A stretch of DNA of 64,000 nucleotides, from contig NZ_CAJNOB010000001.1 in NCBI RefSeq assembly GCF_905250085.1, positions 190,624 through 254,623 of the forward strand. The letters are read 5' to 3'. The first letter of the stretch is position 1; each line of letters opens with the position of its first letter. The translations under genes were made by a program, and so were the position numbers. This document shows positions 1-64,000 of the stretch, one piece after another. The notes beneath the pieces were generated by a model. It ran no database searches. It was not told the DNA's origin and saw only the letters and a list, made by a program, of their open reading frames with translations. Source of the DNA: Candidatus Methylacidithermus pantelleriae (GTDB taxonomy: Bacteria; Verrucomicrobiota; Verrucomicrobiia; Methylacidiphilales; Methylacidiphilaceae).

Positions 1-1075
1 GGCAGAGAGCGGATACGCTACCTACGCCGACTGGAAGAAGGATTGGGAGGCGGAGGGGAGGAATCCGTCTTTCGTACTGGCCCCCCAGGACGACGCGGCG
101 GACAATCCGTTCTGCCAAGCTGCCGTTGCCCCGGACGGCGACCTGTAGCTGCGGTTGCGGTTGCCGGATCAATGGGAAAGCCCGGGCAAGTGTCTGGTTC
201 TGGACGGTGTGGGCTTGGCCTAGGGGCAAGGAGGCGAGTCGAGAAGCTCTCCGCGCCAATTGGATCGTGACGGGGACGACCAAAGACGTGCAAGCGCTTT
301 TGGAAGCGGGAGGGATCGGCGCTAAGTTTCCGTGTTGTGCGGGATCGGAAAGGCCGGCAGGTGTTCACAAGCATTGAGGGGCAAGCCTCTCCCCCGGGTG
401 ACACGCCAACTTGCCGCAGTGGTGAGGATCGACACCCACGGAGAGGATCTTCCTTGGGCCAAAACGGGTCGCTTCGGCAATCTTGTGGGAGCTCGCCTCC
501 CATTACGTCTGTAGGGCAAGAGCAACGACCAGGCCAAAGCGATCCTGGGTGATGCGTCCCGAGCGGTCGTCCCGGCTTGCGTAGAATCCGGCAAGCCGCT
601 GGTCGGTTGAGCGGCTGGATCTCGGCAAGAGGAAGGACCAGGTGCAGTCGGTCAACCCCCGGTACCGGCTCGCTTTTTTCCTTCGCCTACTCTAGAACCC
701 TCGGGATGCTCAAAGGGAGCCGCCTTTGGCGCTGGAGGTGACGTCATCGAAAGAAGCCGCGGCCGACACTTCCGTGATCGGCGCGGTGAATCACGCGTAT
801 CAAGACGGCGTTCTCCACGGCGCGGCCTCGCGCCGCCGCTCGGAAAAGGACCGGGCCTATCCAAGCGTTTTTCCGTGCGGGAGGTTGTCGTACCAGCCTG
901 CAACGGCGGCCGTGTCACAATCGGCCTACTTGCAAGGAATCGGACGAAGCATGTATGGTCGATTGTATGGCGGACATCCGGCAGGGGCTCCGAGCGGCGC
1001 AGACAGTGATTCTTCCGTCGGGAGGGAATCGAGTGCCTCTGGCGGCCTTTGCCTCCAGAAGCGCGGGCATTGTGG
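1..1075 (+). pseudogene. Decayed TnpB-related (IS200/IS605 accessory) gene, 5' end outside window
   Basis: No open frame spans this stretch, but pieces of one protein family can be read by switching frames. At about 2-150 a piece like the N-terminal half of TnpB-related proteins appears (YADWKKDWEAEGR, then a stop, then LRLRLPD). At about 325-370 comes RDRKGRQVFTSIE, and at about 420-510 a RuvC-I-like piece (RIDTHGEDL..GRFGN). An in-frame TAG follows, then QAKAILGDA, a one-base frameshift near 605, and a RuvC-II-like piece VERLDLGKRK. Further on IGAVNHA and RNRTKHVWS fall in other frames up to about 960. Stops and shifts across the whole length show the gene is dead. The family assignment is from recalled motifs of TnpB-related proteins; RuvC nuclease motifs give the order. 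The left end is cut by the window edge and the right boundary is approximate. Confidence 0.65.
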
Positions 1076-1246
1076 GTGAAATCCCGGCACGCGCTCGGCC
1101 GGCAGGGCTCTTCGGCAGGCGCCCGGGACGATCTTCCCCGATTGGGGAATCCTTCTTTGGCCTTTTGGGGAACGGTGGTCAGGGCCAAAGCCAGGGGAAA
1201 GAAACGAGACACTCCAAAAAAAGACTCCGGCGGTAGGCTCTTGATG

Positions 1247-1290
1247 AAAAAACCCAGCAGAGGTTTCTTTGGAGTCAGATGTGGGTTTTT
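1247..1290. repeat. Inverted repeat (possible hairpin) upstream of thiE
   Basis: AAAAACCCA at 1248-1256 pairs with TGGGTTTTT at 1282-1290, leaving a 25-base loop. A second pair, ACTCCAAA at 1211-1218 and TTTGGAGT at 1268-1275, interleaves with it. The arms could form alternative hairpins in the thiE leader, or be remains of a transposon end, since they lie just beyond the decayed TnpB gene. I see no TPP riboswitch consensus here. Confidence 0.3.
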
Positions 1291-1361
1291 CCCAAAGGCA
1301 CAATAGAGGCTTTGGCTTGAGAAGGATACCGGGAGGTCCGGGTGCCGAAGGAGGACAAGGG

Positions 1362-2030
1362 ATGCCGACTGAATCGGCCATCGAGCGGAAATGGCGGCTG
1401 AGTCAAGCCAGGCTCTACGTCATTTTGGATCTTGCCTATCTGGCTCCTGAGGAAGTGCTGGCGGTGGCACAAAAAGCGCTTGCGGGGGGTGCCGATCTTC
1501 TGCAGCTCCGCGCCAAAGGACGAAGCTTGGTGGAATTGTTCCCCATCGCCCGCGAACTGGCACGAATCTGCCGGGATCGGGGAGCTTTGTGCATCATGAA
1601 TGATTGGCCTGAGCTTGCCGAGCAAAGCGGTGCTGATGGGGTCCATCTGGGCCAGGAGGATCTTTCCATAGGCGAAGCACGCAAGCTACTGGGACCCCAA
1701 GCCATTATCGGGCAGTCAACGCATAGCTTGGAGCAAGCCATGGGCGCGGAACAACAAGGGGCTGATTATATAGGAATTGGCCCCATCTTCTGGACGCCGA
1801 CCAAGCCGGCAGCTCGCCCGGTTGGGTTGGGAGTCATTAGGGAAGTGGCTCAAAGGGTACGCATCCCGCAATTCTGTATCGGTGGGATCAACTGCGAAAC
1901 CCTTCCCCAAGTCCTGGCGGCTGGAGGAAGGCGGGTTGCGGTTGTCTCAGCTGTCTGCAAAAGCCACGATGCCGAAGACGCTTGTCGCCAGTTAAAGTCA
2001 CTCCTTGCTGCCGTCGGGCTTTGGGCGTAA
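1362..2030 (+). CDS. thiE: Thiamine-phosphate synthase
   Basis: ThiE couples hydroxymethylpyrimidine diphosphate to the thiazole phosphate, giving thiamine phosphate in the cytoplasm. The 222-residue product is a single TIM-barrel of normal family length. Family motifs appear in order: LQLRAKGRS near residue 50 (pyrophosphate-binding region), NDWPELA, DGVHLGQEDL, IGQSTHS, a GADYIGIGPIFWTPTK segment near 130-145, and FCIGGIN. The ATG at 1362 is preferred over the upstream in-frame ATG at 1269 because the family homology begins soon after it and GGAGGACAAGGG lies just before it. It stands alone: no other thi gene is in the window, and upstream lies only transposon debris. No TPP riboswitch was recognised in the leader. 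Confidence 0.93.
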   Translation: MPTESAIERKWRLSQARLYVILDLAYLAPEEVLAVAQKALAGGADLLQLRAKGRSLVELFPIARELARICRDRGALCIMNDWPELAEQSGADGVHLGQEDLSIGEARKLLGPQAIIGQSTHSLEQAMGAEQQGADYIGIGPIFWTPTKPAARPVGLGVIREVAQRVRIPQFCIGGINCETLPQVLAAGGRRVAVVSAVCKSHDAEDACRQLKSLLAAVGLWA

Positions 2031-2181
2031 GAAAGGCAAGGCTCTTGTGGAAAGAAGAAAACCCATGGCGCTCCGCCTACTTGGATGACTCGCAAAAAGG
2101 GTGTCACCAAAGGGAACGGAGGAGCACGAAATGTATAAGTAACCTTCCCAAACCCCAAAGCAGCAGAAAACCCACCGCCTG

Positions 2182-4359
2182 CTACTCAAGAAACTTCTCT
2201 AGCTGCGGGTCTTTGGGCAATCCTAATTGCAGAGCGGCTTGGTAGTGACGTCGAGCCAGTTCCCTGGCCGGAGGCTTTTCGGTTGCATATACGACGGCCA
2301 GATTGAACTGGGCATCGGCATAATTGGGGTCAAGCTCCACAGCTCGTCGTAACTCTTTTTCCGCTGCTTCTTGCCACCCTTTCTTGGTGCACGCAATACC
2401 AAGGTAGTTCCTCGTCTTAGCGTCGTTGGGATCCAGCACAATTGCCTGGGTAAGCGTGGCAATGGCATCATCGTACCGACCCATCTGGTAATAGACGATT
2501 CCCAATACCGAATAGGAAAACGCGTCATCCGGATTGAGCCGGATGGCTTCTTGAAGCGCCTTTTCTGCCTCCCCGTAGCGTCGCATTTGATAGAGGACCA
2601 CGCCTAAGTTTGACCAAGCAAAAAGACTATTTGGATAGTCGTGGACGAGCTGCCGGTAGATGGCTTCCGCCTGATCATATTTTCCTTGAGCAAAAAGAGC
2701 ACTTGCTTCCTCGGCAGCCCGTTTCCCGGCCTGGGGAAGATCTGCGGCTGAGCCTCCGCTCCCCTGGCTAGACTGGGTATTTTCCGCAACACCGGACGAC
2801 GAAGAGGTTTCTGAAGCGGCGGATCCGGAGCCGGAATCTGCGACCGGAGGCGTCCCCGGAACCTTTCCTTCTTTTCCCTCCTCCGCGTCTCCCACGGCCT
2901 CTTTCGGAGGCAGGGGGGCTTCGTAGGATAGGCTTGTTGCTCGAGGTTCTCGGAGGAGTTTGACTTCTTCGGGACTGAGCTGGACAAGCGGAGAGGCGAG
3001 AATTTCAATATGTTGTTCTAAGGCCTGGGACTGCACCTTAAGACGAGCCAACTCCTCCAGGGCGAGCCGTTTGGTTGCTTCGCGCCGGGCTTGTTCCTGG
3101 AGCTGCCGGTTGATAATACTACGTAAAATCTCGTTCTCCTTCCGAAGCGATTCAGCATTGGGCGCATTGACCAGCTGCCGCTCGGAGTCTAAGAGCCGTT
3201 TCTGAGCCATTTCTAGCTGGCTCCGAAGAGACTCGGTGTCGGCCTGGAACTGCCGGTTCTGGCGCTCGAGAAGTTCTGCTTGCTCATGCACACGCTGGAG
3301 TTCCTGTTTGAGGGCGAGAACGACCTCTCCCGAATGATCTGATTGAAGGGATTTGATTTTGGTTTCTGCATCGGCCAGTTGCGCCTTAAGCGTGCGGTTT
3401 TCCTCCAAAAGCTTGGCAAGTCGGTCTTCTGCACCTGACTGGAGAGCCGCCAGTTCCTTCTGAGTAGCGTCAAGTTGCCCCCGCAGCCGCGAGGCGTCGG
3501 CCAGAGCATTGGCTAGCTGTCCTTTCGTTTCAGCTAGCTCTTTTTCTAGATCACTAATCCGGGATTTTAGCTCGTGCGCAAGGACGGAATCCCCGGCAGG
3601 GGCTGGCTTACCCCCTTTGACGGCGGCAAGTTCTTGCCGGAGCTGGGCTGCATCGGCTTGGCTGGATGCTAGCTTCGACCGGGCTTCGGCGAGGTCCTTT
3701 TCCAGTTGCTGTACCTTGTTCGAGAGCTCTTGCACGACCCGTGAATCACCCGATGCTTTCGCTTTTTGCTCCTCCAGTTCCCGACGCAATCGGGAGGCCT
3801 CTGCCACCGAACTTGCAAGTTTACCCCGAGTTTCTTCCAGTTCCTTATGCAGCTGGCTCACCTCGGCTTGAAGCCGGGGAAGTTCGCTGCTCTGACCAGC
3901 CGCTGCTGCCGCCGCCCGGGCATTGGCGTCGCGGAGCTCCTCCTCCAAATGGCGTACCCGAGCCCGGAGAGTCAGAATTTCCTCGGTAAGAGGGGTAGGC
4001 TCAGAGGCTGCTCCGCCCCCTGCCCCCGTGTTGTCGGCGGGCGAATTCCCTTGGGCTCCCTGAGCAAGTCGCTCTTCCAGCTTCCGCAACTTTTCCTGGC
4101 AATACCGGTATCGGAAGGTTACGATGCTGGGCTCCCACTCCGGGTACCGGTGCTTAAGGGCTTGGAGCTTTTTTAACGCGTCCTCGTACTGGGCACGAGC
4201 CGTCGAAAGTTCTCCCTTGCGTTCCAGTCGCTCTGCCTCCTGGAGGGAAAAGTAGATTTGAAGGAATTGGTCCTGCGGTGAGGTGGCTGCCCAAACCACG
4301 CTTGCGCACCCCACAGCACCCAAGAGAAAGAAGATGCGCCCGATCCAACCTGATCGCAT
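2182..4359 (-). CDS. Exported coiled-coil protein with C-terminal TPR repeats
   Basis: The 725-residue product begins with a signal peptide or anchor (about residues 1-25, ending WAATSPQD). A compact module follows at about 26-100: SPQDQFLQIYFSLQEAERLE, then YPEWEPSIVTFR. A long heptad-rich, Glu/Lys/Leu-rich coiled coil covers roughly 120-470. A Ser/Gly/Pro-rich linker follows, and about five tetratricopeptide repeats fill about 550-725 (for example NPDDAFSYSVLGIVYYQMGR). It probably works in the periplasm or at the envelope as a scaffold; no enzymatic motif is seen. It lies 78 bases downstream of ychF on the same strand and may be co-transcribed. A paralogue with the same N-terminal module and C-terminal TPRs lies at 16361-17947. 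The function of the family is unknown to me. Confidence 0.85.
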   Translation of the reverse strand: MRSGWIGRIFFLLGAVGCASVVWAATSPQDQFLQIYFSLQEAERLERKGELSTARAQYEDALKKLQALKHRYPEWEPSIVTFRYRYCQEKLRKLEERLAQGAQGNSPADNTGAGGGAASEPTPLTEEILTLRARVRHLEEELRDANARAAAAAAGQSSELPRLQAEVSQLHKELEETRGKLASSVAEASRLRRELEEQKAKASGDSRVVQELSNKVQQLEKDLAEARSKLASSQADAAQLRQELAAVKGGKPAPAGDSVLAHELKSRISDLEKELAETKGQLANALADASRLRGQLDATQKELAALQSGAEDRLAKLLEENRTLKAQLADAETKIKSLQSDHSGEVVLALKQELQRVHEQAELLERQNRQFQADTESLRSQLEMAQKRLLDSERQLVNAPNAESLRKENEILRSIINRQLQEQARREATKRLALEELARLKVQSQALEQHIEILASPLVQLSPEEVKLLREPRATSLSYEAPLPPKEAVGDAEEGKEGKVPGTPPVADSGSGSAASETSSSSGVAENTQSSQGSGGSAADLPQAGKRAAEEASALFAQGKYDQAEAIYRQLVHDYPNSLFAWSNLGVVLYQMRRYGEAEKALQEAIRLNPDDAFSYSVLGIVYYQMGRYDDAIATLTQAIVLDPNDAKTRNYLGIACTKKGWQEAAEKELRRAVELDPNYADAQFNLAVVYATEKPPARELARRHYQAALQLGLPKDPQLEKFLE

Positions 4360-4437
4360 GCAGGTTCGTTTTTAGAAGCGATCGGTCCAGCAGTCAACCC
4401 TTTTTCCTTTGGGGGCTTGCGCAGGGATCTTATGCCC

Positions 4438-5544
4438 TTAGACGTGGAAACGGATGTAGAGGATGTCTCCGTCCGCAACCAGATAATCCCGACCTTCAAG
4501 CCGGATTTTGCCCAGCTCCCGGGCACGGGAAAGCGATCCGCATGAATCTAACTCCTTCCACGAGATACACTCGCAGGCGATAAACCCGCGCTGGAAGTCC
4601 GAATGGATCCTGCCGGCTGCTTGCCAGGCGGTGGTTCCAGGGAGAAAAGGCCAGGCACGGGCTTCCTTTTCATTCGCTGTATAAAAAGTCTTAAGGCCTA
4701 GCGTGCGGTAAAGCTCCTGGAGAAGTTGATGGATGCCACGAGCCTCTAAGCCGAGAGCTTCCAGATATTCCCGTGCCTCGCGCGCCTCCAGCATAACCAG
4801 TTCTTCTTCCAGTTTTGCGCACAGAATAACGCACCCTTCGCCTCGGCCACGCGCAAAAGCCTCCAAGGGTTTCGTTAGTGGGGAGCCGGCTGGCAGGTCT
4901 TTTTCTTCCACGTTACAGCAGTAGACCTGCGGTTTCATCGTGAGGAGCCCGATACCCAAAAGAAAGTCCTTTTGCTCGTCCGAACCTTCCAACTGCCGGG
5001 CAGGCAGACCCCGGTTAAGGTGAGCCCGCACGCGGCCTAGAAGCTCGTATTCCCAACGGAGTCTTGGGTCCTTGCTCCCCCCAGGAGGAGTTCCTTTGCG
5101 CAGGCGTTCCAAACGACGATCCACAAGCTCAAGATCGGCAAGGACAAGCTCAGTTTCCACAACCTGGACGTCCCGCAGCGGGTCCACCTCTCCCATTGGG
5201 TGGGGTACGTCCGGATTGGGGAAAGCCCGGACCACGTGCAGCAGGGCGTCGACTTCCCGTATCCGCCCAAGGAATTGGTTTCCTAACCCCTCCCCGCGGC
5301 TTGCGCCTTGAACCAACCCGGCAAGATCGACAACTTCCAGGGCCGGGGGATGCACGGTCTCCGAACCTATGATTTGTGCCAGGCGAATAATCCGCTGGTC
5401 GGGGACAAAAATCGTTCCGACATTGGGTTGGATCGTGCAAAAAGGATAGGGTGCGGTCGCGGCTTTGTGGGTTTGGACAAGCGCATTAAAAAGAGTGCTT
5501 TTTCCGGCGTTGGGTAAGCCAATCATTCCGGCCGTCAATTTCAT
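4438..5544 (-). CDS. ychF: Redox-regulated ATPase YchF (Obg-family)
   Basis: YchF is a ribosome-associated P-loop NTPase of the Obg family that prefers ATP to GTP and is linked to translation and oxidative stress. The 368-residue product has the G1 loop GLPNAGKST at residues 9-17, the G3 region DLAGLVQGAS near 73, and CNVEE near 205. NxxE in place of the NKxD specificity motif is typical of YchF and explains its ATP preference. The C-terminal TGS domain ends with LVADGDILYIRFHV. Length and layout are normal for the family. It is transcribed away from the TolC gene at 5861, with the coiled-coil/TPR gene downstream. Confidence 0.95.
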   Translation of the reverse strand: MKLTAGMIGLPNAGKSTLFNALVQTHKAATAPYPFCTIQPNVGTIFVPDQRIIRLAQIIGSETVHPPALEVVDLAGLVQGASRGEGLGNQFLGRIREVDALLHVVRAFPNPDVPHPMGEVDPLRDVQVVETELVLADLELVDRRLERLRKGTPPGGSKDPRLRWEYELLGRVRAHLNRGLPARQLEGSDEQKDFLLGIGLLTMKPQVYCCNVEEKDLPAGSPLTKPLEAFARGRGEGCVILCAKLEEELVMLEAREAREYLEALGLEARGIHQLLQELYRTLGLKTFYTANEKEARAWPFLPGTTAWQAAGRIHSDFQRGFIACECISWKELDSCGSLSRARELGKIRLEGRDYLVADGDILYIRFHV

Positions 5545-5860
5545 TTCTCATAAGAGGTTGAGAGGGGTGCCTTTTTGTCCCGTTTTCTTTTTTTTGGTTT
5601 GGGGCTTCGGTACCGGCGGAGAGTAGGGGCAAGGAGGTTTTTCCACCACGGGATAGCCGTTACGCCGCCCCCAAGGGAGCTGGGCAGGAAAAAAAGCCCT
5701 TTTTCGGCCGCTCCGAGGGATTCTGGCCCGGCCTTGCCGTTTTGTCGAGAAAATTGCCCCTTTTTACCCTCCCGCCGTCTTGCCAAGACGGGCCAGGCAA
5801 GCAAAGGAAGGCTTGACGATCCCTTTGGGTGGCAGGCAGGCTTAAAAGGTTTCTCTTGGA
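5545..5860. other. Divergent intergenic region between ychF and the first TolC-like gene
   Basis: This 316-base stretch separates two divergently read genes and so should hold promoters for both. It contains pyrimidine runs (for example near 5580-5600) but no convincing -35/-10 pair, hairpin or short gene that I can support. Confidence 0.4.
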
Positions 5861-7552
5861 ATGAAAAGAGGCTTTTGGGCTTTGGCTTCCTTTCTTACTT
5901 CCTTTTGGGCCATTTGGGGAGTTGGGTCCTTGGTTGAGCTAACCTTTGGTGCTGACGGGACCGCGGAACCTCCCCGACTGGAGTTGCGTCCCCTGCAAGA
6001 GCCGAGCAAGCCTCCTTCTCTTCCCAAAGCTTCCTCGAAACCCGAGGAAAGTCCACCGCCAGCGACAGAACTTTTGACTACTCTTGACATGGAAAAGCTA
6101 ACGGAGGCAGGCGAGCAGGGGGTTCCTACGTACACCTTAAAGGATTGTCTTAACCTGGCGCTGGAGCAAAACCCTGACATCCGGGTGGCGCAAAAACGGC
6201 TGGAAGCTGCTGCGGGAGGAGTGATCGTGGCCCGGGCTGGCTTTCTTCCCAATTTGACCAACTACAATTTTTACGAGAAGCGCGATACAAGCTTTGCTAA
6301 CTCGGGCTTTTTTGAGCACGGGCAAGCCGGTTTTGCCGTCCGTCCAGAAGCTTGGCAGGTCTCCATCCGGCTCAACCAGACGCTTTTTTCCTCCGGGGCC
6401 GTGGAAAACCAGTACTGGATCGCCCGGCTCCAGGAGGATCGGAGTTTTCTCGAATACCGTGCTGTAGTGGACCGGGTGCTTGCCGAGGTTCGAAGGGCCT
6501 TCTATGAAGTTTTGCTCAATCGGGCCAAAGTCGCCGTCCACCGGGAGGCGGTTCACCTGCTCGAAGCCCTGGTCGATTATGAGAATCATCGCTATGCGTC
6601 CGGGCTTTCGACGGAATTCAATGTCATGCGAGCGCGCGTTAACCTTGCCAATGAACGCCCTGCTCTCATCGGGGCGGAAAATGACTTGAAAAACTCCGTC
6701 ATCCGCCTCTGCCAGCTGCTCAATATCCGTTACGATGTTACGTCGCCCCGGCCTCCTTTTTCGGTCGTGGGAAAGCTTTCGTACCCGACCATGGATTTTT
6801 CGCTGGAAGACTGCCTGGCCAAGGCGGAGGCAGCGCGTCCGGAGCTGGCGGCAGCCAAGAAGGAAGTGGAGATTGAGCGGCGACAGCTCATCGTGGATCG
6901 CAGTTCGGTGCTCCCGCAAGTGGGAGCCTTTGTGGGGTACGATGTCGTGGACCAATACCTAAAATCCACTCCCCAGAACCCCTTTATCGGGCCGGGAAGT
7001 ATTAGCGGCTACATCGCCGGGGTGAACGTTACCTGGCAGCTTTTTGATGGGCTTGTTGCCTACGGGCAGATGAAATCCACCCGGGCGCGCATGCAGGCGG
7101 CCGAAATCAACGTTGAAAAGGTACGCCAGGCCATCTTTTCCGAGGTGCGGCAGGCTCTCAATGACCTCCAGAAAGCCAAGCTGGCCGTGGATAGCCAGCG
7201 GGAAAATGTCGAGGCAGCTAGCAAGGCGTTTGCGTTGGCCGAAAGCAACTACAAAGCCGGGGTGGCCACGCAATTGGACTTGTTGCAGGCCCGCTGGGAT
7301 CTGACGCAAGCCCAGCTGGGGGAATTAACCGCACGCTACCAGTATCTGGCCGCCCTGGCGCAGTTACAGCGGGCGATCTCGGGGCAGTATCAGATCCTTT
7401 TGGATCGCACTCCCCTGCCTCCTGCTCTTCGAGAAGAAAGGAAAACTGGACAACCCTTGTTCCACAGGGCTACCGCGAGCCCTCCTCCGGATGGAGGGGA
7501 CGGGGCGAACACCACCAGTCTTTTTCATGCCAGTGGCCTATTGCGACCATGA
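5861..7552 (+). CDS. TolC-family outer-membrane efflux protein (first of two)
   Basis: The 563-residue product starts with a signal peptide (about residues 1-30), followed by a Pro/Ser-rich linker to about 85. Two outer-membrane efflux protein repeats follow. The first starts at YTLKDCLNLALEQNPDIRVAQKRLEAA and includes LTNYNFYEKRD and RRAFYEVLLNRAKV. The second begins near FSLEDCLAKAEAARPELAAAKKEVE and includes the coiled helices ARMQAAEINVEKV and SNYKAGVATQLDLLQARWDL, a common TolC signature. TolC proteins trimerise into an outer-membrane channel-tunnel that receives substrate from an inner-membrane pump. It opens the exporter operon, and the next channel gene follows within a few bases. Confidence 0.88.
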   Translation: MKRGFWALASFLTSFWAIWGVGSLVELTFGADGTAEPPRLELRPLQEPSKPPSLPKASSKPEESPPPATELLTTLDMEKLTEAGEQGVPTYTLKDCLNLALEQNPDIRVAQKRLEAAAGGVIVARAGFLPNLTNYNFYEKRDTSFANSGFFEHGQAGFAVRPEAWQVSIRLNQTLFSSGAVENQYWIARLQEDRSFLEYRAVVDRVLAEVRRAFYEVLLNRAKVAVHREAVHLLEALVDYENHRYASGLSTEFNVMRARVNLANERPALIGAENDLKNSVIRLCQLLNIRYDVTSPRPPFSVVGKLSYPTMDFSLEDCLAKAEAARPELAAAKKEVEIERRQLIVDRSSVLPQVGAFVGYDVVDQYLKSTPQNPFIGPGSISGYIAGVNVTWQLFDGLVAYGQMKSTRARMQAAEINVEKVRQAIFSEVRQALNDLQKAKLAVDSQRENVEAASKAFALAESNYKAGVATQLDLLQARWDLTQAQLGELTARYQYLAALAQLQRAISGQYQILLDRTPLPPALREERKTGQPLFHRATASPPPDGGDGANTTSLFHASGLLRP

Positions 7553-7563
7553 GAGGGGCACAC

Positions 7564-9015
7564 ATGGGGTTAGAGAGCGTTGGAATTTGCGGCAAACGCG
7601 CTCGAGCGAAGGCCAGGATCGAGCTTTTTCTTTGGTTGTTTCTTGGGCTAGGGGCCATGCCCGGGTGGCCTTTCTTGGGTTGGGGGGTCGAGCGGCCCGA
7701 ACTCCGCTGGACAAAATCCGTTTCGCTTGAGGATTGCTACCGGCAAGCGCTGGCTGGGAACCCTGACATCCGGCAGGCGCGGTTGGGGTTGGAACAGGCC
7801 TTGGGAAGGAAAATCCAGCTCCAAGCACGCGTGATGCCTCGTGTGGGATCGAACATCTTTGGTGGGGTCCAGGGTCCGAGGTTTGATAATGGGGAGCGAA
7901 CGGTCCCCTATGCCATCGTATTTAGCCAGTTTGGCCAACCGGTTTTCGACCTGGCCATTCTTCCTTCCTTGCGAGAGGGGCGAACGCTGGTTGCCATCGC
8001 AGCGCAGAACCTTAACCAGACCGTCTCCCAGAAACTCTATGAAGTGCGTACGACCTATTGCCGCGCGCTTCTTTTTCGGGAGCTCGCACGGCATTTTGCG
8101 CACCGGCAGAGGTATCTGGAAGCCAACCTCAAAATGGCGGAGGATCTTTTTGGTTCCGGTCGTGGCGGGGAGCTGGCGATCGAACAGGCCAGGGTAGCCC
8201 TTATCAATGTGGAACGACAGCAAAAGGAGGCTCTTTTGGATTATCGCGCGGCTCTTGTAGACCTTTCCCTGGCTATGGGAAAAGATTTGGGGCCCGAGGA
8301 GGTTCAAGCTCTGGAAAACGGTTTTGGGGAACTCAGCGGTCGGCTGGGCCAAAAGATCCCCGAGATTAACTATGTCCGGGAACGAGAGCTGGCCCTGCGT
8401 CAAAGACCGGATCTGGTTCTTTTGCGCAAGCTAGCGGAACAGATGCAGGAGGAAAAACGGATTGTAGAAGCTGGGTATTTCCCGACCCTTGGCTTGATTG
8501 GGTCTCTCCAGTACGTGCCTGCCAACGAAACGCGTGCGGTAACGTCCCGACCCCCACTGTTAGCCGGTCAGCAGTTTTTAATTTCGCAGTTACTCTATGG
8601 GGCGGCTATGACATGGAAGGTGATTGATAACGGAAGGGTTGTGGGGCAGGCTCGGCAATGGGAGGCGCAGCGTCAAGCCTATGGCATCCAGTTGGAACAG
8701 CTGGAAAAAAACGTAGATTCGGAACTTCTGCGGATTGAGCAAGCGCTTGTGATGGCTAGCCGCAAGCTTGAGGCGACTGATCAGGCGATTGCCTTGGCCC
8801 AACGGTCCATCGACGAAGCGATTGCCAAGCTGGTCAGTGGCCAGGCGACGGAGCTAGACTTTTTGAAGGCAGAATCGGATCTTTCAGAGGCGCAATGGAA
8901 CCGAATGGGAGCTCTCTACGATCGCGATCTGGCCCTCGCTCAGCTGGATCTATTGACGGGGCGGTACGTGCAATGGAACTCACCCGGGTCGGCTCTTTCT
9001 TCCGGGATGCCCTAG
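7564..9015 (+). CDS. TolC-family outer-membrane efflux protein (second of two)
   Basis: This 483-residue protein has a long positively charged N-terminus, a hydrophobic signal or anchor at about 20-40, and two OEP repeats. The first starts at VSLEDCYRQALAGNPDIRQARLGLEQAL; the last helices include AIAKLVSGQATELDFLKAESDL. An ATG at 7549 overlaps the preceding stop, but the ATG at 7564 is preferred because GAGAGGGG sits just upstream. Its opening motif resembles that of the neighbour (LEDC..AL..NPDIR), so the two channels are related but clearly diverged. It overlaps the adaptor gene by 43 bases, which implies co-translation. It may form a separate channel or a mixed trimer with the first; the sequence does not decide. 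Confidence 0.86.
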   Translation: MGLESVGICGKRARAKARIELFLWLFLGLGAMPGWPFLGWGVERPELRWTKSVSLEDCYRQALAGNPDIRQARLGLEQALGRKIQLQARVMPRVGSNIFGGVQGPRFDNGERTVPYAIVFSQFGQPVFDLAILPSLREGRTLVAIAAQNLNQTVSQKLYEVRTTYCRALLFRELARHFAHRQRYLEANLKMAEDLFGSGRGGELAIEQARVALINVERQQKEALLDYRAALVDLSLAMGKDLGPEEVQALENGFGELSGRLGQKIPEINYVRERELALRQRPDLVLLRKLAEQMQEEKRIVEAGYFPTLGLIGSLQYVPANETRAVTSRPPLLAGQQFLISQLLYGAAMTWKVIDNGRVVGQARQWEAQRQAYGIQLEQLEKNVDSELLRIEQALVMASRKLEATDQAIALAQRSIDEAIAKLVSGQATELDFLKAESDLSEAQWNRMGALYDRDLALAQLDLLTGRYVQWNSPGSALSSGMP

Positions 9016-10223
9016 AGCGAGTTCCGTGGCCCCGCGTCCGTGCTTGGGTTGGGGAGCTTGTTTCTCGCCCGAGAGCCGCGTGGGTCTGGGGTGGGGTCCT
9101 TGGTCTTTTGGTAGTGGGTGGGTTGATTAGCTATTGGATGCGGCCCGTTGCCGAGGTGTACCGGGTGAAGAGGGGGACGGCAATTGCGGCTGTGTACGGG
9201 ACAGTCAAAGTGGACTGGCTTTGGTCGATTTCCCTCCGAGCTCAAAATACGGGCACGGTTCAGCTTGCGCCCGGAATTTATGCCGGGCAGTCGGCCATTG
9301 GGATTCGTGTGAAGAAAGATCAATTACTGGCGACGATCGTGGACGATGCCACGCTTCAGGAACTGCGCCGGATTCGCATCGAGCTTGAGGCAGCCGAGAA
9401 CCGGGCGCGACTGGGACCTCCTTCGGCGGAAGCTTTGCGAAATGCCGAGACCAATTTGGCCTCTCTCCTTAAGCTTTCCGAGCTCAATAATGTGCCCAGC
9501 GTGCAGCTCGAGCAGGCTCGTAATGAGGTGAAAAGACTTGCGGAGGCAGTAGCCAATGAGAGAATCGAGCTGGAGCGAGGAGTGGCCACGTGGAGGGACG
9601 CGCTGCGCGGTGTGCAGGAACGTTTGAAAAAGACGGAGATTCGATCCCCCATTGATGGAGTGTTAACGGCAATTAACAAGGGGGAGGGAGAAGTTGTGGT
9701 GACGAACGAGGCCCTTTTTACGGTCGCTGTCAATAAGACGGTGATTAACGGGGAGGTGAATGAGGAGGACGTAGGCGACATCGTTCCGGGCCGGAAAGCC
9801 AAGGTTAGGTTATATGCCTTTGGGGACCGCGAATTTGAAGCAACGGTGGATTCGGTGGCTCCCTCGGGTAATCCCGATACCCAGCGCTATTCGGTCTTTT
9901 TACACTTGGATAATCCACCTCCCAATCTCATGGCGGGGATGACGGGAGAAATGAACATCCTCATCGCCAAGCATGACCATGCGCTCATTATTCCCAGTCG
10001 GGCGCTTATGGGAAACCGGGTTTTTGTGGTGCGTCATGGGCGGGTAGAGCCAAGGGAAGTGCGGAAGGGTTTTCACAGCCTGGAAAAGACCGAGATCGTC
10101 AGTGGGCTTGCGGACGATGAACTTGTGGTCGTTTCCGATCAAGATCTTTTACGACCGGGTATGTTGGTGCGACCGATCGAAGTGAACGCTCACACGCAAG
10201 CTCACGAGACATCGGAACGATGA
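8973..10223 (+). CDS. Membrane-fusion adaptor (HlyD/MacA/DevB-type)
   Basis: The 416-residue product has one N-terminal transmembrane segment (about residues 35-55, VLGLLVVGGLISYWM). The adaptor layout follows: a lipoyl-like half, an alpha-helical hairpin (about 140-215, rich in Glu/Arg/Leu heptads), the second lipoyl half with KTEIRSPIDGVL, then beta-barrel and membrane-proximal domains (PSRALMGNRVFVV). Such proteins bridge an inner-membrane transporter to a TolC channel across the periplasm. The ATG at 8973 was chosen because the longer frame from 8895 adds a low-complexity extension inside the previous gene. The 3' end overlaps the permease start by four bases (ATGA). The order adaptor-permease-ATPase matches devBCA exporters and differs from macAB, where ATPase and permease are fused. 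Confidence 0.87.
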   Translation: MELTRVGSFFRDALERVPWPRVRAWVGELVSRPRAAWVWGGVLGLLVVGGLISYWMRPVAEVYRVKRGTAIAAVYGTVKVDWLWSISLRAQNTGTVQLAPGIYAGQSAIGIRVKKDQLLATIVDDATLQELRRIRIELEAAENRARLGPPSAEALRNAETNLASLLKLSELNNVPSVQLEQARNEVKRLAEAVANERIELERGVATWRDALRGVQERLKKTEIRSPIDGVLTAINKGEGEVVVTNEALFTVAVNKTVINGEVNEEDVGDIVPGRKAKVRLYAFGDREFEATVDSVAPSGNPDTQRYSVFLHLDNPPPNLMAGMTGEMNILIAKHDHALIIPSRALMGNRVFVVRHGRVEPREVRKGFHSLEKTEIVSGLADDELVVVSDQDLLRPGMLVRPIEVNAHTQAHETSER

Positions 10224-11467
10224 GTCCTGTCCTTTTTCTTGCCCTGCGCTTTACCTACAGCCGGACTCGCCCGCTACTTTTGAGCCTGGCAGGCGTTGTG
10301 TTTGGGGTAGCATTTTTCATTTCCACTCAAGCTCAAACGCAGGGTTTTGAACAATTTTTTATCCAGACCGTGCTCGGAACGTCAGGAGCGATCATGGTAA
10401 CAGACCGGTTCCAGCCGCAGTACACAACGATGATCCAGGGAAGCCAGAGCGAACTTGTTGCGGTCTCAGGGGAAAAGCCCCGGAAATACTACCCGGGGGT
10501 CTACAATCCCAATCTGGTCATGCGGGTGTTGGAAGAATTTTCCAACGTGGCGTCGTGTGCCCCCGTCGTGTTGGGCAACGCCACGGCCCAGACCAATTTC
10601 CGAAGCGAGGTGGTTCGGCTCATGGGGATCGAGCTGGATCAGCACCTCCGGACGACGGCACTGGGTCGCCAGATTCTTTTCGGTTCCCTTCATGCTTTCC
10701 GGATACGTCCCAATGGGCTCATGCTGGGAAGTCTTCTGGCGGACAAGCTTCAGGCCCGTGTCGGCGACACGGTCTACCTCACAGGAACGGGAGGAAAAAT
10801 AGAGCCCTTTCGGCTGGAAGCCATTTTCCAAACGGGGGTCAACATTATCGATGAAACCCGTGCCATTGTGCACGCCCGGGCGGCGCGGAGCCTTTTACGG
10901 ATGCCCTTTGCGGTTTCGGCGATCCTGGTGAAACTCCGTGATCCGGACCGGGCCCCGGCACTGGCGGCCCGGCTGGAAGATCTGGTGAGCCACCGGTGTC
11001 GCTCCTGGCAGGAGCGGGAGCGGGGTAATTTGGCGGTGTTTCGGACCTTGCGCATCTCGGCGGGTATTACGGTGTCCCTGATCATTCTTCTGGCGGGTTT
11101 TGGGATCTTTAACATCCTAACGCTGACCGTTTTACAGAAGGTTCGGGAAATTGCCATCCTCCGATCCATGGGGTATCGCAGGGAAGATATTCGGAACATC
11201 TTTCTTCTCCAGGGTCTGATGGTGGCCACGGTGGGAAGTCTTTTGGGTATGACGCTGGGAGCGATTCTCACCTATCTGATCTCCAAGATCCCTGTCCGCA
11301 TCCGGGGCATCTTTTCCACGGATCACTTTATTGTCTCGTGGGCCTGGGAGCACTATCTGGGCGCGACACTCATTGCTTTTGTTGCCGTTTTTGTAGCTAG
11401 CTACTTTCCTGCCATGCGGGCCGCCAACTTAGCCCCGGTGGCGACCCTGAGAGGAGCAGGCCAGTAG
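10220..11467 (+). CDS. FtsX/MacB/DevC-type ABC transporter permease
   Basis: The 415-residue protein has the four-helix layout of type VII ABC permeases. One helix lies near the N-terminus (about 15-37). A periplasmic domain of roughly 230 residues follows, then three C-terminal helices near 280-305, 325-350 and 375-400. The segment VREIAILRSMGYRREDI after helix 2 is the conserved coupling region contacting the ATPase, and the end PVATLRGAGQ is typical of FtsX-like domains. These transporters move substrates by periplasmic mechanotransmission rather than through a membrane channel. Translation is probably coupled to the adaptor (ATGA overlap). It has no fused ATPase; that partner is the next gene. 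Confidence 0.88.
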   Translation: MSPVLFLALRFTYSRTRPLLLSLAGVVFGVAFFISTQAQTQGFEQFFIQTVLGTSGAIMVTDRFQPQYTTMIQGSQSELVAVSGEKPRKYYPGVYNPNLVMRVLEEFSNVASCAPVVLGNATAQTNFRSEVVRLMGIELDQHLRTTALGRQILFGSLHAFRIRPNGLMLGSLLADKLQARVGDTVYLTGTGGKIEPFRLEAIFQTGVNIIDETRAIVHARAARSLLRMPFAVSAILVKLRDPDRAPALAARLEDLVSHRCRSWQERERGNLAVFRTLRISAGITVSLIILLAGFGIFNILTLTVLQKVREIAILRSMGYRREDIRNIFLLQGLMVATVGSLLGMTLGAILTYLISKIPVRIRGIFSTDHFIVSWAWEHYLGATLIAFVAVFVASYFPAMRAANLAPVATLRGAGQ

Positions 11468-11491
11468 CGGGGAAAAGGGGAAAAAGCACCG

Positions 11492-12286
11492 ATGAAACCT
11501 GATCTCTGGAAGCAAATCCCAGAAGCTTCGGGCCCGGGTTATCGTCCGAAAGCGGTCCTAGCGCCGATCGGAAGGCAAGGGGAACCCTTTGTACGATGCC
11601 GCAATCTCCGAAGAAGCCTGGGGGAAGGAGCCAGCCGCGTGGAAGTTCTCAAGGGAATTGATCTCGATTTGTACCCGGGCCGGCTTCATGCCGTGGTCGG
11701 ACCCTCAGGCTGCGGAAAGAGCACCCTTCTCTATATCCTGGGCCTTCTGGACACTCCCGACCAAGGAGAACTTTGGATCCGCGGTCGGGCCGTTTTGAGC
11801 CTGTCGGACGCGGAGGCTTCTCAATACCGTAGCGAGCTCATTGGCTTTGTGTTCCAGTTTCACTTTCTCTTAAATGACTTTACCGCCGCCGAAAATGTCA
11901 TGATTCCCATGGCACGGCTGGGTCGGTGGTCGGCCACGCAGATGCGGGAGCGGGCGTTGCAACTCCTGGAAGCCGTGGGACTGGCATCCAAAGCCGATAA
12001 GCTGGCCCGACAGTTGTCCGGGGGAGAACAACAACGGGTGGCGATCGCTCGCGCCCTGGCCAACGATCCACCCTTGATTTTAGCCGACGAACCCACCGGG
12101 AACTTGGACACGGCCAACTCTGAACAGGTTTTTTCTTTGCTCGCCCGTTTGGTCCGGTCCGGTCGAAAGGTACTCCTCGTTGTAACCCACAACCCCGCCA
12201 TTGCTCATGCCTGTGATGAGATCTATGAAATGAGGGACGGACAAGTCATTGCTCGTTATGTCGGACAAGACCGCTTGCGGGCTTGA
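11492..12286 (+). CDS. ABC transporter ATP-binding protein (LolD/MacB/DevA-type)
   Basis: This 264-residue ATPase partners the FtsX-type permease 24 bases upstream. Visible motifs are Walker A GPSGCGKSTLL near residue 70, a Q-loop at FVFQFHFLLNDF, the signature LSGGEQQRVAIARAL, Walker B LILADEPTGNLD and the switch histidine in VVTHNPAIAHAC. ADEPTGNLD is characteristic of the LolD/MacB/FtsE subgroup. The N-terminal 35 residues before the core are unusually long and may be non-conserved; no better internal start is obvious. It acts on the cytoplasmic face. Its neighbours point to one tripartite exporter made of this ATPase, the permease, the adaptor and one or both TolC channels. Confidence 0.9.
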   Translation: MKPDLWKQIPEASGPGYRPKAVLAPIGRQGEPFVRCRNLRRSLGEGASRVEVLKGIDLDLYPGRLHAVVGPSGCGKSTLLYILGLLDTPDQGELWIRGRAVLSLSDAEASQYRSELIGFVFQFHFLLNDFTAAENVMIPMARLGRWSATQMRERALQLLEAVGLASKADKLARQLSGGEQQRVAIARALANDPPLILADEPTGNLDTANSEQVFSLLARLVRSGRKVLLVVTHNPAIAHACDEIYEMRDGQVIARYVGQDRLRA

Positions 12287-12327
12287 TCCATCCGCGGGGC
12301 CGCGTTGTCCCGCAGCGCCATCCTTGT

Positions 12328-13179
12328 ATGGAAAACTACGCGATCATTATCCCGACCTATAATCTTTTTCCCATGCTCCGGCGGTGTCTGGAGAGCTTGG
12401 CAACGACCACGAGGACCATGCCCCCAAAGGAAATCCTCGTCATCGATGACGGAAGTACCGACCAAACACGCCCGTGGCTCATGCAACAGGGTCCGCCTCT
12501 GCGGGTCCTTTCCCATGCTCGTCCCCAAGGTTTTGCCAAAAGCTCCAACGAGGGGGCCGCTGAGGCGCAATCTCCGGTTCTTATCTTCCTTAATAACGAT
12601 GTCGAAGCTTTGGCCAACTGGGTCGAACCGCTCCTCGATGTCTTGTGGAGCTACCCCGATGTTGGATTTGTGGGCAATGCCCAGTGGAATCCCAAAACCC
12701 GGCGATGGGACCATTTGGGAGTGGTTTTTAGCCCCGAAGGATTACCCACCCACATGGGCAAGGGCTTTCGATGGAATCCTTTCCGGGGTGTTCGTACCTG
12801 GCGGGCCGTGACAGCAGCATGCTGTGCGATCCGGCGGGAGGTATTTTGGGAAGCGGGGGGCTTTGACACCTCCTTCCGTAATGGCTGGGAAGACATGGAT
12901 CTTTGTTTGCGCTTGGGAAGGAAAGGATATCGCCATTACGTGGCGTATGAAAGCAAGGTCCATCACTGGGTTTCTTCTTCTCCAGGGCGGACGGCATGCG
13001 AGAAGCAAAACCAGGATCTTTTTTTACAACGGTGGCAGGGGAGTCTTAAACAGGAGCTGGGAGCTTCCGAGTTGCGACTGTGGGCCATCAACTACCTGGG
13101 TAGGTATTGCGATCGCCCTTGGGCGTACAACGGGTGGAAACTTGGGAAGGCCTTTCGCGTTCTCCTTCGGGGAAGCTAG
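12328..13179 (+). CDS. Family 2 glycosyltransferase
   Basis: The 283-residue product has the GT-A fold signature: NYAIIIPTYNLFPMLRRCLESL at the start, VIDDGSTDQT (nucleotide-binding Asp), NEGAAEA, then FLNNDVE as the DXD-like metal site near residue 90. A rhamnosyltransferase-like C-terminal part includes WEDMDLCLRLGRKGYR. No transmembrane helix is evident, so it is probably cytoplasmic or membrane-associated. ATG 12328 is preferred over the TTG at 12283, because the domain starts directly after it; no good ribosome-binding site is seen for either. It lies between the exporter genes and the rhamnose genes on the same strand, so transfer of a rhamnosyl unit is an attractive but unproven role. 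Confidence 0.88.
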   Translation: MENYAIIIPTYNLFPMLRRCLESLATTTRTMPPKEILVIDDGSTDQTRPWLMQQGPPLRVLSHARPQGFAKSSNEGAAEAQSPVLIFLNNDVEALANWVEPLLDVLWSYPDVGFVGNAQWNPKTRRWDHLGVVFSPEGLPTHMGKGFRWNPFRGVRTWRAVTAACCAIRREVFWEAGGFDTSFRNGWEDMDLCLRLGRKGYRHYVAYESKVHHWVSSSPGRTACEKQNQDLFLQRWQGSLKQELGASELRLWAINYLGRYCDRPWAYNGWKLGKAFRVLLRGS

Positions 13180-13459
13180 CCTTACAAAGGGAGGCCGCCG
13201 AGCTGGGTTTTGGGGCTTTGGCCCCTCTTCCTCCTGGATCGTACCGGGGAGAAACGTTGGGAACCTGCGGGTAGTTTTCCTAACCTCTTGCAAAGCTCCT
13301 GGAGGACAAACGCAATCCACCCGTTCGGGATGGACCAGCACCGCTCCCGCTTGTGCAGCCGGCGGGAAACGCTTTCGCTAAAGCGCGCTTCCCAAAAGAC
13401 TCCCTGGTGCCATTGCGCACTTGTCGGCAAGGAAAGCCAGGGATAGAATCCGGTCCGCT

Positions 13460-14386
13460 ATGGTTTTCCTCTTTGGAGTTACCGGCTATGTCGGTTCCGC
13501 TTTCTTTCAGTACCTTTTGGAACGAAAGGTGCCGGTTCGCGGGTTTTCCCGCAAGGAAGTTAACCTCTTACATCGGGAAGCGCTTTGGCGGTTACTTCAG
13601 GAGTCCAAACCCGAGTTTATCATTAATGCTGCAGGCTACACGGGGAAGCCCAATGTGGATGCTTGTGAGGATCACAAGGCCGAATGTCTTTTGGGCAATG
13701 TGGCAATTCCTGCGGTCCTAAAGGAAGTTTGCGGGGAACTGGGGCTTCCCTGGGGGCATGTGTCATCGGGGTGTATTTACACGGGCTCAAAAGCCGAAAC
13801 CTTCATTGGGCCGGTAGGTTTTAGGGAAGAAGACCCCCCCAATTTTTCGTTTCGGCAGAATAACTGCAGCTTCTATAGTGGAACCAAAGCACTGGCAGAG
13901 GAAATCCTGGCCGACGCGCCCTTGTGTTACCTATGGCGGTTGCGGATACCCTTTGACTCGGTGGATCACCCGAAAAACTATCTCTCCAAGCTTTTGCGCT
14001 ACCCGAAACTGGTAGATGTTCGTAACTCCCTCTCCTATTTGCGAGAATATGTTGCAGCGTGCTGGGCTTGCTGGGAAAAAAGACTTCCCTTCGGGACATT
14101 CAATGTGACAAATCCTGGTTCTGTGACGACCCGGGAGGTGGTCGAGCTTATCCTGGAGTCTCCGCTCGGACCGAAGCTCGTCCAATCGGGCAAGCGCTTT
14201 GAATTTTTTTCCAGCGAAGAGGAATTCTACCGGGAGGCAGCTCGGACCCCTCGATCCAATTGCGTATTGGATAGCTCTAAGATTCTCCAGCACGGGGTTT
14301 TCTTAAGCGACGTGCGCGAGGCGTTGGCGAAGGCTTTACGTTCGTGGCGCTGGAAGGGGGAATGGCGGCTAGGAGAGGAGCCGTGA
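13460..14386 (+). CDS. dTDP/UDP-4-keto-6-deoxyglucose 3,5-epimerase/4-reductase-like (NRS/ER-type) protein
   Basis: A 308-residue Rossmann-fold reductase. Visible are the nucleotide-binding start FLFGVTGYVGS, NAAGYTGKPNVDACEDHK near residues 58-75, SSGCIYTGS, and the SDR catalytic YxxxK in SFYSGTKALAEE. The pattern around NAAG..G.PNVD.CEDHK, the SGCIY segment and FNVTNPG resembles plant NRS/ER and the C-terminal half of RHM enzymes, which do both the 3,5-epimerase and 4-reductase steps, more than classical RmlD. Recognition is from memory of those families. It overlaps rmlB by four bases (GTGA), and rmlA follows, so it should supply the last steps of nucleotide-rhamnose synthesis. No separate rmlC is in the window. 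The ATG at 13460 is preferred over 13421, as the fold begins right after it. Confidence 0.8.
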   Translation: MVFLFGVTGYVGSAFFQYLLERKVPVRGFSRKEVNLLHREALWRLLQESKPEFIINAAGYTGKPNVDACEDHKAECLLGNVAIPAVLKEVCGELGLPWGHVSSGCIYTGSKAETFIGPVGFREEDPPNFSFRQNNCSFYSGTKALAEEILADAPLCYLWRLRIPFDSVDHPKNYLSKLLRYPKLVDVRNSLSYLREYVAACWACWEKRLPFGTFNVTNPGSVTTREVVELILESPLGPKLVQSGKRFEFFSSEEEFYREAARTPRSNCVLDSSKILQHGVFLSDVREALAKALRSWRWKGEWRLGEEP

Positions 14387-15492
14387 CGGAAGAAAAAAGC
14401 TGGTTAATTACAGGGGGAGCTGGGTTTATTGGTTCCAATCTCATTCGCTGGTTACTTTTGGAACAGCCAGCTTCCCAGGCTCCGGTCAGGCTGATTAACC
14501 TCGATAAGCTTACCTACGCCGGGAATTTGGCCAATCTGAAAGAGGTGGAGACTGATCCCCGGTACTGCTTTGTCCATGGTTCAATGGGTGATAAAACCCT
14601 GGTTGCGGAAATTCTCCGGCAGCATCAAGTAGGGGTTCTTTTGCACTTGGCTGCCGAATCGCATGTCGACCGGTCCATTGATGAACCCGAACAATTTGCC
14701 CGAACCAACGTGTTGGAAACGGTTTCGTTATTGGAGACCGTCCTCCAGTATTGGAAGGAACTTCCAAGAAAGGAAGCGCAACGGTTCCGCTTTGTTCATG
14801 TGTCGACCGACGAGGTCTTTGGTTCTCTCTTACCTCAAGAGGAACCTTTTACGGAAAAAACTCCTTACAACCCCTCCAGTCCCTACGCGGCTTCCAAAGC
14901 TGGGGCGGATCATTTTGTCCGGGCGTACGGGAGAACTTTCGGGTTACCCGTGGTTCTCACTCATAGTTCCAATAACTATGGGCCGTACCAGTTTCCGGAA
15001 AAACTTTTGCCTTTAACGATTTTGAACGCCCTCGAAGAGCGCCCGTTACCCCTGTACGGGGATGGGCTACAGGTTCGGGATTGGATTTATGTCCTGGATC
15101 ATTGCCGGGCCCTCCATCGCGTGATCCACAAGGGAAAGCCCGGAGAAAGTTACGCGATTGGCGGAGGGGTGCAAATTTCCAACCTGGATCTGGTGCGAAA
15201 GGTTTGCCGGATACTTGATGAGCGACGTCCGCGGCCCGGAGGCAAAAAACATGAGGAGCTTTTGTGTTTTGTTGCCGATCGGCCTGGACACGACCGTAGA
15301 TATGCGACCAACCCCTCCAAGATCGTTCGAGAACTCGGTTGGAAGCCGCTTGAGGATCTTGAAAGCGGCCTAGCAAAGACGGTGGATTGGTACCTGGCTC
15401 ATCAGGATTGGTGTAGGGAAATTACCGAAAAGCGGTATGCACGCCAGCGGTTAGGATTGCGAGCCTCTTCAAGAAATGAATACGCGGGATAA
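14383..15492 (+). CDS. rmlB: dTDP-glucose 4,6-dehydratase
   Basis: RmlB converts dTDP-glucose to dTDP-4-keto-6-deoxyglucose. The 369-residue product shows the NAD-binding WLITGGAGFIGSNLIRW at its start, LDKLTYAGN, HLAAESHVDRSI, the catalytic STDEVFG segment, and the YAASK active-site motif. SSNNYGPYQFPEKL and DWIYVLDHC further identify the family. I chose the GTG at 14383, which overlaps the upstream stop (GTGA) and follows GGAGAGGAG at ideal spacing. Longer in-frame starts at 14344 (GTG) and 14362 (ATG) lie inside the preceding gene. The length fits the family (about 340-370). It forms the rhamnose cassette with the genes on both sides. Confidence 0.95.
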   Translation: MTEEKSWLITGGAGFIGSNLIRWLLLEQPASQAPVRLINLDKLTYAGNLANLKEVETDPRYCFVHGSMGDKTLVAEILRQHQVGVLLHLAAESHVDRSIDEPEQFARTNVLETVSLLETVLQYWKELPRKEAQRFRFVHVSTDEVFGSLLPQEEPFTEKTPYNPSSPYAASKAGADHFVRAYGRTFGLPVVLTHSSNNYGPYQFPEKLLPLTILNALEERPLPLYGDGLQVRDWIYVLDHCRALHRVIHKGKPGESYAIGGGVQISNLDLVRKVCRILDERRPRPGGKKHEELLCFVADRPGHDRRYATNPSKIVRELGWKPLEDLESGLAKTVDWYLAHQDWCREITEKRYARQRLGLRASSRNEYAG

Positions 15493-15585
15493 ACCTTTCC
15501 CATCGCAGGTCCATCATGCCGTTTGCCAGGGGCAATATAAGCGCCAGGTAACCGCTCCCGTGCTTAAGCGAGGAAGGAAAGGCCC

Positions 15586-16515
15586 ATGGGAGAATCCTTA
15601 GTCGAAAGCTCTTCCCCCATCCAACGGCGAGGGATTGTGCTGGCCGGAGGGAGCGGGACGCGACTCTATCCTGTAACACGGGCTGTGAGCAAGCAGCTCA
15701 TGCCGGTCTATGACAAACCGATGGTGTATTATCCGATTTCCGTGCTTATGCTGGCGAACATTCGCACGATCTTATTGATTTCCACGCCAGCCGATCTCCC
15801 GGTCTTTCAGCGACTCCTAAAGGATGGAAGCCAGTTCGGCATCCAGATCTCCTATGCCCTGCAACCCGAGCCTCGGGGGCTTGCGGAGGCCTATCTTATT
15901 GGAGCAGAATTCCTTCGCGGGTTTCCCTCATGCTTGATTTTGGGAGATAATCTTTTCTACGGGCACAATCTAACATCGATTCTCTACCAGGCTTCCTTGC
16001 GAAAGCGGGGTGCGACCATTTTCGCCTACCGGGTTGCCAATCCTTCGGCGTACGGTGTGGTTGAACTTGGCCCGGATGGCAAGGCTTTGTCCCTCGAAGA
16101 AAAGCCTTCCAAACCGCGCTCGCCCTATGCCATTCCAGGAATCTACTTTTGTGACGAGCGAGCACCTGCCTTTGCCAGCCGGTTGCGCCCCTCGACCCGC
16201 GGCGAGCTGGAGATCACCGACTTGCTCCGGTTTTATCTGGAGGAAGGTTCTCTGCACGTGGAATTGCTGGGGCGCGGAACTGCCTGGATGGATACCGGCA
16301 CACCCGATGCTTTGCATGAGGCCAGCTCCTTTGTTCGTGCGATTGAGCATCGCCAAGGGCTTAAGGTGGCGTGTTTGGAAGAGATCGCCTACGCGAAGGG
16401 CTGGATTGATGAGGAGATTCTGGAGCGACAGGCCTTGCTTTACGGGAATTCCTCCTATGGTGCGTACCTCCGGTTTCTGTTGCATTCTGAGGCGGGGCAG
16501 AATTCCTGGGAGTAG
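15586..16515 (+). CDS. rmlA: Glucose-1-phosphate thymidylyltransferase
   Basis: RmlA makes dTDP-glucose from dTTP and glucose-1-phosphate, the first step of dTDP-rhamnose synthesis. The 309-residue protein shows GIVLAGGSGTRLYPVT near residue 16, SKQLMPVYDKPMVYYP, QPEPRGLAEAYLIG, ILGDNLFYGH, the metal/substrate segment AYRVANPSAYGVVE, and GRGTAWMDTGTPDAL. An N-terminal extension of about 14 residues precedes the core. A purine-rich stretch (GAGGAAGGAAAGG) lies before the ATG. It is the third rhamnose gene, 93 bases after rmlB. Its last 155 bases are overlapped on the other strand by the coiled-coil/TPR gene. The rmlA C-terminus (EEIAYAKGWID..) follows the family pattern, so rmlA is the constrained frame here. 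Confidence 0.94.
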   Translation: MGESLVESSSPIQRRGIVLAGGSGTRLYPVTRAVSKQLMPVYDKPMVYYPISVLMLANIRTILLISTPADLPVFQRLLKDGSQFGIQISYALQPEPRGLAEAYLIGAEFLRGFPSCLILGDNLFYGHNLTSILYQASLRKRGATIFAYRVANPSAYGVVELGPDGKALSLEEKPSKPRSPYAIPGIYFCDERAPAFASRLRPSTRGELEITDLLRFYLEEGSLHVELLGRGTAWMDTGTPDALHEASSFVRAIEHRQGLKVACLEEIAYAKGWIDEEILERQALLYGNSSYGAYLRFLLHSEAGQNSWE

Positions 16516-17947
16516 GCTTGTGCTTGGCAGACACACCAGCCGTGATACCCTTGTCTTCGGGATGGTGTTCTTCTTTTTCGCCTAGAAATTGGCCTTTGGC
16601 TCGTAACTGGGCTTGCCGCAAAAGGACACGTGCATTGGTGTCATAAGGATCCATGGCGAGAATCCGGCGGGCTTCTTGGCACGCTCTTTCATAGTTTCCG
16701 CTTTCGAAGTAGACGGTTGCCAAAAGATTCCGAGCGGATAGATCATTGGGATCGTTTTGCAAAAGCTCCTGGAGGAGCATTCGGGCCTTTCTTGTCTGGC
16801 CTTGGTAGAGGGAGAGGTGGGCCAGACCCCGAATCGCAGCTGGATTTCGCGGATCCTGGCGCAAGGCTTGGCGGAGCTCCTTTTCGGCAAGGGCGGCTTT
16901 TCCCTGGGAAAAATACACCGACGCCAGGTTCGCGTGGGCGTTGGTCTCATCCGGAGATTCGGCAAGAATCTTCCGATAACATTCCGCGGCCTCAGCTAAG
17001 CGACCCTCGTAGAAAAAAGCGGCTCCCCTCTCTTCTAGTAGGAGTATCCGGTGGGTGGTATATTCGGGATTGATGGGCTGCAGAGCCAAGGTCGCCCTCC
17101 GCACACGGTCGGTCGCGCTTTCGCCTTGCTGAATTCCCTCCCCGGACGCCAGGGGCGCCTGGCTTTCCGCGGCTGGTTCTGGGCCTCTTGCGGTCGAACC
17201 CTTTTCTTCGAGCGCCGCCAGTTGTCGCTGCAGCCGGGCAATCTCCCGGTTTTTGGCCTCAAGCTCCCTCTGGAAAGAGATTCTGAGATCCCCGTGCTCG
17301 ACCGGTTCTTGGGTTGTCCTGGGAGATAAATGCGTGCCCTGGGCCGTGGAATGCGTCCCGTGGGCCGGGGCCGGGAAACGAAGCGGCTCTGACCCATTCA
17401 AGCGCTTGGGAGACGAATGGGCCAGGGGTAGCGCTCCTTCGGTGGAAGGGCGCTCCTTTCGGGCGGCTAACTCCTTTTCCAGTTCCTTCACACGCTGACG
17501 GAGCTGATGGAGCTGCGCCAAGGTTTCCCGGTAAGTTTGTGGGGCAGGTGCGGCGGGTGGGCCTTGAGAAAAAGCCGTCTCGGGAGAGGGTTCCCTTTCC
17601 TCGATTCCCGAAAGCTTTCGTAAGCGCTCTTCGACAAAATCCAGACGGTAACGAATGATACCCGGTTCCCATTCCGGGTAGTCGTGCCTCAGCTTAAGCA
17701 AACCCTGCCGCACCGTTTGGTACCTCTGCCGCGCAAGCGGGAGGTGTCCCGACTTTTCTAAGCGCTCAGCGTCTTTGAGAATAAAGTAGAGTTCTAAAAA
17801 GCGATCCTGGGGAGAAGTAAGCGCTTCGGCATAAAGAGTACCCCCGGGGGTTCCGGCTACGGCAAGAAGCCACCCTACGAGGAGAGAAATCCCGGTTTGC
17901 CGCCAGGTCCCAAAGGAACCTCCTTCAAAGAAGCTCCTAATCACCAT
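16361..17947 (-). CDS. Envelope coiled-coil/TPR protein, paralogue of the one at 2182-4359
   Basis: The 528-residue product has a hydrophobic signal or anchor (about residues 18-40) and the same N-terminal module as the first protein: SPQDRFLELYFILKDAERLE, then YPEWEPGIIRYR. A shorter coiled coil (about 130-165 and 215-240), a low-complexity linker, and about five TPR units (roughly 300-450, for example RLAEAAECYRKILAESPDETNAHANL) follow. The C-terminal 60-70 residues are basic and low in complexity, and are encoded antisense to rmlA. ATG 17947 is preferred over the TTG at 17977. I infer an envelope scaffold related to the neighbouring polysaccharide/export genes, but nothing in the sequence shows a specific partner. 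Confidence 0.82.
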   Translation of the reverse strand: MVIRSFFEGGSFGTWRQTGISLLVGWLLAVAGTPGGTLYAEALTSPQDRFLELYFILKDAERLEKSGHLPLARQRYQTVRQGLLKLRHDYPEWEPGIIRYRLDFVEERLRKLSGIEEREPSPETAFSQGPPAAPAPQTYRETLAQLHQLRQRVKELEKELAARKERPSTEGALPLAHSSPKRLNGSEPLRFPAPAHGTHSTAQGTHLSPRTTQEPVEHGDLRISFQRELEAKNREIARLQRQLAALEEKGSTARGPEPAAESQAPLASGEGIQQGESATDRVRRATLALQPINPEYTTHRILLLEERGAAFFYEGRLAEAAECYRKILAESPDETNAHANLASVYFSQGKAALAEKELRQALRQDPRNPAAIRGLAHLSLYQGQTRKARMLLQELLQNDPNDLSARNLLATVYFESGNYERACQEARRILAMDPYDTNARVLLRQAQLRAKGQFLGEKEEHHPEDKGITAGVSAKHKPTPRNSAPPQNATETGGTHHRRNSRKARPVAPESPHQSSPSRRRSLPNTPP

Positions 17948-18513
17948 GGGTCGGGTCGCCTCTTGCCGCAAATTCAAGCCCTCTTGCTATCCCTAGGTTT
18001 GGCTACTTTCCCCACCCTGCGCTTGCAAACCCCGGGGTTACTCGACGCCAAGCCACACTCTCCCATTCTAGGAAAGTGCACTCCAGCCCCTGGGCTTCGT
18101 CAAATCCAAAAACTCCGGTTAGGAAAGGACCATCCCACTTCGCAAGCGCAACAGCGGGCAAAGAGTGGTTTCTTTTGTTCTTGAACCAAACTCCCGGCGA
18201 ACCGATTCGGACGCCATAGTTGTACGGTTTCCTTTTTCGCCCATAGTAGGAGCCGGAACGGCTATCCTAGAGGGGACGATCCTCAGCGGGTTGGGTTTGC
18301 CGCTGCCGAGGGGTTCTGGGAGAACGTAACCGCGGCTCCTTGGGCCCGATTGTGCTGCTTCCCTGGGCCTAACAGGGCTTTTTTCTCTCTGGATGGCTTC
18401 GAGAAAGCTCCCATCGGCCTGCCCAGAAAACATGGTCCCAAATCTCTCTCGGCCAAAACGGCATCTCTAAGAAGGTTCTTGACTCGCAGTCCGACGAGGG
18501 TCGAGTAGACGTT
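17948..18513. other. Divergent intergenic region, no gene seen
   Basis: This 566-base stretch lies between the divergent TPR and DegT genes. Short open frames occur on both strands but none has a recognisable domain, good start context or family resemblance. Promoters for both neighbours are expected; I could not identify a convincing pair. Confidence 0.4.
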
Positions 18514-19707
18514 GTGCGTGTGCAGATCGGTATGTTGGATGCGATTGGGGAGAAGCCCTGGGAGCGGCAAGCGCTCCACGAAGTCCTGGAGCGGGTTCTG
18601 GAGCATGGCCAGTTCATCCTGGGTGAGGAAGTTTCCCGGTTTGAATCCAAGATGCGGGACTATCTGGGGGTTCGTCATGCGGTAGGAGTCTCCTCGGGAA
18701 CGGATGCGCTTTGGATTGCTCTTTTAACGCTCGGTATCGGGCCAGGGGACGAGGTCATTTGCCCTGCCTTTACTTTTGTGGCCACGGCGGATGCCATTGC
18801 GCTGGTAGGGGCCAAGCCGGTTTTCGTCGATGTCTATCCTTGTTGTTTTACCCTCTCGGTGGAAGACCTCTTACGGAAATGGACCCCGCAAACGAGGGCC
18901 ATTATGGTGGTTCATCTTTTTGGCCAGCCGGCGCAAATGGATCGGCTCGCAGCCATTGCCGCGCAGCGTGGTGCATACCTCATTGAGGATGCGGCTCAGG
19001 CGCTGGGTACCACCTACGGCGGTCGAAAAGCCGGAACGCTGGGCACGGTCGGTTGCTTTTCCTTCTATCCCACCAAGAATCTAGGGGCCCTCGGAGACGC
19101 AGGGCTGGTGGTGACAGGAGACGATGGCTTGGCAAAGAAAATACTTGCCCTCCGCTCGCACGGAGCTGTGGGCCGGTATCGATACCGGTGGGTAAGCGGA
19201 AATTTCCGGTTGGATGCGCTGCAAGCTGCGTGGCTCGAATCTCGGCTGCCAGCCCTGGAGTCGAAGCTTGCTGCCCGCAAGCAGAACGCGGAAAGATACA
19301 TCTCTCGGTTTCTTAGTTCTGGGCTTGCGCAAGTCTATCCAAGCGTATGCTCAACCGGGCCGACCAGGGTTGCAACGACGGAGGAGCCACTTTTGTGGCT
19401 GCCTCCGGTGTGCCGGAGCGGGCATAGCTGGAACCAGTTTGTGGTCCGGCTCCACCCGCGTATCGACCGGGATTGGGTACAGCAAGCCTTGCGGAAAGAG
19501 GGGATAGAGACGGCAGTTTACTACCCGGTTCCGCTCCACTTGCAGGAGTGTTTCCAGTGGCTCCAGGGCAGGCCAGGGGATTGCCCCCATTCCGAGGAGC
19601 TTGCAGGATCTTCCTTGGCCTTGCCGGTTCATGCGGGTTTAGGACCCGAGGAGGTGGACTACGTGGTGGAAACCCTCGTCCGGTTGCTTCGCTCGCAACA
19701 GCTTTGA
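18514..19707 (+). CDS. DegT/DnrJ/EryC1-family sugar aminotransferase
   Basis: A 397-residue fold-type I PLP enzyme of the family that aminates nucleotide-linked keto-sugars using glutamate or glutamine. Visible features are VSSGTDALWIAL (PLP phosphate site) near residue 65, PAFTFVATADAI, DVYPCCFTLSVEDL, the cofactor-binding EDAAQALG, the Schiff-base lysine in SFYPTKNLGALGDAG near residue 190, and GNFRLDALQAAWL. The reading frame opens with GTG at 18514; an ATG six codons later is also possible. It lies close to the rhamnose genes and may use the 4-keto-6-deoxyglucose intermediate made by RmlB to form an amino sugar. That is an inference from position only; its substrate cannot be read from sequence. 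Confidence 0.88.
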   Translation: MRVQIGMLDAIGEKPWERQALHEVLERVLEHGQFILGEEVSRFESKMRDYLGVRHAVGVSSGTDALWIALLTLGIGPGDEVICPAFTFVATADAIALVGAKPVFVDVYPCCFTLSVEDLLRKWTPQTRAIMVVHLFGQPAQMDRLAAIAAQRGAYLIEDAAQALGTTYGGRKAGTLGTVGCFSFYPTKNLGALGDAGLVVTGDDGLAKKILALRSHGAVGRYRYRWVSGNFRLDALQAAWLESRLPALESKLAARKQNAERYISRFLSSGLAQVYPSVCSTGPTRVATTEEPLLWLPPVCRSGHSWNQFVVRLHPRIDRDWVQQALRKEGIETAVYYPVPLHLQECFQWLQGRPGDCPHSEELAGSSLALPVHAGLGPEEVDYVVETLVRLLRSQQL

Positions 19708-20518
19708 GGCTTTGCGGGTCCCCTTGCTCGTCAATTGGGAGGCCGAAAAAGAGAGCCATAGCGCTCTTCGCAGGGTTCGCGAGTAGGACGTGCTCCAGGG
19801 AAAAGGTCCTTTTTGGCTAACACCCGAAGGCAATGAAGCGTTTGTGTCTGGCTGGAAGATGAGCTCCCTTTTTTGCCCAAAAGATCCTGCGCTTGCCTGG
19901 GGTCGTAATGGGGATTGGGGCGCAAGCCCCGTCGTTACCAGCGCGCGGGGCGGTGACCACCCAGCACAGGGAAACCAGGATAAACGTTCCTTGCGGTTGC
20001 TTGGCACTCTGTTTTTTGGTTCGCAAGCTTGGAAGGGGAAACGTTTTTTTGGGCCAGTCCTCTTTTATCCCACCCGGAGGACCGTCCGCATCGAAGGCTG
20101 GGTGGGACGTGTCGGGCTTGACCATCACCCGTGAATCCGAGAAGATTCAACCGGGAAACGAACAAAGGGAAGCGGCACCAGGTCTGACCCGGAGAGCAGC
20201 GTTTGGGAAGCTTCTGCCGGCGGGAAGGTGGGAAGCTTGGGCAACGAATCGAGGGTTTGGTGCTCCCAACGCAAACCCAAGGGCGGTTAGGGAGCCAACC
20301 AACGGTAGACCTAATGGCGTGGCTCCAGCTTAGGACGGCGTAAAAATCTTGGCGGGGCGGGGAAAGGGCAGCGTTCCCATTGAGAGCTCTGGGAAACTGG
20401 CCCACGTCCCGTGGGAAAGCGGGACGCTTGGGAAACCACTCAGACAAAAGGGGGTCGAGCGGGGCGCTTTGCGAAAGAAAAGACTTCGGCCTTTCGACCG
20501 GGAAGATTGTGAGTATTC
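19708..20518. other. Gene-poor region upstream of dnaE
   Basis: In these 811 bases several overlapping short frames on both strands lack any recognisable domain and are GC-driven. I see no tRNA, hairpin terminator or insertion-sequence remnant I can defend. It may be decayed DNA. Confidence 0.4.
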
Positions 20519-23500
20519 ATGGGCAAGCGGAGGTTTATTCATCTTCACGTCCGCAGCGAATATAGCTTGCTTCGGGCTTATTGCCCAATTCCTGAGCTTG
20601 TGCGGACCGCCGCGGAGTTGGAGATGCCGGCCCTGGCGCTGACGGACGAGGGGGTTTTGTATGGTGCCGTTGAGTTCTACCGAACATGCCGGGCGCACAA
20701 TATCCAACCGATTCTTGGCTGTGAGATCCATGTAGAGGAAGTGGCAGCTGGCTGTGGGGAGAGGCTGAGCCGGCCACCGGGGAGCGCTCGGTCCGTCATT
20801 CCGAACACGGCCAAGCTCATTCTTTTGGTCAAGGACAGCTCGGGCTACGAGAACCTCTTGCAGCTGGTAAGCCATGCACACCTGCATTCCGATGGCTCTC
20901 CACCCCGGGTCGGGTTTTCTACGTTACAAGACTATGCGCAGGGTCTTGTTGGGATTTCTCCCGCCCATTCGGGTCCGGTTTCGAAGCGAATCCTTGGAAG
21001 GGATTTTGCGGGAGCGGCGAACATGGCTCGGACTCTGGAGGCTCTCTTTGGAAGGGAGTCCTTTTATCTGGAGATTGTGGATCACGGGCTACCGGAAGAA
21101 CTTTACCTACGCAAACGGCTGCGGGAACTGGCTCGGGAACTGGGAATAGGCCTTGTCGCTACCAATGACGTTTACTATGTACGACCCGAGCACGCGGCTC
21201 TCCACGAGATTCTCCTTTGTATTGGTGCCGGCGTAAAACTTGCCGACCCTCAGAGACCTCGACTACCGGGAAGCGAGTTTTATCTCAAAAGCCCGGAGCA
21301 AATGGAGGAGCTCTTTGGGGAAGAACCTTCGGCTTTGGAGACTACTGTCCGGATTCGTGAGCAGTGCCGCTTTGAATTGGAACTGGGCAGAAATCACTTT
21401 CCCACATATATCCCTCCGGACGGTTCGACACCCGAGGCGTATCTGCGGCATCTTTGCGAGGAGGGTATTCGTTCCCGATATGGAAGAGAGTCCAAGCTCA
21501 TCAGCCAGGTTCGGGAGCGACTCAACTACGAGCTTGCGATCATTGAAAGGCTGGGGTTTGCCAGCTACTTCCTCGTTGTATGGGATTTTATCCGTTTTGC
21601 CCGGGAACAGGGGATTCCCGTGGGTCCGGGCAGGGGGAGTGCTGCGGGAAGTCTTGTGGCGTATCTTCTGCGGATCACCGACGTGGATCCTTTGAAGTAC
21701 GGGCTTTTTTTTGAGCGGTTTCTCAATCCAGAGCGGGTGAGCCTGCCCGATATCGACATCGACTTTTGTTACAACCGCCGCGAAGAAGTCATCGCGTACG
21801 TTCGCCGGCGTTATGGAGAGGAAAGTGTTGCCCAGATCATCACCTTTGCACGGTTGGCAGCCCGCATGGCGATCCGGGATGTCGCTCGGGTGTTAGGGCT
21901 TTCCTATGGGCAGGCGGACCGGTTGGCGAAACTGGTTCCCTCGGAGCCGCACATCACGTTGAACAAAGCTTTGGAGGAACGTGAGGAGTTGCGATCGCTA
22001 GCGAAAGATGAGGTGTTCCGGCCGGTCATGGAGTACGCATCTTTATTGGAAGGGGTGCCCAGGCAGCCTGGCGTTCACGCAGCCGGGGTGGTCATAGCAC
22101 CAGGGGCCATTGCTCGTTTTGTCCCGCTAACCCGGGGGGAAAACGATGTCGTGGTTACCCAGTGGGCGATGGAGGAGCTGGAACTGGTGGGGCTTCTGAA
22201 GATGGACTTCCTCGGTCTCAAAACACTCACGGTGATGCAGGATTGTGTGGAACTCATCCGGAAGGAAACCGGGAACCCGCACTTTTCTCTCGAGGCTGTC
22301 CCGCTGGACGATCCCAAAACGTTTGAGCTTCTGTCGCTTGGCAAGACGGTAGGAGTTTTCCAGTTGGAATCGCCTGGAATGCGAGAACTCTGCCGGAGGC
22401 TACAACCGGGGCGATTAGAGGATCTGATCGCTTTGGTGGCTCTCTATCGGCCGGGCCCGATGGAAAATATTGGGGCGTATGCAGAACGGAAACTCGGTTT
22501 GCGTCCGATCCAGTACGACCATCCTTCCCTTGAGCCCATTTTAAAGGAAACCTATGGGGTCATGATCTATCAAGAGCAGGTCATGCAGGCGGCCCACGTG
22601 CTCGCCGGGTATACCCTGGGGCAAGCCGATCTACTCCGGAGGGCCATGGGGAAGAAAAAAGCCGAGGAGATGCGGGCCCAAAAGGAATCGTTTGTGGAAG
22701 GGGCTTGCAAGCTTCATGGGATGTCGCGGGAAGAGGCTGAGCGGATTTTCGGGGAGCTGGAACGATTTGCCGGATATGGGTTTAACAAGGCACACAGTGT
22801 GTGCTACGGGCTTTTGGCTTACCGGATGGCCTATCTCAAAGCTCACTTTCCGGCGATCTTTTTTGCCTGTTCCCTTTCCAGTGAGATTGGGGATACGGAA
22901 CGAATCGCCGAGCTTGTTCGGGAAGCCCGCATGATGGGGATCGAGCTTTTGCCGCCTGATCTCAACCGGAGTTTTCCCCACTTTTCCTTTGAGGACGGGG
23001 CGGTTCGGTGCGGGCTTGCTGCGATCAAAAACGTAGGGGTTAGCCAGGCGGGTCTCCTTGTGAGGGAGAGAGAGGCGGCGGGCCCCTATGCATCCCTAGA
23101 AGACGTTTTTCTCCGCATCCCTGAGGTTTCAGGGTGGAATCGCAAGGCCCTGGAAAGTTTGATCAAGGCCGGAGCTTGCGATGGGTGGAAAATGCCTCGC
23201 CTTGGGCTCTGCCGGCAAATTGATTCGGGACGCAAGCTTTCCCGTTCTGCAGCAGAAGAAAAATCGCAGGGATTCCTTTTTGAAGGAAAAGTTTTTCGGG
23301 AAGGTTTCTCTGCTCCGAAGCCTCCGGAAGGGGACCTTTCAACAGATGGTTCGATGGGGGAGGACCTGGCCCAGAGATTGGCGTGGGAGAAAGAGCTTTT
23401 GGGCTTCTATTGGAGTGGCCACCCCATCCAAGGTCATCAAAGGGAACTGGAGGCTTTGGGACTTGCGCCTCTGGAATCGCTCGAAGACAAGCCGGACGGA

Positions 23501-24097
23501 GGGCTTGTGTGGGTGGGGGGTGTGGTTACGCGGTGTGACATTCGTTTGGCGGCCCGTGACCGCCGCCCTTTCGGCCGGGTGGTTCTCGAGGACCAGAAAG
23601 GATCCGTCGAGGTCATGGTTTTTCCCGATCTCTACCGGAAGAAGTCGGAACTTCTCCGAGAGGGAGAAGTCCTGGTTGTGGCTGGGACAATCAGCCGGAG
23701 GGGGGAAAAGGAGGAGATTCGTGCGACAGAGGTTTTGCTCTTGAAAGAAGCATTACAAAGCTGGGTAGAAGGGATTGTTGTAACGATTCCCCCGGGCAAG
23801 TTGGGAATGGAAGATTGGGAGAAGCTTGTCTCTATCGTACGACGCCATCCGGGCAAGGCGAAAGTTTTTTTGGCGTACCACCAGCCAAAGAGCAGCCGAT
23901 GTCTTTTCTTGGAAGCCGGTGAGTCTTTCCGCGTATCTCCTGGACAAGGACTGGAGGAAGAGCTGGCCTCTGTTCTGGGATTACCGCGGCCCAGGTATCT
24001 TATCTCACTTCCGGGCAAGCCCAGGAGCTTGGTCACCGATGGATGGAGTGATCCCCAAGCTTCTCCGATGGAGAGGGAGACCCATGGACAAGAGTGA
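20519..24097 (+). CDS. dnaE: DNA polymerase III subunit alpha
   Basis: The replicative polymerase subunit, 1192 residues, a normal DnaE length. An N-terminal PHP domain starts at FIHLHVRSEYSLL. The C-family polymerase core includes GPGRGSAAGSLVAYLL, the catalytic aspartates in PDIDIDF near residue 420 and the third in LKMDFLGLKTL near 565, and GYGFNKAHSVCYGLLAYRMAYLKAH. A helix-hairpin-helix segment and an OB-fold (GLVWVGGVVTRCDIR, GRVVLEDQKGSVEVMVFPDL) follow, then a C-terminal tail. PHP metal ligands seem only partly conserved (HLHVRSEYS), as in many alphas that rely on a separate epsilon exonuclease. The start ATG follows GGGAAGA. Its last 14 bases overlap aroB. Confidence 0.96.
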   Translation: MGKRRFIHLHVRSEYSLLRAYCPIPELVRTAAELEMPALALTDEGVLYGAVEFYRTCRAHNIQPILGCEIHVEEVAAGCGERLSRPPGSARSVIPNTAKLILLVKDSSGYENLLQLVSHAHLHSDGSPPRVGFSTLQDYAQGLVGISPAHSGPVSKRILGRDFAGAANMARTLEALFGRESFYLEIVDHGLPEELYLRKRLRELARELGIGLVATNDVYYVRPEHAALHEILLCIGAGVKLADPQRPRLPGSEFYLKSPEQMEELFGEEPSALETTVRIREQCRFELELGRNHFPTYIPPDGSTPEAYLRHLCEEGIRSRYGRESKLISQVRERLNYELAIIERLGFASYFLVVWDFIRFAREQGIPVGPGRGSAAGSLVAYLLRITDVDPLKYGLFFERFLNPERVSLPDIDIDFCYNRREEVIAYVRRRYGEESVAQIITFARLAARMAIRDVARVLGLSYGQADRLAKLVPSEPHITLNKALEEREELRSLAKDEVFRPVMEYASLLEGVPRQPGVHAAGVVIAPGAIARFVPLTRGENDVVVTQWAMEELELVGLLKMDFLGLKTLTVMQDCVELIRKETGNPHFSLEAVPLDDPKTFELLSLGKTVGVFQLESPGMRELCRRLQPGRLEDLIALVALYRPGPMENIGAYAERKLGLRPIQYDHPSLEPILKETYGVMIYQEQVMQAAHVLAGYTLGQADLLRRAMGKKKAEEMRAQKESFVEGACKLHGMSREEAERIFGELERFAGYGFNKAHSVCYGLLAYRMAYLKAHFPAIFFACSLSSEIGDTERIAELVREARMMGIELLPPDLNRSFPHFSFEDGAVRCGLAAIKNVGVSQAGLLVREREAAGPYASLEDVFLRIPEVSGWNRKALESLIKAGACDGWKMPRLGLCRQIDSGRKLSRSAAEEKSQGFLFEGKVFREGFSAPKPPEGDLSTDGSMGEDLAQRLAWEKELLGFYWSGHPIQGHQRELEALGLAPLESLEDKPDGGLVWVGGVVTRCDIRLAARDRRPFGRVVLEDQKGSVEVMVFPDLYRKKSELLREGEVLVVAGTISRRGEKEEIRATEVLLLKEALQSWVEGIVVTIPPGKLGMEDWEKLVSIVRRHPGKAKVFLAYHQPKSSRCLFLEAGESFRVSPGQGLEEELASVLGLPRPRYLISLPGKPRSLVTDGWSDPQASPMERETHGQE

Positions 24098-25193
24098 CAA
24101 AGGAGTGGCTTGCACCGTCTGGGTGGATCTAGGCAAGCGCAGTTACCCTGTGAGGATCGGGGTTGGACTGCGGCACCGGTTGGATGAAGAGCTGCAACGG
24201 ATTCCCGGTTGCTCAAAGGTGACGGTGGTTTGTGATGAAACGACTGCTGCGCTTTTTGCCGACGACGTTGAAAAGCCCCTCCAAAGGGCAGGATATTCAG
24301 TCGTGCGCGTGGTCGTTCCCCCGGGGGAGCTTTCCAAAAGCGTAGCGCAACTGGAAAATCTCTGGCGAAGGTGGGCTCAAGCGCAGTTGGGCCGTGATGG
24401 AGTGGTGGTGGCACTGGGCGGGGGCGTGGTGGGAGATTTGGCCGGTTTTGCTGCGTCGGTGTATCTGCGGGGCGTTCGTTGGGTTGGAATGCCAACAACC
24501 CTGCTTGCGATGGTGGATAGTGCTATTGGAGGCAAAACCGGGATTGACCTCCCGGAAGGAAAAAATCTTGTCGGCAGCTTTTACCAACCGTGCCTGGTGC
24601 TTGAGGATCTGGAGGTGTTAGACCATCTGCCGCCAAGAGAGTTTCGCTCCGGGATGGCGGAGGTGATTAAGTACGGTTGTATTGCGGACCCGTCCATTCT
24701 GTCTTTGGCCAGTTCAGGGCATCTTTCCCGGGAAGCTCTTACAGAGCTGGTAGCCCGCTGCGTCCAAATCAAAGCGCAAGTGGTAGAGGAGGACGAGCAG
24801 GAAAAAACGGGCAAACGGATGATCCTCAATTTCGGCCACACGTTGGGTCATGCGGTGGAGGCAGCCAGCGGGTATCAAAAGCTTTTGCATGGGGAGGCCG
24901 TTGCCGTTGGCATGTGGGGTGCAGCCCTCTTATCACACTGGAAAAGCGGATTATCGGCGGAGGAACTGGATCGGATCTATCAAGCCCTTGTGAGTCAAGG
25001 ATTACCTCGAGAGCTACCGGGAATGAATCGAGAAAAGGTGCAGGATGCACTATTGGTCGATAAAAAGAAGCGAAATCATACGCTGCGCTGGGTCCTTCTT
25101 AGGAGTCTGGGTTCTCCTTGCATCCGGGACGATGTGACTCCGCAAGAGTTGGAGCGGGTCTTTGAGTTCGTTTTCCCCCGGGGGACTGGCTAA
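24084..25193 (+). CDS. aroB: 3-dehydroquinate synthase
   Basis: AroB cyclises DAHP to 3-dehydroquinate, the second step of the shikimate pathway, using NAD+ and a divalent metal. The 369-residue product shows LGGGVVGDLAGFAASVYLRG (NAD-binding) near 105-125, PTTLLAMVDSAIGGKTGID, KNLVGSFYQP, the metal-ligand glutamate in GMAEVIKYG, and the histidine ligands in ILNFGHTLGHAVE and LHGEAVAVGM. The start ATG at 24084 overlaps dnaE by 14 bases, with GGAGAGGGAGA just upstream. A longer frame back to 23826 runs through dnaE and is rejected. Overlap with dnaE suggests a shared transcript. No other aro gene is in view. Confidence 0.96.
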   Translation: MDKSDKGVACTVWVDLGKRSYPVRIGVGLRHRLDEELQRIPGCSKVTVVCDETTAALFADDVEKPLQRAGYSVVRVVVPPGELSKSVAQLENLWRRWAQAQLGRDGVVVALGGGVVGDLAGFAASVYLRGVRWVGMPTTLLAMVDSAIGGKTGIDLPEGKNLVGSFYQPCLVLEDLEVLDHLPPREFRSGMAEVIKYGCIADPSILSLASSGHLSREALTELVARCVQIKAQVVEEDEQEKTGKRMILNFGHTLGHAVEAASGYQKLLHGEAVAVGMWGAALLSHWKSGLSAEELDRIYQALVSQGLPRELPGMNREKVQDALLVDKKKRNHTLRWVLLRSLGSPCIRDDVTPQELERVFEFVFPRGTG

Positions 25194-27173
25194 AGGAATG
25201 CCAAAGGCTACTATGGCTTTCTAATGGGCTTCGGAGAGGAGGGCGGCACCAGTTGAGTTTAGCTCCGGGGGTGGTTAACCGGCGTGTCGATGGTGTTGGA
25301 AGAAAAACACCAGTTAGGGAGGCATGCCGAAGAGAGACGGAGCTACAGGCAAGGTTCCCTGGACAAATTGTGGTGGGGAGACCATAGACGTTCGGATCCT
25401 TCCTTCCAAGGGTCTCTTCGTTTGCGGCGTCTCCTCATTCGGCCCCGGGGTGCCGAGGCGAGGGGGCCCCGGGGGCCAGTGTCTCGGGGACCTTTGGCCG
25501 GGGTGGATCAGCTTGAGCTAGGGCTCCCTCGGTCTCCGAGAGACTCGTAGCGCCCAATTCCTGCCGGCCGCCCAAGACGGCTTTGAGCTTTCAAAGGATT
25601 CGGCGTTGCCGTGACGCTTTCCTACCTGGATTTCTTCCAGGTCGTGTGGCACGGGGCTTTGGAGTGATTTGGTGGTGACGGCTAGGTATGCGAGAAGAAG
25701 CCTGCGGCGGCTACTTCAAAAGAGTGCGAAGACCAAAGCTGCCATCCCATGGTTTGTGAGTCATGACGGCCAAGCGAGGCCCTGGAACCATTGGGTACGC
25801 TTGCCATGGAGAGACGGATAAGCTCCAACCGGTTCGAGCGAAAAGCTGCCTGTAGTGGATGTCCAGGAGCTTTAGCAGGCGATCGATCTTTTGGAGGCTC
25901 TTCCCAAAAGAAGCTCCGCGCAGCGGTAATGGGTGATCGAACAGGTAGTCTTCGCCGCGAAGTTTTCTTCCGCAGCTCTGATGGCTTTTTGCCTGGGCAA
26001 GATGGTTTGTCGTCTGGCTCCAAGCACCTCTGGCGGGCAAAGACGGATCCACCGGGAGCCTCAAGCGGAGAGAGAGGGGGCGTTCGGCCCATGTACCATG
26101 GCGCTACGATCGCATGCGGCGCCCAAGTGGGTGTGCCGGCTTGTTGTTCTTTCTAGCACCAGGGGCCCTCAAAAGGGAAAACAAGTAAGATCTGGCGAGC
26201 GATCCCAAAGCAAGTGAGTTGCGCCGAAGCGCGTTGGCACCTCACCGTCTCATGCGAGGCTCTCTTACTTTGGCCTTTCACCCAACGGTTGGGAACGTTC
26301 TTTTGGCTCTACAACTGCCAGCCGCAAGCGCACGAGCCGAGAGATTGTGACCGTGATCTGGAAGAGAGCGTTCGTTGGAACGTTTTATCTGTTTCCAGCT
26401 CTGGTTGATGCTTTCGTATCTACTTGGCCAGACAACAAAGAATCGGACCCAAGTGTGCAACATCTTTCGGAGGACGGGGAGAGGATATAAGCAGAGGAGC
26501 TTGGATTTTCTGCAGGGGAAGGGCAAAGAGTCTATCGTTTTTCCTTGCTCGGCCTGGCGGCGTTAGGCTTTGGGTCTTAAGCAAACTCAATGGGGATGTT
26601 GGGAACGGTGGGAACGGATGCTTTGCTTAAGAAACTCGTAAGGTAAAAGACAAGGAAAAAGGGTGCGTCTTTCTCTCCCCGGGCTTCTGAGGTTTTTTTC
26701 GATTACCAGGGCCAGTTGGATTCACGCAGGCGGATCGCTCGAAGCGCTTCTGGATGGGCGGCAGAGCTGTGGGAGGCTGACCCCGAGGTCTTTCCCCCAG
26801 GTAACGGTCGGGGAGGAGTCGAACAAAGCTGTAACGATTGGGGGAGAATTCCCAGTTCTTGTCCTATGGGTTTAGCGTAGGTAGGTGAGAATACCCTCCC
26901 TTGCGGAGCCCGGTTTCGAAGGTAGGCTTTTGGGTCTTGCGGAAAAGGGGCACCCGTGACACGGTGACACGACAAAAAGAGTGGGTTCTTTGAGAATACA
27001 TCTTGGCTTAGAAAAAAGGGCTTTAGCCGTTTGCTTTCCGGCAGGTTTTTTCCGGTTCCCGGGTGGGGTCACGCGGACAACGACTCGTCCAGGGCGGTTT
27101 CTGGCAAAATAGCTTCAAGGGGGGCTAGGGAAGATGCGTCAAAAGCTTGGAACTCTTACAGTAAAAAGGGTGT
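25194..27173. other. Long gene-poor region (about 2 kb)
   Basis: No coding sequence that I can support. Many short frames exist on both strands (the longest about 120-140 codons, near 25682-26156), but they mask one another, lack ribosome-binding sites and show no recognisable motif. I found no tRNA, CRISPR or clear insertion-sequence end. The texture resembles the decayed transposon regions at 1-1075 and 29.7-30.5 kb, so degraded mobile DNA is the likeliest content, but I could not read a transposase motif here. Confidence 0.45.
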
Positions 27174-29660
27174 ATGGGTAAGGCACTCGTTATAACGGAA
27201 AAGCCTAGCGTAGCGGCGGACATCGCAAAAGCCTTGGGGCGTTTCCAACAAAAGGGGAATTACTACGAGAACGAAAAGTATGTCATTGGATGGGCCGTCG
27301 GTCACCTGTTAGAGTTGGCTCTTCCGGGCGAGATCGATCAAAAACACAAAAAGTGGGGGCTTGAAGAGCTCCCGATCCTTCCGGAATCCTTTCCGCTAAA
27401 GCCGGTGGAAAAGCACCGCGAGCAATTGGACTGTCTTCTTAAGCTTCTCAGCCGGCCTGACATCGAGCTTGTGATTAATGCCTGTGATGCAGGCCGCGAG
27501 GGAGAACTCATCTTCCAGTACTTGTGGCGATACGCATCCGTGAACAAACCGGTCGCGCGGTTGTGGCTCCAATCCATGACGGTGGATGCCATTGGCGAAG
27601 CGTTCCGCCGGCTTCGGTCTTCGGAGGAAATGCGTGCGCTTGCGGATGCGGCCGTGTCGCGCAGCGAAAGCGACTGGCTGGTAGGCATTAATGGAACCCG
27701 AGCGCTCACGGCTGTTCGTTCGCGGCCAGGGGGATTTGCTCTTACCCCTGTGGGGCGCGTGCAAACGCCGACCCTGGCGATTGTCGTGGAACGAGACCGG
27801 AGAATCTTCCGGTTTCCAAGCCGCCCATATTGGCGGTTGGAAGGAACCTTTCAGTGGGAAGGGGGCACGTACCGGGGTAGGTGGTGGGACCCCGAAGTTT
27901 CCCAGGGGCAAAGGGAGGAGTCTGACGAGGGGGTGGGTCGACCCGATCGAATTTGGGATAAGGCAAAGGCTGAGGAGATCTACCAGAAATGCCTGGGAAA
28001 GACAGGGCAGGCTCGAGAAGAACGGAAAAGTGTTCAACAATCCTCTCCCCTTTTGTTTGATCTCACAAGCCTTCAGCGCGAGGCTAACAATCGATTCGGC
28101 TGGAGTGCTGCTCGTACGCTGGATGTCCTTCAGGCGCTCTACGAAAAGCACAAGGCGGTTACGTATCCCCGCACCGACTCTCGATGCCTTCCGGAAGACT
28201 ACGTTGTTGTGGCCGAAAGGGTTTTGCGAGATCTTTCGTCTGGTCGGTGGGGTTCGTTCATCGAGCCGGTGTTACGGGGTGGGTGGGTCGGCCCGGACAA
28301 ACGAATTTTTAATAACGCCAAGGTTACCGATCATTTTGCGATCATTCCCACAGGGCATACCCCTTCCGGGCTTTCCCCAGCGGAGGAGCGATTATTCGAA
28401 CTAGTCGTCAAACGATTTGTGGCGGCCTTCTACCCACCTGCTCGATGGGAAACCGTTGTTCGGTTCACCCAGGTGGAGGGTGAAGTCTTTCGATCGGAAG
28501 GGAGGCGTCTGGTCGAAGCGGGTTGGATGGTGGTGTATGGAAGGGAGGAGGAGATCGGACAAGAGGAGGAGCTTCCTCCTCTTCCTGCGCATGCCCGTGT
28601 CGTTGTGCAGTCGCTTGAGCTCGTAGAGGACTCTACTCAACCGCCACCGTATTTCACGGAGGCAACTCTATTGGCGGCCATGGAAAATGCCGGCAAGTTG
28701 GTCGAGGATGAGGTTTTGCGCGAGGCTATGGCGAAGAAAGGCCTAGGTACGCCGGCTACACGGGCAGCGATCATTGAGGGGCTCGTCGAGGAAAAGTACC
28801 TGGGTCGTTTTGGCCGGGAGCTTTTCGCCACTCCAAAGGCTTTCCTTCTTTTGGAACTTTTGCAGGCAGCGGGAATCCCGGCGCTTTCTTCTGCTGAAAT
28901 GACAGGGGAATGGGAGTTTAAACTGCAACAGATGGAGAGGGGAAAGCTTCCCCGGTCCCTTTTCATGAGCGAGATTAGGGATCTAACCCAACAGGTCGTA
29001 GCAAAAGCGAAAGGATTTTTGGAAAAAGGAACGTATTATAGGAGTTTTGCGGGGCGGTCTCCGCTTGATGGGTCCCCTATGGTGGAGACGCTGGAGGATT
29101 ACCGAACACTGGATGGAAGTTATCGCCTGCCAAAATACATCGCCGGTCGGCCACTGGAACCCGACGAGGCTTTGGCACTGTTGGAGAGGGGCCGAGTGGG
29201 GCCGCTGCGAGGATTCCGGTCAAGAAAGGGAAAACCTTTCGAAGCCGTTGTGCGACTGGCTCCCGGCGGGAAGGTGGAGCTAGAGTTTCCTTCCCAGCCC
29301 GAGGATCCTACCAAGGGAGACTCACAAGCTCTCCCCGAGGGAGATCCGCTAGGATTTTGTCCAGTAGACGGCAGTCCGGTCTTTGAAACGGCGTCCGATT
29401 ACCGGTGCCAGAAAGCAACACAGGGTGGGGAGGGTTGCTCATTTCGGCTCAGTAAGCAGATCCTCGGAAGACCGATTCCCCGGGAGCAGGTGAAAAAACT
29501 CCTTGAGGAAGGAAAAACCGATCTTTTGGCGGGATTTTACTCACAAAAAAGGCGTCGAAAGTTTCGCGCGCAGCTGGTCTGGAAAGATGGCAAGCTTGGC
29601 TTTGTGTTTCCGGAATCTTTTCGAAGGAAAAAAGGGAGCAAGCAAGGGAAAAACCCATAG
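27174..29660 (+). CDS. topB: DNA topoisomerase III (type IA)
   Basis: A type IA topoisomerase that passes single strands and decatenates DNA. The 828-residue protein opens with the Toprim domain (KALVITEKPSVAADIAKALG; acidic motif INACDAGREGELIF near 100-113). The topoisomerase core follows (SRSESDWLVGINGTRALT, TPVGRVQTPTLAIVVERD) with the catalytic tyrosine in AVTYPRTDSRCLP near residue 336, and GLGTPATRAAIIEGL. After about 620 come two C-terminal topoisomerase repeats, one near PLDGSPMVETLEDY..FRSRKGKPFEA and one near CPVDGSPVFETASDY..ILGRPIPREQVKKLL. The second retains only part of its cysteine set, so zinc binding is doubtful. CDAGREGE is the form seen in many bacterial topoisomerase III enzymes. 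It is flanked by gene-poor DNA and may be an accessory gene. Confidence 0.93.
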   Translation: MGKALVITEKPSVAADIAKALGRFQQKGNYYENEKYVIGWAVGHLLELALPGEIDQKHKKWGLEELPILPESFPLKPVEKHREQLDCLLKLLSRPDIELVINACDAGREGELIFQYLWRYASVNKPVARLWLQSMTVDAIGEAFRRLRSSEEMRALADAAVSRSESDWLVGINGTRALTAVRSRPGGFALTPVGRVQTPTLAIVVERDRRIFRFPSRPYWRLEGTFQWEGGTYRGRWWDPEVSQGQREESDEGVGRPDRIWDKAKAEEIYQKCLGKTGQAREERKSVQQSSPLLFDLTSLQREANNRFGWSAARTLDVLQALYEKHKAVTYPRTDSRCLPEDYVVVAERVLRDLSSGRWGSFIEPVLRGGWVGPDKRIFNNAKVTDHFAIIPTGHTPSGLSPAEERLFELVVKRFVAAFYPPARWETVVRFTQVEGEVFRSEGRRLVEAGWMVVYGREEEIGQEEELPPLPAHARVVVQSLELVEDSTQPPPYFTEATLLAAMENAGKLVEDEVLREAMAKKGLGTPATRAAIIEGLVEEKYLGRFGRELFATPKAFLLLELLQAAGIPALSSAEMTGEWEFKLQQMERGKLPRSLFMSEIRDLTQQVVAKAKGFLEKGTYYRSFAGRSPLDGSPMVETLEDYRTLDGSYRLPKYIAGRPLEPDEALALLERGRVGPLRGFRSRKGKPFEAVVRLAPGGKVELEFPSQPEDPTKGDSQALPEGDPLGFCPVDGSPVFETASDYRCQKATQGGEGCSFRLSKQILGRPIPREQVKKLLEEGKTDLLAGFYSQKRRRKFRAQLVWKDGKLGFVFPESFRRKKGSKQGKNP

Positions 29661-29699
29661 GTTTCCGGCCCGCGGGGCGGACAGCGCTGCCGACGATTC

Positions 29700-30490
29700 G
29701 CGCGCTGAGGTTTCACCGGCAAACCCAGGTGGCGCCCAGTCCCACGTTTTTCGCAGCCAAAGGCGCGGGAGGCCCTTGATTTCCTCCCGACTAGCCAGGT
29801 GTTCCCTGCGCTACTTTGAGTCTCTTCCCAATCGCCGCCAAAGAAAGGACCACACATGCTTCGTCGGATGGCTTGCAAGTAGGGCGAAGGGGACGTGAAC
29901 GCCATTGCGAGTAGGCACGACTGCCTCTGGCACCGACGGGCGTTCGGAAAGACCCAACCCTCTGCGGGCCAGAGGCACGAGGTCACGCCTTGGTAGGAAC
30001 TTCTGTCATGGCGACGCACGTGGTTGACCATGCCAATCACAGACGTGCAGGCCGGGTCGGACTTCGATCACCTCGACGCCGGCAGGGAAAAAAGCCGACT
30101 TTCAGTCATCGCGATCGCCTTTGGCGTACGGGAAGGAAAGAGAACGAGCAAGCGCGAACCGGATCCACCGAACCAAGTTTGAACCTTCCTCTTGCGAAGA
30201 TCCGATGGTTCGATGAGAAGTCTTTGGCGCGATTCGGCGCAAGGCCTGGGCGATCTCTTTGCATGCATCAGCCGGTCGAGCTACTCGACCCGGATGACGC
30301 GAACCTTTGGAGATCAGAGACCTGCCCGACAGAGACCTGCCCAACGCGCCCTCTGCGGTGGCCCTTCATCCCAGAGCCGACCTCCTTGACGGCCTTGACG
30401 ATCCCCAACAGTTTGCCTGAAAAGCCAACTGGGAGAACCCAAATCAATTGTCTCTTACCACCCGCTTTGTGATCGGCGTTTGTGCACACC
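29700..30490 (-). pseudogene. Decayed TnpB-related gene (second copy, minus strand)
   Basis: Read on the minus strand, pieces of the same family as the pseudogene at the left edge appear in different frames. From about 30480 downwards there is TNADHKA (RuvC-I-like region), then KRKVQTWFGGSGSR near 30200, EGVEV-like GVEVIEVRP and VIGMVNHVRR near 30020-30080, and PVVPTRNGVHVPFALLAS..TKHVWSFLWRR near 29830-29950. Stops and frame changes separate the pieces. Boundaries are approximate, and the 5' part beyond 30490 is not recognisable. It lies just after topB and points toward it. Confidence 0.5.
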
Positions 30491-30920
30491 CGCGCGTAGA
30501 GGGGCACGCGATCGCGTCGTACCGCAACCGCATGCATGATGAGTGCTCCAGTTGGCAACTGCTTGGCGGGAGTACGCAAAGCTCCTCCTTCTACCTCTGC
30601 CAAGCGGTCTTGTAGTCAACACCCTGCAGCTTGGTCCACGCACGCAAACTTCATTTGGACGTCCTGCTACGAAGAGCCCTATGCGTCGGCTATTGTTTCG
30701 CTGCTGGTAACCCTCGGCTGGCGGGCTTTTTGCATCACAAGCGCTCCAGGCTCGGTAGCGACGAAGGGAAAAAGCAAGGTTTCGGTTGGGGGTTCCTACG
30801 GCTAGGGTATCCGTGGAGGGTCTTCGAGGGGTTGAGAAACGAGGTGCGGTCTTCGGCCAACGACTTTTGTCCTGGTAGTTTGTAAAGGTTACCGAAATGC
30901 CCGTTTGTTTCTAAGCTCAT

Positions 30921-30940
30921 GCGATTTGCAGGCAAATCGC
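30921..30940. repeat. Near-perfect 20-bp palindrome upstream of the TonB receptor gene
   Basis: GCGATTTGC at 30921-30929 and GCAAATCGC at 30932-30940 are exact inverted copies separated by two bases. It lies about 220 bases before the TonB-dependent receptor start. It could be an operator for a dimeric repressor, or a hairpin left by an IS200/IS605-type element, given the adjacent TnpB debris. The sequence does not decide. Confidence 0.4.
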
Positions 30941-31161
30941 AAGCCAGTGGTTTGCCTAAACTCTTGGAGGTCCTTGGCCTTGGATCGACCATCTCCTCCG
31001 AGCGTGCCACAAGTCTTTCCCGTTTGGTGGTGCGGACTCCAGAATGGGAGTTCTTTTCCCTGTCCGGGACCTCACGGAGCAAACTTTTCCATAGACACTG
31101 GGACTGTCGGATCGCTTTTGCTCCTGTACGTAATGTAAACGTGTCGTAATATCGTTAAAAC

Positions 31162-33726
31162 ATGACATCTCTCAGAGTTCTCAATGAGCCGGGGTGCAGG
31201 CCACGACGGTTCCTTTTTTACCTTGGAGCTCTCGTTTGGGTTCTTGTTACGCGGCAAGCGGTATGGGCTTCCCTGAGCAACGATTCGTCCGTCTCTGGGC
31301 AAGACACCGTTTCTCCCATCCCCTCGCTCAAAGTGACACCGCCGACCCTTTCGCCTGATTCTCCTAGTAATCCTTACACCCTGCCCGAGGTAACCGTCAC
31401 CGGCGTCGGCGGGGAAAAGACGGTACTCCCCACAGCACAGCCTAACTCCTCTGTGTATGGGATTCCCGTCGAGGTGATGGACATCCCGCGCAATGTCGTT
31501 CCCATTTCGCACGAGCTTGCCGAATCGGCGGGGATAGGACAGTTTGGCTTCCTGGATCCCCTCTCCATGGCAATCCTGTCCCCAGCAGCACTAAGCCAAC
31601 TCAACTACGGGATCGCCAGTTCTCCCACAATCCGCGGGCGCAATGGACTGACTTTGATTAACGGAATTGAGGAGACCCTCAACAACAACAGCGAGCAGAA
31701 TATCCCTTGGAACTACAACATGGTAGAGTCGATGGACTTAGTCGAGGGCCCCTCGAATGCTGTCTACGGGGCAACGCAGGTTTCTGGGGGATATGTGAAT
31801 TACATTACCAAACAGCCGTACTTCGACCAGTTCCGGGGCAATCTTTGGGACACGATAGGAATGTACCAGCAATACATGTGGGGCGCCGATATGGGAGGAC
31901 CCATCGAAAACGGAGGCAAGCTTGCCTACCGCTTGAGCTACATGGGCCAGGAAAACGGCGGTTATTACCAGTACCAGCGGAATGACCAGGAGAATTTCTA
32001 TTTCGCCTTGGGCTACCACCCGGACCCATCCTATACGATCGACTTCTACGGCGATTACGGCACGTACGATTACACCCCCATGTGGGGAATGATCAACCGG
32101 CCGACCCAGTCGTTGATCCATGATGGACTTTATCTTCCCGGAGCGCTCTCTCCTGCTCAAGCGACGACCGGCTTGCTGAACAATCCCGGAGCCGCCACCT
32201 ACCTCGGCACTCCCCTTGGAATGAGCCGGCGGACCGTGCTCTTAAACCCGACCGACGGCGGTTACGGCACTACGGGTCTCATGCAGGTGATTCAAAGGGC
32301 TGCGGTTGACCAAGATCTCCAGATCGTCAACAACACGTTCTTCTGGTACCACGATGATCAGTGGATTCTTCACCCGATCTTCTACAGCGAGTCTGTGCGA
32401 GGTGACTACGAGATCGACAACCGGACGGAATGCCAGCTTCGTTTCCATCTCCCAGCGGATCTGCGAGATCCACTAAGAGAGGCCCGAGCCCTGCTGGGAG
32501 AGCTACGGCTCGACGGTCTTGTCGACACTGGAATCGAACTCCATTACCAGAAGAACTTAGACTACAATTCCGACTCCTTCATCGTGCTGAACAGTTACAG
32601 CCTGGCTAATCAGAATCCCATGCTTTGGAATGCTCTCCTCTCCAAGGCGTTTCAGGCCAGGGTCGGCAACCCCAAGGCCCCCTTCGGCGGGGAGTGGCCA
32701 ATTCCTGGTGCCCCTCCCGGCTACTACTTCGAACCCGCCAACCTCGCAGCGGGAAGCACCGATTGCCGCTATGTAGCGGTCTGCCCGTTCTACCAACAGT
32801 GGTTGAACATTTCAGATAAGCTCTCTCTCCAGGCCGGTGCTCGAGCCACGACTTACTTGGTCACCGCGCAGACCCCTCCGGGAACCCCCGCTGTGCTTTT
32901 CACCCGGCTCAACACCACCCAGCTGACGCCCCTTGTAACCGTTGGCCCGGTTTATCGGATCTTTCCCTGGATGAATGCGTACTTCGACTTTAACTGGGGT
33001 TACGTTGTTAACGCCGCTGACATGGGTGGGTTTTCACCCTTTTTTACTTCCAACCAATTCCGCTTGCCCAACGTGCTTTACGAAGGCGGATTGAAATGTA
33101 ATCTCCTCCACAACACGCTCTTTGCATCCCTTGACGCCTTCTGCCAAGAGACGTCTCTGAACAATCGTGCCGGCCTCGCTACGCCCTCTACCGTGACGGG
33201 CTTCGAAGCCAGCATGACCTACCAGGCAAGTCGCCATTTGTGGCTGAAACTTGGCTATGCCTACATGCACGGGATTGAGGACTGGACTTCGATAGGCCAC
33301 GGCCCGCCTATGTACCAAACCTATTCGACCGACCTTGCCCTCCAGCGGAATCTTCCCCTCAACAACAATGGTCGATTTCCTCCAGGCATCTACAACTTCC
33401 TAGGCTTTCCCGACCAGATCGCCAGCGGCTTGGTTACCTACCGCAGCGATCTCGGTTTGGGCGTTACCCTAGGCGCTCTTGTCATGAGCGAGCAGTCTTT
33501 GGGCTATGACTATGCAGTTAAGATTCCTACCCAGTTTATCCTAAACGCGGCCGTTTTTTATGCCACTCCGCGCTGGGAGGCCCGCATCTCATTCTATAAC
33601 TTGACCAACGAGCCGTATTGGCTTGCGTTTGGCATGGGGGCCAATGGCCTGCGGTCCTTCAACTATGAAACTATTGTCCCCGGGGTGCCGTTTTGGGTTC
33701 AGGGCACCGTAGTTTTAACCTTTTAA
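31162..33726 (+). CDS. TonB-dependent outer-membrane receptor
   Basis: The 854-residue product has an N-terminal signal peptide (about 1-37), a Ser/Thr/Pro-rich segment, and a TonB-box-like LPEVTVTGVGG near 74-84. A plug domain follows (about 95-215: IPRNVVPIS, SSPTIRGRNGLTLINGIEET, then VESMDLVEGPSNAVYG, the classic SIEV..GPxxxxYG region). The large beta-barrel, rich in alternating aromatic strands, ends in WVQGTVVLTF with the expected terminal phenylalanine. It imports a large scarce ligand such as a metal chelate, powered by TonB-ExbBD, which are not in the window. No siderophore or importer genes sit beside it, so the ligand is unknown. The ATG at 31162 has an AT-rich leader without a clear ribosome-binding site. 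The gene seems richer in C-ending Asn/Tyr codons than its neighbours, hinting at separate ancestry. Confidence 0.9.
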   Translation: MTSLRVLNEPGCRPRRFLFYLGALVWVLVTRQAVWASLSNDSSVSGQDTVSPIPSLKVTPPTLSPDSPSNPYTLPEVTVTGVGGEKTVLPTAQPNSSVYGIPVEVMDIPRNVVPISHELAESAGIGQFGFLDPLSMAILSPAALSQLNYGIASSPTIRGRNGLTLINGIEETLNNNSEQNIPWNYNMVESMDLVEGPSNAVYGATQVSGGYVNYITKQPYFDQFRGNLWDTIGMYQQYMWGADMGGPIENGGKLAYRLSYMGQENGGYYQYQRNDQENFYFALGYHPDPSYTIDFYGDYGTYDYTPMWGMINRPTQSLIHDGLYLPGALSPAQATTGLLNNPGAATYLGTPLGMSRRTVLLNPTDGGYGTTGLMQVIQRAAVDQDLQIVNNTFFWYHDDQWILHPIFYSESVRGDYEIDNRTECQLRFHLPADLRDPLREARALLGELRLDGLVDTGIELHYQKNLDYNSDSFIVLNSYSLANQNPMLWNALLSKAFQARVGNPKAPFGGEWPIPGAPPGYYFEPANLAAGSTDCRYVAVCPFYQQWLNISDKLSLQAGARATTYLVTAQTPPGTPAVLFTRLNTTQLTPLVTVGPVYRIFPWMNAYFDFNWGYVVNAADMGGFSPFFTSNQFRLPNVLYEGGLKCNLLHNTLFASLDAFCQETSLNNRAGLATPSTVTGFEASMTYQASRHLWLKLGYAYMHGIEDWTSIGHGPPMYQTYSTDLALQRNLPLNNNGRFPPGIYNFLGFPDQIASGLVTYRSDLGLGVTLGALVMSEQSLGYDYAVKIPTQFILNAAVFYATPRWEARISFYNLTNEPYWLAFGMGANGLRSFNYETIVPGVPFWVQGTVVLTF

Positions 33727-34960
33727 AGACCAAATCTTTTTCTTTTGCCCACACCCAAACGAGCCATGATGCCGCTTTCTCCCGAAACCCAGGTTGCCCT
33801 GGCAGGGTTGGGAATAACGGTGCCAGCTGGCCAAACGTAACCGGACAGGATCAGTATGAACTACGGTAGACTCCCGGAGCGACGACACGCTGCGGCGTGG
33901 GACTGCCCATAGCGGGAGCTATTCCTTTCGGTCTTGCACCGTCTTGCGGTATCTTTCCATGTTGCCGGGTTCCCTTTCCCGCTCATCTCAAACCGAAGGT
34001 GGGAAATGTTTCGCATTCGGTTTTCAAGCAAAAATTGGCGCAGGATGGAAGGCCTCCTCCGGGGATCTCCTCACGAACTTCTGATCACGAAAGGGAGATT
34101 TTTCGACTCATCGTCCATCTCCATGCCCTCTCCCCTTTCGACGTTTCCCTCCCGAACTCTGGGCCCTTCCCCCCTCGCCCTTTTCCAGGATCTTTCGGTA
34201 GGATGGATCCATCCGGCGAGCCAGCTACCCGGTGTCCCCCCCCTCTGGCGCCTTGCGGAGCGGTGATGGATTCATTCGGGGCTGCCCTAAACTAGCTGCA
34301 AGATCGGGCCTCCCGTGCTGGATTCATCGCCCGCATGCCCTCGCCGAGTACTCCAAGAGCTTTCCCCAGTGCGCATAGGATTCCCCTTTTCCAGAAAGCT
34401 TTTGGCCTTTGCTTCTCGAGAAGAAGTTTCGCGTGTGCATGGCCGGTACTCCGCGTTTTGTTGGTGCGTGTCCCTTTCGTTAAGGCGCCTGCAGGAACCC
34501 CGGCTTTTGCGCTTTTCCGTTCTTTTCTCTGGAAAGGCCAACCCCCAACCTTACCCGCAAGTAGCCGCTTCGGATGCTTTTGGCTAGTGCCATCCTTGCC
34601 GATTGTGAAGATCAACTCCCTCCCATCGGGGCGAGACACCCTTTGCAGGGCACATGCAGAAGCTAAGCCAGCGCATTCGGTGGAAACGAAAGGATCCGAC
34701 GCGAAGTAATGGCAAGGGTAGAACCGAGGGAATTTTTTGCCGTGCAGGTTTGGGTCTCATCGTCGGAGGTTGTTCAGGGCACAAACACCCGGCGGGCTTC
34801 TCCGAATGCGCTCGAAAAAAGAAGACTCGTAGTTTGCTGGAAAACGACCCAAAAAGGTCCCTTTTTCCGCGTGAGCCTGCCCCCAGGAAAGACTTTGGAG
34901 AGGGGAGCTAAAGCCCAAAAAGGAGCTTTTCCCAATCGCAGCCGAGCTGCGGGCCAACGG
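33727..34960. other. Gene-poor region (about 1.2 kb)
   Basis: The stretch lies between the convergent TonB receptor and Wzc-like genes. Overlapping short frames of 60-130 codons occur on both strands without motifs or good starts. I see no tRNA, terminator with a U-run, or insertion sequence that I can defend. Confidence 0.4.
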
Positions 34961-36979
34961 CTAGGTCACGGCGAGGAAAATCCCACGGAAACAAAGCGGA
35001 TGGGCTTGGAACTGTTGGCACGCGCGGATGACTTCTCCCCGAGTATGGGCGCGAGCACGAACGACTAAGTAAAGAGGCATTTCGCGAGGCAGTCCTTCCC
35101 AGATCGGGAAATTTGAGTCCGACAGCCACCCGATGGAAAGGAGAACATACTCGTGGAGGCTGATTGCTTCGGAAACGAGCGCTTGGAGCCCGCTTCGCAA
35201 ATCGGCTGGGGAAAGGGCCTGCGAAACTTCTCCTGTACAGCCAACAAAAAAGAGATGAGGAACCTGGGTTGCTTTTCGCAGGCCTAAAAGGAGGGCGGGG
35301 GAAGTAAAATACTCTTCGAGTCCAGGTCCTTGGCGGTCTCCCAAAAACAGTTGCGTTAGGGTAGGCCTAGCAAAATGGGCGTCGACAAGAAGAGTGTCTT
35401 TCCCTTGGCTTGCGCACGCAAGAGCGAGCGTGGCAATACAAACATCGGTATGGGTATCGCCTCGAAGCCCGAGCACGCCGAGACAGGGTCCTGGAGGAGT
35501 GGGCCCCCCGGGGTTCTTGAATGCCGTGTCTTTAGGCGTCTTTTTTTCGAAAACCGATCGGAGTTCGCCGTCGGACAACCCGGTCTGAATCCACTTCCGA
35601 ACCAGGGTTTCACTAAGTTCTGGTATGTTGACGATCGTAAGACCTTGAACTGCCTTGGATAGTTCCTGCTCCGATCGAAAGGGATGGTCCCACCAGGCCA
35701 ACCGCCTGGCTATGATGGCGCTTCCCAGAGTTCCGCACAAAAGGCCTACAAGGAGCATCTCTTTTTTGGGCGGTGGTATCCGGCGAATAGTCAGAGACCC
35801 GGTGTCCTCCAGGTCCAAAGGACGGTTCGAAAGAGAAAGCCTGGCAGCGGTGAGTTTTTCCAAAAGCGCCTGGTAAAGATTTTGAGCTGTGAGTACCGTT
35901 TGCTCCAGTCGTTCCCATTGGCTTATCTCTTGTGCCACAAGCTCAAGCTCGCGCTGGTTTTTTCGCAAGCTTTCTTCGAGTTGTTCCGTTTTGTTTTTTG
36001 CTTGCTCCCACTGCCGTCGACACTCCTCCTTGGCTTGACGGAGAGCGTCGGCAAGTTTCTTTTGGGCCCGACGCTGTTCCTCAAGCAGTTGCGGGGTTCG
36101 AGGGTTTGGGAGTTCCGCGTTTTTGGGCCCGAAAATTCCCAAAAAGCCTGATGGTTTTCCCGATGGCTCCGGCGGTAGCGCCGCAAGCTCCTTTTTGATG
36201 GTGTCTAACTTTTCTAATGCTTTTGAGACAGCGGGATTGTGAGCGATCGACTCTATTTGGAGGAGGCGTTCCCTTTGGTTGTCGGCCGCTTGACATTTTT
36301 CCCATTCCTTCTGCCAAACGGTGGCACTCTGGTGCGCTTCGGTAAGCTTCGCTTGGAGTTCTTGGGCTTGTGCAGTTAACTTTTCCCAGCGCCGGTGCGG
36401 GTCGATCCCCCCCAGAGAGGCCTGGAAGGATTGGAAGGCATTGCGGGCTTGGGCGAGTTCTTTGCCCTTTTTTTCAAGCTCTTGAGAAAGAAGGTCAAAG
36501 GGAGCCAGAGCCTGAGCCGCTTGTGCCTGGGCGCGAGCGCGAAGAATTTCTTTGCAAAGCTCCCGAAGGAGAGTTTGAGCTTTTTCTTTTGTCCGCCCCC
36601 GGGCCGAAACTTCGAGCTTGGTTGAGTCAGGCAAGGGGCGCACTCGAAGGTGGGAGTGAAGATAGGAAAGTGTTCGTTCCTCTTCTTTCTCGGAAAAATG
36701 TCTCGCTAGTTCTGTAAGGAAAGGGTCCGAGGTAAATTCCCGGGAAAAATCCTGCAAGCGTTCCCGAAGCTCTAGAGCAGTGGTTCCAGAAGACACATAC
36801 CGGAGATAGGTGGTTGCCCGGTACCCCTGGGGGAAAAAAGCCCAGAGAATGGCTGCCCCGATGCCGGCACAAAGAACAAACGAAAGCACTGCTCCTGCCA
36901 GTACGCGACGCGAGCCGAGGAGGCTTCCCCCAAAGGGAACCGCTTTGGCTCCCTTTTCTTGTTTCCCAGTGTCTTTCAT
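34961..36979 (-). CDS. Wzz/Wzc-like polysaccharide chain-length protein with degenerate BY-kinase domain
   Basis: The 672-residue protein has the layout of polysaccharide co-polymerase/BY-kinases. A first transmembrane helix lies near 28-52, a periplasmic Wzz-like part (GYRATTYLRYVSSG) and long coiled coils (about 150-400) follow, then a GNVR-like region, a second helix near 432-455, and a cytoplasmic domain with a MinD/BY-kinase-like fold. In that domain the Walker A site reads GLRGDTHTDVC, without the Gly-Lys-Ser/Thr core. The Walker A' region is LLVDAHFARPTL, and the Walker B-like strand reads EYVLLSIGWLSDS without its aspartate. No C-terminal tyrosine cluster is present. It is therefore probably a catalytically dead structural regulator of exopolysaccharide length. 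No Wzy, Wza or other polysaccharide genes flank it. Confidence 0.8.
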   Translation of the reverse strand: MKDTGKQEKGAKAVPFGGSLLGSRRVLAGAVLSFVLCAGIGAAILWAFFPQGYRATTYLRYVSSGTTALELRERLQDFSREFTSDPFLTELARHFSEKEEERTLSYLHSHLRVRPLPDSTKLEVSARGRTKEKAQTLLRELCKEILRARAQAQAAQALAPFDLLSQELEKKGKELAQARNAFQSFQASLGGIDPHRRWEKLTAQAQELQAKLTEAHQSATVWQKEWEKCQAADNQRERLLQIESIAHNPAVSKALEKLDTIKKELAALPPEPSGKPSGFLGIFGPKNAELPNPRTPQLLEEQRRAQKKLADALRQAKEECRRQWEQAKNKTEQLEESLRKNQRELELVAQEISQWERLEQTVLTAQNLYQALLEKLTAARLSLSNRPLDLEDTGSLTIRRIPPPKKEMLLVGLLCGTLGSAIIARRLAWWDHPFRSEQELSKAVQGLTIVNIPELSETLVRKWIQTGLSDGELRSVFEKKTPKDTAFKNPGGPTPPGPCLGVLGLRGDTHTDVCIATLALACASQGKDTLLVDAHFARPTLTQLFLGDRQGPGLEEYFTSPALLLGLRKATQVPHLFFVGCTGEVSQALSPADLRSGLQALVSEAISLHEYVLLSIGWLSDSNFPIWEGLPREMPLYLVVRARAHTRGEVIRACQQFQAHPLCFRGIFLAVT

Positions 36980-37248
36980 GGCACAAATCCGATCCAGAGA
37001 TGGGTTTGAGCCGAAAAGCTTTTACCGGTTATTGAACGCATCGATTCTTGGGCCCCTTGGGGGATCCCAAGGATCGTAAGCCTTTTGCTCCACAGGCGAT
37101 CAATTCAAAACACAGGTTTGTGCTTTTTGGAGGATCCTTTTTTTTGGAAAGTCGACCGGGGGTCTGTGAATGCTTGAAAGGCCTTTGTTTTTCGCGCGAC
37201 AGTTTCTCCAGCGTTATTGCGAGATCGGTAGATCTGCTGTCAACCGCT
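36980..37248. other. Intergenic region between ABC importer and Wzc-like gene
   Basis: The 269 bases are between two minus-strand genes. It should carry the promoter of the Wzc-like gene; T-rich runs occur near 37110-37145 but no convincing promoter or terminator was identified. Confidence 0.3.
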
Positions 37249-37977
37249 CTAGAAGAGAAGTTTCTCCAAGAACCGTTTCAACTCCTCCGTTTGGGGCGAA
37301 ACGAAAAACTGGGAGGCAGGCCCCTGCTCGAGAATCGTCTCGTGAGCAAGGAAAATTCCCCAATCGGCGATCGACCGGGCAAATCCCACGTGATGCGTAA
37401 CCAGAACGAGATTCCTCTTTTGCTCGGCGATTTCTTTCACCAGCTTGAGGACTTCTTGCGCCGACTCCGGATCTAGGGCCGAGGTAGGTTCATCCAGAAA
37501 AAGGATCTGCGGTTCAATCACCAAGGCTCGGGCGATAGCGACCCTCTGGCGCATGCCTCCTGACAGCTGGGCCGGTTTTTTATGGGCGTGTTCTGCAAGT
37601 CTCAGTTGGGCCAGGGCAGCCCAGGCTCGCTCCTTGGCTTGGCTTTTCGAATAGCCATGGGCCTTTTCCAGGGGCAGGACGAGATTCTGGAGCGCCGTGA
37701 GATGAGGGAAAAGGTTAAAGCTTTGAAAAACGACCCCGACGGAGCGTCGCCATTGAAGAAGGCGAGCCGGTTCGTTAGGTAGCGGTTGGCCCTCCCAAAG
37801 AACGGTGCCCTCCTCGGGGACTTCTAGCCCAGCCAGGATGCGGAGGAGGGTCGATTTGCCGCTCCCGCTGGGGCCTAAGATCGCTACGCATTGGACTCCG
37901 GAAAGATGGGCTTCAATGTTCCGCAAAACTGGGGTTCCCCGGTAGGACTTGGTAATTCCGACGAGCTCAAGTCTCAT
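37249..37977 (-). CDS. Polar amino-acid ABC transporter ATP-binding protein
   Basis: The 242-residue ATPase powers import by the two genes upstream. Motifs seen: Walker A GPSGSGKSTLL near residue 36, the Q-loop VFQSFNLFPHLTALQN (the FNLFPH pattern is typical of GlnQ/HisP-type ATPases), signature LSGGMRQRVAIARAL, Walker B ILFLDEPTSALDPE, and switch histidine in VTHHVGFA. Length matches GlnQ. The start ATG overlaps the permease stop region by 11 bases, so the three genes form one operon read from 39543 down. Substrate is likely a polar or charged amino acid. Confidence 0.93.
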   Translation of the reverse strand: MRLELVGITKSYRGTPVLRNIEAHLSGVQCVAILGPSGSGKSTLLRILAGLEVPEEGTVLWEGQPLPNEPARLLQWRRSVGVVFQSFNLFPHLTALQNLVLPLEKAHGYSKSQAKERAWAALAQLRLAEHAHKKPAQLSGGMRQRVAIARALVIEPQILFLDEPTSALDPESAQEVLKLVKEIAEQKRNLVLVTHHVGFARSIADWGIFLAHETILEQGPASQFFVSPQTEELKRFLEKLLF

Positions 37978-38725
37978 AGTGCAGAGTTCTTTCCCAAACC
38001 CGGATGAGCTGATCCAAAGGAAGGGTCAAAACCCAATAGCCCAAAGCCATGAGCAGGTAACTTTCGAGGGTGCTATACGTGAGAGAAGCAACCTCTTGGG
38101 ATGCTTTGGTTAGCTCATCCACGGCAATGACGGAAAGAATGGAAGAATCTTTGACCAGAATGAGAAACTGGCCGGCAAGGGCAGGCAGGATCCGGGCCAG
38201 CGCTTGCGGAAGAATGACATAGCGGATGGTTTGGCCAAAGGTGAGCCCCACGGCTTGGGCTGCTTCCCACTGGCTTTGACTGATCGATTGGATGCCCCCA
38301 CGAAGGATTTCTGCCAGGTAAGCGGCGTGGAAGGTGGAAAGAATCGCTACGGCAGCGGTCCAGCGGTCGGTGACTCCGAGTGCCTGGGCGACAAGGTAGT
38401 ACATAACAAGCGTAAAGACCAGAATGGGAGTGCCTCGCACCAGCCGGATATACAAGAGAAGTCCCCATCGGAGAGGACCCTGGGAAAAAAACTCAAGGAG
38501 GGTCAAAAGGCCCCCAAGACTTGTGCTGAGCAAAAGACTTTCCGCGGCTATCCCTAGCGTTGCCACCCACCCTTGAACAAACCGAGCATGATACCGGATT
38601 GGAGCTTGCCAGCTCCAGGGATATTGGATGGCTGCTTTCCAAAGAACGAACAAAAGGAAAAGGAAACCTATCGTGCCTGAGACAAAACTGACCCAACGCA
38701 ACCGGTCCTGGGAAACTCCTCTCAT
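37967..38725 (-). CDS. Polar amino-acid ABC transporter permease
   Basis: The 252-residue product is a HisM/GlnP-type inner-membrane permease. It has an N-terminal helix (VSFVSGTIGFLFLLFVLW), further helices in the region 60-130 containing RLVRGTPILVFTLVMYY, and the EAA loop QSISQSQWEAAQAVGLTFGQTIRYVILPQALARILPAL, whose conserved glycine contacts the ATPase. Hydrophobic C-terminal helices end in a basic tail. I prefer the ATG at 38725, which overlaps the binding-protein stop as ATGA, to the upstream in-frame ATG at 38752. It works with the flanking binding protein and ATPase. Confidence 0.92.
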   Translation of the reverse strand: MRGVSQDRLRWVSFVSGTIGFLFLLFVLWKAAIQYPWSWQAPIRYHARFVQGWVATLGIAAESLLLSTSLGGLLTLLEFFSQGPLRWGLLLYIRLVRGTPILVFTLVMYYLVAQALGVTDRWTAAVAILSTFHAAYLAEILRGGIQSISQSQWEAAQAVGLTFGQTIRYVILPQALARILPALAGQFLILVKDSSILSVIAVDELTKASQEVASLTYSTLESYLLMALGYWVLTLPLDQLIRVWERTLHYET

Positions 38726-39543
38726 TTTGGGGGACTTAATTTCTCGAGCCATTCATGGAGGTAAGGGGCAATGTGCGAATCGAAAGAGAGATAACGCGCC
38801 AAAAGCTTCTCCATTCCCCCGCGGGAAAGCCAGCCCTCGAGAAACCGGTTGACCTTGTCGAGGAGTTCCCGCCGTTGCGGTGAAACGGCAATAGCCCAGG
38901 CCTCCCCTTGGAACGGTTCCAGAATCGCCCGGGTCTTTTCCCGGAATTTTTGATGCAAGTAATATATGGAAAGAGCGTCATAAAGGAAGGCATCGACTTT
39001 TCCCTGGGCTACTTCTAAAGCGGCGGTCGTTTCGTCTGAAAGCACGATCGCTTGGGCGTGTGGAAGTCTTGTCTCGGCATAGATGTGGCCTGTGGTCCCC
39101 AGTTTGACTGCCACGCGGATCTCCGGGCGATCCAGATCCTTCACCGAGCCGATGGAAAGGCCCGGGCGCACGAGCAGCGCAAGTCCCACTCGAAAGTAAG
39201 GCCGGGAGAAAAGGACGACGCGTTGGCGTTCCGGCGTTACCGTAAGGGACGAAATCACCAGGTCGAGTTGTCCGGAAGCCAGAGCCGGGATGAGCCCCTC
39301 AAAGCGCATGGATTCAATCTGGAGACTCCTTCCAAGGTAGGCGGCAAGTTCGTTGGCTAGATCTACGCTAATCCCGCACGGCCGGCCTGTGGGATCGGTC
39401 ATTTCAAACGGGGGATGGGTAAGTTCCATTCCGACTTTGAGCGGGCAAGAGGGGTGATTGGGAACGGCAAGGCTCACGCTTCCTTGAAGAAGGCAAAGCG
39501 TTGCGATCCAACACAAACCAAGGGCTCGCAAGCTATTCCCCAT
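38722..39543 (-). CDS. Amino-acid ABC transporter periplasmic substrate-binding protein
   Basis: The 273-residue protein belongs to the family 3 solute-binding proteins. A signal peptide (about 1-25, ending SVSLA) precedes the mature domain: LKVGMELTHPPFEMTDPTGRPCGISVDLANELAAYLGR, then FEGLIPALASGQLDLVISSLTVTPERQRVVLFSRPYF, which is the family signature. The second lobe includes KLGTTGHIYAETRLP and VAQGKVDAFLYD. The ATG at 39543 is chosen because it places the signal peptide at the N-terminus; a longer frame begins at 39600. It is the first gene of the three-gene importer operon. Confidence 0.93.
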   Translation of the reverse strand: MGNSLRALGLCWIATLCLLQGSVSLAVPNHPSCPLKVGMELTHPPFEMTDPTGRPCGISVDLANELAAYLGRSLQIESMRFEGLIPALASGQLDLVISSLTVTPERQRVVLFSRPYFRVGLALLVRPGLSIGSVKDLDRPEIRVAVKLGTTGHIYAETRLPHAQAIVLSDETTAALEVAQGKVDAFLYDALSIYYLHQKFREKTRAILEPFQGEAWAIAVSPQRRELLDKVNRFLEGWLSRGGMEKLLARYLSFDSHIAPYLHEWLEKLSPPK

Positions 39544-40096
39544 GGGCGGGTTACTCAGTTGGTACACGTTTGTTTTTCCCAGGTCGGTGCACGGGCGCAA
39601 AAAACTCCGAGGGTAGGGTTTTCTAACCCGGGGTCATCCTACTTCGAGCAGCAGGAGCAAGGGAAGGCGCCGTGCTGGATCCCCTTGGACAAAAAAGGCT
39701 TGCACGGGAAGCGGCAGGCTTTCCGGTCGCGTTAGGGGTTTGGTACCTCACGGACGGGCATGCCCGCAGCGGAAAAGCCGGAAGAAGGAAAAAGCTCAAT
39801 CCCTAGTTAGCTTACGCCATCCCTTCCCGTTGCCGAAGGGGTGATGTCATTGTGTCTCATTTGGCACGGGCTTAGTACGAGGTCCAGGGGAAAACCCTAG
39901 AGAGCCAAAGCCAGGGACAGAACCCCAAAAGAAGCGAAAGATTCTTTTTGGGGCCTAGGGATCCAGCGGTTCAAAGGGTTGGTGTCGGAAAGGAAATCGT
40001 TGGCGAGACTGGTGCCTCCTTGTGAACGGCCTCCCCAGGGGTTTCTCCGTACAACCCTTTAGAAGGCACAAGAAAGAGGGGAATGCAAAACCTCCG
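39544..40096. other. Intergenic region between ABC importer and tRNA-Pro
   Basis: About 550 bases without a supportable gene. It holds the AT-rich hairpin at 39923-39953 and presumably the promoter of the importer operon. Short frames here show no motif. Confidence 0.4.
39923..39953. terminator. Strong AT-rich hairpin, possible terminator downstream of tRNA-Pro
   Basis: CCCCAAAAGAA at 39923-39933 pairs with TTCTTTTTGGGG at 39942-39953 (one bulged base) across an 8-base loop. It lies about 145 bases beyond the 3' end of the minus-strand tRNA-Pro and 380 bases upstream of the ABC importer. No clean U-run follows on either strand, so function as a rho-independent terminator is uncertain. Confidence 0.35.
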
Positions 40097-40170
40097 TCGG
40101 GCTGCAGGGATTTGAACCCTGGACCTCTTGGTCCCGAACCAAGCGCGCTACCAGGCTACGCCACAGCCCG
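40097..40170 (-). tRNA. tRNA-Pro (anticodon CGG)
   Basis: Read on the minus strand, a full cloverleaf forms. The acceptor arms CGGGCTG/CAGCCCG are followed by discriminator A. The D-arm region contains AGCCTGGTAGC. The anticodon stem CTTGG/CCAAG encloses the loop TTCGGGA with CGG at positions 34-36, and the T-arm carries GGTTCAAATCC. The length is 74 bases and CCA is not encoded. Confidence 0.95.
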
Positions 40171-40274
40171 AGAAAACGGGACAAACGATTCCCTCTTTTC
40201 TCCAAACAAGCATGCTTGCCGACGGAGCTGGCGGCAAATAGTTTTTAAGGCAAGCGCCGGGAAGTGCCCGTTTT

Positions 40275-40346
40275 GCCAGGGTAGCTCAGCGGTAGAGCAG
40301 GGGACTCATAAGCCCTTGGTCGAGAGTTCGAATCTCTCCCCTGGCA
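40275..40346 (+). tRNA. tRNA-Met (elongator-type, anticodon CAT)
   Basis: The acceptor arms GCCAGGG/CCCTGGC close the cloverleaf, with discriminator A. The D-arm is GCTCAGCGGTAGAGC and the anticodon loop CTCATAA gives CAT. The T-arm carries GAGTTCGAATCTC. The first acceptor pair is G-C and there is no run of three G-C pairs in the anticodon stem, so it is not the initiator. A lysidine-modified tRNA-Ile(CAT) cannot be fully excluded, but the sequence matches common elongator tRNA-Met. No CCA is encoded. It is divergent from tRNA-Pro, 104 bases away. Confidence 0.9.
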
Positions 40347-40553
40347 TTGCGTCCTTTTCGAATAAATTGCCGTTTTAGAAAATTCGAAGATCAAACCCAA
40401 GCTCCAGGGAGAACGCTTTAGGATCGCTTATTACAAACCGAAAAGAATTCACCTCTTGCAGCCGGTCTTGTCCTTGCTTCCCAGCGGGGCCTGCCTCTAA
40501 GTAGGAGAGATACCCCAAAAAAAGGGGAGGATTTCGCAGAACGGGAAAGGCCG

Positions 40554-41210
40554 ATGGCCAATCTTTTCGACGAGAGTTGGAATTGGCTCCCGCTGAAAAT
40601 GTTGGTGGGAGCTTTGGTTTTGGTCATTCTTGGGATTGCCGGAATCTCCTATTACTTTACACCCAAGTATACACGGGTGGGCTATATGCCCAAGCAGCCC
40701 GTTCCGTTTGACCATGATCTCCACGTTACCCAGCTCGGGATGGACTGCCGCTATTGCCATAGTTTTGTCGAGCGAAGTGATTTTTCCAACATTCCCACGA
40801 CCCAGACCTGCATGAACTGCCATCGGCAGATCTTACCAGACGACCCCAAGCTGGCTGCGGTGCGAAAAAGCTGGGAAACAGGGGAACCCATCCGCTGGGT
40901 GCGCATTCATGAGTTACCCGATTTTGCCTATTTCAGTCACCAGGCTCACGTGAACCGCGGGATTAGCTGTGCCAGTTGTCACGGGCAGGTGAACCACATG
41001 CGGGAGGTTTGGCAGCACGAACCAGAAAGCATGGGGTGGTGTCTGAATTGTCATCGCAATCCGGAATTCCACGTGCGCCCGATGGATAAAGTGTTTGATC
41101 TTGATTGGACCCCGCCTGGGGGAAAAGAGGGGCAGGAGGCATTGGGCCAGAAGCTCGTCGAACAGTGGGGGGTTCATCCGACGGATAACTGTGGAGCCTG
41201 CCACCGGTAA
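40554..41210 (+). CDS. actA: Alternative complex III subunit A, pentahaem cytochrome c
   Basis: ActA is the multihaem cytochrome subunit of alternative complex III, a quinol oxidoreductase that passes electrons to cytochrome c or directly to an oxidase. The 218-residue protein has one N-terminal membrane anchor (about 15-35) and five CxxCH haem c motifs: CRYCH 65-69, CMNCH 86-90, CASCH 139-143, CLNCH 163-167 and CGACH 213-217. The last sits at the very C-terminus. The first segment after the anchor, QPVPFDHDLH, supplies likely distal histidines. It opens the act operon; a purine-rich GGGAAAGG lies before the ATG. Confidence 0.94.
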   Translation: MANLFDESWNWLPLKMLVGALVLVILGIAGISYYFTPKYTRVGYMPKQPVPFDHDLHVTQLGMDCRYCHSFVERSDFSNIPTTQTCMNCHRQILPDDPKLAAVRKSWETGEPIRWVRIHELPDFAYFSHQAHVNRGISCASCHGQVNHMREVWQHEPESMGWCLNCHRNPEFHVRPMDKVFDLDWTPPGGKEGQEALGQKLVEQWGVHPTDNCGACHR

Positions 41211-41274
41211 GGGCTAGGGCGTACCGAAAGGTCGGGAAACACCAAAAAAAAGGATGCTTTGAGGGTACCGAAAG

Positions 41275-44200
41275 ATGGACGGGCAAAAGGAAGCGTGGCG
41301 TAACCTGGGAGAATTTCTTCTGCGAAGGAAGGGAAAGAAAGAATCGCTCGGGGAAGAGTTCCCCTCGGAGTATTTCTTGCAGGAGGGCGAAGGCATCTCC
41401 CGGCGGGAGTTTCTTAAGCTGGGAGGTGCATCCCTTGCAGGGGCGGGCTTGGCTTTGGCGGGCTGTCGGAAAGCGGAATCCTATCTTGTTCCCTACACGG
41501 CAAGCCCGGAATGGGTCGTTCCAGGAAATCCCCTTCGATATGCCACGAGCATGCCGCATCGGTCAGGAGCCATTCCTCTTTGGGTCATTACCTATGAGGG
41601 GCGCCCGACGCATCTGGAGCCCAACCAGTTATGGTCGGGAAAGGCGAAAGGACTTTCGGCCCAGATCCAGGCCTCGATTTACGATTTGTATGATCCGGAT
41701 CGCTCGCGCGTTTTCCTTCGAGACGGCCGGCCCATTTCCCGTAAAGATTTTATTGCCTGGGTCCGGGAACTGGCAAGGAAACTGCAAGCGGCCAAAGGCA
41801 AGGGGGTAGCGCTCTTACTGGAACCAAGCCCGTCGCCCACGCTAGCTCGTTTATGCCAAGAGCTCGTAGGGCGCTATCCTGAACTACTTCTTGCAACCTA
41901 CCAACCCATTTCCAACGAAATTCGGTACCGTGCGACGGAATGTTTTTACGGGGCTCGGTACGCGCTCCGTCCGCGGTGGGACTGGGCCGACGTAGTCGTT
42001 TCGATCGATTGCGACTTTTTAAACGGATCGGAGGAGGGCCCCGGGGCGGTTACGGCTTTTATGGCCAATCGCCGGGTTCGGATGGGGTCCGATCGGATGA
42101 ACCGGCTCTATTGTGTGGAGTCGCGCTACACGGTTACCGGGGCAACGGCCGATCACCGGCTGCCGCTGCGGGTCGCGGAGCATCCGTATTTCTTGGCCGC
42201 TTTGGTGCGGGAGCTTGTGGCTCGAGGGAAAAGGGAACTAGAGCCCCTAGCGAACGTGCTGCCTGGAGGGAAAGGAATAGAGGCGGTTCCGGTTCGTTGG
42301 ATTGCGGCCGTGGCCGAAGATTTGCTCTCCGCTGCGCATCCTTTGGTTTGGGTGGGCCGGAGTTCTCCGTGGACCTGCCAGCTATTGGCACTTGCCGTGA
42401 ATGAGGCGTTCCAACCCGCTTCCAGTCTCCAGCTCCTTCCCCCCGTGGAACCCAAGTTTGCCGGTCTCCAGGAGCTAGCCGGTGCGATCGAGGAAGGTAA
42501 GATAGAGACCCTTGGGATTGTTGGGGCCAATCCTGTCTACACGGCTCCGGCGGCGCTGGAATGGAAAAAGCTTCAAACCAAGGTTCCTGAGACGTTCCAT
42601 GCCGGTCTCTATTACGATGAAACCGCCGCAGTGAGTCGTTGGCATGCCCCGCTGGCTCATTATTTGGAAGATTGGGGGGATGGTTTTGCCGCTGACGGCA
42701 CCTACGTGACGCAACAGCCTGCCATCTTGCCCTTGTACCGTGGGGTGAGTGTGATCGAAATCCTGGCGGCGCTTTTAGGGGATCCCCAGGCGCTAGAGGA
42801 ACTGCCTCCTTCCAATCCGACCTTCGAGAGCCTGCCCACTCTTCCCGGCCAGCCCTCCCCTGTGCCGCTCCCTGCAGGACTCCGCTTGGTCGAGCAAACG
42901 TTTGCCCAGAAAACCGGCCTCCAGGGATGGGAGCTTGCCAAGGCATGGAGAAAATGTCTTCACGACGGTTTTTGGCCGCAGAGTACTCCGGATCCGGTGA
43001 CGGTGCCCGGCAACTGGCCAAAGCTTGTAGACGCCTTGCCGAAGGAGCTTGCTCCTAGGATTCCTGAGGGGGCATGGGAGCTTGTCCTCTACCCCTGTCC
43101 GAAAATCGACGACGGGAGGTATGCCAATAACGCATGGCTCCAGGAACTACCGGACTCTGTGACCAAGATCACTTGGGATAATGCAGTGTTACTCTCACCA
43201 GCCACTGCGGAAAAGCTAGGGATCCGACAGGAGGAAGTCGACTTACGAGAGGTGGACCTTTGGGAACTGGAAGTGGAGGGAAAGACGCTGGAAGCCGCCG
43301 TATTTATTGTTCCCGGTCATCCCGATGGCTCGCTTTCCCTTGCGCTAGGCTACGGGCGGCAATCCGGAGGGAGGATTGCTTCCCAGTGCGGGTTTAATGG
43401 GTACCGGCTCTCAGGGAGCGATCTTCTGGGGCCCAAAATTGCCCGTCTCAAGGCAACGGGGCGAAGGTATCCGATTTCTCAAACCCAGCATCACTGGCGC
43501 ATGGAGGGGCGGGCCTTGGTTCGGGAAGGGACTCTTTCGCTTTTCCAGAAAAAACCCTCGTTTGCCCGTGAGGGAGGAGAGGAAACGCCAGAAGTTTCTC
43601 TCTACCCGCATCCTTTTGCCCCGCCAGAGCCCGAAGGACCTCCCTACCGCGCGCGGATGACCCAGGGTCCTCACCAGTGGGCCATGGTAGTGGATCTAGG
43701 GAGCTGTGTGGGTTGTAATGCGTGTATCGTGGCCTGCCAGAGCGAAAATAACGTTCCGGTTGTGGGAAAGGATCAGGTAGCACGATACCGTGCCATGCAT
43801 TGGATCCGCGTGGATCGGTATTTTTTGGGAGACCCTCGGGAGCCGCGGATGCTCTTTGAACCCGTGCTGTGCCAGCAGTGTGAAGAGGCGCCTTGTGAAC
43901 CGGTCTGCCCAGTGAATGCAACCGTCCACAGCGAGGACGGGTTAAATGTTATGGTGTACAACCGGTGTATTGGCACGCGTGCTTGTGCCAACAATTGTCC
44001 GTATAAAGTGCGTCGATTTAACTATTTTGATTACAACAAAAGGGATGTGATACAGAAGTGGCACGTTGGGCCTTTTACCCTTTCCAATTTGTATTTGGGT
44101 CCCTTTGGTGCTCTCGGGACGCGCGAGCCTCTCCCGCTGCAAAAAAACCCCCGGGTCACGGTCCGGATGAGGGGGGTCATGGAAAAATGCACGTTTTGTA

Positions 44201-44502
44201 TCCAGAGGATCGAAGCGGCCAAGATTCAAGCTTTGGCTCAAGCGCGGGATTCCGCCCAGGTCCAGGTTCCCACAGATAGTTTCCAAACGGCTTGCCAGGC
44301 GGCTTGCCCGGCGGAGGCCATTGTGTTTGGAAACCTCGCGGACCCCAAGAGTCGAGTCAACCAGTGGTGGTCGCATCCGCGAAGCTATACCCTTTTGAGA
44401 GAGCTCAATACCCGTCCTCGTGTCCGGTATCTGGCAAGGATTCGGAATCCCAATCCTGCCATGGAAAAAGAGGAAGGGATGGAGACCGAAAGCAAAGGGT
44501 AG
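41275..44502 (+). CDS. actB: Alternative complex III subunit B, molybdopterin-oxidoreductase-like iron-sulfur protein
   Basis: ActB is a 1075-residue fusion of a molybdopterin-oxidoreductase-like half and an iron-sulfur half; in known ACIII no molybdenum cofactor is bound. A twin-arginine-type signal SRREFLKLGGASLAGAG lies near residue 42, after a leader that includes an EEFPSEY segment, so it is exported folded. The first half shows EGRPTHLEPN and IVGANPVYTAP. The second half, after about residue 800, carries cysteine clusters CVGCNACIVACQSEN, CQQCEEAPCEPVCPVNA, CIGTRACANNCPYK, CTFCIQRIEAAK and CQAACPAEAI, enough for three [4Fe-4S] and one [3Fe-4S] clusters as in characterised ACIII. It feeds ActA haems. 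Confidence 0.94.
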   Translation: MDGQKEAWRNLGEFLLRRKGKKESLGEEFPSEYFLQEGEGISRREFLKLGGASLAGAGLALAGCRKAESYLVPYTASPEWVVPGNPLRYATSMPHRSGAIPLWVITYEGRPTHLEPNQLWSGKAKGLSAQIQASIYDLYDPDRSRVFLRDGRPISRKDFIAWVRELARKLQAAKGKGVALLLEPSPSPTLARLCQELVGRYPELLLATYQPISNEIRYRATECFYGARYALRPRWDWADVVVSIDCDFLNGSEEGPGAVTAFMANRRVRMGSDRMNRLYCVESRYTVTGATADHRLPLRVAEHPYFLAALVRELVARGKRELEPLANVLPGGKGIEAVPVRWIAAVAEDLLSAAHPLVWVGRSSPWTCQLLALAVNEAFQPASSLQLLPPVEPKFAGLQELAGAIEEGKIETLGIVGANPVYTAPAALEWKKLQTKVPETFHAGLYYDETAAVSRWHAPLAHYLEDWGDGFAADGTYVTQQPAILPLYRGVSVIEILAALLGDPQALEELPPSNPTFESLPTLPGQPSPVPLPAGLRLVEQTFAQKTGLQGWELAKAWRKCLHDGFWPQSTPDPVTVPGNWPKLVDALPKELAPRIPEGAWELVLYPCPKIDDGRYANNAWLQELPDSVTKITWDNAVLLSPATAEKLGIRQEEVDLREVDLWELEVEGKTLEAAVFIVPGHPDGSLSLALGYGRQSGGRIASQCGFNGYRLSGSDLLGPKIARLKATGRRYPISQTQHHWRMEGRALVREGTLSLFQKKPSFAREGGEETPEVSLYPHPFAPPEPEGPPYRARMTQGPHQWAMVVDLGSCVGCNACIVACQSENNVPVVGKDQVARYRAMHWIRVDRYFLGDPREPRMLFEPVLCQQCEEAPCEPVCPVNATVHSEDGLNVMVYNRCIGTRACANNCPYKVRRFNYFDYNKRDVIQKWHVGPFTLSNLYLGPFGALGTREPLPLQKNPRVTVRMRGVMEKCTFCIQRIEAAKIQALAQARDSAQVQVPTDSFQTACQAACPAEAIVFGNLADPKSRVNQWWSHPRSYTLLRELNTRPRVRYLARIRNPNPAMEKEEGMETESKG

Positions 44503-44517
44503 AAAGGAGCAAAACCC

Positions 44518-46014
44518 ATGGACGAGACAGCTGCAGGTTTTTTTGCAAGAGAGCAAGTTCCCGCGGCGGGACTTGGGGAGGTCCAAGAGGCTACAGCGGT
44601 CGAGGGAACAGTCGCAGGGGTCTGGGAGGAGCTTCGTCCTCGCTTGGTGCTGCATGGGAGAAGCTTTGGGTGGTTGACCGATCGGATTTGCTCGATTGCC
44701 GAAGAACCGGCTCCCCGGTGGTGGTGGATTGCCACGGGGATCTTTGGGACTCTTGCCCTCCTTATGCCCCTTTGCTTGACGTACTTGGTCAGTACGGGTG
44801 TTGGTGTCTGGGGGAATAATCAACCGGTTTTTTGGGCGTGGGATATTACCAACTTTGTTTTTTGGATCGGAATTGGCCATGCGGGGACTTTGATTTCAGC
44901 CATTCTCTACCTGGCGCGTCAAAAATGGCGAACGGCGGTGAGCCGGGCTTCGGAAACGATGACCATTTTTGCCGTCATGTGCGCGGCAACTTTCCCGCTT
45001 TTTCACGTCGGGCGGGTCTGGATGGCTTGGTATCTTTTCCCGATCCCCTGGTTTAATGGGGTATGGCCCAATTTTCGAGCTGCTCTGCTTTGGGATGTTG
45101 CCGCCGTCAGTACCTATTTTACGGTATCGCTCCTTTACTGGTACACCGGACTCGTTCCAGATTTTGCCACCATGCGGGACCGGGCAACGAAGCTGTGGAA
45201 AAAGAAGCTCTATCACATTCTTTCCTTCGGATGGGCAGGGTCCTGCCGGGAATGGCGTCACTACGAGATGGCCTACCTTTGTCTGGCGGGGCTATCGACT
45301 CCCTTGGTCTTGTCCGTGCATTCGGTGGTTTCCACCGACTTTGCCATTAACATTTTGCCCGGGTGGCATGCGACCATCTTCCCTCCCTATTTTGTGGCGG
45401 GAGCGATATTTGGGGGATTTGCCATGGTGCTCACCCTCCTTTTGCCCCTGCGGGTGGCCTACCCGCAACTCCAAGATGTGATTACACTGAAGCACATTGA
45501 CAACATGGCAAGGATTCTTCTCTTAACGGGGTCTTTGGTCGGCTATTCGTATTGTATGGAGTTTTTTATCGCTTGGTATGGAGCCAACCCGTTTGAGCGA
45601 TACACGTTTTGGAACCGTGTGACTGGCCCTTATTGGTGGGCATGGGTAAGCATGATTGTCTGTAATGTGATTGCTCCCCAGTTTCTCTGGTTTCCGAAGC
45701 TCCGGTCCAACCTTTGGGTAGTATTTATTGTCGCTAATTTTGCGAACGTAGGAATGTGGTTTGAACGGTTTGTGATCATTGTGACTTCGCTTCACCGGGA
45801 TTTTCTTCCGTCGTCGTGGGGTATGTTTCATCCGACACCCATTGATATTGGGCTTTTTACCGGCTCGGTGGCGTTTTTTGTCTTCATGTTTTTACTCTTT
45901 ACCCGTGTGGCGCCGATTGTGGCGCTTGCGGAAGTGAAGGGAGTTTTGCCGGAGGCCGATCCGCATGGGGTACCGCCAAGGGAGGGTACACCTGCCGTGG
46001 GGGTGGGCTCGTAA
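44518..46014 (+). CDS. actC: Alternative complex III subunit C, NrfD-like quinol-binding membrane protein
   Basis: The 498-residue polytopic protein is the NrfD/PsrC-like subunit that holds the periplasm-side quinol site. After a cytoplasmic N-terminus of about 80 residues, about ten hydrophobic segments follow. Characteristic pieces are VWAWDITNFVFWIGIGHAGTLISAIL-like WDITNFVFWIGIGHAGT, FPLFHVGRVWMAW, SVHSVVSTDFA and NVGMWFERFVIIV. The conserved His/Asp-bearing helices are in place. The C-terminal tail is Pro/Gly rich. It starts 16 bases after actB. With ActF, a second NrfD-like protein, it forms the membrane core. Confidence 0.94.
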   Translation: MDETAAGFFAREQVPAAGLGEVQEATAVEGTVAGVWEELRPRLVLHGRSFGWLTDRICSIAEEPAPRWWWIATGIFGTLALLMPLCLTYLVSTGVGVWGNNQPVFWAWDITNFVFWIGIGHAGTLISAILYLARQKWRTAVSRASETMTIFAVMCAATFPLFHVGRVWMAWYLFPIPWFNGVWPNFRAALLWDVAAVSTYFTVSLLYWYTGLVPDFATMRDRATKLWKKKLYHILSFGWAGSCREWRHYEMAYLCLAGLSTPLVLSVHSVVSTDFAINILPGWHATIFPPYFVAGAIFGGFAMVLTLLLPLRVAYPQLQDVITLKHIDNMARILLLTGSLVGYSYCMEFFIAWYGANPFERYTFWNRVTGPYWWAWVSMIVCNVIAPQFLWFPKLRSNLWVVFIVANFANVGMWFERFVIIVTSLHRDFLPSSWGMFHPTPIDIGLFTGSVAFFVFMFLLFTRVAPIVALAEVKGVLPEADPHGVPPREGTPAVGVGS

Positions 46015-46052
46015 GGGGAAACGGCCACGAAAAGATTGGGGGGTTTCAAAAG

Positions 46053-46667
46053 ATGAGCGACCAATCGGTTACGGGAGAGCTTGCGGGTTTGCGGCTTTAT
46101 GGTTTGGGAGCGCGCTTTGAAAGCGCGCGCGAGCTATACCAAGCAGCCCAGGTCCTTCGGGACCGGGGTTTCCGGCGATGGGATGCGTATTGTCCCTTTC
46201 CCATTCATGGGATGCCGGAAGCTATGGGGCTAGGCAAATCGTGGAATTCCGCGTTTACCCTGACAGGGGGAATCCTGGGTCTTGCCTTTGCCTTTCTCGG
46301 CCAGGTGGCGGCGTCGGTCCCCCGACCTGCCTGGTTACACTCGGTAACCAGTGGGAAACTTTTGCATCTTTTCTATCCCCTGGTGCTTCAGGGGAAACCT
46401 TACTTGAGCTTGCCGGCATTTGTGCCGGTGATGTTTGAGACGACCGTTTTGTACGCGGCGCTCGCAACGGTCGTTGGCGTACTGGTTTTGAATCTTTTAC
46501 CCCGAGCCTACCGCCCTGTATTTCACTGGGAGCTTTTTTGCCGGAAGGCAACCGATGATGGGTTTTTCCTTGTGATCGAAGCTTCGGATCCCCTTTTTTC
46601 CGAGGAGGAGACGCGGCGGCTTTTGGAGGAGCTGGGGGGTCAGGATGTAACCCCCATTCCATGGTAA
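46053..46667 (+). CDS. actD: Alternative complex III subunit D (DUF3341)
   Basis: The 204-residue protein is the peripheral/anchored ActD subunit. Its N-terminal soluble domain contains GARFESARELYQAAQVLRDRGFRRWDAYCPFPIHGMPEAMGL, matching the family pattern in which a short motif near Y-P-F-P-I-H-G is conserved. Two transmembrane helices follow (about 68-90 and 125-150), with a C-terminal segment ending in VTPIPW. It is in the usual place between actC and actE. Its role in known complexes is structural. GGGGGG-type purine run (TTGGGGGG) precedes the start. Confidence 0.9.
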   Translation: MSDQSVTGELAGLRLYGLGARFESARELYQAAQVLRDRGFRRWDAYCPFPIHGMPEAMGLGKSWNSAFTLTGGILGLAFAFLGQVAASVPRPAWLHSVTSGKLLHLFYPLVLQGKPYLSLPAFVPVMFETTVLYAALATVVGVLVLNLLPRAYRPVFHWELFCRKATDDGFFLVIEASDPLFSEEETRRLLEELGGQDVTPIPW

Positions 46668-46676
46668 AGGGAGACC

Positions 46677-47306
46677 GTGAGAAGGTTTTTCTGGTTGGTC
46701 TTTGCGGGAACTCTCCTTGCTGTTTCTCTCCTTGGGTGGCGGGGTCTGAAGAGTCGCAAACCTCCTGTGGAGCTTTTCCCTCGATCCATTTTCCCTGGCA
46801 TGGAAACGCAAAGGAAGGTCAAAGAACAAAAACCTTCGGCCTTCTTTTCGGACGGGCGTGCTGCGCGTCCTCCAGTAGCGGGAACCGTCCCTGTAGAGGA
46901 GCCCGTCAAGGAGGAATATTTTTCGACGGGCGTGATAGGGGACCGGTGGGGCGACGGAATCCCCGTTCCCGTTGACCGGAAGCTACTCGAGCGGGGCAGG
47001 GAACGTTACACGATCTACTGCCAGGTGTGTCATGGGGCGGCAGGTTACGGCGACGGCATTGCCACGCAATACGGGCTCGTTGGGCCGGCCAACTACCATG
47101 TCGACCGGCTTCGGCAAATGCCGGATGGAGAAATTTTTCATACCATCACCAAGGGGCGGGGTCTTATGCTGGGGTATGGGGCCAATCTTCCCATCGAAGA
47201 CCGCTGGGCGATTGTGGCCTACCTGCGTGTGTTACAAAAAAGCCAGTTTACCCGGTGGGACGAATTATCCCCGGAGGAGCAGAAGCTTCTAAAGGAAAAG
47301 CCATGA
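46677..47306 (+). CDS. actE: Alternative complex III subunit E, monohaem cytochrome c
   Basis: The 209-residue protein opens with GTG at 46677, right after GGGAGACC. It has an N-terminal membrane anchor or signal (about 5-22), a linker of 80 residues, and a class I cytochrome c domain with one haem motif CQVCH at 115-119 and a likely distal methionine in GRGLMLGYG. PIEDRWAIVAYLRVLQ is the typical C-terminal helix. It is the monohaem cytochrome of ACIII, and its anchor fits the lipidated or membrane-bound form of the family. Its stop overlaps the actF start (ATGA). Confidence 0.93.
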   Translation: MRRFFWLVFAGTLLAVSLLGWRGLKSRKPPVELFPRSIFPGMETQRKVKEQKPSAFFSDGRAARPPVAGTVPVEEPVKEEYFSTGVIGDRWGDGIPVPVDRKLLERGRERYTIYCQVCHGAAGYGDGIATQYGLVGPANYHVDRLRQMPDGEIFHTITKGRGLMLGYGANLPIEDRWAIVAYLRVLQKSQFTRWDELSPEEQKLLKEKP

Positions 47307-48508
47307 AGAGGGAAGGCTCGTTTTCCGAAGGCCCCCAGCGAGTGGATCCAGCCGAGGTGAGAGGGGTTTCCAGGGTTTGCCTTGGTGTAGGAACCTTTCT
47401 TTTAGGAGTTTCCGCCCTGGGCTCTTTCTGGGATCCCAAGCAATTTGTCTTTTCTTGGCACTTCGCCTTTTCCTTTTACTATACCCTTTGCCTGGGGGCT
47501 TTCTTCTGGCTTCTGGTCCATCATGCGACCCGATCGAGTTGGGGAACCCTTCTCCGCCGGCAACTCGAAAATGTGGTGGCCCTTTTTCCCTGGGTTGCCG
47601 TTCTTTTTGTCCCGGTGTTCCTGGATGTATGGATGGGACACAATCTCTATGAATGGAGCGACCCGGCGCAAGTTGCGAAAAGTTTTTTGTGGAAAGCGCG
47701 CCTGGCCTACTTAAATCCAGGGTTTTTTTCCCTTCGAGCTCTTGGTTACCTCCTCTTTTTTGTTCTTGCCTCCCGCTACCTGTGTCATCAATCCCTGGAA
47801 CAGGATCGAACCGGTGACCCAAGAGTTACCCTACGCCTTTCCTCCATTTCTTGCCTTCTTGCACCTTTTTTTGCAGGGGTCACCACCTTCTCGGCTTTCG
47901 ATTGGTGGATGAGTCTTGAGGAGCGCTGGGCCTCTACGATGTGGGGAGTCTATCTCTTGGCCCTGTCGCTTCCCGCGGCAATGGCCCTTTGGATTGGGAT
48001 GATCCTAGGCCTTCGTGCCCGAGGGTACCTGGGGTGGGTAACCCAGGAACACTTCCATGCCATGGGGAAGCTTCTTTTTGCTTTCATCATTTTTTGGGCC
48101 TACATCGCCTTTGCCCAGTATTTTCTAGTCTGGTATGGCAACCTGCCCGAAGAGACAGGCTTTTTCATCCGAAGAAATCATGGAAGCTGGCAAGCGGTGT
48201 CGGTTCTTTTGGTCTATGGAAACTTTGGTCTTACTTTTGTTTGGCTTTTAACCCAGGGCGCCAAGAAGGATCCCCGGCGCCTGGGGATCGCGGCAATCTG
48301 GGTGGTTGCCATGCATGTGGTGGAGATCTATTGGATTGTGATGCCGGTATTGCATCCGGAAGGGCCTCGGGTTCACTGGATGGACGTAACATTGTGGGCG
48401 GGAATGGGCGCGGTCCTCGTCGGTTTCCTTCTCCGAACGATCGCGGCGAATCCTCTGTATCCATTGAGGGATCCCCTTGTGGAAGAATCGGTTCACTTGC
48501 GGAACTAA
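47303..48508 (+). CDS. actF: Alternative complex III subunit F, NrfD-like membrane protein
   Basis: The 401-residue protein with about ten transmembrane helices is ActF, the second NrfD-like subunit. Identifying segments are SFYYTLCLGAFFWLLVHH, SAFDWWMSLEERWASTMWGVYLL, FAFIIFWAYIAFAQYFLVWYGNLPEET and HVVEIYWIVMPV. The Asp and His residues in these helices may form its proton path. The ATG at 47303 overlaps the actE stop (ATGA). An open frame that reaches back to 47027 runs inside actE in another frame and is rejected. Confidence 0.94.
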   Translation: MKREGSFSEGPQRVDPAEVRGVSRVCLGVGTFLLGVSALGSFWDPKQFVFSWHFAFSFYYTLCLGAFFWLLVHHATRSSWGTLLRRQLENVVALFPWVAVLFVPVFLDVWMGHNLYEWSDPAQVAKSFLWKARLAYLNPGFFSLRALGYLLFFVLASRYLCHQSLEQDRTGDPRVTLRLSSISCLLAPFFAGVTTFSAFDWWMSLEERWASTMWGVYLLALSLPAAMALWIGMILGLRARGYLGWVTQEHFHAMGKLLFAFIIFWAYIAFAQYFLVWYGNLPEETGFFIRRNHGSWQAVSVLLVYGNFGLTFVWLLTQGAKKDPRRLGIAAIWVVAMHVVEIYWIVMPVLHPEGPRVHWMDVTLWAGMGAVLVGFLLRTIAANPLYPLRDPLVEESVHLRN

Positions 48509-48571
48509 AAGGAGCTGGAGTTTTGGAAAGGGTTGGGGGGAAAGAAAAAGGTCAAGAAAGGAGACTAAAGC

Positions 48572-48943
48572 ATGAAAATCACGGCCTCGCCAGCGGGTGC
48601 CCGCGCACCGGTTCGGCGAGTATCGTTTCGGCGACTCCTGGGGATCGTGCTTCTTTTGGGAACGAGTGCAGGGGTAGCGATCTGGAGGTGGAGCCGGGTT
48701 CCCTCGGAACTACCGGATCCTCGACGCTCAGAGCGGTTGGCCCGGCTGGAAGCACTGCAAAAAAAGGAAAAGGAACTTCTGGGGAGCTATGGGTGGGTCG
48801 ATCGTTCCAAGGGAATCGTACGGGTCCCCTTGGACCGTGCGATGGAGCTGGAACTCCAAGAGCTTTCCCGCAAACCGGTTCGGCCTTCCGGGGAAGTCGT
48901 TCCTACGATCCGGGCGCTGGAAAGTTCGTCAGGAACGCGCTAA
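48572..48943 (+). CDS. Small membrane-anchored protein of the ACIII/oxidase cluster
   Basis: A 123-residue protein with one N-terminal transmembrane segment (about 23-42), then a soluble domain with KEKELLGSYGWVDRSKGIVRVPLDRAME. The piece YGWVD..KGIVR-PLDRAM resembles small conserved proteins I associate with ACIII/cytochrome oxidase gene clusters in several phyla. No cofactor motif is present. It lies between actF and the oxidase subunit III gene, 63 bases after actF, on the same strand; GGAGACTAAAGC precedes the ATG. A role in assembly or in the ACIII-oxidase interface is inferred only from position. Confidence 0.75.
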   Translation: MKITASPAGARAPVRRVSFRRLLGIVLLLGTSAGVAIWRWSRVPSELPDPRRSERLARLEALQKKEKELLGSYGWVDRSKGIVRVPLDRAMELELQELSRKPVRPSGEVVPTIRALESSSGTR

Positions 48944-49059
48944 AGAAAAAAAAGGTAGTGCCGGCCCTTGCCATGGGAAAGAGCAATGGCTATTAGTTAG
49001 ACAAAATGAAAAGCGCAATGCTTGTAAAGCGTAACTAATAATAAAGCGAGGCGTTTCTT

Positions 49060-49851
49060 ATGGAGATTCCCTATACCGTTACGGCCCGGCCGGACACGGG
49101 GCTGTGGAATGCCAAGGTGGGAATTTGGCTTTTCCTTGCCTCGGAGGTCATGCTTTTTGGAGGTCTTTTTTCGGCCTATATCTTTTTGCGCATCGCAGCG
49201 GAACACTGGCCTCATGGTCTTTTGAACGTGCCCATTGGGTTTTTCAACACGGTCGTCCTCATTACTTCCAGTATTACTGTGGTTCTTGCCTGGGCCGCGC
49301 TTAAGATGCGCGAGTTTCGGAAATACCAGCGGTACATTGCCATTACCGTGGCCTGTGGCTGTATGTTTCTTCTGGTCAAAAGCTACGAGTACAATGAGAA
49401 ATTCCACCACTATGGCGTCGTTCTCAAAAGCGGGCAGGAGATTACCGGGCATTTGGCCATGCCGGTCGAGGAGGCACAAAAGGCCAGCTACCTATTGCTC
49501 TATCCGGATAGCGAGGAGTCAAAAACCCCTCTTTACCAGCTAAGAAGCGTTTTTGTGCATAAAAAGGAGGAAGGAGAGCCCCTGCGAATTGAAAAGAAGG
49601 ACATTCGCTGGTGGAGCAATTTTGTGCCAAAACATTCCACCTACTTCGCCGTCTATTTCACCCTGACCGGGCTCCATGGGCTCCATGTTTTGGGAGGAAC
49701 GCTTGTGCTCGCCTATTTTTGGCTGCCTGGAAGTGCTCTCTACCGGACCAACCCGGAGCACTTGGCCAACCGGGTAGAGGTGGCCGGGCTTTTTTGGCAT
49801 TTTGTCGACCTGGTGTGGATCTTCCTTTTTCCATTATTGTATCTACTGTAA
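49060..49851 (+). CDS. ctaE: Cytochrome c oxidase subunit III
   Basis: The 263-residue haem-copper oxidase subunit III has about seven transmembrane helices. Family segments are NAKVGIWLFLASEVMLFGGLFSAYIFLR (with the conserved Glu), FFNTVVLITSSITVVLAW, KSYEYNEKFHHYG, FTLTGLHGLHVLGG and VAGLFWHFVDLVWIFLFPLLYL. It has an insert of roughly 55-60 mostly polar residues between the KSYEY region and the NFVPKHSTYFAVYF helix, absent from minimal CoxC proteins. It stabilises the oxidase and maintains proton uptake. It follows the small anchored protein and is next to subunit IV. Confidence 0.93.
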   Translation: MEIPYTVTARPDTGLWNAKVGIWLFLASEVMLFGGLFSAYIFLRIAAEHWPHGLLNVPIGFFNTVVLITSSITVVLAWAALKMREFRKYQRYIAITVACGCMFLLVKSYEYNEKFHHYGVVLKSGQEITGHLAMPVEEAQKASYLLLYPDSEESKTPLYQLRSVFVHKKEEGEPLRIEKKDIRWWSNFVPKHSTYFAVYFTLTGLHGLHVLGGTLVLAYFWLPGSALYRTNPEHLANRVEVAGLFWHFVDLVWIFLFPLLYLL

Positions 49852-49867
49852 AGTAAGGAGACATGGT

Positions 49868-50176
49868 ATGAGCGGAGATCTTGAGTCCATTCAGAAGCAC
49901 GCGCGCAAATGTATTACGGTCTTTGTCGCCTTATTGGTTCTTACGGTCATCACGGTCGCTGTTTCCTATATCCCTCTGGGTACCCGAGGGAATATTACGG
50001 TGGCACTGGCTATTGCCATTCTCAAAGCTTCTCTGGTAGCCCTTTTCTTTATGCATTTGATTGCGGAAGAAAAAACGATCTATCGCTTTCTTGTCTTCGC
50101 GGGTACATTTCTTTTGGGGCTTTTCTTTTTGATCGGGTGGTCCTACGGAGACCAGATCGTGGCGCTACTCCGCTAA
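49868..50176 (+). CDS. Cytochrome c oxidase subunit IV (prokaryotic type)
   Basis: A 102-residue protein with three hydrophobic segments (about 18-38, 45-65, 75-97), including ITVALAIAILKASLVALFFMHL, the signature of bacterial subunit IV. It is a structural subunit. The ATG at 49868 has AAGTAAGGAG at good spacing, 16 bases after subunit III. A longer frame beginning at 49802 lies inside subunit III and is rejected. Confidence 0.9.
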   Translation: MSGDLESIQKHARKCITVFVALLVLTVITVAVSYIPLGTRGNITVALAIAILKASLVALFFMHLIAEEKTIYRFLVFAGTFLLGLFFLIGWSYGDQIVALLR

Positions 50177-50210
50177 GGGGAAGCCCCACGAAAAAAAGGG
50201 GGGCAATTGT

Positions 50211-50420
50211 ATGGGACTGAGAAGTTTTCACCTTGTTTTCATTTCTCTTTCTTCCCTCCTGCTTGTAGGCTTTGGGGCGTGGTGTTTGGGATACTTCCCC
50301 ACCTTGCGGGAGGCAATCTACCTATGGATTGGAAGCTTGTCGGTGGTTCTAGGGCTTGGAATCGCCGCGTACGGTGCGTGGTTTTACGTTAAAACCAAAA
50401 GACTCCGGATAACGGAATGA
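50211..50420 (+). CDS. Small two-helix membrane protein
   Basis: A 69-residue protein with two predicted transmembrane segments (about 5-27 and 35-58) and a basic tail KTKRLRITE. The stop overlaps the start of the next small gene (ATGA), which supports real translation in the oxidase operon. I recognise no family. It may be a small oxidase subunit or assembly factor. Confidence 0.65.
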   Translation: MGLRSFHLVFISLSSLLLVGFGAWCLGYFPTLREAIYLWIGSLSVVLGLGIAAYGAWFYVKTKRLRITE

Positions 50421-50734
50421 AGGACGCCTACGGGAAGACTCCCTCGCTTTTGAGGAGCTACTTTCTTTGCGCAAGTTTTCTCCTTTTTGTTTTTCCCTGG
50501 CCGGTTTGGGCCTGCGCGAGCTGTATGGTGGGTCGTTTGAGCGGCCAACAAGGAAGGGCAGCTGCGGGGGCGGTGCTCACACTTTTGGCGATCCTTGGTG
50601 TGGTCTATTTGGCGGTTGTGGCCTTTGGTTACCGGTTGTGGAAGCGTGCGAAAGCTCCTTTGCCTCCTTACGCCCAGTTCACGCGCTTGGACGAAGAGGA
50701 ACATCCTTTGGAGGTGGATAGCCATGATTACTAA
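50417..50734 (+). CDS. Small CxxC membrane protein preceding oxidase subunit II
   Basis: A 105-residue protein: an N-terminal hydrophobic signal (about 13-32), then CASCMVG, a short Gln/Gly-rich linker, a transmembrane helix (about 50-72), and a basic then acidic tail. The CxxC pair would face the periplasm next to the membrane, a place suited to copper or thiol chemistry, though no haem motif (CxxCH) is present. It overlaps its neighbours on both sides: ATGA with the gene before, 11 bases with subunit II after. No family is recognised. Confidence 0.7.
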   Translation: MKDAYGKTPSLLRSYFLCASFLLFVFPWPVWACASCMVGRLSGQQGRAAAGAVLTLLAILGVVYLAVVAFGYRLWKRAKAPLPPYAQFTRLDEEEHPLEVDSHDY

Positions 50735-51476
50735 AATGCTTGGTTTGCCCCCGGGGGCTTCGGAACATGCCGGGGAAATCGATTTCTTTCTAGAAGTGGT
50801 TCACTGGTTTATGCTTATCCTTTTTGTCTTCTGGCTTTCACTGTTTCTTTACTGCCTTTTTCGTTTCCGGGCAAAAGCCCATCCTCTACCCAGCTACCAG
50901 GGGCTTACCTCAGGATGGCCAAAGTGGGTGGAGGCCATGGTGGTAGGGGTGGATGCTCTACTTCTGGTTGCGTTTGCGTTCCCGCTGTGGGCTAACCGGG
51001 CGGGTTCTGGATCTTTCCCGCGTGCCTCAGAAGCCGTGCGGGTACGGGCCGTGGCGCAGCAATTTAGCTGGCTCTTTCATTATCCGGGCCCAGATGGAAA
51101 GTTTGGTCGAACCAGTCCTTTTCTCATCGATGCAACCAATCCGGTCGGGCTGGATAAAACCGATCCGGACGGAGCCGATGATGTGGTCTCGTTTAACGAG
51201 TTGCATCTACCGGTAGGCAAACCTGTGATCCTGGAAATAACGGCCAAAGACGTGATTCATAACTTTGACGTAATCGAAATGCGGATCCAGCAGGATGCAA
51301 TCCCGGGAACTACCATCCCTATCTGGTTTAAGCCGGTCCGGGAGGGGAACTACGAGATTGCGTGCGGGCAACTCTGCGGGGCGGGTCATACGTTTATGAG
51401 GGCAACACTTAAGGTCGAGTCCGAGACGAGTTTTGACAATTGGATGCAGGGTTTGGAAAAGCTTAAGGGGAGCTAA
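50724..51476 (+). CDS. ctaC: Cytochrome c oxidase subunit II (CuA)
   Basis: The 250-residue protein has two N-terminal transmembrane helices (about 25-47 and 70-90) and a periplasmic cupredoxin domain. CuA ligands are visible: His179 (KDVIHNFDV), Cys214, Cys218, His222 and Met225 in CGQLCGAGHTFM. The position usually held by Glu between the two cysteines is Gln216. There is no C-terminal cytochrome c domain, so this is not a caa3 type. It accepts electrons, probably straight from ACIII haems. The ATG at 50724 lies in frame inside the end of the preceding small gene. No subunit I gene accompanies it. Confidence 0.94.
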   Translation: MITKMLGLPPGASEHAGEIDFFLEVVHWFMLILFVFWLSLFLYCLFRFRAKAHPLPSYQGLTSGWPKWVEAMVVGVDALLLVAFAFPLWANRAGSGSFPRASEAVRVRAVAQQFSWLFHYPGPDGKFGRTSPFLIDATNPVGLDKTDPDGADDVVSFNELHLPVGKPVILEITAKDVIHNFDVIEMRIQQDAIPGTTIPIWFKPVREGNYEIACGQLCGAGHTFMRATLKVESETSFDNWMQGLEKLKGS

Positions 51477-51663
51477 ACAAAAAAACCGGTGGCTCCCAGG
51501 GAAGGGTGGCGGGCAAGAGGCTTTGAAGGATAGCCAAAGACGCACGTCCCGACAAACGGCCCCAAGCAGAGGGAGGCTGGCATAGGGTCTGGGGAGGGGG
51601 TAGCACCACCAAAGGAGCTTGCGCTCGACCGGACAGGGTTATGTGGAGTATGTTAAACGTAGT

Positions 51664-51954
51664 ATGGCGACAGAAAGAGTCTCGCGTATTCCAAGGCAAA
51701 ACCCTCGTCGGCTCCTCGGGGTAACGTTTGGTTTTCTCTTTCTTTGGGCTCTCACGATGGGAGCGATCGGTTGCCCAAGGTGTTTGACGGACATCTCTCA
51801 AACAAACGTTCGCGCCGAGGGAGGGCTCTTGCTAGGGCTTTCTGGCCTAGGCTTAGCTCTGGGAGCGCTCCTTTGGGAATGGCGCGTACGGAGCCGTAAG
51901 CCAAGGAGTCGCACCCATCCAAGGGCGGACCAGAAAACTTCCACCCTTGCGTAA
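51664..51954 (+). CDS. Small CxxC membrane protein following oxidase subunit II
   Basis: A 96-residue product from the ATG at 51664: a basic start, one hydrophobic segment (about 18-36) ending at GCPRCLT, a second helix (about 52-72), and a strongly basic tail (RVRSRKPRSRTHPR). The layout (helix, CxxC, linker, helix, charged tail) is like that of the protein at 50417-50734. No family is recognised. It is 187 bases after subunit II and lacks a strong ribosome-binding site, so I hold it with moderate confidence. Confidence 0.5.
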   Translation: MATERVSRIPRQNPRRLLGVTFGFLFLWALTMGAIGCPRCLTDISQTNVRAEGGLLLGLSGLGLALGALLWEWRVRSRKPRSRTHPRADQKTSTLA

Positions 51955-52271
51955 GTCAATGGCTGGAGGAGTTTGGCACTTCCTCCCAGTTTTCGATTCT
52001 TCTTTTTCACTGCAGCCCGTGGGTAACTCCTTTTTTCCTTTCGCCCTCTTCCAACCCTTTTCCCTCACAAAAAAGGGCCACGGATCGGAGCTTGTGGCTT
52101 GGACGCAGGAGTCGCTAGACCCAACCATTTTTCTTTGGTAGAAAGCTTTCCGGTTTTTCCCAAGGCGAAAGCAAAGTAAGGGGCCGGGAAAACCCAGCGG
52201 GCCTTCGAGGAGGCTATGCGAGGCTACAATCGCGAGTTTGTACGAAAAAACAAAAGGGAAGCACCCGGTAG
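51955..52271. other. Intergenic region before the alpha-oxoamine synthase gene
   Basis: The 317-base stretch ends the respiratory block. A 64-codon frame from 51947 has no family features. No oxidase subunit I fragment is present. Confidence 0.4.
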
Positions 52272-53507
52272 GTGAACATTTCATCGCTTTTGCGTCGCTC
52301 CTCCAAGCCGGTTCTCCGGCGGATCGAAGAGGATCTTGATACGAAACTTCGGCTGCGTTACACGCCCTACTATCACGCGATCGATCGCGTTGAGGGGCCA
52401 TGGGTATGGGTCGAGGGAAGGCGCATGCTCATGATGTCCTCGAATGAATATCTGGGATTGAGTCAGCACCCTAGGGTTATCGAGGCGGCCCGCCGTGCGC
52501 TGCAGCAATGGGGAACCAGTCCCTGCGGCTCCCGGCTCGCCAATGGGTCCCGCAAATACCATGAGGAGCTGGAAGAAGCTCTGGCGAGTTTTCTGGGCAA
52601 AGAGGCTTGTCATGTGATCGTGGCGGGGTATCTGGCGTGCCAAGGTAGCCTGGCTGCGCTGGCTCGAAGAGGAGATCTTCTCCTTTTGGATCGGAGCATC
52701 CATGCGTCTCTTTGGGACGGGGCTCTTTTGGGAGGATGCCAGATCGAACGGTTTTCCCATCGTGAGTTAGCTTCCCTCAAAGAAATGCTGGCGGCCATTC
52801 CGCAAGATCGACCCAAGATTATGGCCGTTGACGGGGTGTATTCCATGGAAGGACATCTGGCACCGTTGCCCGAACTGGTTTGCCTGGGGAAAACCCATGG
52901 GATTTTTCTTGTCGTGGACGATGCCCATGGTCTTGGAGTGTTTGGTCGAGAGGGACGGGGTGTCTGCGATCACTTTGGTCTAACCCAAGAGGTCGACTTG
53001 ATCGTCGGCAGTTTTTCCAAATCGTTGGCAAGCACAGGGGGATTCTTTGCGGGGAGTCGCGGTGTGATCGAGTATCTTCGCAGCCATTGCCGGCAGATTA
53101 TCTTTAGCGCCGCCGTGACACCGGCCTGTGCCGCCGCGGCCTTGGAAGCGCTCGAGATTCTCCAGCAAGAACCGGAGCACCGGGAGAAGCTTTGGGAAAA
53201 TACCCGCTACTATCACCGCATCCTCAAGGAGGCGGGGTTTGATTTTTGGGAGAGCTCTAGCCCTGCAGTCCCCGTGGTCGTGGGGAACCGGGAGAAGTGC
53301 TACTTCGTTTGGAAGTCCCTCTGGGAGGAAGGGTTTTTTACGGTCTTATCCATTGCGCCTGGTGTTCCACCAGGGAGAGATCTCATTCGCACGGCGATCT
53401 CTTCCTTCCACACCCCGGCATTGTTGGACTCCTTCGTCGAGGCGCTGCAACGAGCCTTTCGAAAGGCCCGTGTACCGCTTCCTTCTTCCTGCATAAGCAG
53501 CGGGTAA
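52272..53507 (+). CDS. Alpha-oxoamine synthase (KBL/BioF/serine palmitoyltransferase-like)
   Basis: The 411-residue PLP enzyme condenses an amino acid with an acyl-CoA. Motifs are NEYLGLSQHPRVIEAARRALQQWGTSPCGSRLANG-like SSNEYLGLS and GSRLANGSRKYHEELE, then LDRSIHASLWDG, the cofactor aspartate segment LVVDDAHGLGVFG, and the Schiff-base lysine in GSFSKSLASTGGF near residue 243. It starts with GTG at 52272. Within the family it could be 2-amino-3-ketobutyrate ligase, 8-amino-7-oxononanoate synthase or a sphingolipid-type synthase; no bio, tdh or lipid gene nearby settles it. It is convergent with the ATP synthase operon. Confidence 0.88.
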   Translation: MNISSLLRRSSKPVLRRIEEDLDTKLRLRYTPYYHAIDRVEGPWVWVEGRRMLMMSSNEYLGLSQHPRVIEAARRALQQWGTSPCGSRLANGSRKYHEELEEALASFLGKEACHVIVAGYLACQGSLAALARRGDLLLLDRSIHASLWDGALLGGCQIERFSHRELASLKEMLAAIPQDRPKIMAVDGVYSMEGHLAPLPELVCLGKTHGIFLVVDDAHGLGVFGREGRGVCDHFGLTQEVDLIVGSFSKSLASTGGFFAGSRGVIEYLRSHCRQIIFSAAVTPACAAAALEALEILQQEPEHREKLWENTRYYHRILKEAGFDFWESSSPAVPVVVGNREKCYFVWKSLWEEGFFTVLSIAPGVPPGRDLIRTAISSFHTPALLDSFVEALQRAFRKARVPLPSSCISSG

Positions 53508-53699
53508 AAAGCCCGTTGGCCCCGTTTTGGTAGGTAAGAGATTAAGAGACCAGGCCATACCTACTTTGTTTTCCCCACGCTCGTCTTGCGGGAGCAAGGT
53601 TATCAAGGTTTTTTCCAAAAACAACGAGCCCTCGTACCCCTTGGTCCCGACAAAACGGCGTTTCCCAGCGGCCCTTCCACAGGGCTCCCTCGGCTAGTT

Positions 53700-54149
53700 T
53701 TACCCCTGCGAGGAAGCGGGTGTTCCCGGATGGGAGAGCGTACCTCGACGCCGGCGCTTTACCTTGAGTTGTGCGAGCGAACGGGCCAATGCCGCTTGGG
53801 TGGTTGCTAGTTCCTCTCCTTCGAGCGCTTTTTCCTTCAAGGCTAAGGTCGCGCGCGCAATCGCCTCTTGAACCCGTGCCTCGTCAATGGCCTCTTCCGG
53901 GATGGCCATATCGGTAAGCACCGCAACTTTCCTTCCCGTGACTTCTGCAAATCCTTCACCGATAGCTAGGGAGGAAACACGTCCCCCGGTGGTGAAATAC
54001 AGCTCACCGGCCACGAGCCGGGTCAGAAGCGGCGTGTGTCCCGGCAGGACCCCAAGCTCCCCTTCGACTCCTGGAAGAAAAACGCTTTCCACTTCCCCGG
54101 AAAAAACCGTTGCTTCCGGTGTCACAACTTCCAGCCGCAGACTTGCCAT
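53700..54149 (-). CDS. atpC: ATP synthase epsilon subunit
   Basis: The 149-residue epsilon subunit of F1 has an N-terminal beta-sandwich (LRLEVVTPEATVFSGEVESVFLPGVEGELGVLPGHTPLL) and C-terminal helices rich in Ala/Glu (IDEARVQEAIARATLALKEKALEGEE), ending in a basic tail. It couples rotor and catalytic head and can inhibit ATP hydrolysis. It is the last gene of the operon, 50 bases after atpD. Confidence 0.94.
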   Translation of the reverse strand: MASLRLEVVTPEATVFSGEVESVFLPGVEGELGVLPGHTPLLTRLVAGELYFTTGGRVSSLAIGEGFAEVTGRKVAVLTDMAIPEEAIDEARVQEAIARATLALKEKALEGEELATTQAALARSLAQLKVKRRRRGTLSHPGTPASSQG

Positions 54150-54199
54150 GGCGAGAACAACGAACGGGTGGTTACAAACCCTTTTTCGGTATTTTTCGC

Positions 54200-55651
<1,452 letters not shown>

Positions 55652-56542
55652 TTATTCCAATGCCATCTGAGCAGTGGCAATCTCCAGAATCTCCTTCGTA
55701 ATCGCTGCTTGACGAGCCTTGTTATACTCAAGCGTAAGATCCCGCACAAGCTCGTTGGCGTTGTCTGTAGCGTTCTTCATCGCCACCATCCGTGCACTAT
55801 GCTCGCTGGCTCGCGCATCCAGCAACACCTGGTAGAAGGTAAAGTCCACATAGAACTCCAAGAGCGACCCTAAAAGCTCTTCGGCGGCGGGCTCATAAAG
55901 ATACTCTCCCCCCGTCCATCCCTCTTCGGACCTGAGAGCGCCCATCCATGAAAGCCCGGGCACCTCTTGGGCTTGCACGGGAAGTAACGGCAGGACCACC
56001 GGGGTTTGGAGCAGGGTATTGACAAAATGAGAAAAGGCAACTTCCACCCGGTCCACTTCATTGCCGGAAAACTTTTTCAGAACAAACCGGCTCACCCGCT
56101 TGGCATCCTGGAAACGAAACTGATCCTTAAGCTCGAAGTCCGCGAGAAAAGCTTCTTTCCCCTCCGGCCCGACCAGGAGAGGGATAAACTGCCGAGCCTT
56201 TCTCCCTACCGTTACGTACTGGGTAGCCGAAGTATGCAGCCGCTGGACCTCCCGAAAGAGATTGGCATTGAGGGGACCACAAAGCCCCTTATCGGTGGAA
56301 ACCACCACGACAAGCCTTCGCTGCCCGGAGCGAGCCTCAAGCAACGGATGCGAAACGGAACTCAACTGCGATCCTACCCTCCGGGTCATCTCTCCAAGCA
56401 GTTGGGTATAGGCACGGCCGGCCAATGCCCTCTCCTGGGCTCGGCGCATTTTGGATGCCGCCACCATTTGCATCGCCCGGGTAATCTGGGCGGTATTCCG
56501 GATGGATCGGATCCTGCGTCGAATGTCTCTTGCCGTTGCCAC
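55652..56542 (-). CDS. atpG: ATP synthase gamma subunit
   Basis: The 296-residue central shaft of F1. The N-terminal helix is RDIRRRIRSIRNTAQITRAMQMVAASKMRRAQ, followed by TDKGLCGPLNANLFR; the C-terminal helix contains SEHSARMVAMKNATDNANELVRDLTLEYNKARQAAITKEILEI. All are strong family signatures. It rotates within the alpha3beta3 head. Gene order atpA-atpG-atpD is standard. Confidence 0.96.
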   Translation of the reverse strand: MATARDIRRRIRSIRNTAQITRAMQMVAASKMRRAQERALAGRAYTQLLGEMTRRVGSQLSSVSHPLLEARSGQRRLVVVVSTDKGLCGPLNANLFREVQRLHTSATQYVTVGRKARQFIPLLVGPEGKEAFLADFELKDQFRFQDAKRVSRFVLKKFSGNEVDRVEVAFSHFVNTLLQTPVVLPLLPVQAQEVPGLSWMGALRSEEGWTGGEYLYEPAAEELLGSLLEFYVDFTFYQVLLDARASEHSARMVAMKNATDNANELVRDLTLEYNKARQAAITKEILEIATAQMALE

Positions 56543-56579
56543 AACTGGGAATCGCGCCTAGGGACCTTGTTTTTCGATT

Positions 56580-58133
56580 CTAAGAGGAAAAGCTTTCCGC
56601 AAAATTCTGCACCGCGTCCCGCAGTCTTTCCTCCAAATCCGAATCCAACGCTTTGCGTCGGCGAATGTCTTCTAAGAGACTCGCTTGCCGGGACACCAGG
56701 TATTCTCCCAGTTTTTCCTGGAAGAGCTTGACCTTTTCGATGGGGATCGGATCAAAGAAATGGTTCTGAAGTGCCCACAGGATAGCGACCTGGAGCTCTA
56801 CCGGAACCGGTTGATACTGGCTTTGCTTAAAGACCTCGACAATCCGAGCTCCGCGATCCAGCTTCCCCTTGGTCACAGGATCTAGCTCGGCAGCAAACTG
56901 AGCAAAAGCCGCCAGCTCGCGGTACTGTGCTAGCTCGAGCTTGACTTTCCCTGCCACCTGTTTGATCGCTTTGATTTGAGCGGCCGAACCCACCCGCGAA
57001 ACCGAAAGACCCACGTTAATGGCCGGTCGAATTCCCTGGTAAAACAGATCGGTCTCCAAATAAATCTGGCCGTCGGTGATCGAGATCACATTGGTGGGGA
57101 TGTAAGCAGACACGTCTCCCGCCTGTGTTTCAATAATGGGCAACGCGGTAAGACTACCGTTGCCGCTATGCTCATTAAGCCGAGCTGCCCGCTCCAAGAG
57201 CCGCGAGTGAAGATAGAAAATATCTCCTGGGTATGCCTCCCGTCCCGAAGGGCGTTTTAACACAAGCGAAACCTGCCGGTAGGCCACCGCATGCTTGGAA
57301 AGATCATCATACACAATCAAAGCATCCATGCCGTGATCCATAAACCATTCCCCCATGGCACACCCGGCAAAGGGGGCAAGATACTGCGCCGTGGCCGAAT
57401 CGGACGCAGCCGCAACGACTACAATCGTCCAAGGCATTGCTCCTTCCGATTCCAGCACGTTGAGGATGCGAGCCACGCTGGAATTTTTCTGGCCGATAGC
57501 AACGTAAATGGAATACAACGGCCGAAATCCTTCCTCGTTTTGATAGGCCTTGTTGAGGCGAGCTTGATTAATAATGGTGTCCAGCGCAATCGTTGTCTTT
57601 CCTGTGGACCGATCCCCGATGATCAGCTCTCGCTGCCCTCGCCCAATGGGAATCATGGCGTCAATCGCGACAATCCCTGTCTGGACCGGCTGGTTCACAG
57701 GACGCCGTTTGATAATCCCTGGGGCGATCCTCTCTACCGGGTAGAACGTTTCCGCGGCAATCGGACCCTTCCCATCCAACGGTTCCCCCAGCGCATTGAC
57801 CACGCGACCCAATAACTCCAACCCCGCAGGAACTTGCAAGAGTTGGCCGGTGGCCCGGACCTCGTCACCCTCCCGGATATCCTCAAAGGAGCCCAGCACG
57901 ATAGCACCTACCTCGGTCTCCTCAAGATTGAGGACAAGGGCCCTTTTGGGAGTCCCTAGCTCGGTTCGTCGCTGAGGGAACTCGACCACCTCATGCATCC
58001 CCACATCGCTTAAGCCCTCCATCTTGACGACCCCATCGGCCACCTCACGGACGACTCCCACGTTGGCCCGGACGGGTTCCCGTTTTACCTCTGCCAGCTC
58101 CCGTTCCAGTTCTTCCAGTATCGAAATGGTCAT
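56580..58133 (-). CDS. atpA: ATP synthase alpha subunit
   Basis: The 517-residue non-catalytic regulatory subunit of F1. Visible: [55 protein letters not shown] (Walker A GDRSTGKT near 170), [61 protein letters not shown], and [12 protein letters not shown] (arginine finger region). Length is standard. The N-terminal helix, which normally binds delta, is present but here partners a shortened delta. Confidence 0.97.
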
Positions 58134-58191
58134 CTTGGCCCTCCTCTTACCTATCGTCTAACGCCTCGATTTGCCCCTGACCGCCTCTCCG

Positions 58192-58584
58192 TCACACCAA
58201 GACCTCCTCCAATCGCTTCAACCTTGCCCGAAGCGAACCATCCCAAAGCTGGGAACCTACCTGGATGCGTAAACCTGCAATAAGATCTGGATCGACGTGA
58301 AACTCTCGCGCCAGGGGAGACCCAAATCGCTCTTCAAGGCGGCGGAAAATCTCCTCCCCTTCGTCGGGGAGTGGCTGGGCCGAAGTCACCCGGAAGGTCC
58401 TCCGGCTGATTTCACAGGCAACCAGTTGTCGTAACCGCACAAGCACCGCTCGGTAACCTCTGGGTCTTTGCTGCAAGAACTCCCGGACCACGACCCGGAA
58501 CTTCTCCGGATCCAGTTCTCCTTCCAGCAAACACTGGCGGAAAAGGCTTTTGGCCTTCTTTTTGGCTTCCCTTCCGACCTTCAT
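58192..58584 (-). CDS. atpH: ATP synthase delta subunit, short form
   Basis: The 130-residue product aligns with the central and C-terminal parts of F1 delta: RAVLVRLRQLVACE, then RTFRVTSAQPL, ERFGSPLAREFHVDPDLIAGLRIQVGSQLWDGSLRARLKRLEEVL. The typical family length is about 175-180, so about 45 residues of the N-terminal helical bundle are missing. The region upstream (50 bases to atpF) has no room for a longer in-frame start. It lies in its expected place between atpF and atpA. It forms part of the peripheral stalk. Confidence 0.88.
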   Translation of the reverse strand: MKVGREAKKKAKSLFRQCLLEGELDPEKFRVVVREFLQQRPRGYRAVLVRLRQLVACEISRRTFRVTSAQPLPDEGEEIFRRLEERFGSPLAREFHVDPDLIAGLRIQVGSQLWDGSLRARLKRLEEVLV

Positions 58585-58634
58585 CCCGTCTCCCCAAAGC
58601 CTCTCGGGCGAGCTTTCTCCCTCCCTGCAGGAGG

Positions 58635-59138
58635 CTAGTTCCGCTCCAGCTCAGCCAGTGTTTCTTCCTGAAGTCTCCGGTGATCCTCCTGCGTTAGAAC
58701 CTTACCTGAAACCCTGGAAGTTAATTCCACGACCAAGCGCACCACCTGCCGCCGAACCTCAGCGAGGGTTTGTTCCCGTTCCCGAGCGGCAAGCTCCCGG
58801 GCTTTCGCTAAAATTTGCTCCGATTCCTGCAAGGCCCGGTCCAAATAGCGCTGTCCTTGCACCTCGGCGGCCCGTTGTGCCTCCTCGATAATCTGGCTCG
58901 CCCGCTGGTTCGCCTCCATGACGATGGCTTTGCGCTTGGCTTCAGCCTCCGCTAGGAGCCGATCGATCTCCTCGGCCTTGCGAAGACTCTCGGCGATCCG
59001 CTCCCTGCGCTCTTCCAAAAGTCGCAAAATCGGGCGGTAGGCATACCGCTGGAGCACAAAAAGAACGATCGCAAAATTGAGCGTCTGGGCCAAGAGCTTC
59101 GGCCAGGAAATCCCCAGCTGGAGGAGTGTTTCTTCCAT
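58635..59138 (-). CDS. atpF: ATP synthase subunit b
   Basis: The 167-residue peripheral stalk subunit. One N-terminal membrane helix (about 12-32, LAQTLNFAIVLFVLQRYAYRPI) leads into a long charged helix rich in Glu/Arg/Ala (ERIAESLRKAEEIDRLLAEAEAKRKAIV). The TLNFAIVLFVL pattern and length fit. A single b gene suggests a b2 homodimer. It is between atpE and atpH. Confidence 0.94.
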   Translation of the reverse strand: MEETLLQLGISWPKLLAQTLNFAIVLFVLQRYAYRPILRLLEERRERIAESLRKAEEIDRLLAEAEAKRKAIVMEANQRASQIIEEAQRAAEVQGQRYLDRALQESEQILAKARELAAREREQTLAEVRRQVVRLVVELTSRVSGKVLTQEDHRRLQEETLAELERN

Positions 59139-59168
59139 AAAAAAATCCCTAGCCCTTTCCTTTTGTCC

Positions 59169-59372
59169 CTACTTGCTCACCACAAAGTACACCATAATAG
59201 CCAGTCCCTCCGCAAAGGCCATCCCCAAAATCCCCAGAGTGAAAATCTGCCCAAAGGCCCCCGGATTGCGCCCGATGGCCTCCGCCGCTTTTCCAGCCGT
59301 AAGACCAACTCCAATCGCGGCCCCCAATCCTGCCAGTCCAACGCCAATGTTACCCGTAATTTCTGCTAGCAT
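59169..59372 (-). CDS. atpE: ATP synthase subunit c
   Basis: The 67-residue hairpin proteolipid forms the rotor ring. The first helix is Gly/Ala-rich (GVGLAGLGAAIGVGLTAGKAAEAI), then the polar loop GRNPGA, then the second helix with the essential carboxylate in GMAFAEGLAIMVYFVV. The first helix lacks the Gln of sodium-type rings, so proton coupling is likely. The ATG at 59372 follows AAAGGAGGAGAAG, an excellent ribosome-binding site; the longer frame to 59435 adds a basic non-conserved stretch and is rejected. Confidence 0.95.
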   Translation of the reverse strand: MLAEITGNIGVGLAGLGAAIGVGLTAGKAAEAIGRNPGAFGQIFTLGILGMAFAEGLAIMVYFVVSK

Positions 59373-59474
59373 CTTCTCCTCCTTTTGTCCCTGCTGCTTT
59401 CGATGACTTTTCCCCCTATTTCTTCTCCTTTTCACCCGGTTTTCGTTTTTGATCCCTATCTCCCTGCCAATCCC

Positions 59475-60326
59475 CTACTTGTGAGGATGGGCTTCCTCAA
59501 TATGGGAGCAAGTCGTCGCCGTAAAAGCAATGGTCAAGAGCGAAAAAACCATCGCCTGGGCCACCGCAACCAGGACTTCCAAAAAGTAAAACGGTACCGC
59601 CGGAAGTCCCCAGAGATAGCCCAGCATGACGTCCAAAACCGCTTCTCCCGCAAAGATATTTCCATATAGCCGGACTGAAAGCGCCACGGGCCGGATAAGA
59701 ATGGAGATAATCTCAATGAACCCCACGGCCACAAAAATGAGAGCTAAGGGGATGGCGATCCAACCTCTAAGCCCCCCCTTGGGCCCGAACAAATGCAAAA
59801 GAAGCCCCTTGGGCCCCTGGTAGCGGATCGTCCACCACGTGTTGGTCAGAAAAAAAACCAGAGCCATCCCTCCGGTAAGATTCGCATCGGAGGTGGGAGG
59901 GCGAAGCAGCGGAACGGCCGTTTCTCGAAGGGCGGCCGGGAGCGGATTGGAAGGGTCCGGTACTCCCCATCCGATGCTTCCGACTCCGGGAAGAAGATCG
60001 GTCATATTACAAAGGAGAATAAAGATAAAAAAGGTCGCCACCACCGGAAAGGCCCAATTGGCTACCTTGGGTTCCAGTAACCCCTTGGTCATCGCTTCAA
60101 GCCCCTCGACGCATGCTTCGATCAGGTTTTGCAACCCGCTAGGAACCAGGGTAAGCTTCCGGGTACCCAGGCGAATGAAAAGGAATAAAAGCCCGGCCAC
60201 CACCCAGGTAGCGATCATGGAATTGGTGATGGGAATGGGCCCAAGGGAAAAAACGACCTCGGCTGCCGGGTTAAGCACCGGCGCCTTTTGCCCGGATGAG
60301 GCGACCGCTAGAAAAAGTCCTTTCAC
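59475..60326 (-). CDS. atpB: ATP synthase subunit a
   Basis: The 283-residue stator subunit holding the proton half-channels. Helices include MIATWVVAGLLFLFIRLG, ATFFIFILLCNMTDLLPG and FVAVGFIEIISILIRPVALSVRLYGNIFAGEAVL, with the essential arginine in ALSVRLYGN; the last helices contain EVLVAVAQAMVFSLLTIAFTAT. It starts with GTG at 60326 and is the first gene of the operon; no atpI precedes it. The operon promoter should lie in the 197 bases before nadC. Confidence 0.95.
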   Translation of the reverse strand: MKGLFLAVASSGQKAPVLNPAAEVVFSLGPIPITNSMIATWVVAGLLFLFIRLGTRKLTLVPSGLQNLIEACVEGLEAMTKGLLEPKVANWAFPVVATFFIFILLCNMTDLLPGVGSIGWGVPDPSNPLPAALRETAVPLLRPPTSDANLTGGMALVFFLTNTWWTIRYQGPKGLLLHLFGPKGGLRGWIAIPLALIFVAVGFIEIISILIRPVALSVRLYGNIFAGEAVLDVMLGYLWGLPAVPFYFLEVLVAVAQAMVFSLLTIAFTATTCSHIEEAHPHK

Positions 60327-60523
60327 AACTGGGAAGCTTCCTATACGGCCCAGACCAGGATTGCAAACGTTTTTTTGGTGCCAAACTCGTTTTTTTGTAA
60401 AGCTGTGCTAATACCAAAGCCCGATGGTCTCTGCCCTAAACTCTGTTGCCGCTTTTGGTATTGCGCGCAACGCCGAGGACACAACGTTTACTGATTGTAG
60501 GGAAAGCCGAGGCCCTGGACCGC

Positions 60524-61483
60524 ATGACGACTATTAGCGGTTCCAAAGATTCCACGCCCCAACCCCTTCGATGGGAACGGTTGTGGGATTCCCACCAGAA
60601 AGAAATCCAACGCCTGATCCGTGCCGCTTTCCGGGAGGATTGTGGGCCCTTCCAGGGTGCCCACTGGGAAAAGCTTTCTCAAAAGGATGTCACAACCCGG
60701 TGGTTCGTCCCGCCGGGGACAAGGGCTCAAGCGCGGGTTGTGGCCAAGGAACCCTGCGTGGTTTGTGGAGTAGCCCTCGCCGCTTTGTGTTTTCGCAAGC
60801 TGGATCCCTCGATCCAGTGGGTTGGTCAGGTTGCAGAAGGAGAGCGGGTGGAGGCGGGGCAAGTGGTGCTCACCGTCGTAGGCCATTTGCAAGCGATCGC
60901 TACCGCGGAGCGGGTCGCACTGAATTTCCTAGGACGCCTTTCCGGAATAGCCACCATGGCGCGCAACTTGGTTGAGGCTCTCGGGGGGGCCAGGGTAACC
61001 CTTTTGGATACTCGAAAAACAACTCCCGGGCTGCGGATCTTAGAAAAATATGCCGTGGCTTGTGGGGGGATGGAGAATCATCGTTGGACGCTGGGCGAGA
61101 TGGTGCTCCTAAAGGACACCCACCTTGTATATTACCGGAACGAGAACTGGAAGGAGCTAGCGGAAAGGATTAGCCAGTTCCGGCAGCGTTTTCCCGGGGT
61201 TCCAGTGTGGATCGAAGCCGAAACTCTTGGGGAGGCACGTCAGTTCGCCAGCCTTGGGGTGGATGGCATCTTGCTTGACAATTTTTCCCTTGAGGAACTG
61301 CGTCAGGCGGTGAACGAGCTAGGAAAAAAGGTACAGCTAGAAGCATCTGGCGGAATCGGGTTAGGCAACCTGCGGGAGGTAGCCCAGACGGGGGTGGTAC
61401 GGATTTCGCTTGGTCAAGTGACTCGAGCGGCAGTATGGAGCGATTTTTCCTTGCAAACCGAGCTTTTGTCCCCTTCCGGCTAA
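60524..61483 (+). CDS. nadC: Nicotinate-nucleotide pyrophosphorylase (carboxylating)
   Basis: NadC converts quinolinate and PRPP to nicotinate mononucleotide in de novo NAD synthesis. The 319-residue product shows AREDCGPFQGAHWEKLSQKDVTT-like FREDCGPF at the start, ARVVAKEPCVVCGVALA, ATAERVALNFLGRLSGIAT, then the catalytic TRKTTPGLRILEKYAVACGG and HRWTLGEMVLLKDTH, and EASGGIGLGNLREVAQTGV. The ATG at 60524 is preferred over 60446, because upstream codons have no family counterpart. It is divergent from atpB. No nadA or nadB is in the window. Confidence 0.94.
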   Translation: MTTISGSKDSTPQPLRWERLWDSHQKEIQRLIRAAFREDCGPFQGAHWEKLSQKDVTTRWFVPPGTRAQARVVAKEPCVVCGVALAALCFRKLDPSIQWVGQVAEGERVEAGQVVLTVVGHLQAIATAERVALNFLGRLSGIATMARNLVEALGGARVTLLDTRKTTPGLRILEKYAVACGGMENHRWTLGEMVLLKDTHLVYYRNENWKELAERISQFRQRFPGVPVWIEAETLGEARQFASLGVDGILLDNFSLEELRQAVNELGKKVQLEASGGIGLGNLREVAQTGVVRISLGQVTRAAVWSDFSLQTELLSPSG

Positions 61484-61550
61484 AAGACCCCCGGGGTGGG
61501 GGAAGAGGAAAATCTTTGTCAGTGGCCTTCGTAACGGAGTACGTTTTGCT

Positions 61551-62234
61551 ATGACGTGGGTTTCTCCCCCGCCGGCTCGATTCCATGGGGCGCTCTTCGA
61601 TCATCTGCGTCGGTCCCCGGTGACCTATTTCCTTGTGGCAAGCAACTTCTCGGTGTACCTCGTTCAACTGGTCGCCATTTTCTTTTTTGGATCGGTCCGG
61701 TTTCGAAGCCTTTTTTCGTTGAGTTTGGATGGCTTGGCCCGGGGATGGTACTGGCAGGGCCTAACCTACGCCTGGCTCCACGCAGAATTTTTACCCTTTC
61801 ACCTCTTTCTCAATGTTCTTTTGATCTACATTTTGGGGTGGGAGCTGGAAAGTCTTCTCGGGAGCTTGCGATTTGCTCTTTTGTACCTGGGCAGCGTATT
61901 GGCAGGTGCGGCGGGGTGGTTCGTAGCGGATCCGGGAGACATGCAGGGAGTCATGGGTGCCAGCGGTGCCGTCTTTGGGTTAATCACCGGTTTTGCTTCC
62001 TTGCGTGCGACGGAACGATTCTGGGTCCTTTTCCCTATCCCGGTGGTCGCCAGCGCTCGAACGCTTGCTTGGCTTTTGGTGGCCTTTGAAGCCCTTTGCC
62101 AGCTGTTCCATTGGATGCCCCAGGTGGCCCATTCAGCTCACCTGGGAGGGGCGATTTTCGGTTATCTTTTTGTCCGGCTCCTCCCTCTGACTCCTCCTTG
62201 GCAGGTGCCCTCCTACCAAGCCCAGGCACGATGA
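61551..62234 (+). CDS. Rhomboid-family intramembrane serine protease
   Basis: The 227-residue membrane protein of about six helices shows the rhomboid active site: the oxyanion-helper segment HLFLN at His84/Asn88, the nucleophile Ser138 in GASGAVFG, and the base His197 in SAHLGGAIFG. WRGxx-like WYWQGLTYAWLH begins the L1 region. It cleaves membrane proteins within the bilayer; the substrate is unknown. Its stop overlaps the thrB start (ATGA), which implies translational coupling to an unrelated biosynthetic gene. Confidence 0.92.
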   Translation: MTWVSPPPARFHGALFDHLRRSPVTYFLVASNFSVYLVQLVAIFFFGSVRFRSLFSLSLDGLARGWYWQGLTYAWLHAEFLPFHLFLNVLLIYILGWELESLLGSLRFALLYLGSVLAGAAGWFVADPGDMQGVMGASGAVFGLITGFASLRATERFWVLFPIPVVASARTLAWLLVAFEALCQLFHWMPQVAHSAHLGGAIFGYLFVRLLPLTPPWQVPSYQAQAR

Positions 62235-63142
62235 GGGAGGCGAAGCGAAAGGACTGGGGACGGGAAGTCCGTTCCGTGTGGGTGCGGGTTCCGGCGAGCA
62301 CAGCGAACCTGGGCCCCGGGTTCGATACTTTGGGGTTGGGCTTGGCCCTGTATAACGTTTTTCGGGTTGAGCGTAATGATCCGGGCTCCATCTCCCCTCC
62401 CGAACTCCCTCCTCTTGTTCGCCAGGTAGCGGAACTTTTTTTTGTGCAATCCCAAACGGAGGCTTTTCCCTTCCAGTGGAATTGCGTGCAACAAGAAATC
62501 CCTCTGGCTCGAGGGCTCGGGAGTAGCGCTGCCGCGCGGGTAGCCGTTCTTGCGGCTCTGGTCAAGCTTGCGGGGATTGCGTGGAACCGGGAGCAACTGG
62601 CCCGCTGGGCGGCCCAGCTGGAAGGGCATCCTGATAACGCGCTGCCTTGCGCACTGGGCGGGTTTGTCGCTTCTACGTCGGGAGGGGCGCGCTTTTTACG
62701 AATCCCGCTTCCCAAGCATTTTCGTGTCGTGCTTTTTATCCCCTCCCAGGAGCTCTCCACGGAGAGTGCGCGAAAAGTTCTCCCTGCGGCCATTCCGCTC
62801 ACTGACGCTGTGTCGAACCTAGGGAGGGCGGTTGTACTGGCTGGTCAATTCTTTGGGAGAAAGTGGCAATTAAGCCCAGATCTTTTCGAGGATGTTTGGC
62901 ACCAGCCTGTCCGCACACGCCTGCTTCCCTACTGGGAAGCCATAAAAAAAGCGGCTCTAGAGGCTGGAGCTCAGGGTTTTTGGTTGAGCGGTTCTGGGCC
63001 CACTCTTGCCGCCTTGGCCATGCGAAACACCCGGAGAGTGAAAGAGGCCATGGCGGAAGCCGCCTCGCGCCAACGCGTTTGCGGGCAAGTCCAGGTGGTG
63101 GGCCCCGATAACTCTGGCGTGCGGATCCTTCGGGTCGCATGA
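62231..63142 (+). CDS. thrB: Homoserine kinase
   Basis: ThrB phosphorylates homoserine for threonine synthesis. The 303-residue GHMP kinase shows VRVPASTANLGPGFDTLGLGLAL at its start (motif 1), the ATP loop IPLARGLGSSAAARVAVLAAL near 85-105 (motif 2), EGHPDNALPCALGGFV, and the C-terminal motif GFWLSGSGPTLAAL (motif 3). The ATG at 62231 overlaps the rhomboid stop; a longer frame starting at 62096 lies in that gene and is rejected. It is followed by 141 bases before the convergent ATPase gene. Confidence 0.95.
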   Translation: MREAKRKDWGREVRSVWVRVPASTANLGPGFDTLGLGLALYNVFRVERNDPGSISPPELPPLVRQVAELFFVQSQTEAFPFQWNCVQQEIPLARGLGSSAAARVAVLAALVKLAGIAWNREQLARWAAQLEGHPDNALPCALGGFVASTSGGARFLRIPLPKHFRVVLFIPSQELSTESARKVLPAAIPLTDAVSNLGRAVVLAGQFFGRKWQLSPDLFEDVWHQPVRTRLLPYWEAIKKAALEAGAQGFWLSGSGPTLAALAMRNTRRVKEAMAEAASRQRVCGQVQVVGPDNSGVRILRVA

Positions 63143-63283
63143 ACCGGGCCAACGAGCGCTTCGGAATAGAAAAGCGTTTCGGGCACGCGTTTTCTCCAAG
63201 CACCGCAGAGATTCTACCAAGAGGCTGCCGAAGCTCTGCTTGCGATACCCGTTGGCAGCTTTTTTAACGGTCAAAAGATGGCG

Positions 63284-63991
63284 CTAGAGGAAATCGGCTG
63301 CCTTCTCCAGCTGCTCGAAAGCTGAACGCAGAAAGGTCTTGACCCTTTGGCGCGTCCCCAAATCGAGCCGATCGTCCATGGTAGCAGCTCTCCAAGCAAG
63401 GTTCTCCGCGTCGACTTGTAAGAAGGCAGGGCTTGCCAGTGCGGGTAGGCTGATCTCCACCGACCGGTACCGCTTGAGGAGACTGGGAGCCCGGCTCCGA
63501 TCATACAGGCCAAAGGCGTCCTGGCCAAAGTACTGGTTTTTGACCACCACGTACTTGGCCTTGTCTTTGAGACTTTCAAGCGTTTGACACACAATGTCGA
63601 TCGAATCTTGGAGCGGTCCGATGACCAAAGCCACCGTGAGGGTAAAGGGAAGCTCGTCCTGCAACGCGAGAAGATCCACATCGTCCATCCAACGCTGCAC
63701 GAGTTCTCCGCTGCGGGCTCCTAGATCCACGATAAGCCGATCGTAGGGCTTGGTTAGCCCTGATAGGATCGAGTCAATGCTTTGCACTTGGTAAAGCGAA
63801 ACCGTGCTCACCCGGTCTTTGTAACAACGAAATAGGGGACCTCGGTTGGCATCACAGTCGTATCCATGCCAGGGAATAAAGTGTTCCGTATAAAACTCCG
63901 CCAGGGTACGGGCAAAAGTGCTTTTGCCGACACCCCCTTTTTCCCCGTGAACTAGGATTAACCGTTTACCCTCGGTTTTATGGGTCGTCAT
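63284..63991 (-). CDS. ParA/MinD-like ATPase, orphan
   Basis: The 235-residue P-loop ATPase has a deviant Walker A, HGEKGGVGKSTFA, near residues 15-27. A Walker A'-like aspartate lies in WHGYDCDANRG and a Walker B-like strand in YDRLIVDLGARSGE near 83-96. Such proteins partition DNA or position complexes, or serve plasmid mobilisation. The middle and C-terminal parts (KDKAKYVVVKNQYFGQDAF) fit ATPases of the TraL/MobD-like kind as well as ParA. No ParB or relaxase is in view, and the region beyond the right edge is unseen. The ATG at 63991 is near the window end but the gene appears complete. Confidence 0.78.
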   Translation of the reverse strand: MTTHKTEGKRLILVHGEKGGVGKSTFARTLAEFYTEHFIPWHGYDCDANRGPLFRCYKDRVSTVSLYQVQSIDSILSGLTKPYDRLIVDLGARSGELVQRWMDDVDLLALQDELPFTLTVALVIGPLQDSIDIVCQTLESLKDKAKYVVVKNQYFGQDAFGLYDRSRAPSLLKRYRSVEISLPALASPAFLQVDAENLAWRAATMDDRLDLGTRQRVKTFLRSAFEQLEKAADFL

Positions 63992-64000
63992 AGCTTTTTT

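Follow-up and report, generated by a model that had tools for sequence, protein, structure and literature searches.

A stretch of 64,000 nucleotides from Candidatus Methylacidithermus pantelleriae (hereafter the window) carries an NRS/ER-type gene followed by rmlB and rmlA, and we consider it highly probable that these three genes make up a short dTDP-L-rhamnose pathway in which the NRS/ER protein stands in for both RmlC and RmlD. The bacterial dTDP-rhamnose pathway is usually described as the four-enzyme RmlABCD route. In the arrangement proposed here, RmlA and RmlB would supply the dTDP-type part of the route, and the single NRS/ER protein would perform both the 3,5-epimerisation and the 4-reduction, taking the place of RmlC, a cupin epimerase, and of RmlD, a reductase. 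The two activities are predictions, as are the dTDP carrier and the L-rhamnose product. In this bacterium, in many of its verrucomicrobial relatives and in many uncultured phages, one plant-like enzyme stands in precisely the position that RmlC and RmlD hold in other bacteria, so that a rhamnose pathway of three genes very probably exists in bacteria. This replacement, put forward in the original prediction, is supported by sequence, fold, phylogeny, active-site residues, genome-wide absence of the two genes, phylum-wide exclusion and an in-place swap. The relevant features of the window are as follows.

12328..13179, + strand, glycosyltransferase family 2 (GT2), immediately upstream of the NRS/ER gene, candidate user of the sugar
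13460..14386, + strand, NRS/ER-type 3,5-epimerase/4-reductase gene, 308 aa, predicted replacement of rmlC and rmlD
Predicted active site of this protein, from alignment: C105 and K177 (epimerase), Y139 and K143 (SDR reductase)
14383..15492, + strand, rmlB, dTDP-glucose 4,6-dehydratase (TIGR01181, 451 bits, cut-off 365)
15586..16515, + strand, rmlA, glucose-1-phosphate thymidylyltransferase (TIGR01207, 441 bits, cut-off 361)
16361-17977, - strand, TPR-type protein ORF between rmlA and the DegT gene, overlapping the 3' end of rmlA
18514..19707, + strand, DegT/DnrJ/EryC1 aminotransferase, downstream, beyond the TPR ORF

The NRS/ER reading frame runs on the + strand from ATG 13460 to the stop codon TGA at 14384-14386. 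The likely start of rmlB, GTG 14383, has two bases in common with this stop codon (a GTGA overlap) and is preceded by the ribosome-binding-like sequence TAGGAGAGGAG; the longest rmlB ORF begins at GTG 14344. A gap of 93 bases separates rmlB from rmlA. The GT2 start at 12328 is one possible ATG, the longest GT2 ORF beginning at TTG 12283. RmlA and RmlB both score above curated dTDP-specific cut-offs and are linked, and the NRS/ER protein probably uses dTDP, since its gene adjoins this dTDP-type pair. Neither rmlC nor rmlD was found between or beside the three genes in the window, as the original prediction had noted for rmlC. Because a DegT gene directly follows rmlA in Methylacidimicrobium relatives, the aminotransferase at 18514..19707 possibly belongs to a wider cluster. 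Scans for promoters, terminators and repeats gave nothing above chance.

By its sequence, the ORF at 13460-14386 is an NRS/ER-type protein. Its 308-aa translation contains NAAGYTGKPNVDACEDHK, SSGCIY and SFYSGTK, the motif pattern on which that assignment had first been based. A search of solved structures placed Arabidopsis NRS/ER (4qqr) at the top with E=1.5e-40 and mimivirus UDP-rhamnose synthase (7jid) second with 4.7e-17, whereas the best RmlD reached only E=0.0073, so that the likeness to NRS/ER is far above chance. The family profile matched 4qqr at 7.4e-75, 7jid at 2.3e-55 and the best RmlD at 7.6e-23. The protein scored 58.7 bits against the rmlD equivalog TIGR01214 (cut-off 224), 23.7 bits against the GDP-L-fucose synthase equivalog NF047922 (cut-off 500) and 68 bits against Pfam RmlD_sub_bind. 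Its predicted structure (pLDDT 94.6) aligned with 7jid at a TM of 0.85 and with 4qqr at 0.78, compared with about 0.69-0.78 for RmlDs. The choice of NRS/ER over RmlD is thus borne out by the structure-search E-values, the rmlD model score and the fold, and also by the active-site residues and the tree described below.

All the SDR features are present, namely the G6-G9-G12 glycines, Y139 and K143. An alignment of 217 family sequences shows no variation at C105, Y139 and K143; at K177 it shows one change, from K to R, the other 216 sequences keeping the lysine. C105 and K177 correspond to C115 and K183 of Arabidopsis NRS/ER, as judged from the structure-search alignment; we take the Arabidopsis residues to be the epimerase acid/base pair of the structural literature. 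At these two positions RmlD mostly has Tyr and Thr, and GDP-fucose synthase has the Cys and lacks the Lys.

In a 60-sequence tree, an NRS/ER group composed of bacterial, phage, giant-virus-like, mimivirus and Arabidopsis sequences separated from RmlD and GDP-fucose synthase with support of 98/91 (bootstrap/SH-aLRT), the window protein falling on the NRS/ER side and grouping with its own family at 99/97. A larger, quicker tree recovered the same separation at an SH-aLRT of 92. The eukaryote/giant-virus clade (100/100 in the 60-sequence tree) lies among viral sequences in that tree (95/97) and is sister to bacteria plus phage in the larger one; the trees hold only two eukaryote-side reference sequences, and the long outgroup branches make the root unsafe. 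Horizontal gain from plants is not supported, as the bacterial sequences are not nested within the eukaryotic clade in either tree. The description of the route as eukaryote-like therefore holds for the kinship with NRS/ER and fails as a statement of plant origin, the bacterial and phage sequences being lineages of their own.

The window's own assembly (2.46 Mb, 99.91% complete) was searched for both of the missing genes, and neither was found: there was no PF00908 match for rmlC, and thus no sign of the separate RmlC epimerase that would be a hallmark of an RmlD-based route, and no TIGR01214 match for rmlD at E<=1e-40. The NRS/ER protein was the sole model-spanning PF04321 match, the rest being partial matches of SDR proteins. 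The NRS/ER gene is present in 48 of the 388 genomes searched from the phylum, with carriers at E below 1e-30 and the remainder above 1e-9, so that the two sets are clearly apart. RmlB is present in 46 of the 48 carriers. A strong RmlC match (E below 1e-20) was seen in 6/48 carriers versus 234/340 non-carriers, and cut-off-level RmlD in about 3/48 (estimated from E-values) versus 234/340. The corresponding Fisher p-values, 6e-14 for RmlC and 2e-17 for RmlD, treat genomes as independent and overstate the evidence because the genomes are related. No rmlC was found in Chthoniobacter flavus or in three genomes labelled Planctomycetota, all four of which have the NRS/ER gene. Among 199 sampled genomes from the phylum of G388 (Planctomycetaceae), a match at E<=1e-15 was seen in only four, with 35-38% identity in three; a contig of Roseimaritima sediminicola (L061) may be contamination, given the depth of 0.82x in its header. 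The genome G008 holds two complete NRS/ER-rmlB pairs, on contigs C18 and C19.

Counting against the three-gene reading is the strong RmlC-family gene in 6 of the 48 carriers, namely G039, G051, G069, G149 (one genus, in the family of the window organism), G255 and G269, and in particular that of G039, which is above the rmlC cut-off in a genome whose NRS/ER lies away from rmlA and rmlB. We scanned the surroundings of RmlC in three of the six (G039, G255 and G269); two of these three genes lie beside cytidylyltransferase-type genes, and two are under the rmlC cut-off of 155.75 (G255 and G269, both 143 bits). The neighbours in G255 are a glucose-1-phosphate cytidylyltransferase (365 bits, cut-off 300) and a CDP-glucose 4,6-dehydratase (445 bits, cut-off 278), and these make a CDP-sugar role likely for its RmlC-family gene. 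The RmlC of the Methylacidiphilum-type genome G039 scores 171 bits and adjoins a glucose-1-phosphate cytidylyltransferase-like gene at 280 bits, just under its cut-off, and G069 has the same layout, judged by sequence; this neighbour makes a CDP-sugar role plausible in both genomes. The NRS/ER of G039 (locus L136) sits beside a DegT gene rather than beside rmlA or rmlB, and since its rmlB is far off in the genome (C1:2398538), the operon is broken in this genus. The close relative G149 has an NRS/ER gene (C1:26466-27352) that seems interrupted, as it contains one TAA and finishes in another reading frame; the genus of G149 has its RmlC-family gene elsewhere in the genome.

A scan of the genome collection yielded 495 relatives of the window protein, and the best 80 of these are nearly all from Verrucomicrobiota. 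For 59 bacterial loci the sequence extended 3.5 kb or more downstream. Same-strand neighbours within 6 kb of the NRS/ER gene include rmlB in 58 of these loci and both rmlB and rmlA in 56, and neither rmlC nor rmlD was found in any of the 59. Chance or an annotation artefact is ruled out by a gene order kept in 56/59 loci. The decisive comparison for the substitution comes from two genomes of the same family: G269 (locus L141) reads GT2, NRS/ER, rmlB, rmlA, GT, and G096 (L143) reads GT2, rmlC, rmlD, rmlB, rmlA, GT. The one NRS/ER gene in L141 occupies the slot of rmlC-rmlD in the syntenic L143. The flanking GT2 proteins of the two loci are 71% identical, the rmlC (227 bits) and rmlD (331 bits) of L143 are both above their cut-offs, and flank identities between L143 and another carrier locus, L081, reach 84% for GT2, 84% for rmlB and 78% for rmlA.

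These results bear on several other readings of the window gene. A diverged RmlD acting as a 4-reductase only, with the epimerisation left to an enzyme that goes unrecognised elsewhere in the genome, would fit the 68-bit RmlD_sub_bind match and the fold common to RmlD; we regard it as highly unlikely, because the protein falls far below the rmlD cut-off (58.7 bits against 224), groups with NRS/ER apart from RmlD at 98/91 and retains the Cys and Lys that are typical of NRS/ER and missing from RmlD, because rmlC is missing in step with the NRS/ER gene across the phylum, and because the L143 slot holds rmlC and rmlD both, not rmlD alone. The least probable reading, in our judgement, is a dTDP-aminosugar route with the DegT at 18514 in place of a rhamnose enzyme. 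The position of DegT directly behind rmlA in Methylacidimicrobium (L042-L044 and L046) and next to NRS/ER in G039 speaks for it; however, most Opitutaceae loci consist of NRS/ER-rmlB-rmlA plus GT2, with DegT absent or more distant on the other strand, a strong DegT match is absent from most phage cassettes, and all the epimerase-reductase active-site residues are kept.

A bifunctional epimerase-reductase with another product or carrier, such as dTDP-6-deoxy-L-talose or, as in plants, UDP-L-rhamnose, is improbable in our view, although the stereochemistry of C4 reduction is not readable from sequence and the enzymes of plants and fungi favour UDP substrates (PMC6556577). Against it stand the RmlA and RmlB scores over dTDP-specific cut-offs, the dTDP-rhamnose pair rmlC-rmlD in the syntenic slot of G096, and the nearest characterised relatives, which make L-rhamnose. 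The short dTDP-L-rhamnose pathway thus remains the favoured reading of NRS/ER-rmlB-rmlA.

Relatives of the window protein are also found in viruses. A scan of IMG/VR viral contigs returned at least 571 contigs with relatives, often in rmlA-NRS/ER-rmlB cassettes without rmlC or rmlD (L039 and L156-L233). We examined 50 viral loci longer than 12 kb; genes like rmlA and rmlB both lay within 6 kb in 25 of them, and neither rmlC nor rmlD was found in any. In three of four scanned viral loci, the neighbours match phage families (Dda-like helicase, exonuclease, dNMP kinase and PhoH). The window protein had no match among 50,697 phage records, and two phage-type proteins found matches there at about 22-29% identity only, several annotated as RmlD or nucleotide-sugar epimerase; with isolate phage records lacking such a gene, the phage members are known here from uncultured contigs only. 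Against plasmids, the window protein gave RmlD-level matches only (23-33% identity). A further set of viral contigs (L234-L242) carries an Arabidopsis-like NRS/ER (35-49%); in L236-L242 an RmlA-like nucleotidyltransferase (31-34%) directly precedes it, and in L234 an RmlB-like gene directly follows it.

Among characterised enzymes, plant NRS/ER (Arabidopsis UER1, 4qqr) and the C-terminal domain of RHM resemble the window protein in being a single SDR domain, at about 32-35% identity, with the same Cys/Lys and Tyr/Lys and a place in the same clade in both trees. They differ in preferring UDP (PMC6556577), whereas the window gene is bacterial, lies beside dTDP-type rmlA and rmlB and is unfused to a dehydratase. 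The mimivirus UDP-L-rhamnose synthase (L780, 7jid) is the closest solved fold and keeps the active-site residues compared, yet it is only 24% identical in the structural alignment and belongs to the eukaryotic/giant-virus clade, not with the bacteria. RmlC and RmlD carry out the same two steps from the same operon slot; they are, however, two unrelated proteins, a cupin and an SDR, in place of one SDR, and RmlD is without the Cys and Lys. In Prymnesium parvum and other haptophytes, an RmlCD fusion shown to make dTDP-rhamnose (PMC6556577) likewise places both steps on one polypeptide, but it joins a cupin RmlC to RmlD, whereas the window protein is one SDR domain with no cupin. GDP-L-fucose synthase (GMER/Fcl) is also an SDR that combines C3/C5 epimerisation and C4 reduction in one site, with the Cys in common; it differs in acting in the GDP-mannose pathway, in having no Lys at the position of 177, in forming a separate clade and in its model, which the window protein matches at 23.7 bits against a cut-off of 500.

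Yin et al. 2011 (PMC3220709) report that the C-terminal domain of RHM has just four homologues in bacteria, all from Verrucomicrobia; given the same phylum and the same homology, they almost certainly belong to the bacterial family described here. In the accessible text of that paper, the operon, the loss of rmlC and rmlD, and phage members are not described. The original prediction that such a route would be unusual is therefore half right, since these four homologues were already on record and the gene occurs in 48/388 genomes of the phylum. To this the present analysis adds the family-wide arrangement, the natural in-place swap and the phage cassette. We found neither an assay of any bacterial NRS/ER nor such a phage cassette in the literature, which is weak evidence, as only open-licence papers were covered. 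Archaea are reported to have no NRS/ER homologue (PMC4022621).

Tentatively, rmlA-rmlB-NRS/ER may be an old, self-standing prokaryotic and phage route, a cassette exchanged between phages and PVC bacteria, from which eukaryotic NRS/ER and RHM would descend, the carrier having changed later from dTDP to UDP; we hold this to be possible rather than probable. PMC3220709 suggests that a single gene of a donor prokaryote might already have encoded both epimerase and reductase, and leaves the origin open. If true, the old prokaryotic and phage route would be the donor operon with a one-gene epimerase-reductase postulated there.

A three-gene route throughout a bacterial group would mean that genomes scored as rhamnose-negative on account of a missing rmlC or rmlD may have been misjudged, and that some annotations of dTDP-4-dehydrorhamnose reductase in these genomes and viromes are probably wrong. 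The minimal cassette found in uncultured phages is complete and presumably serves to decorate a surface. Yin et al. 2011 left open where the plant and fungal rhamnose enzyme came from (PMC3220709), and this family offers a concrete, testable candidate for its bacterial ancestor.
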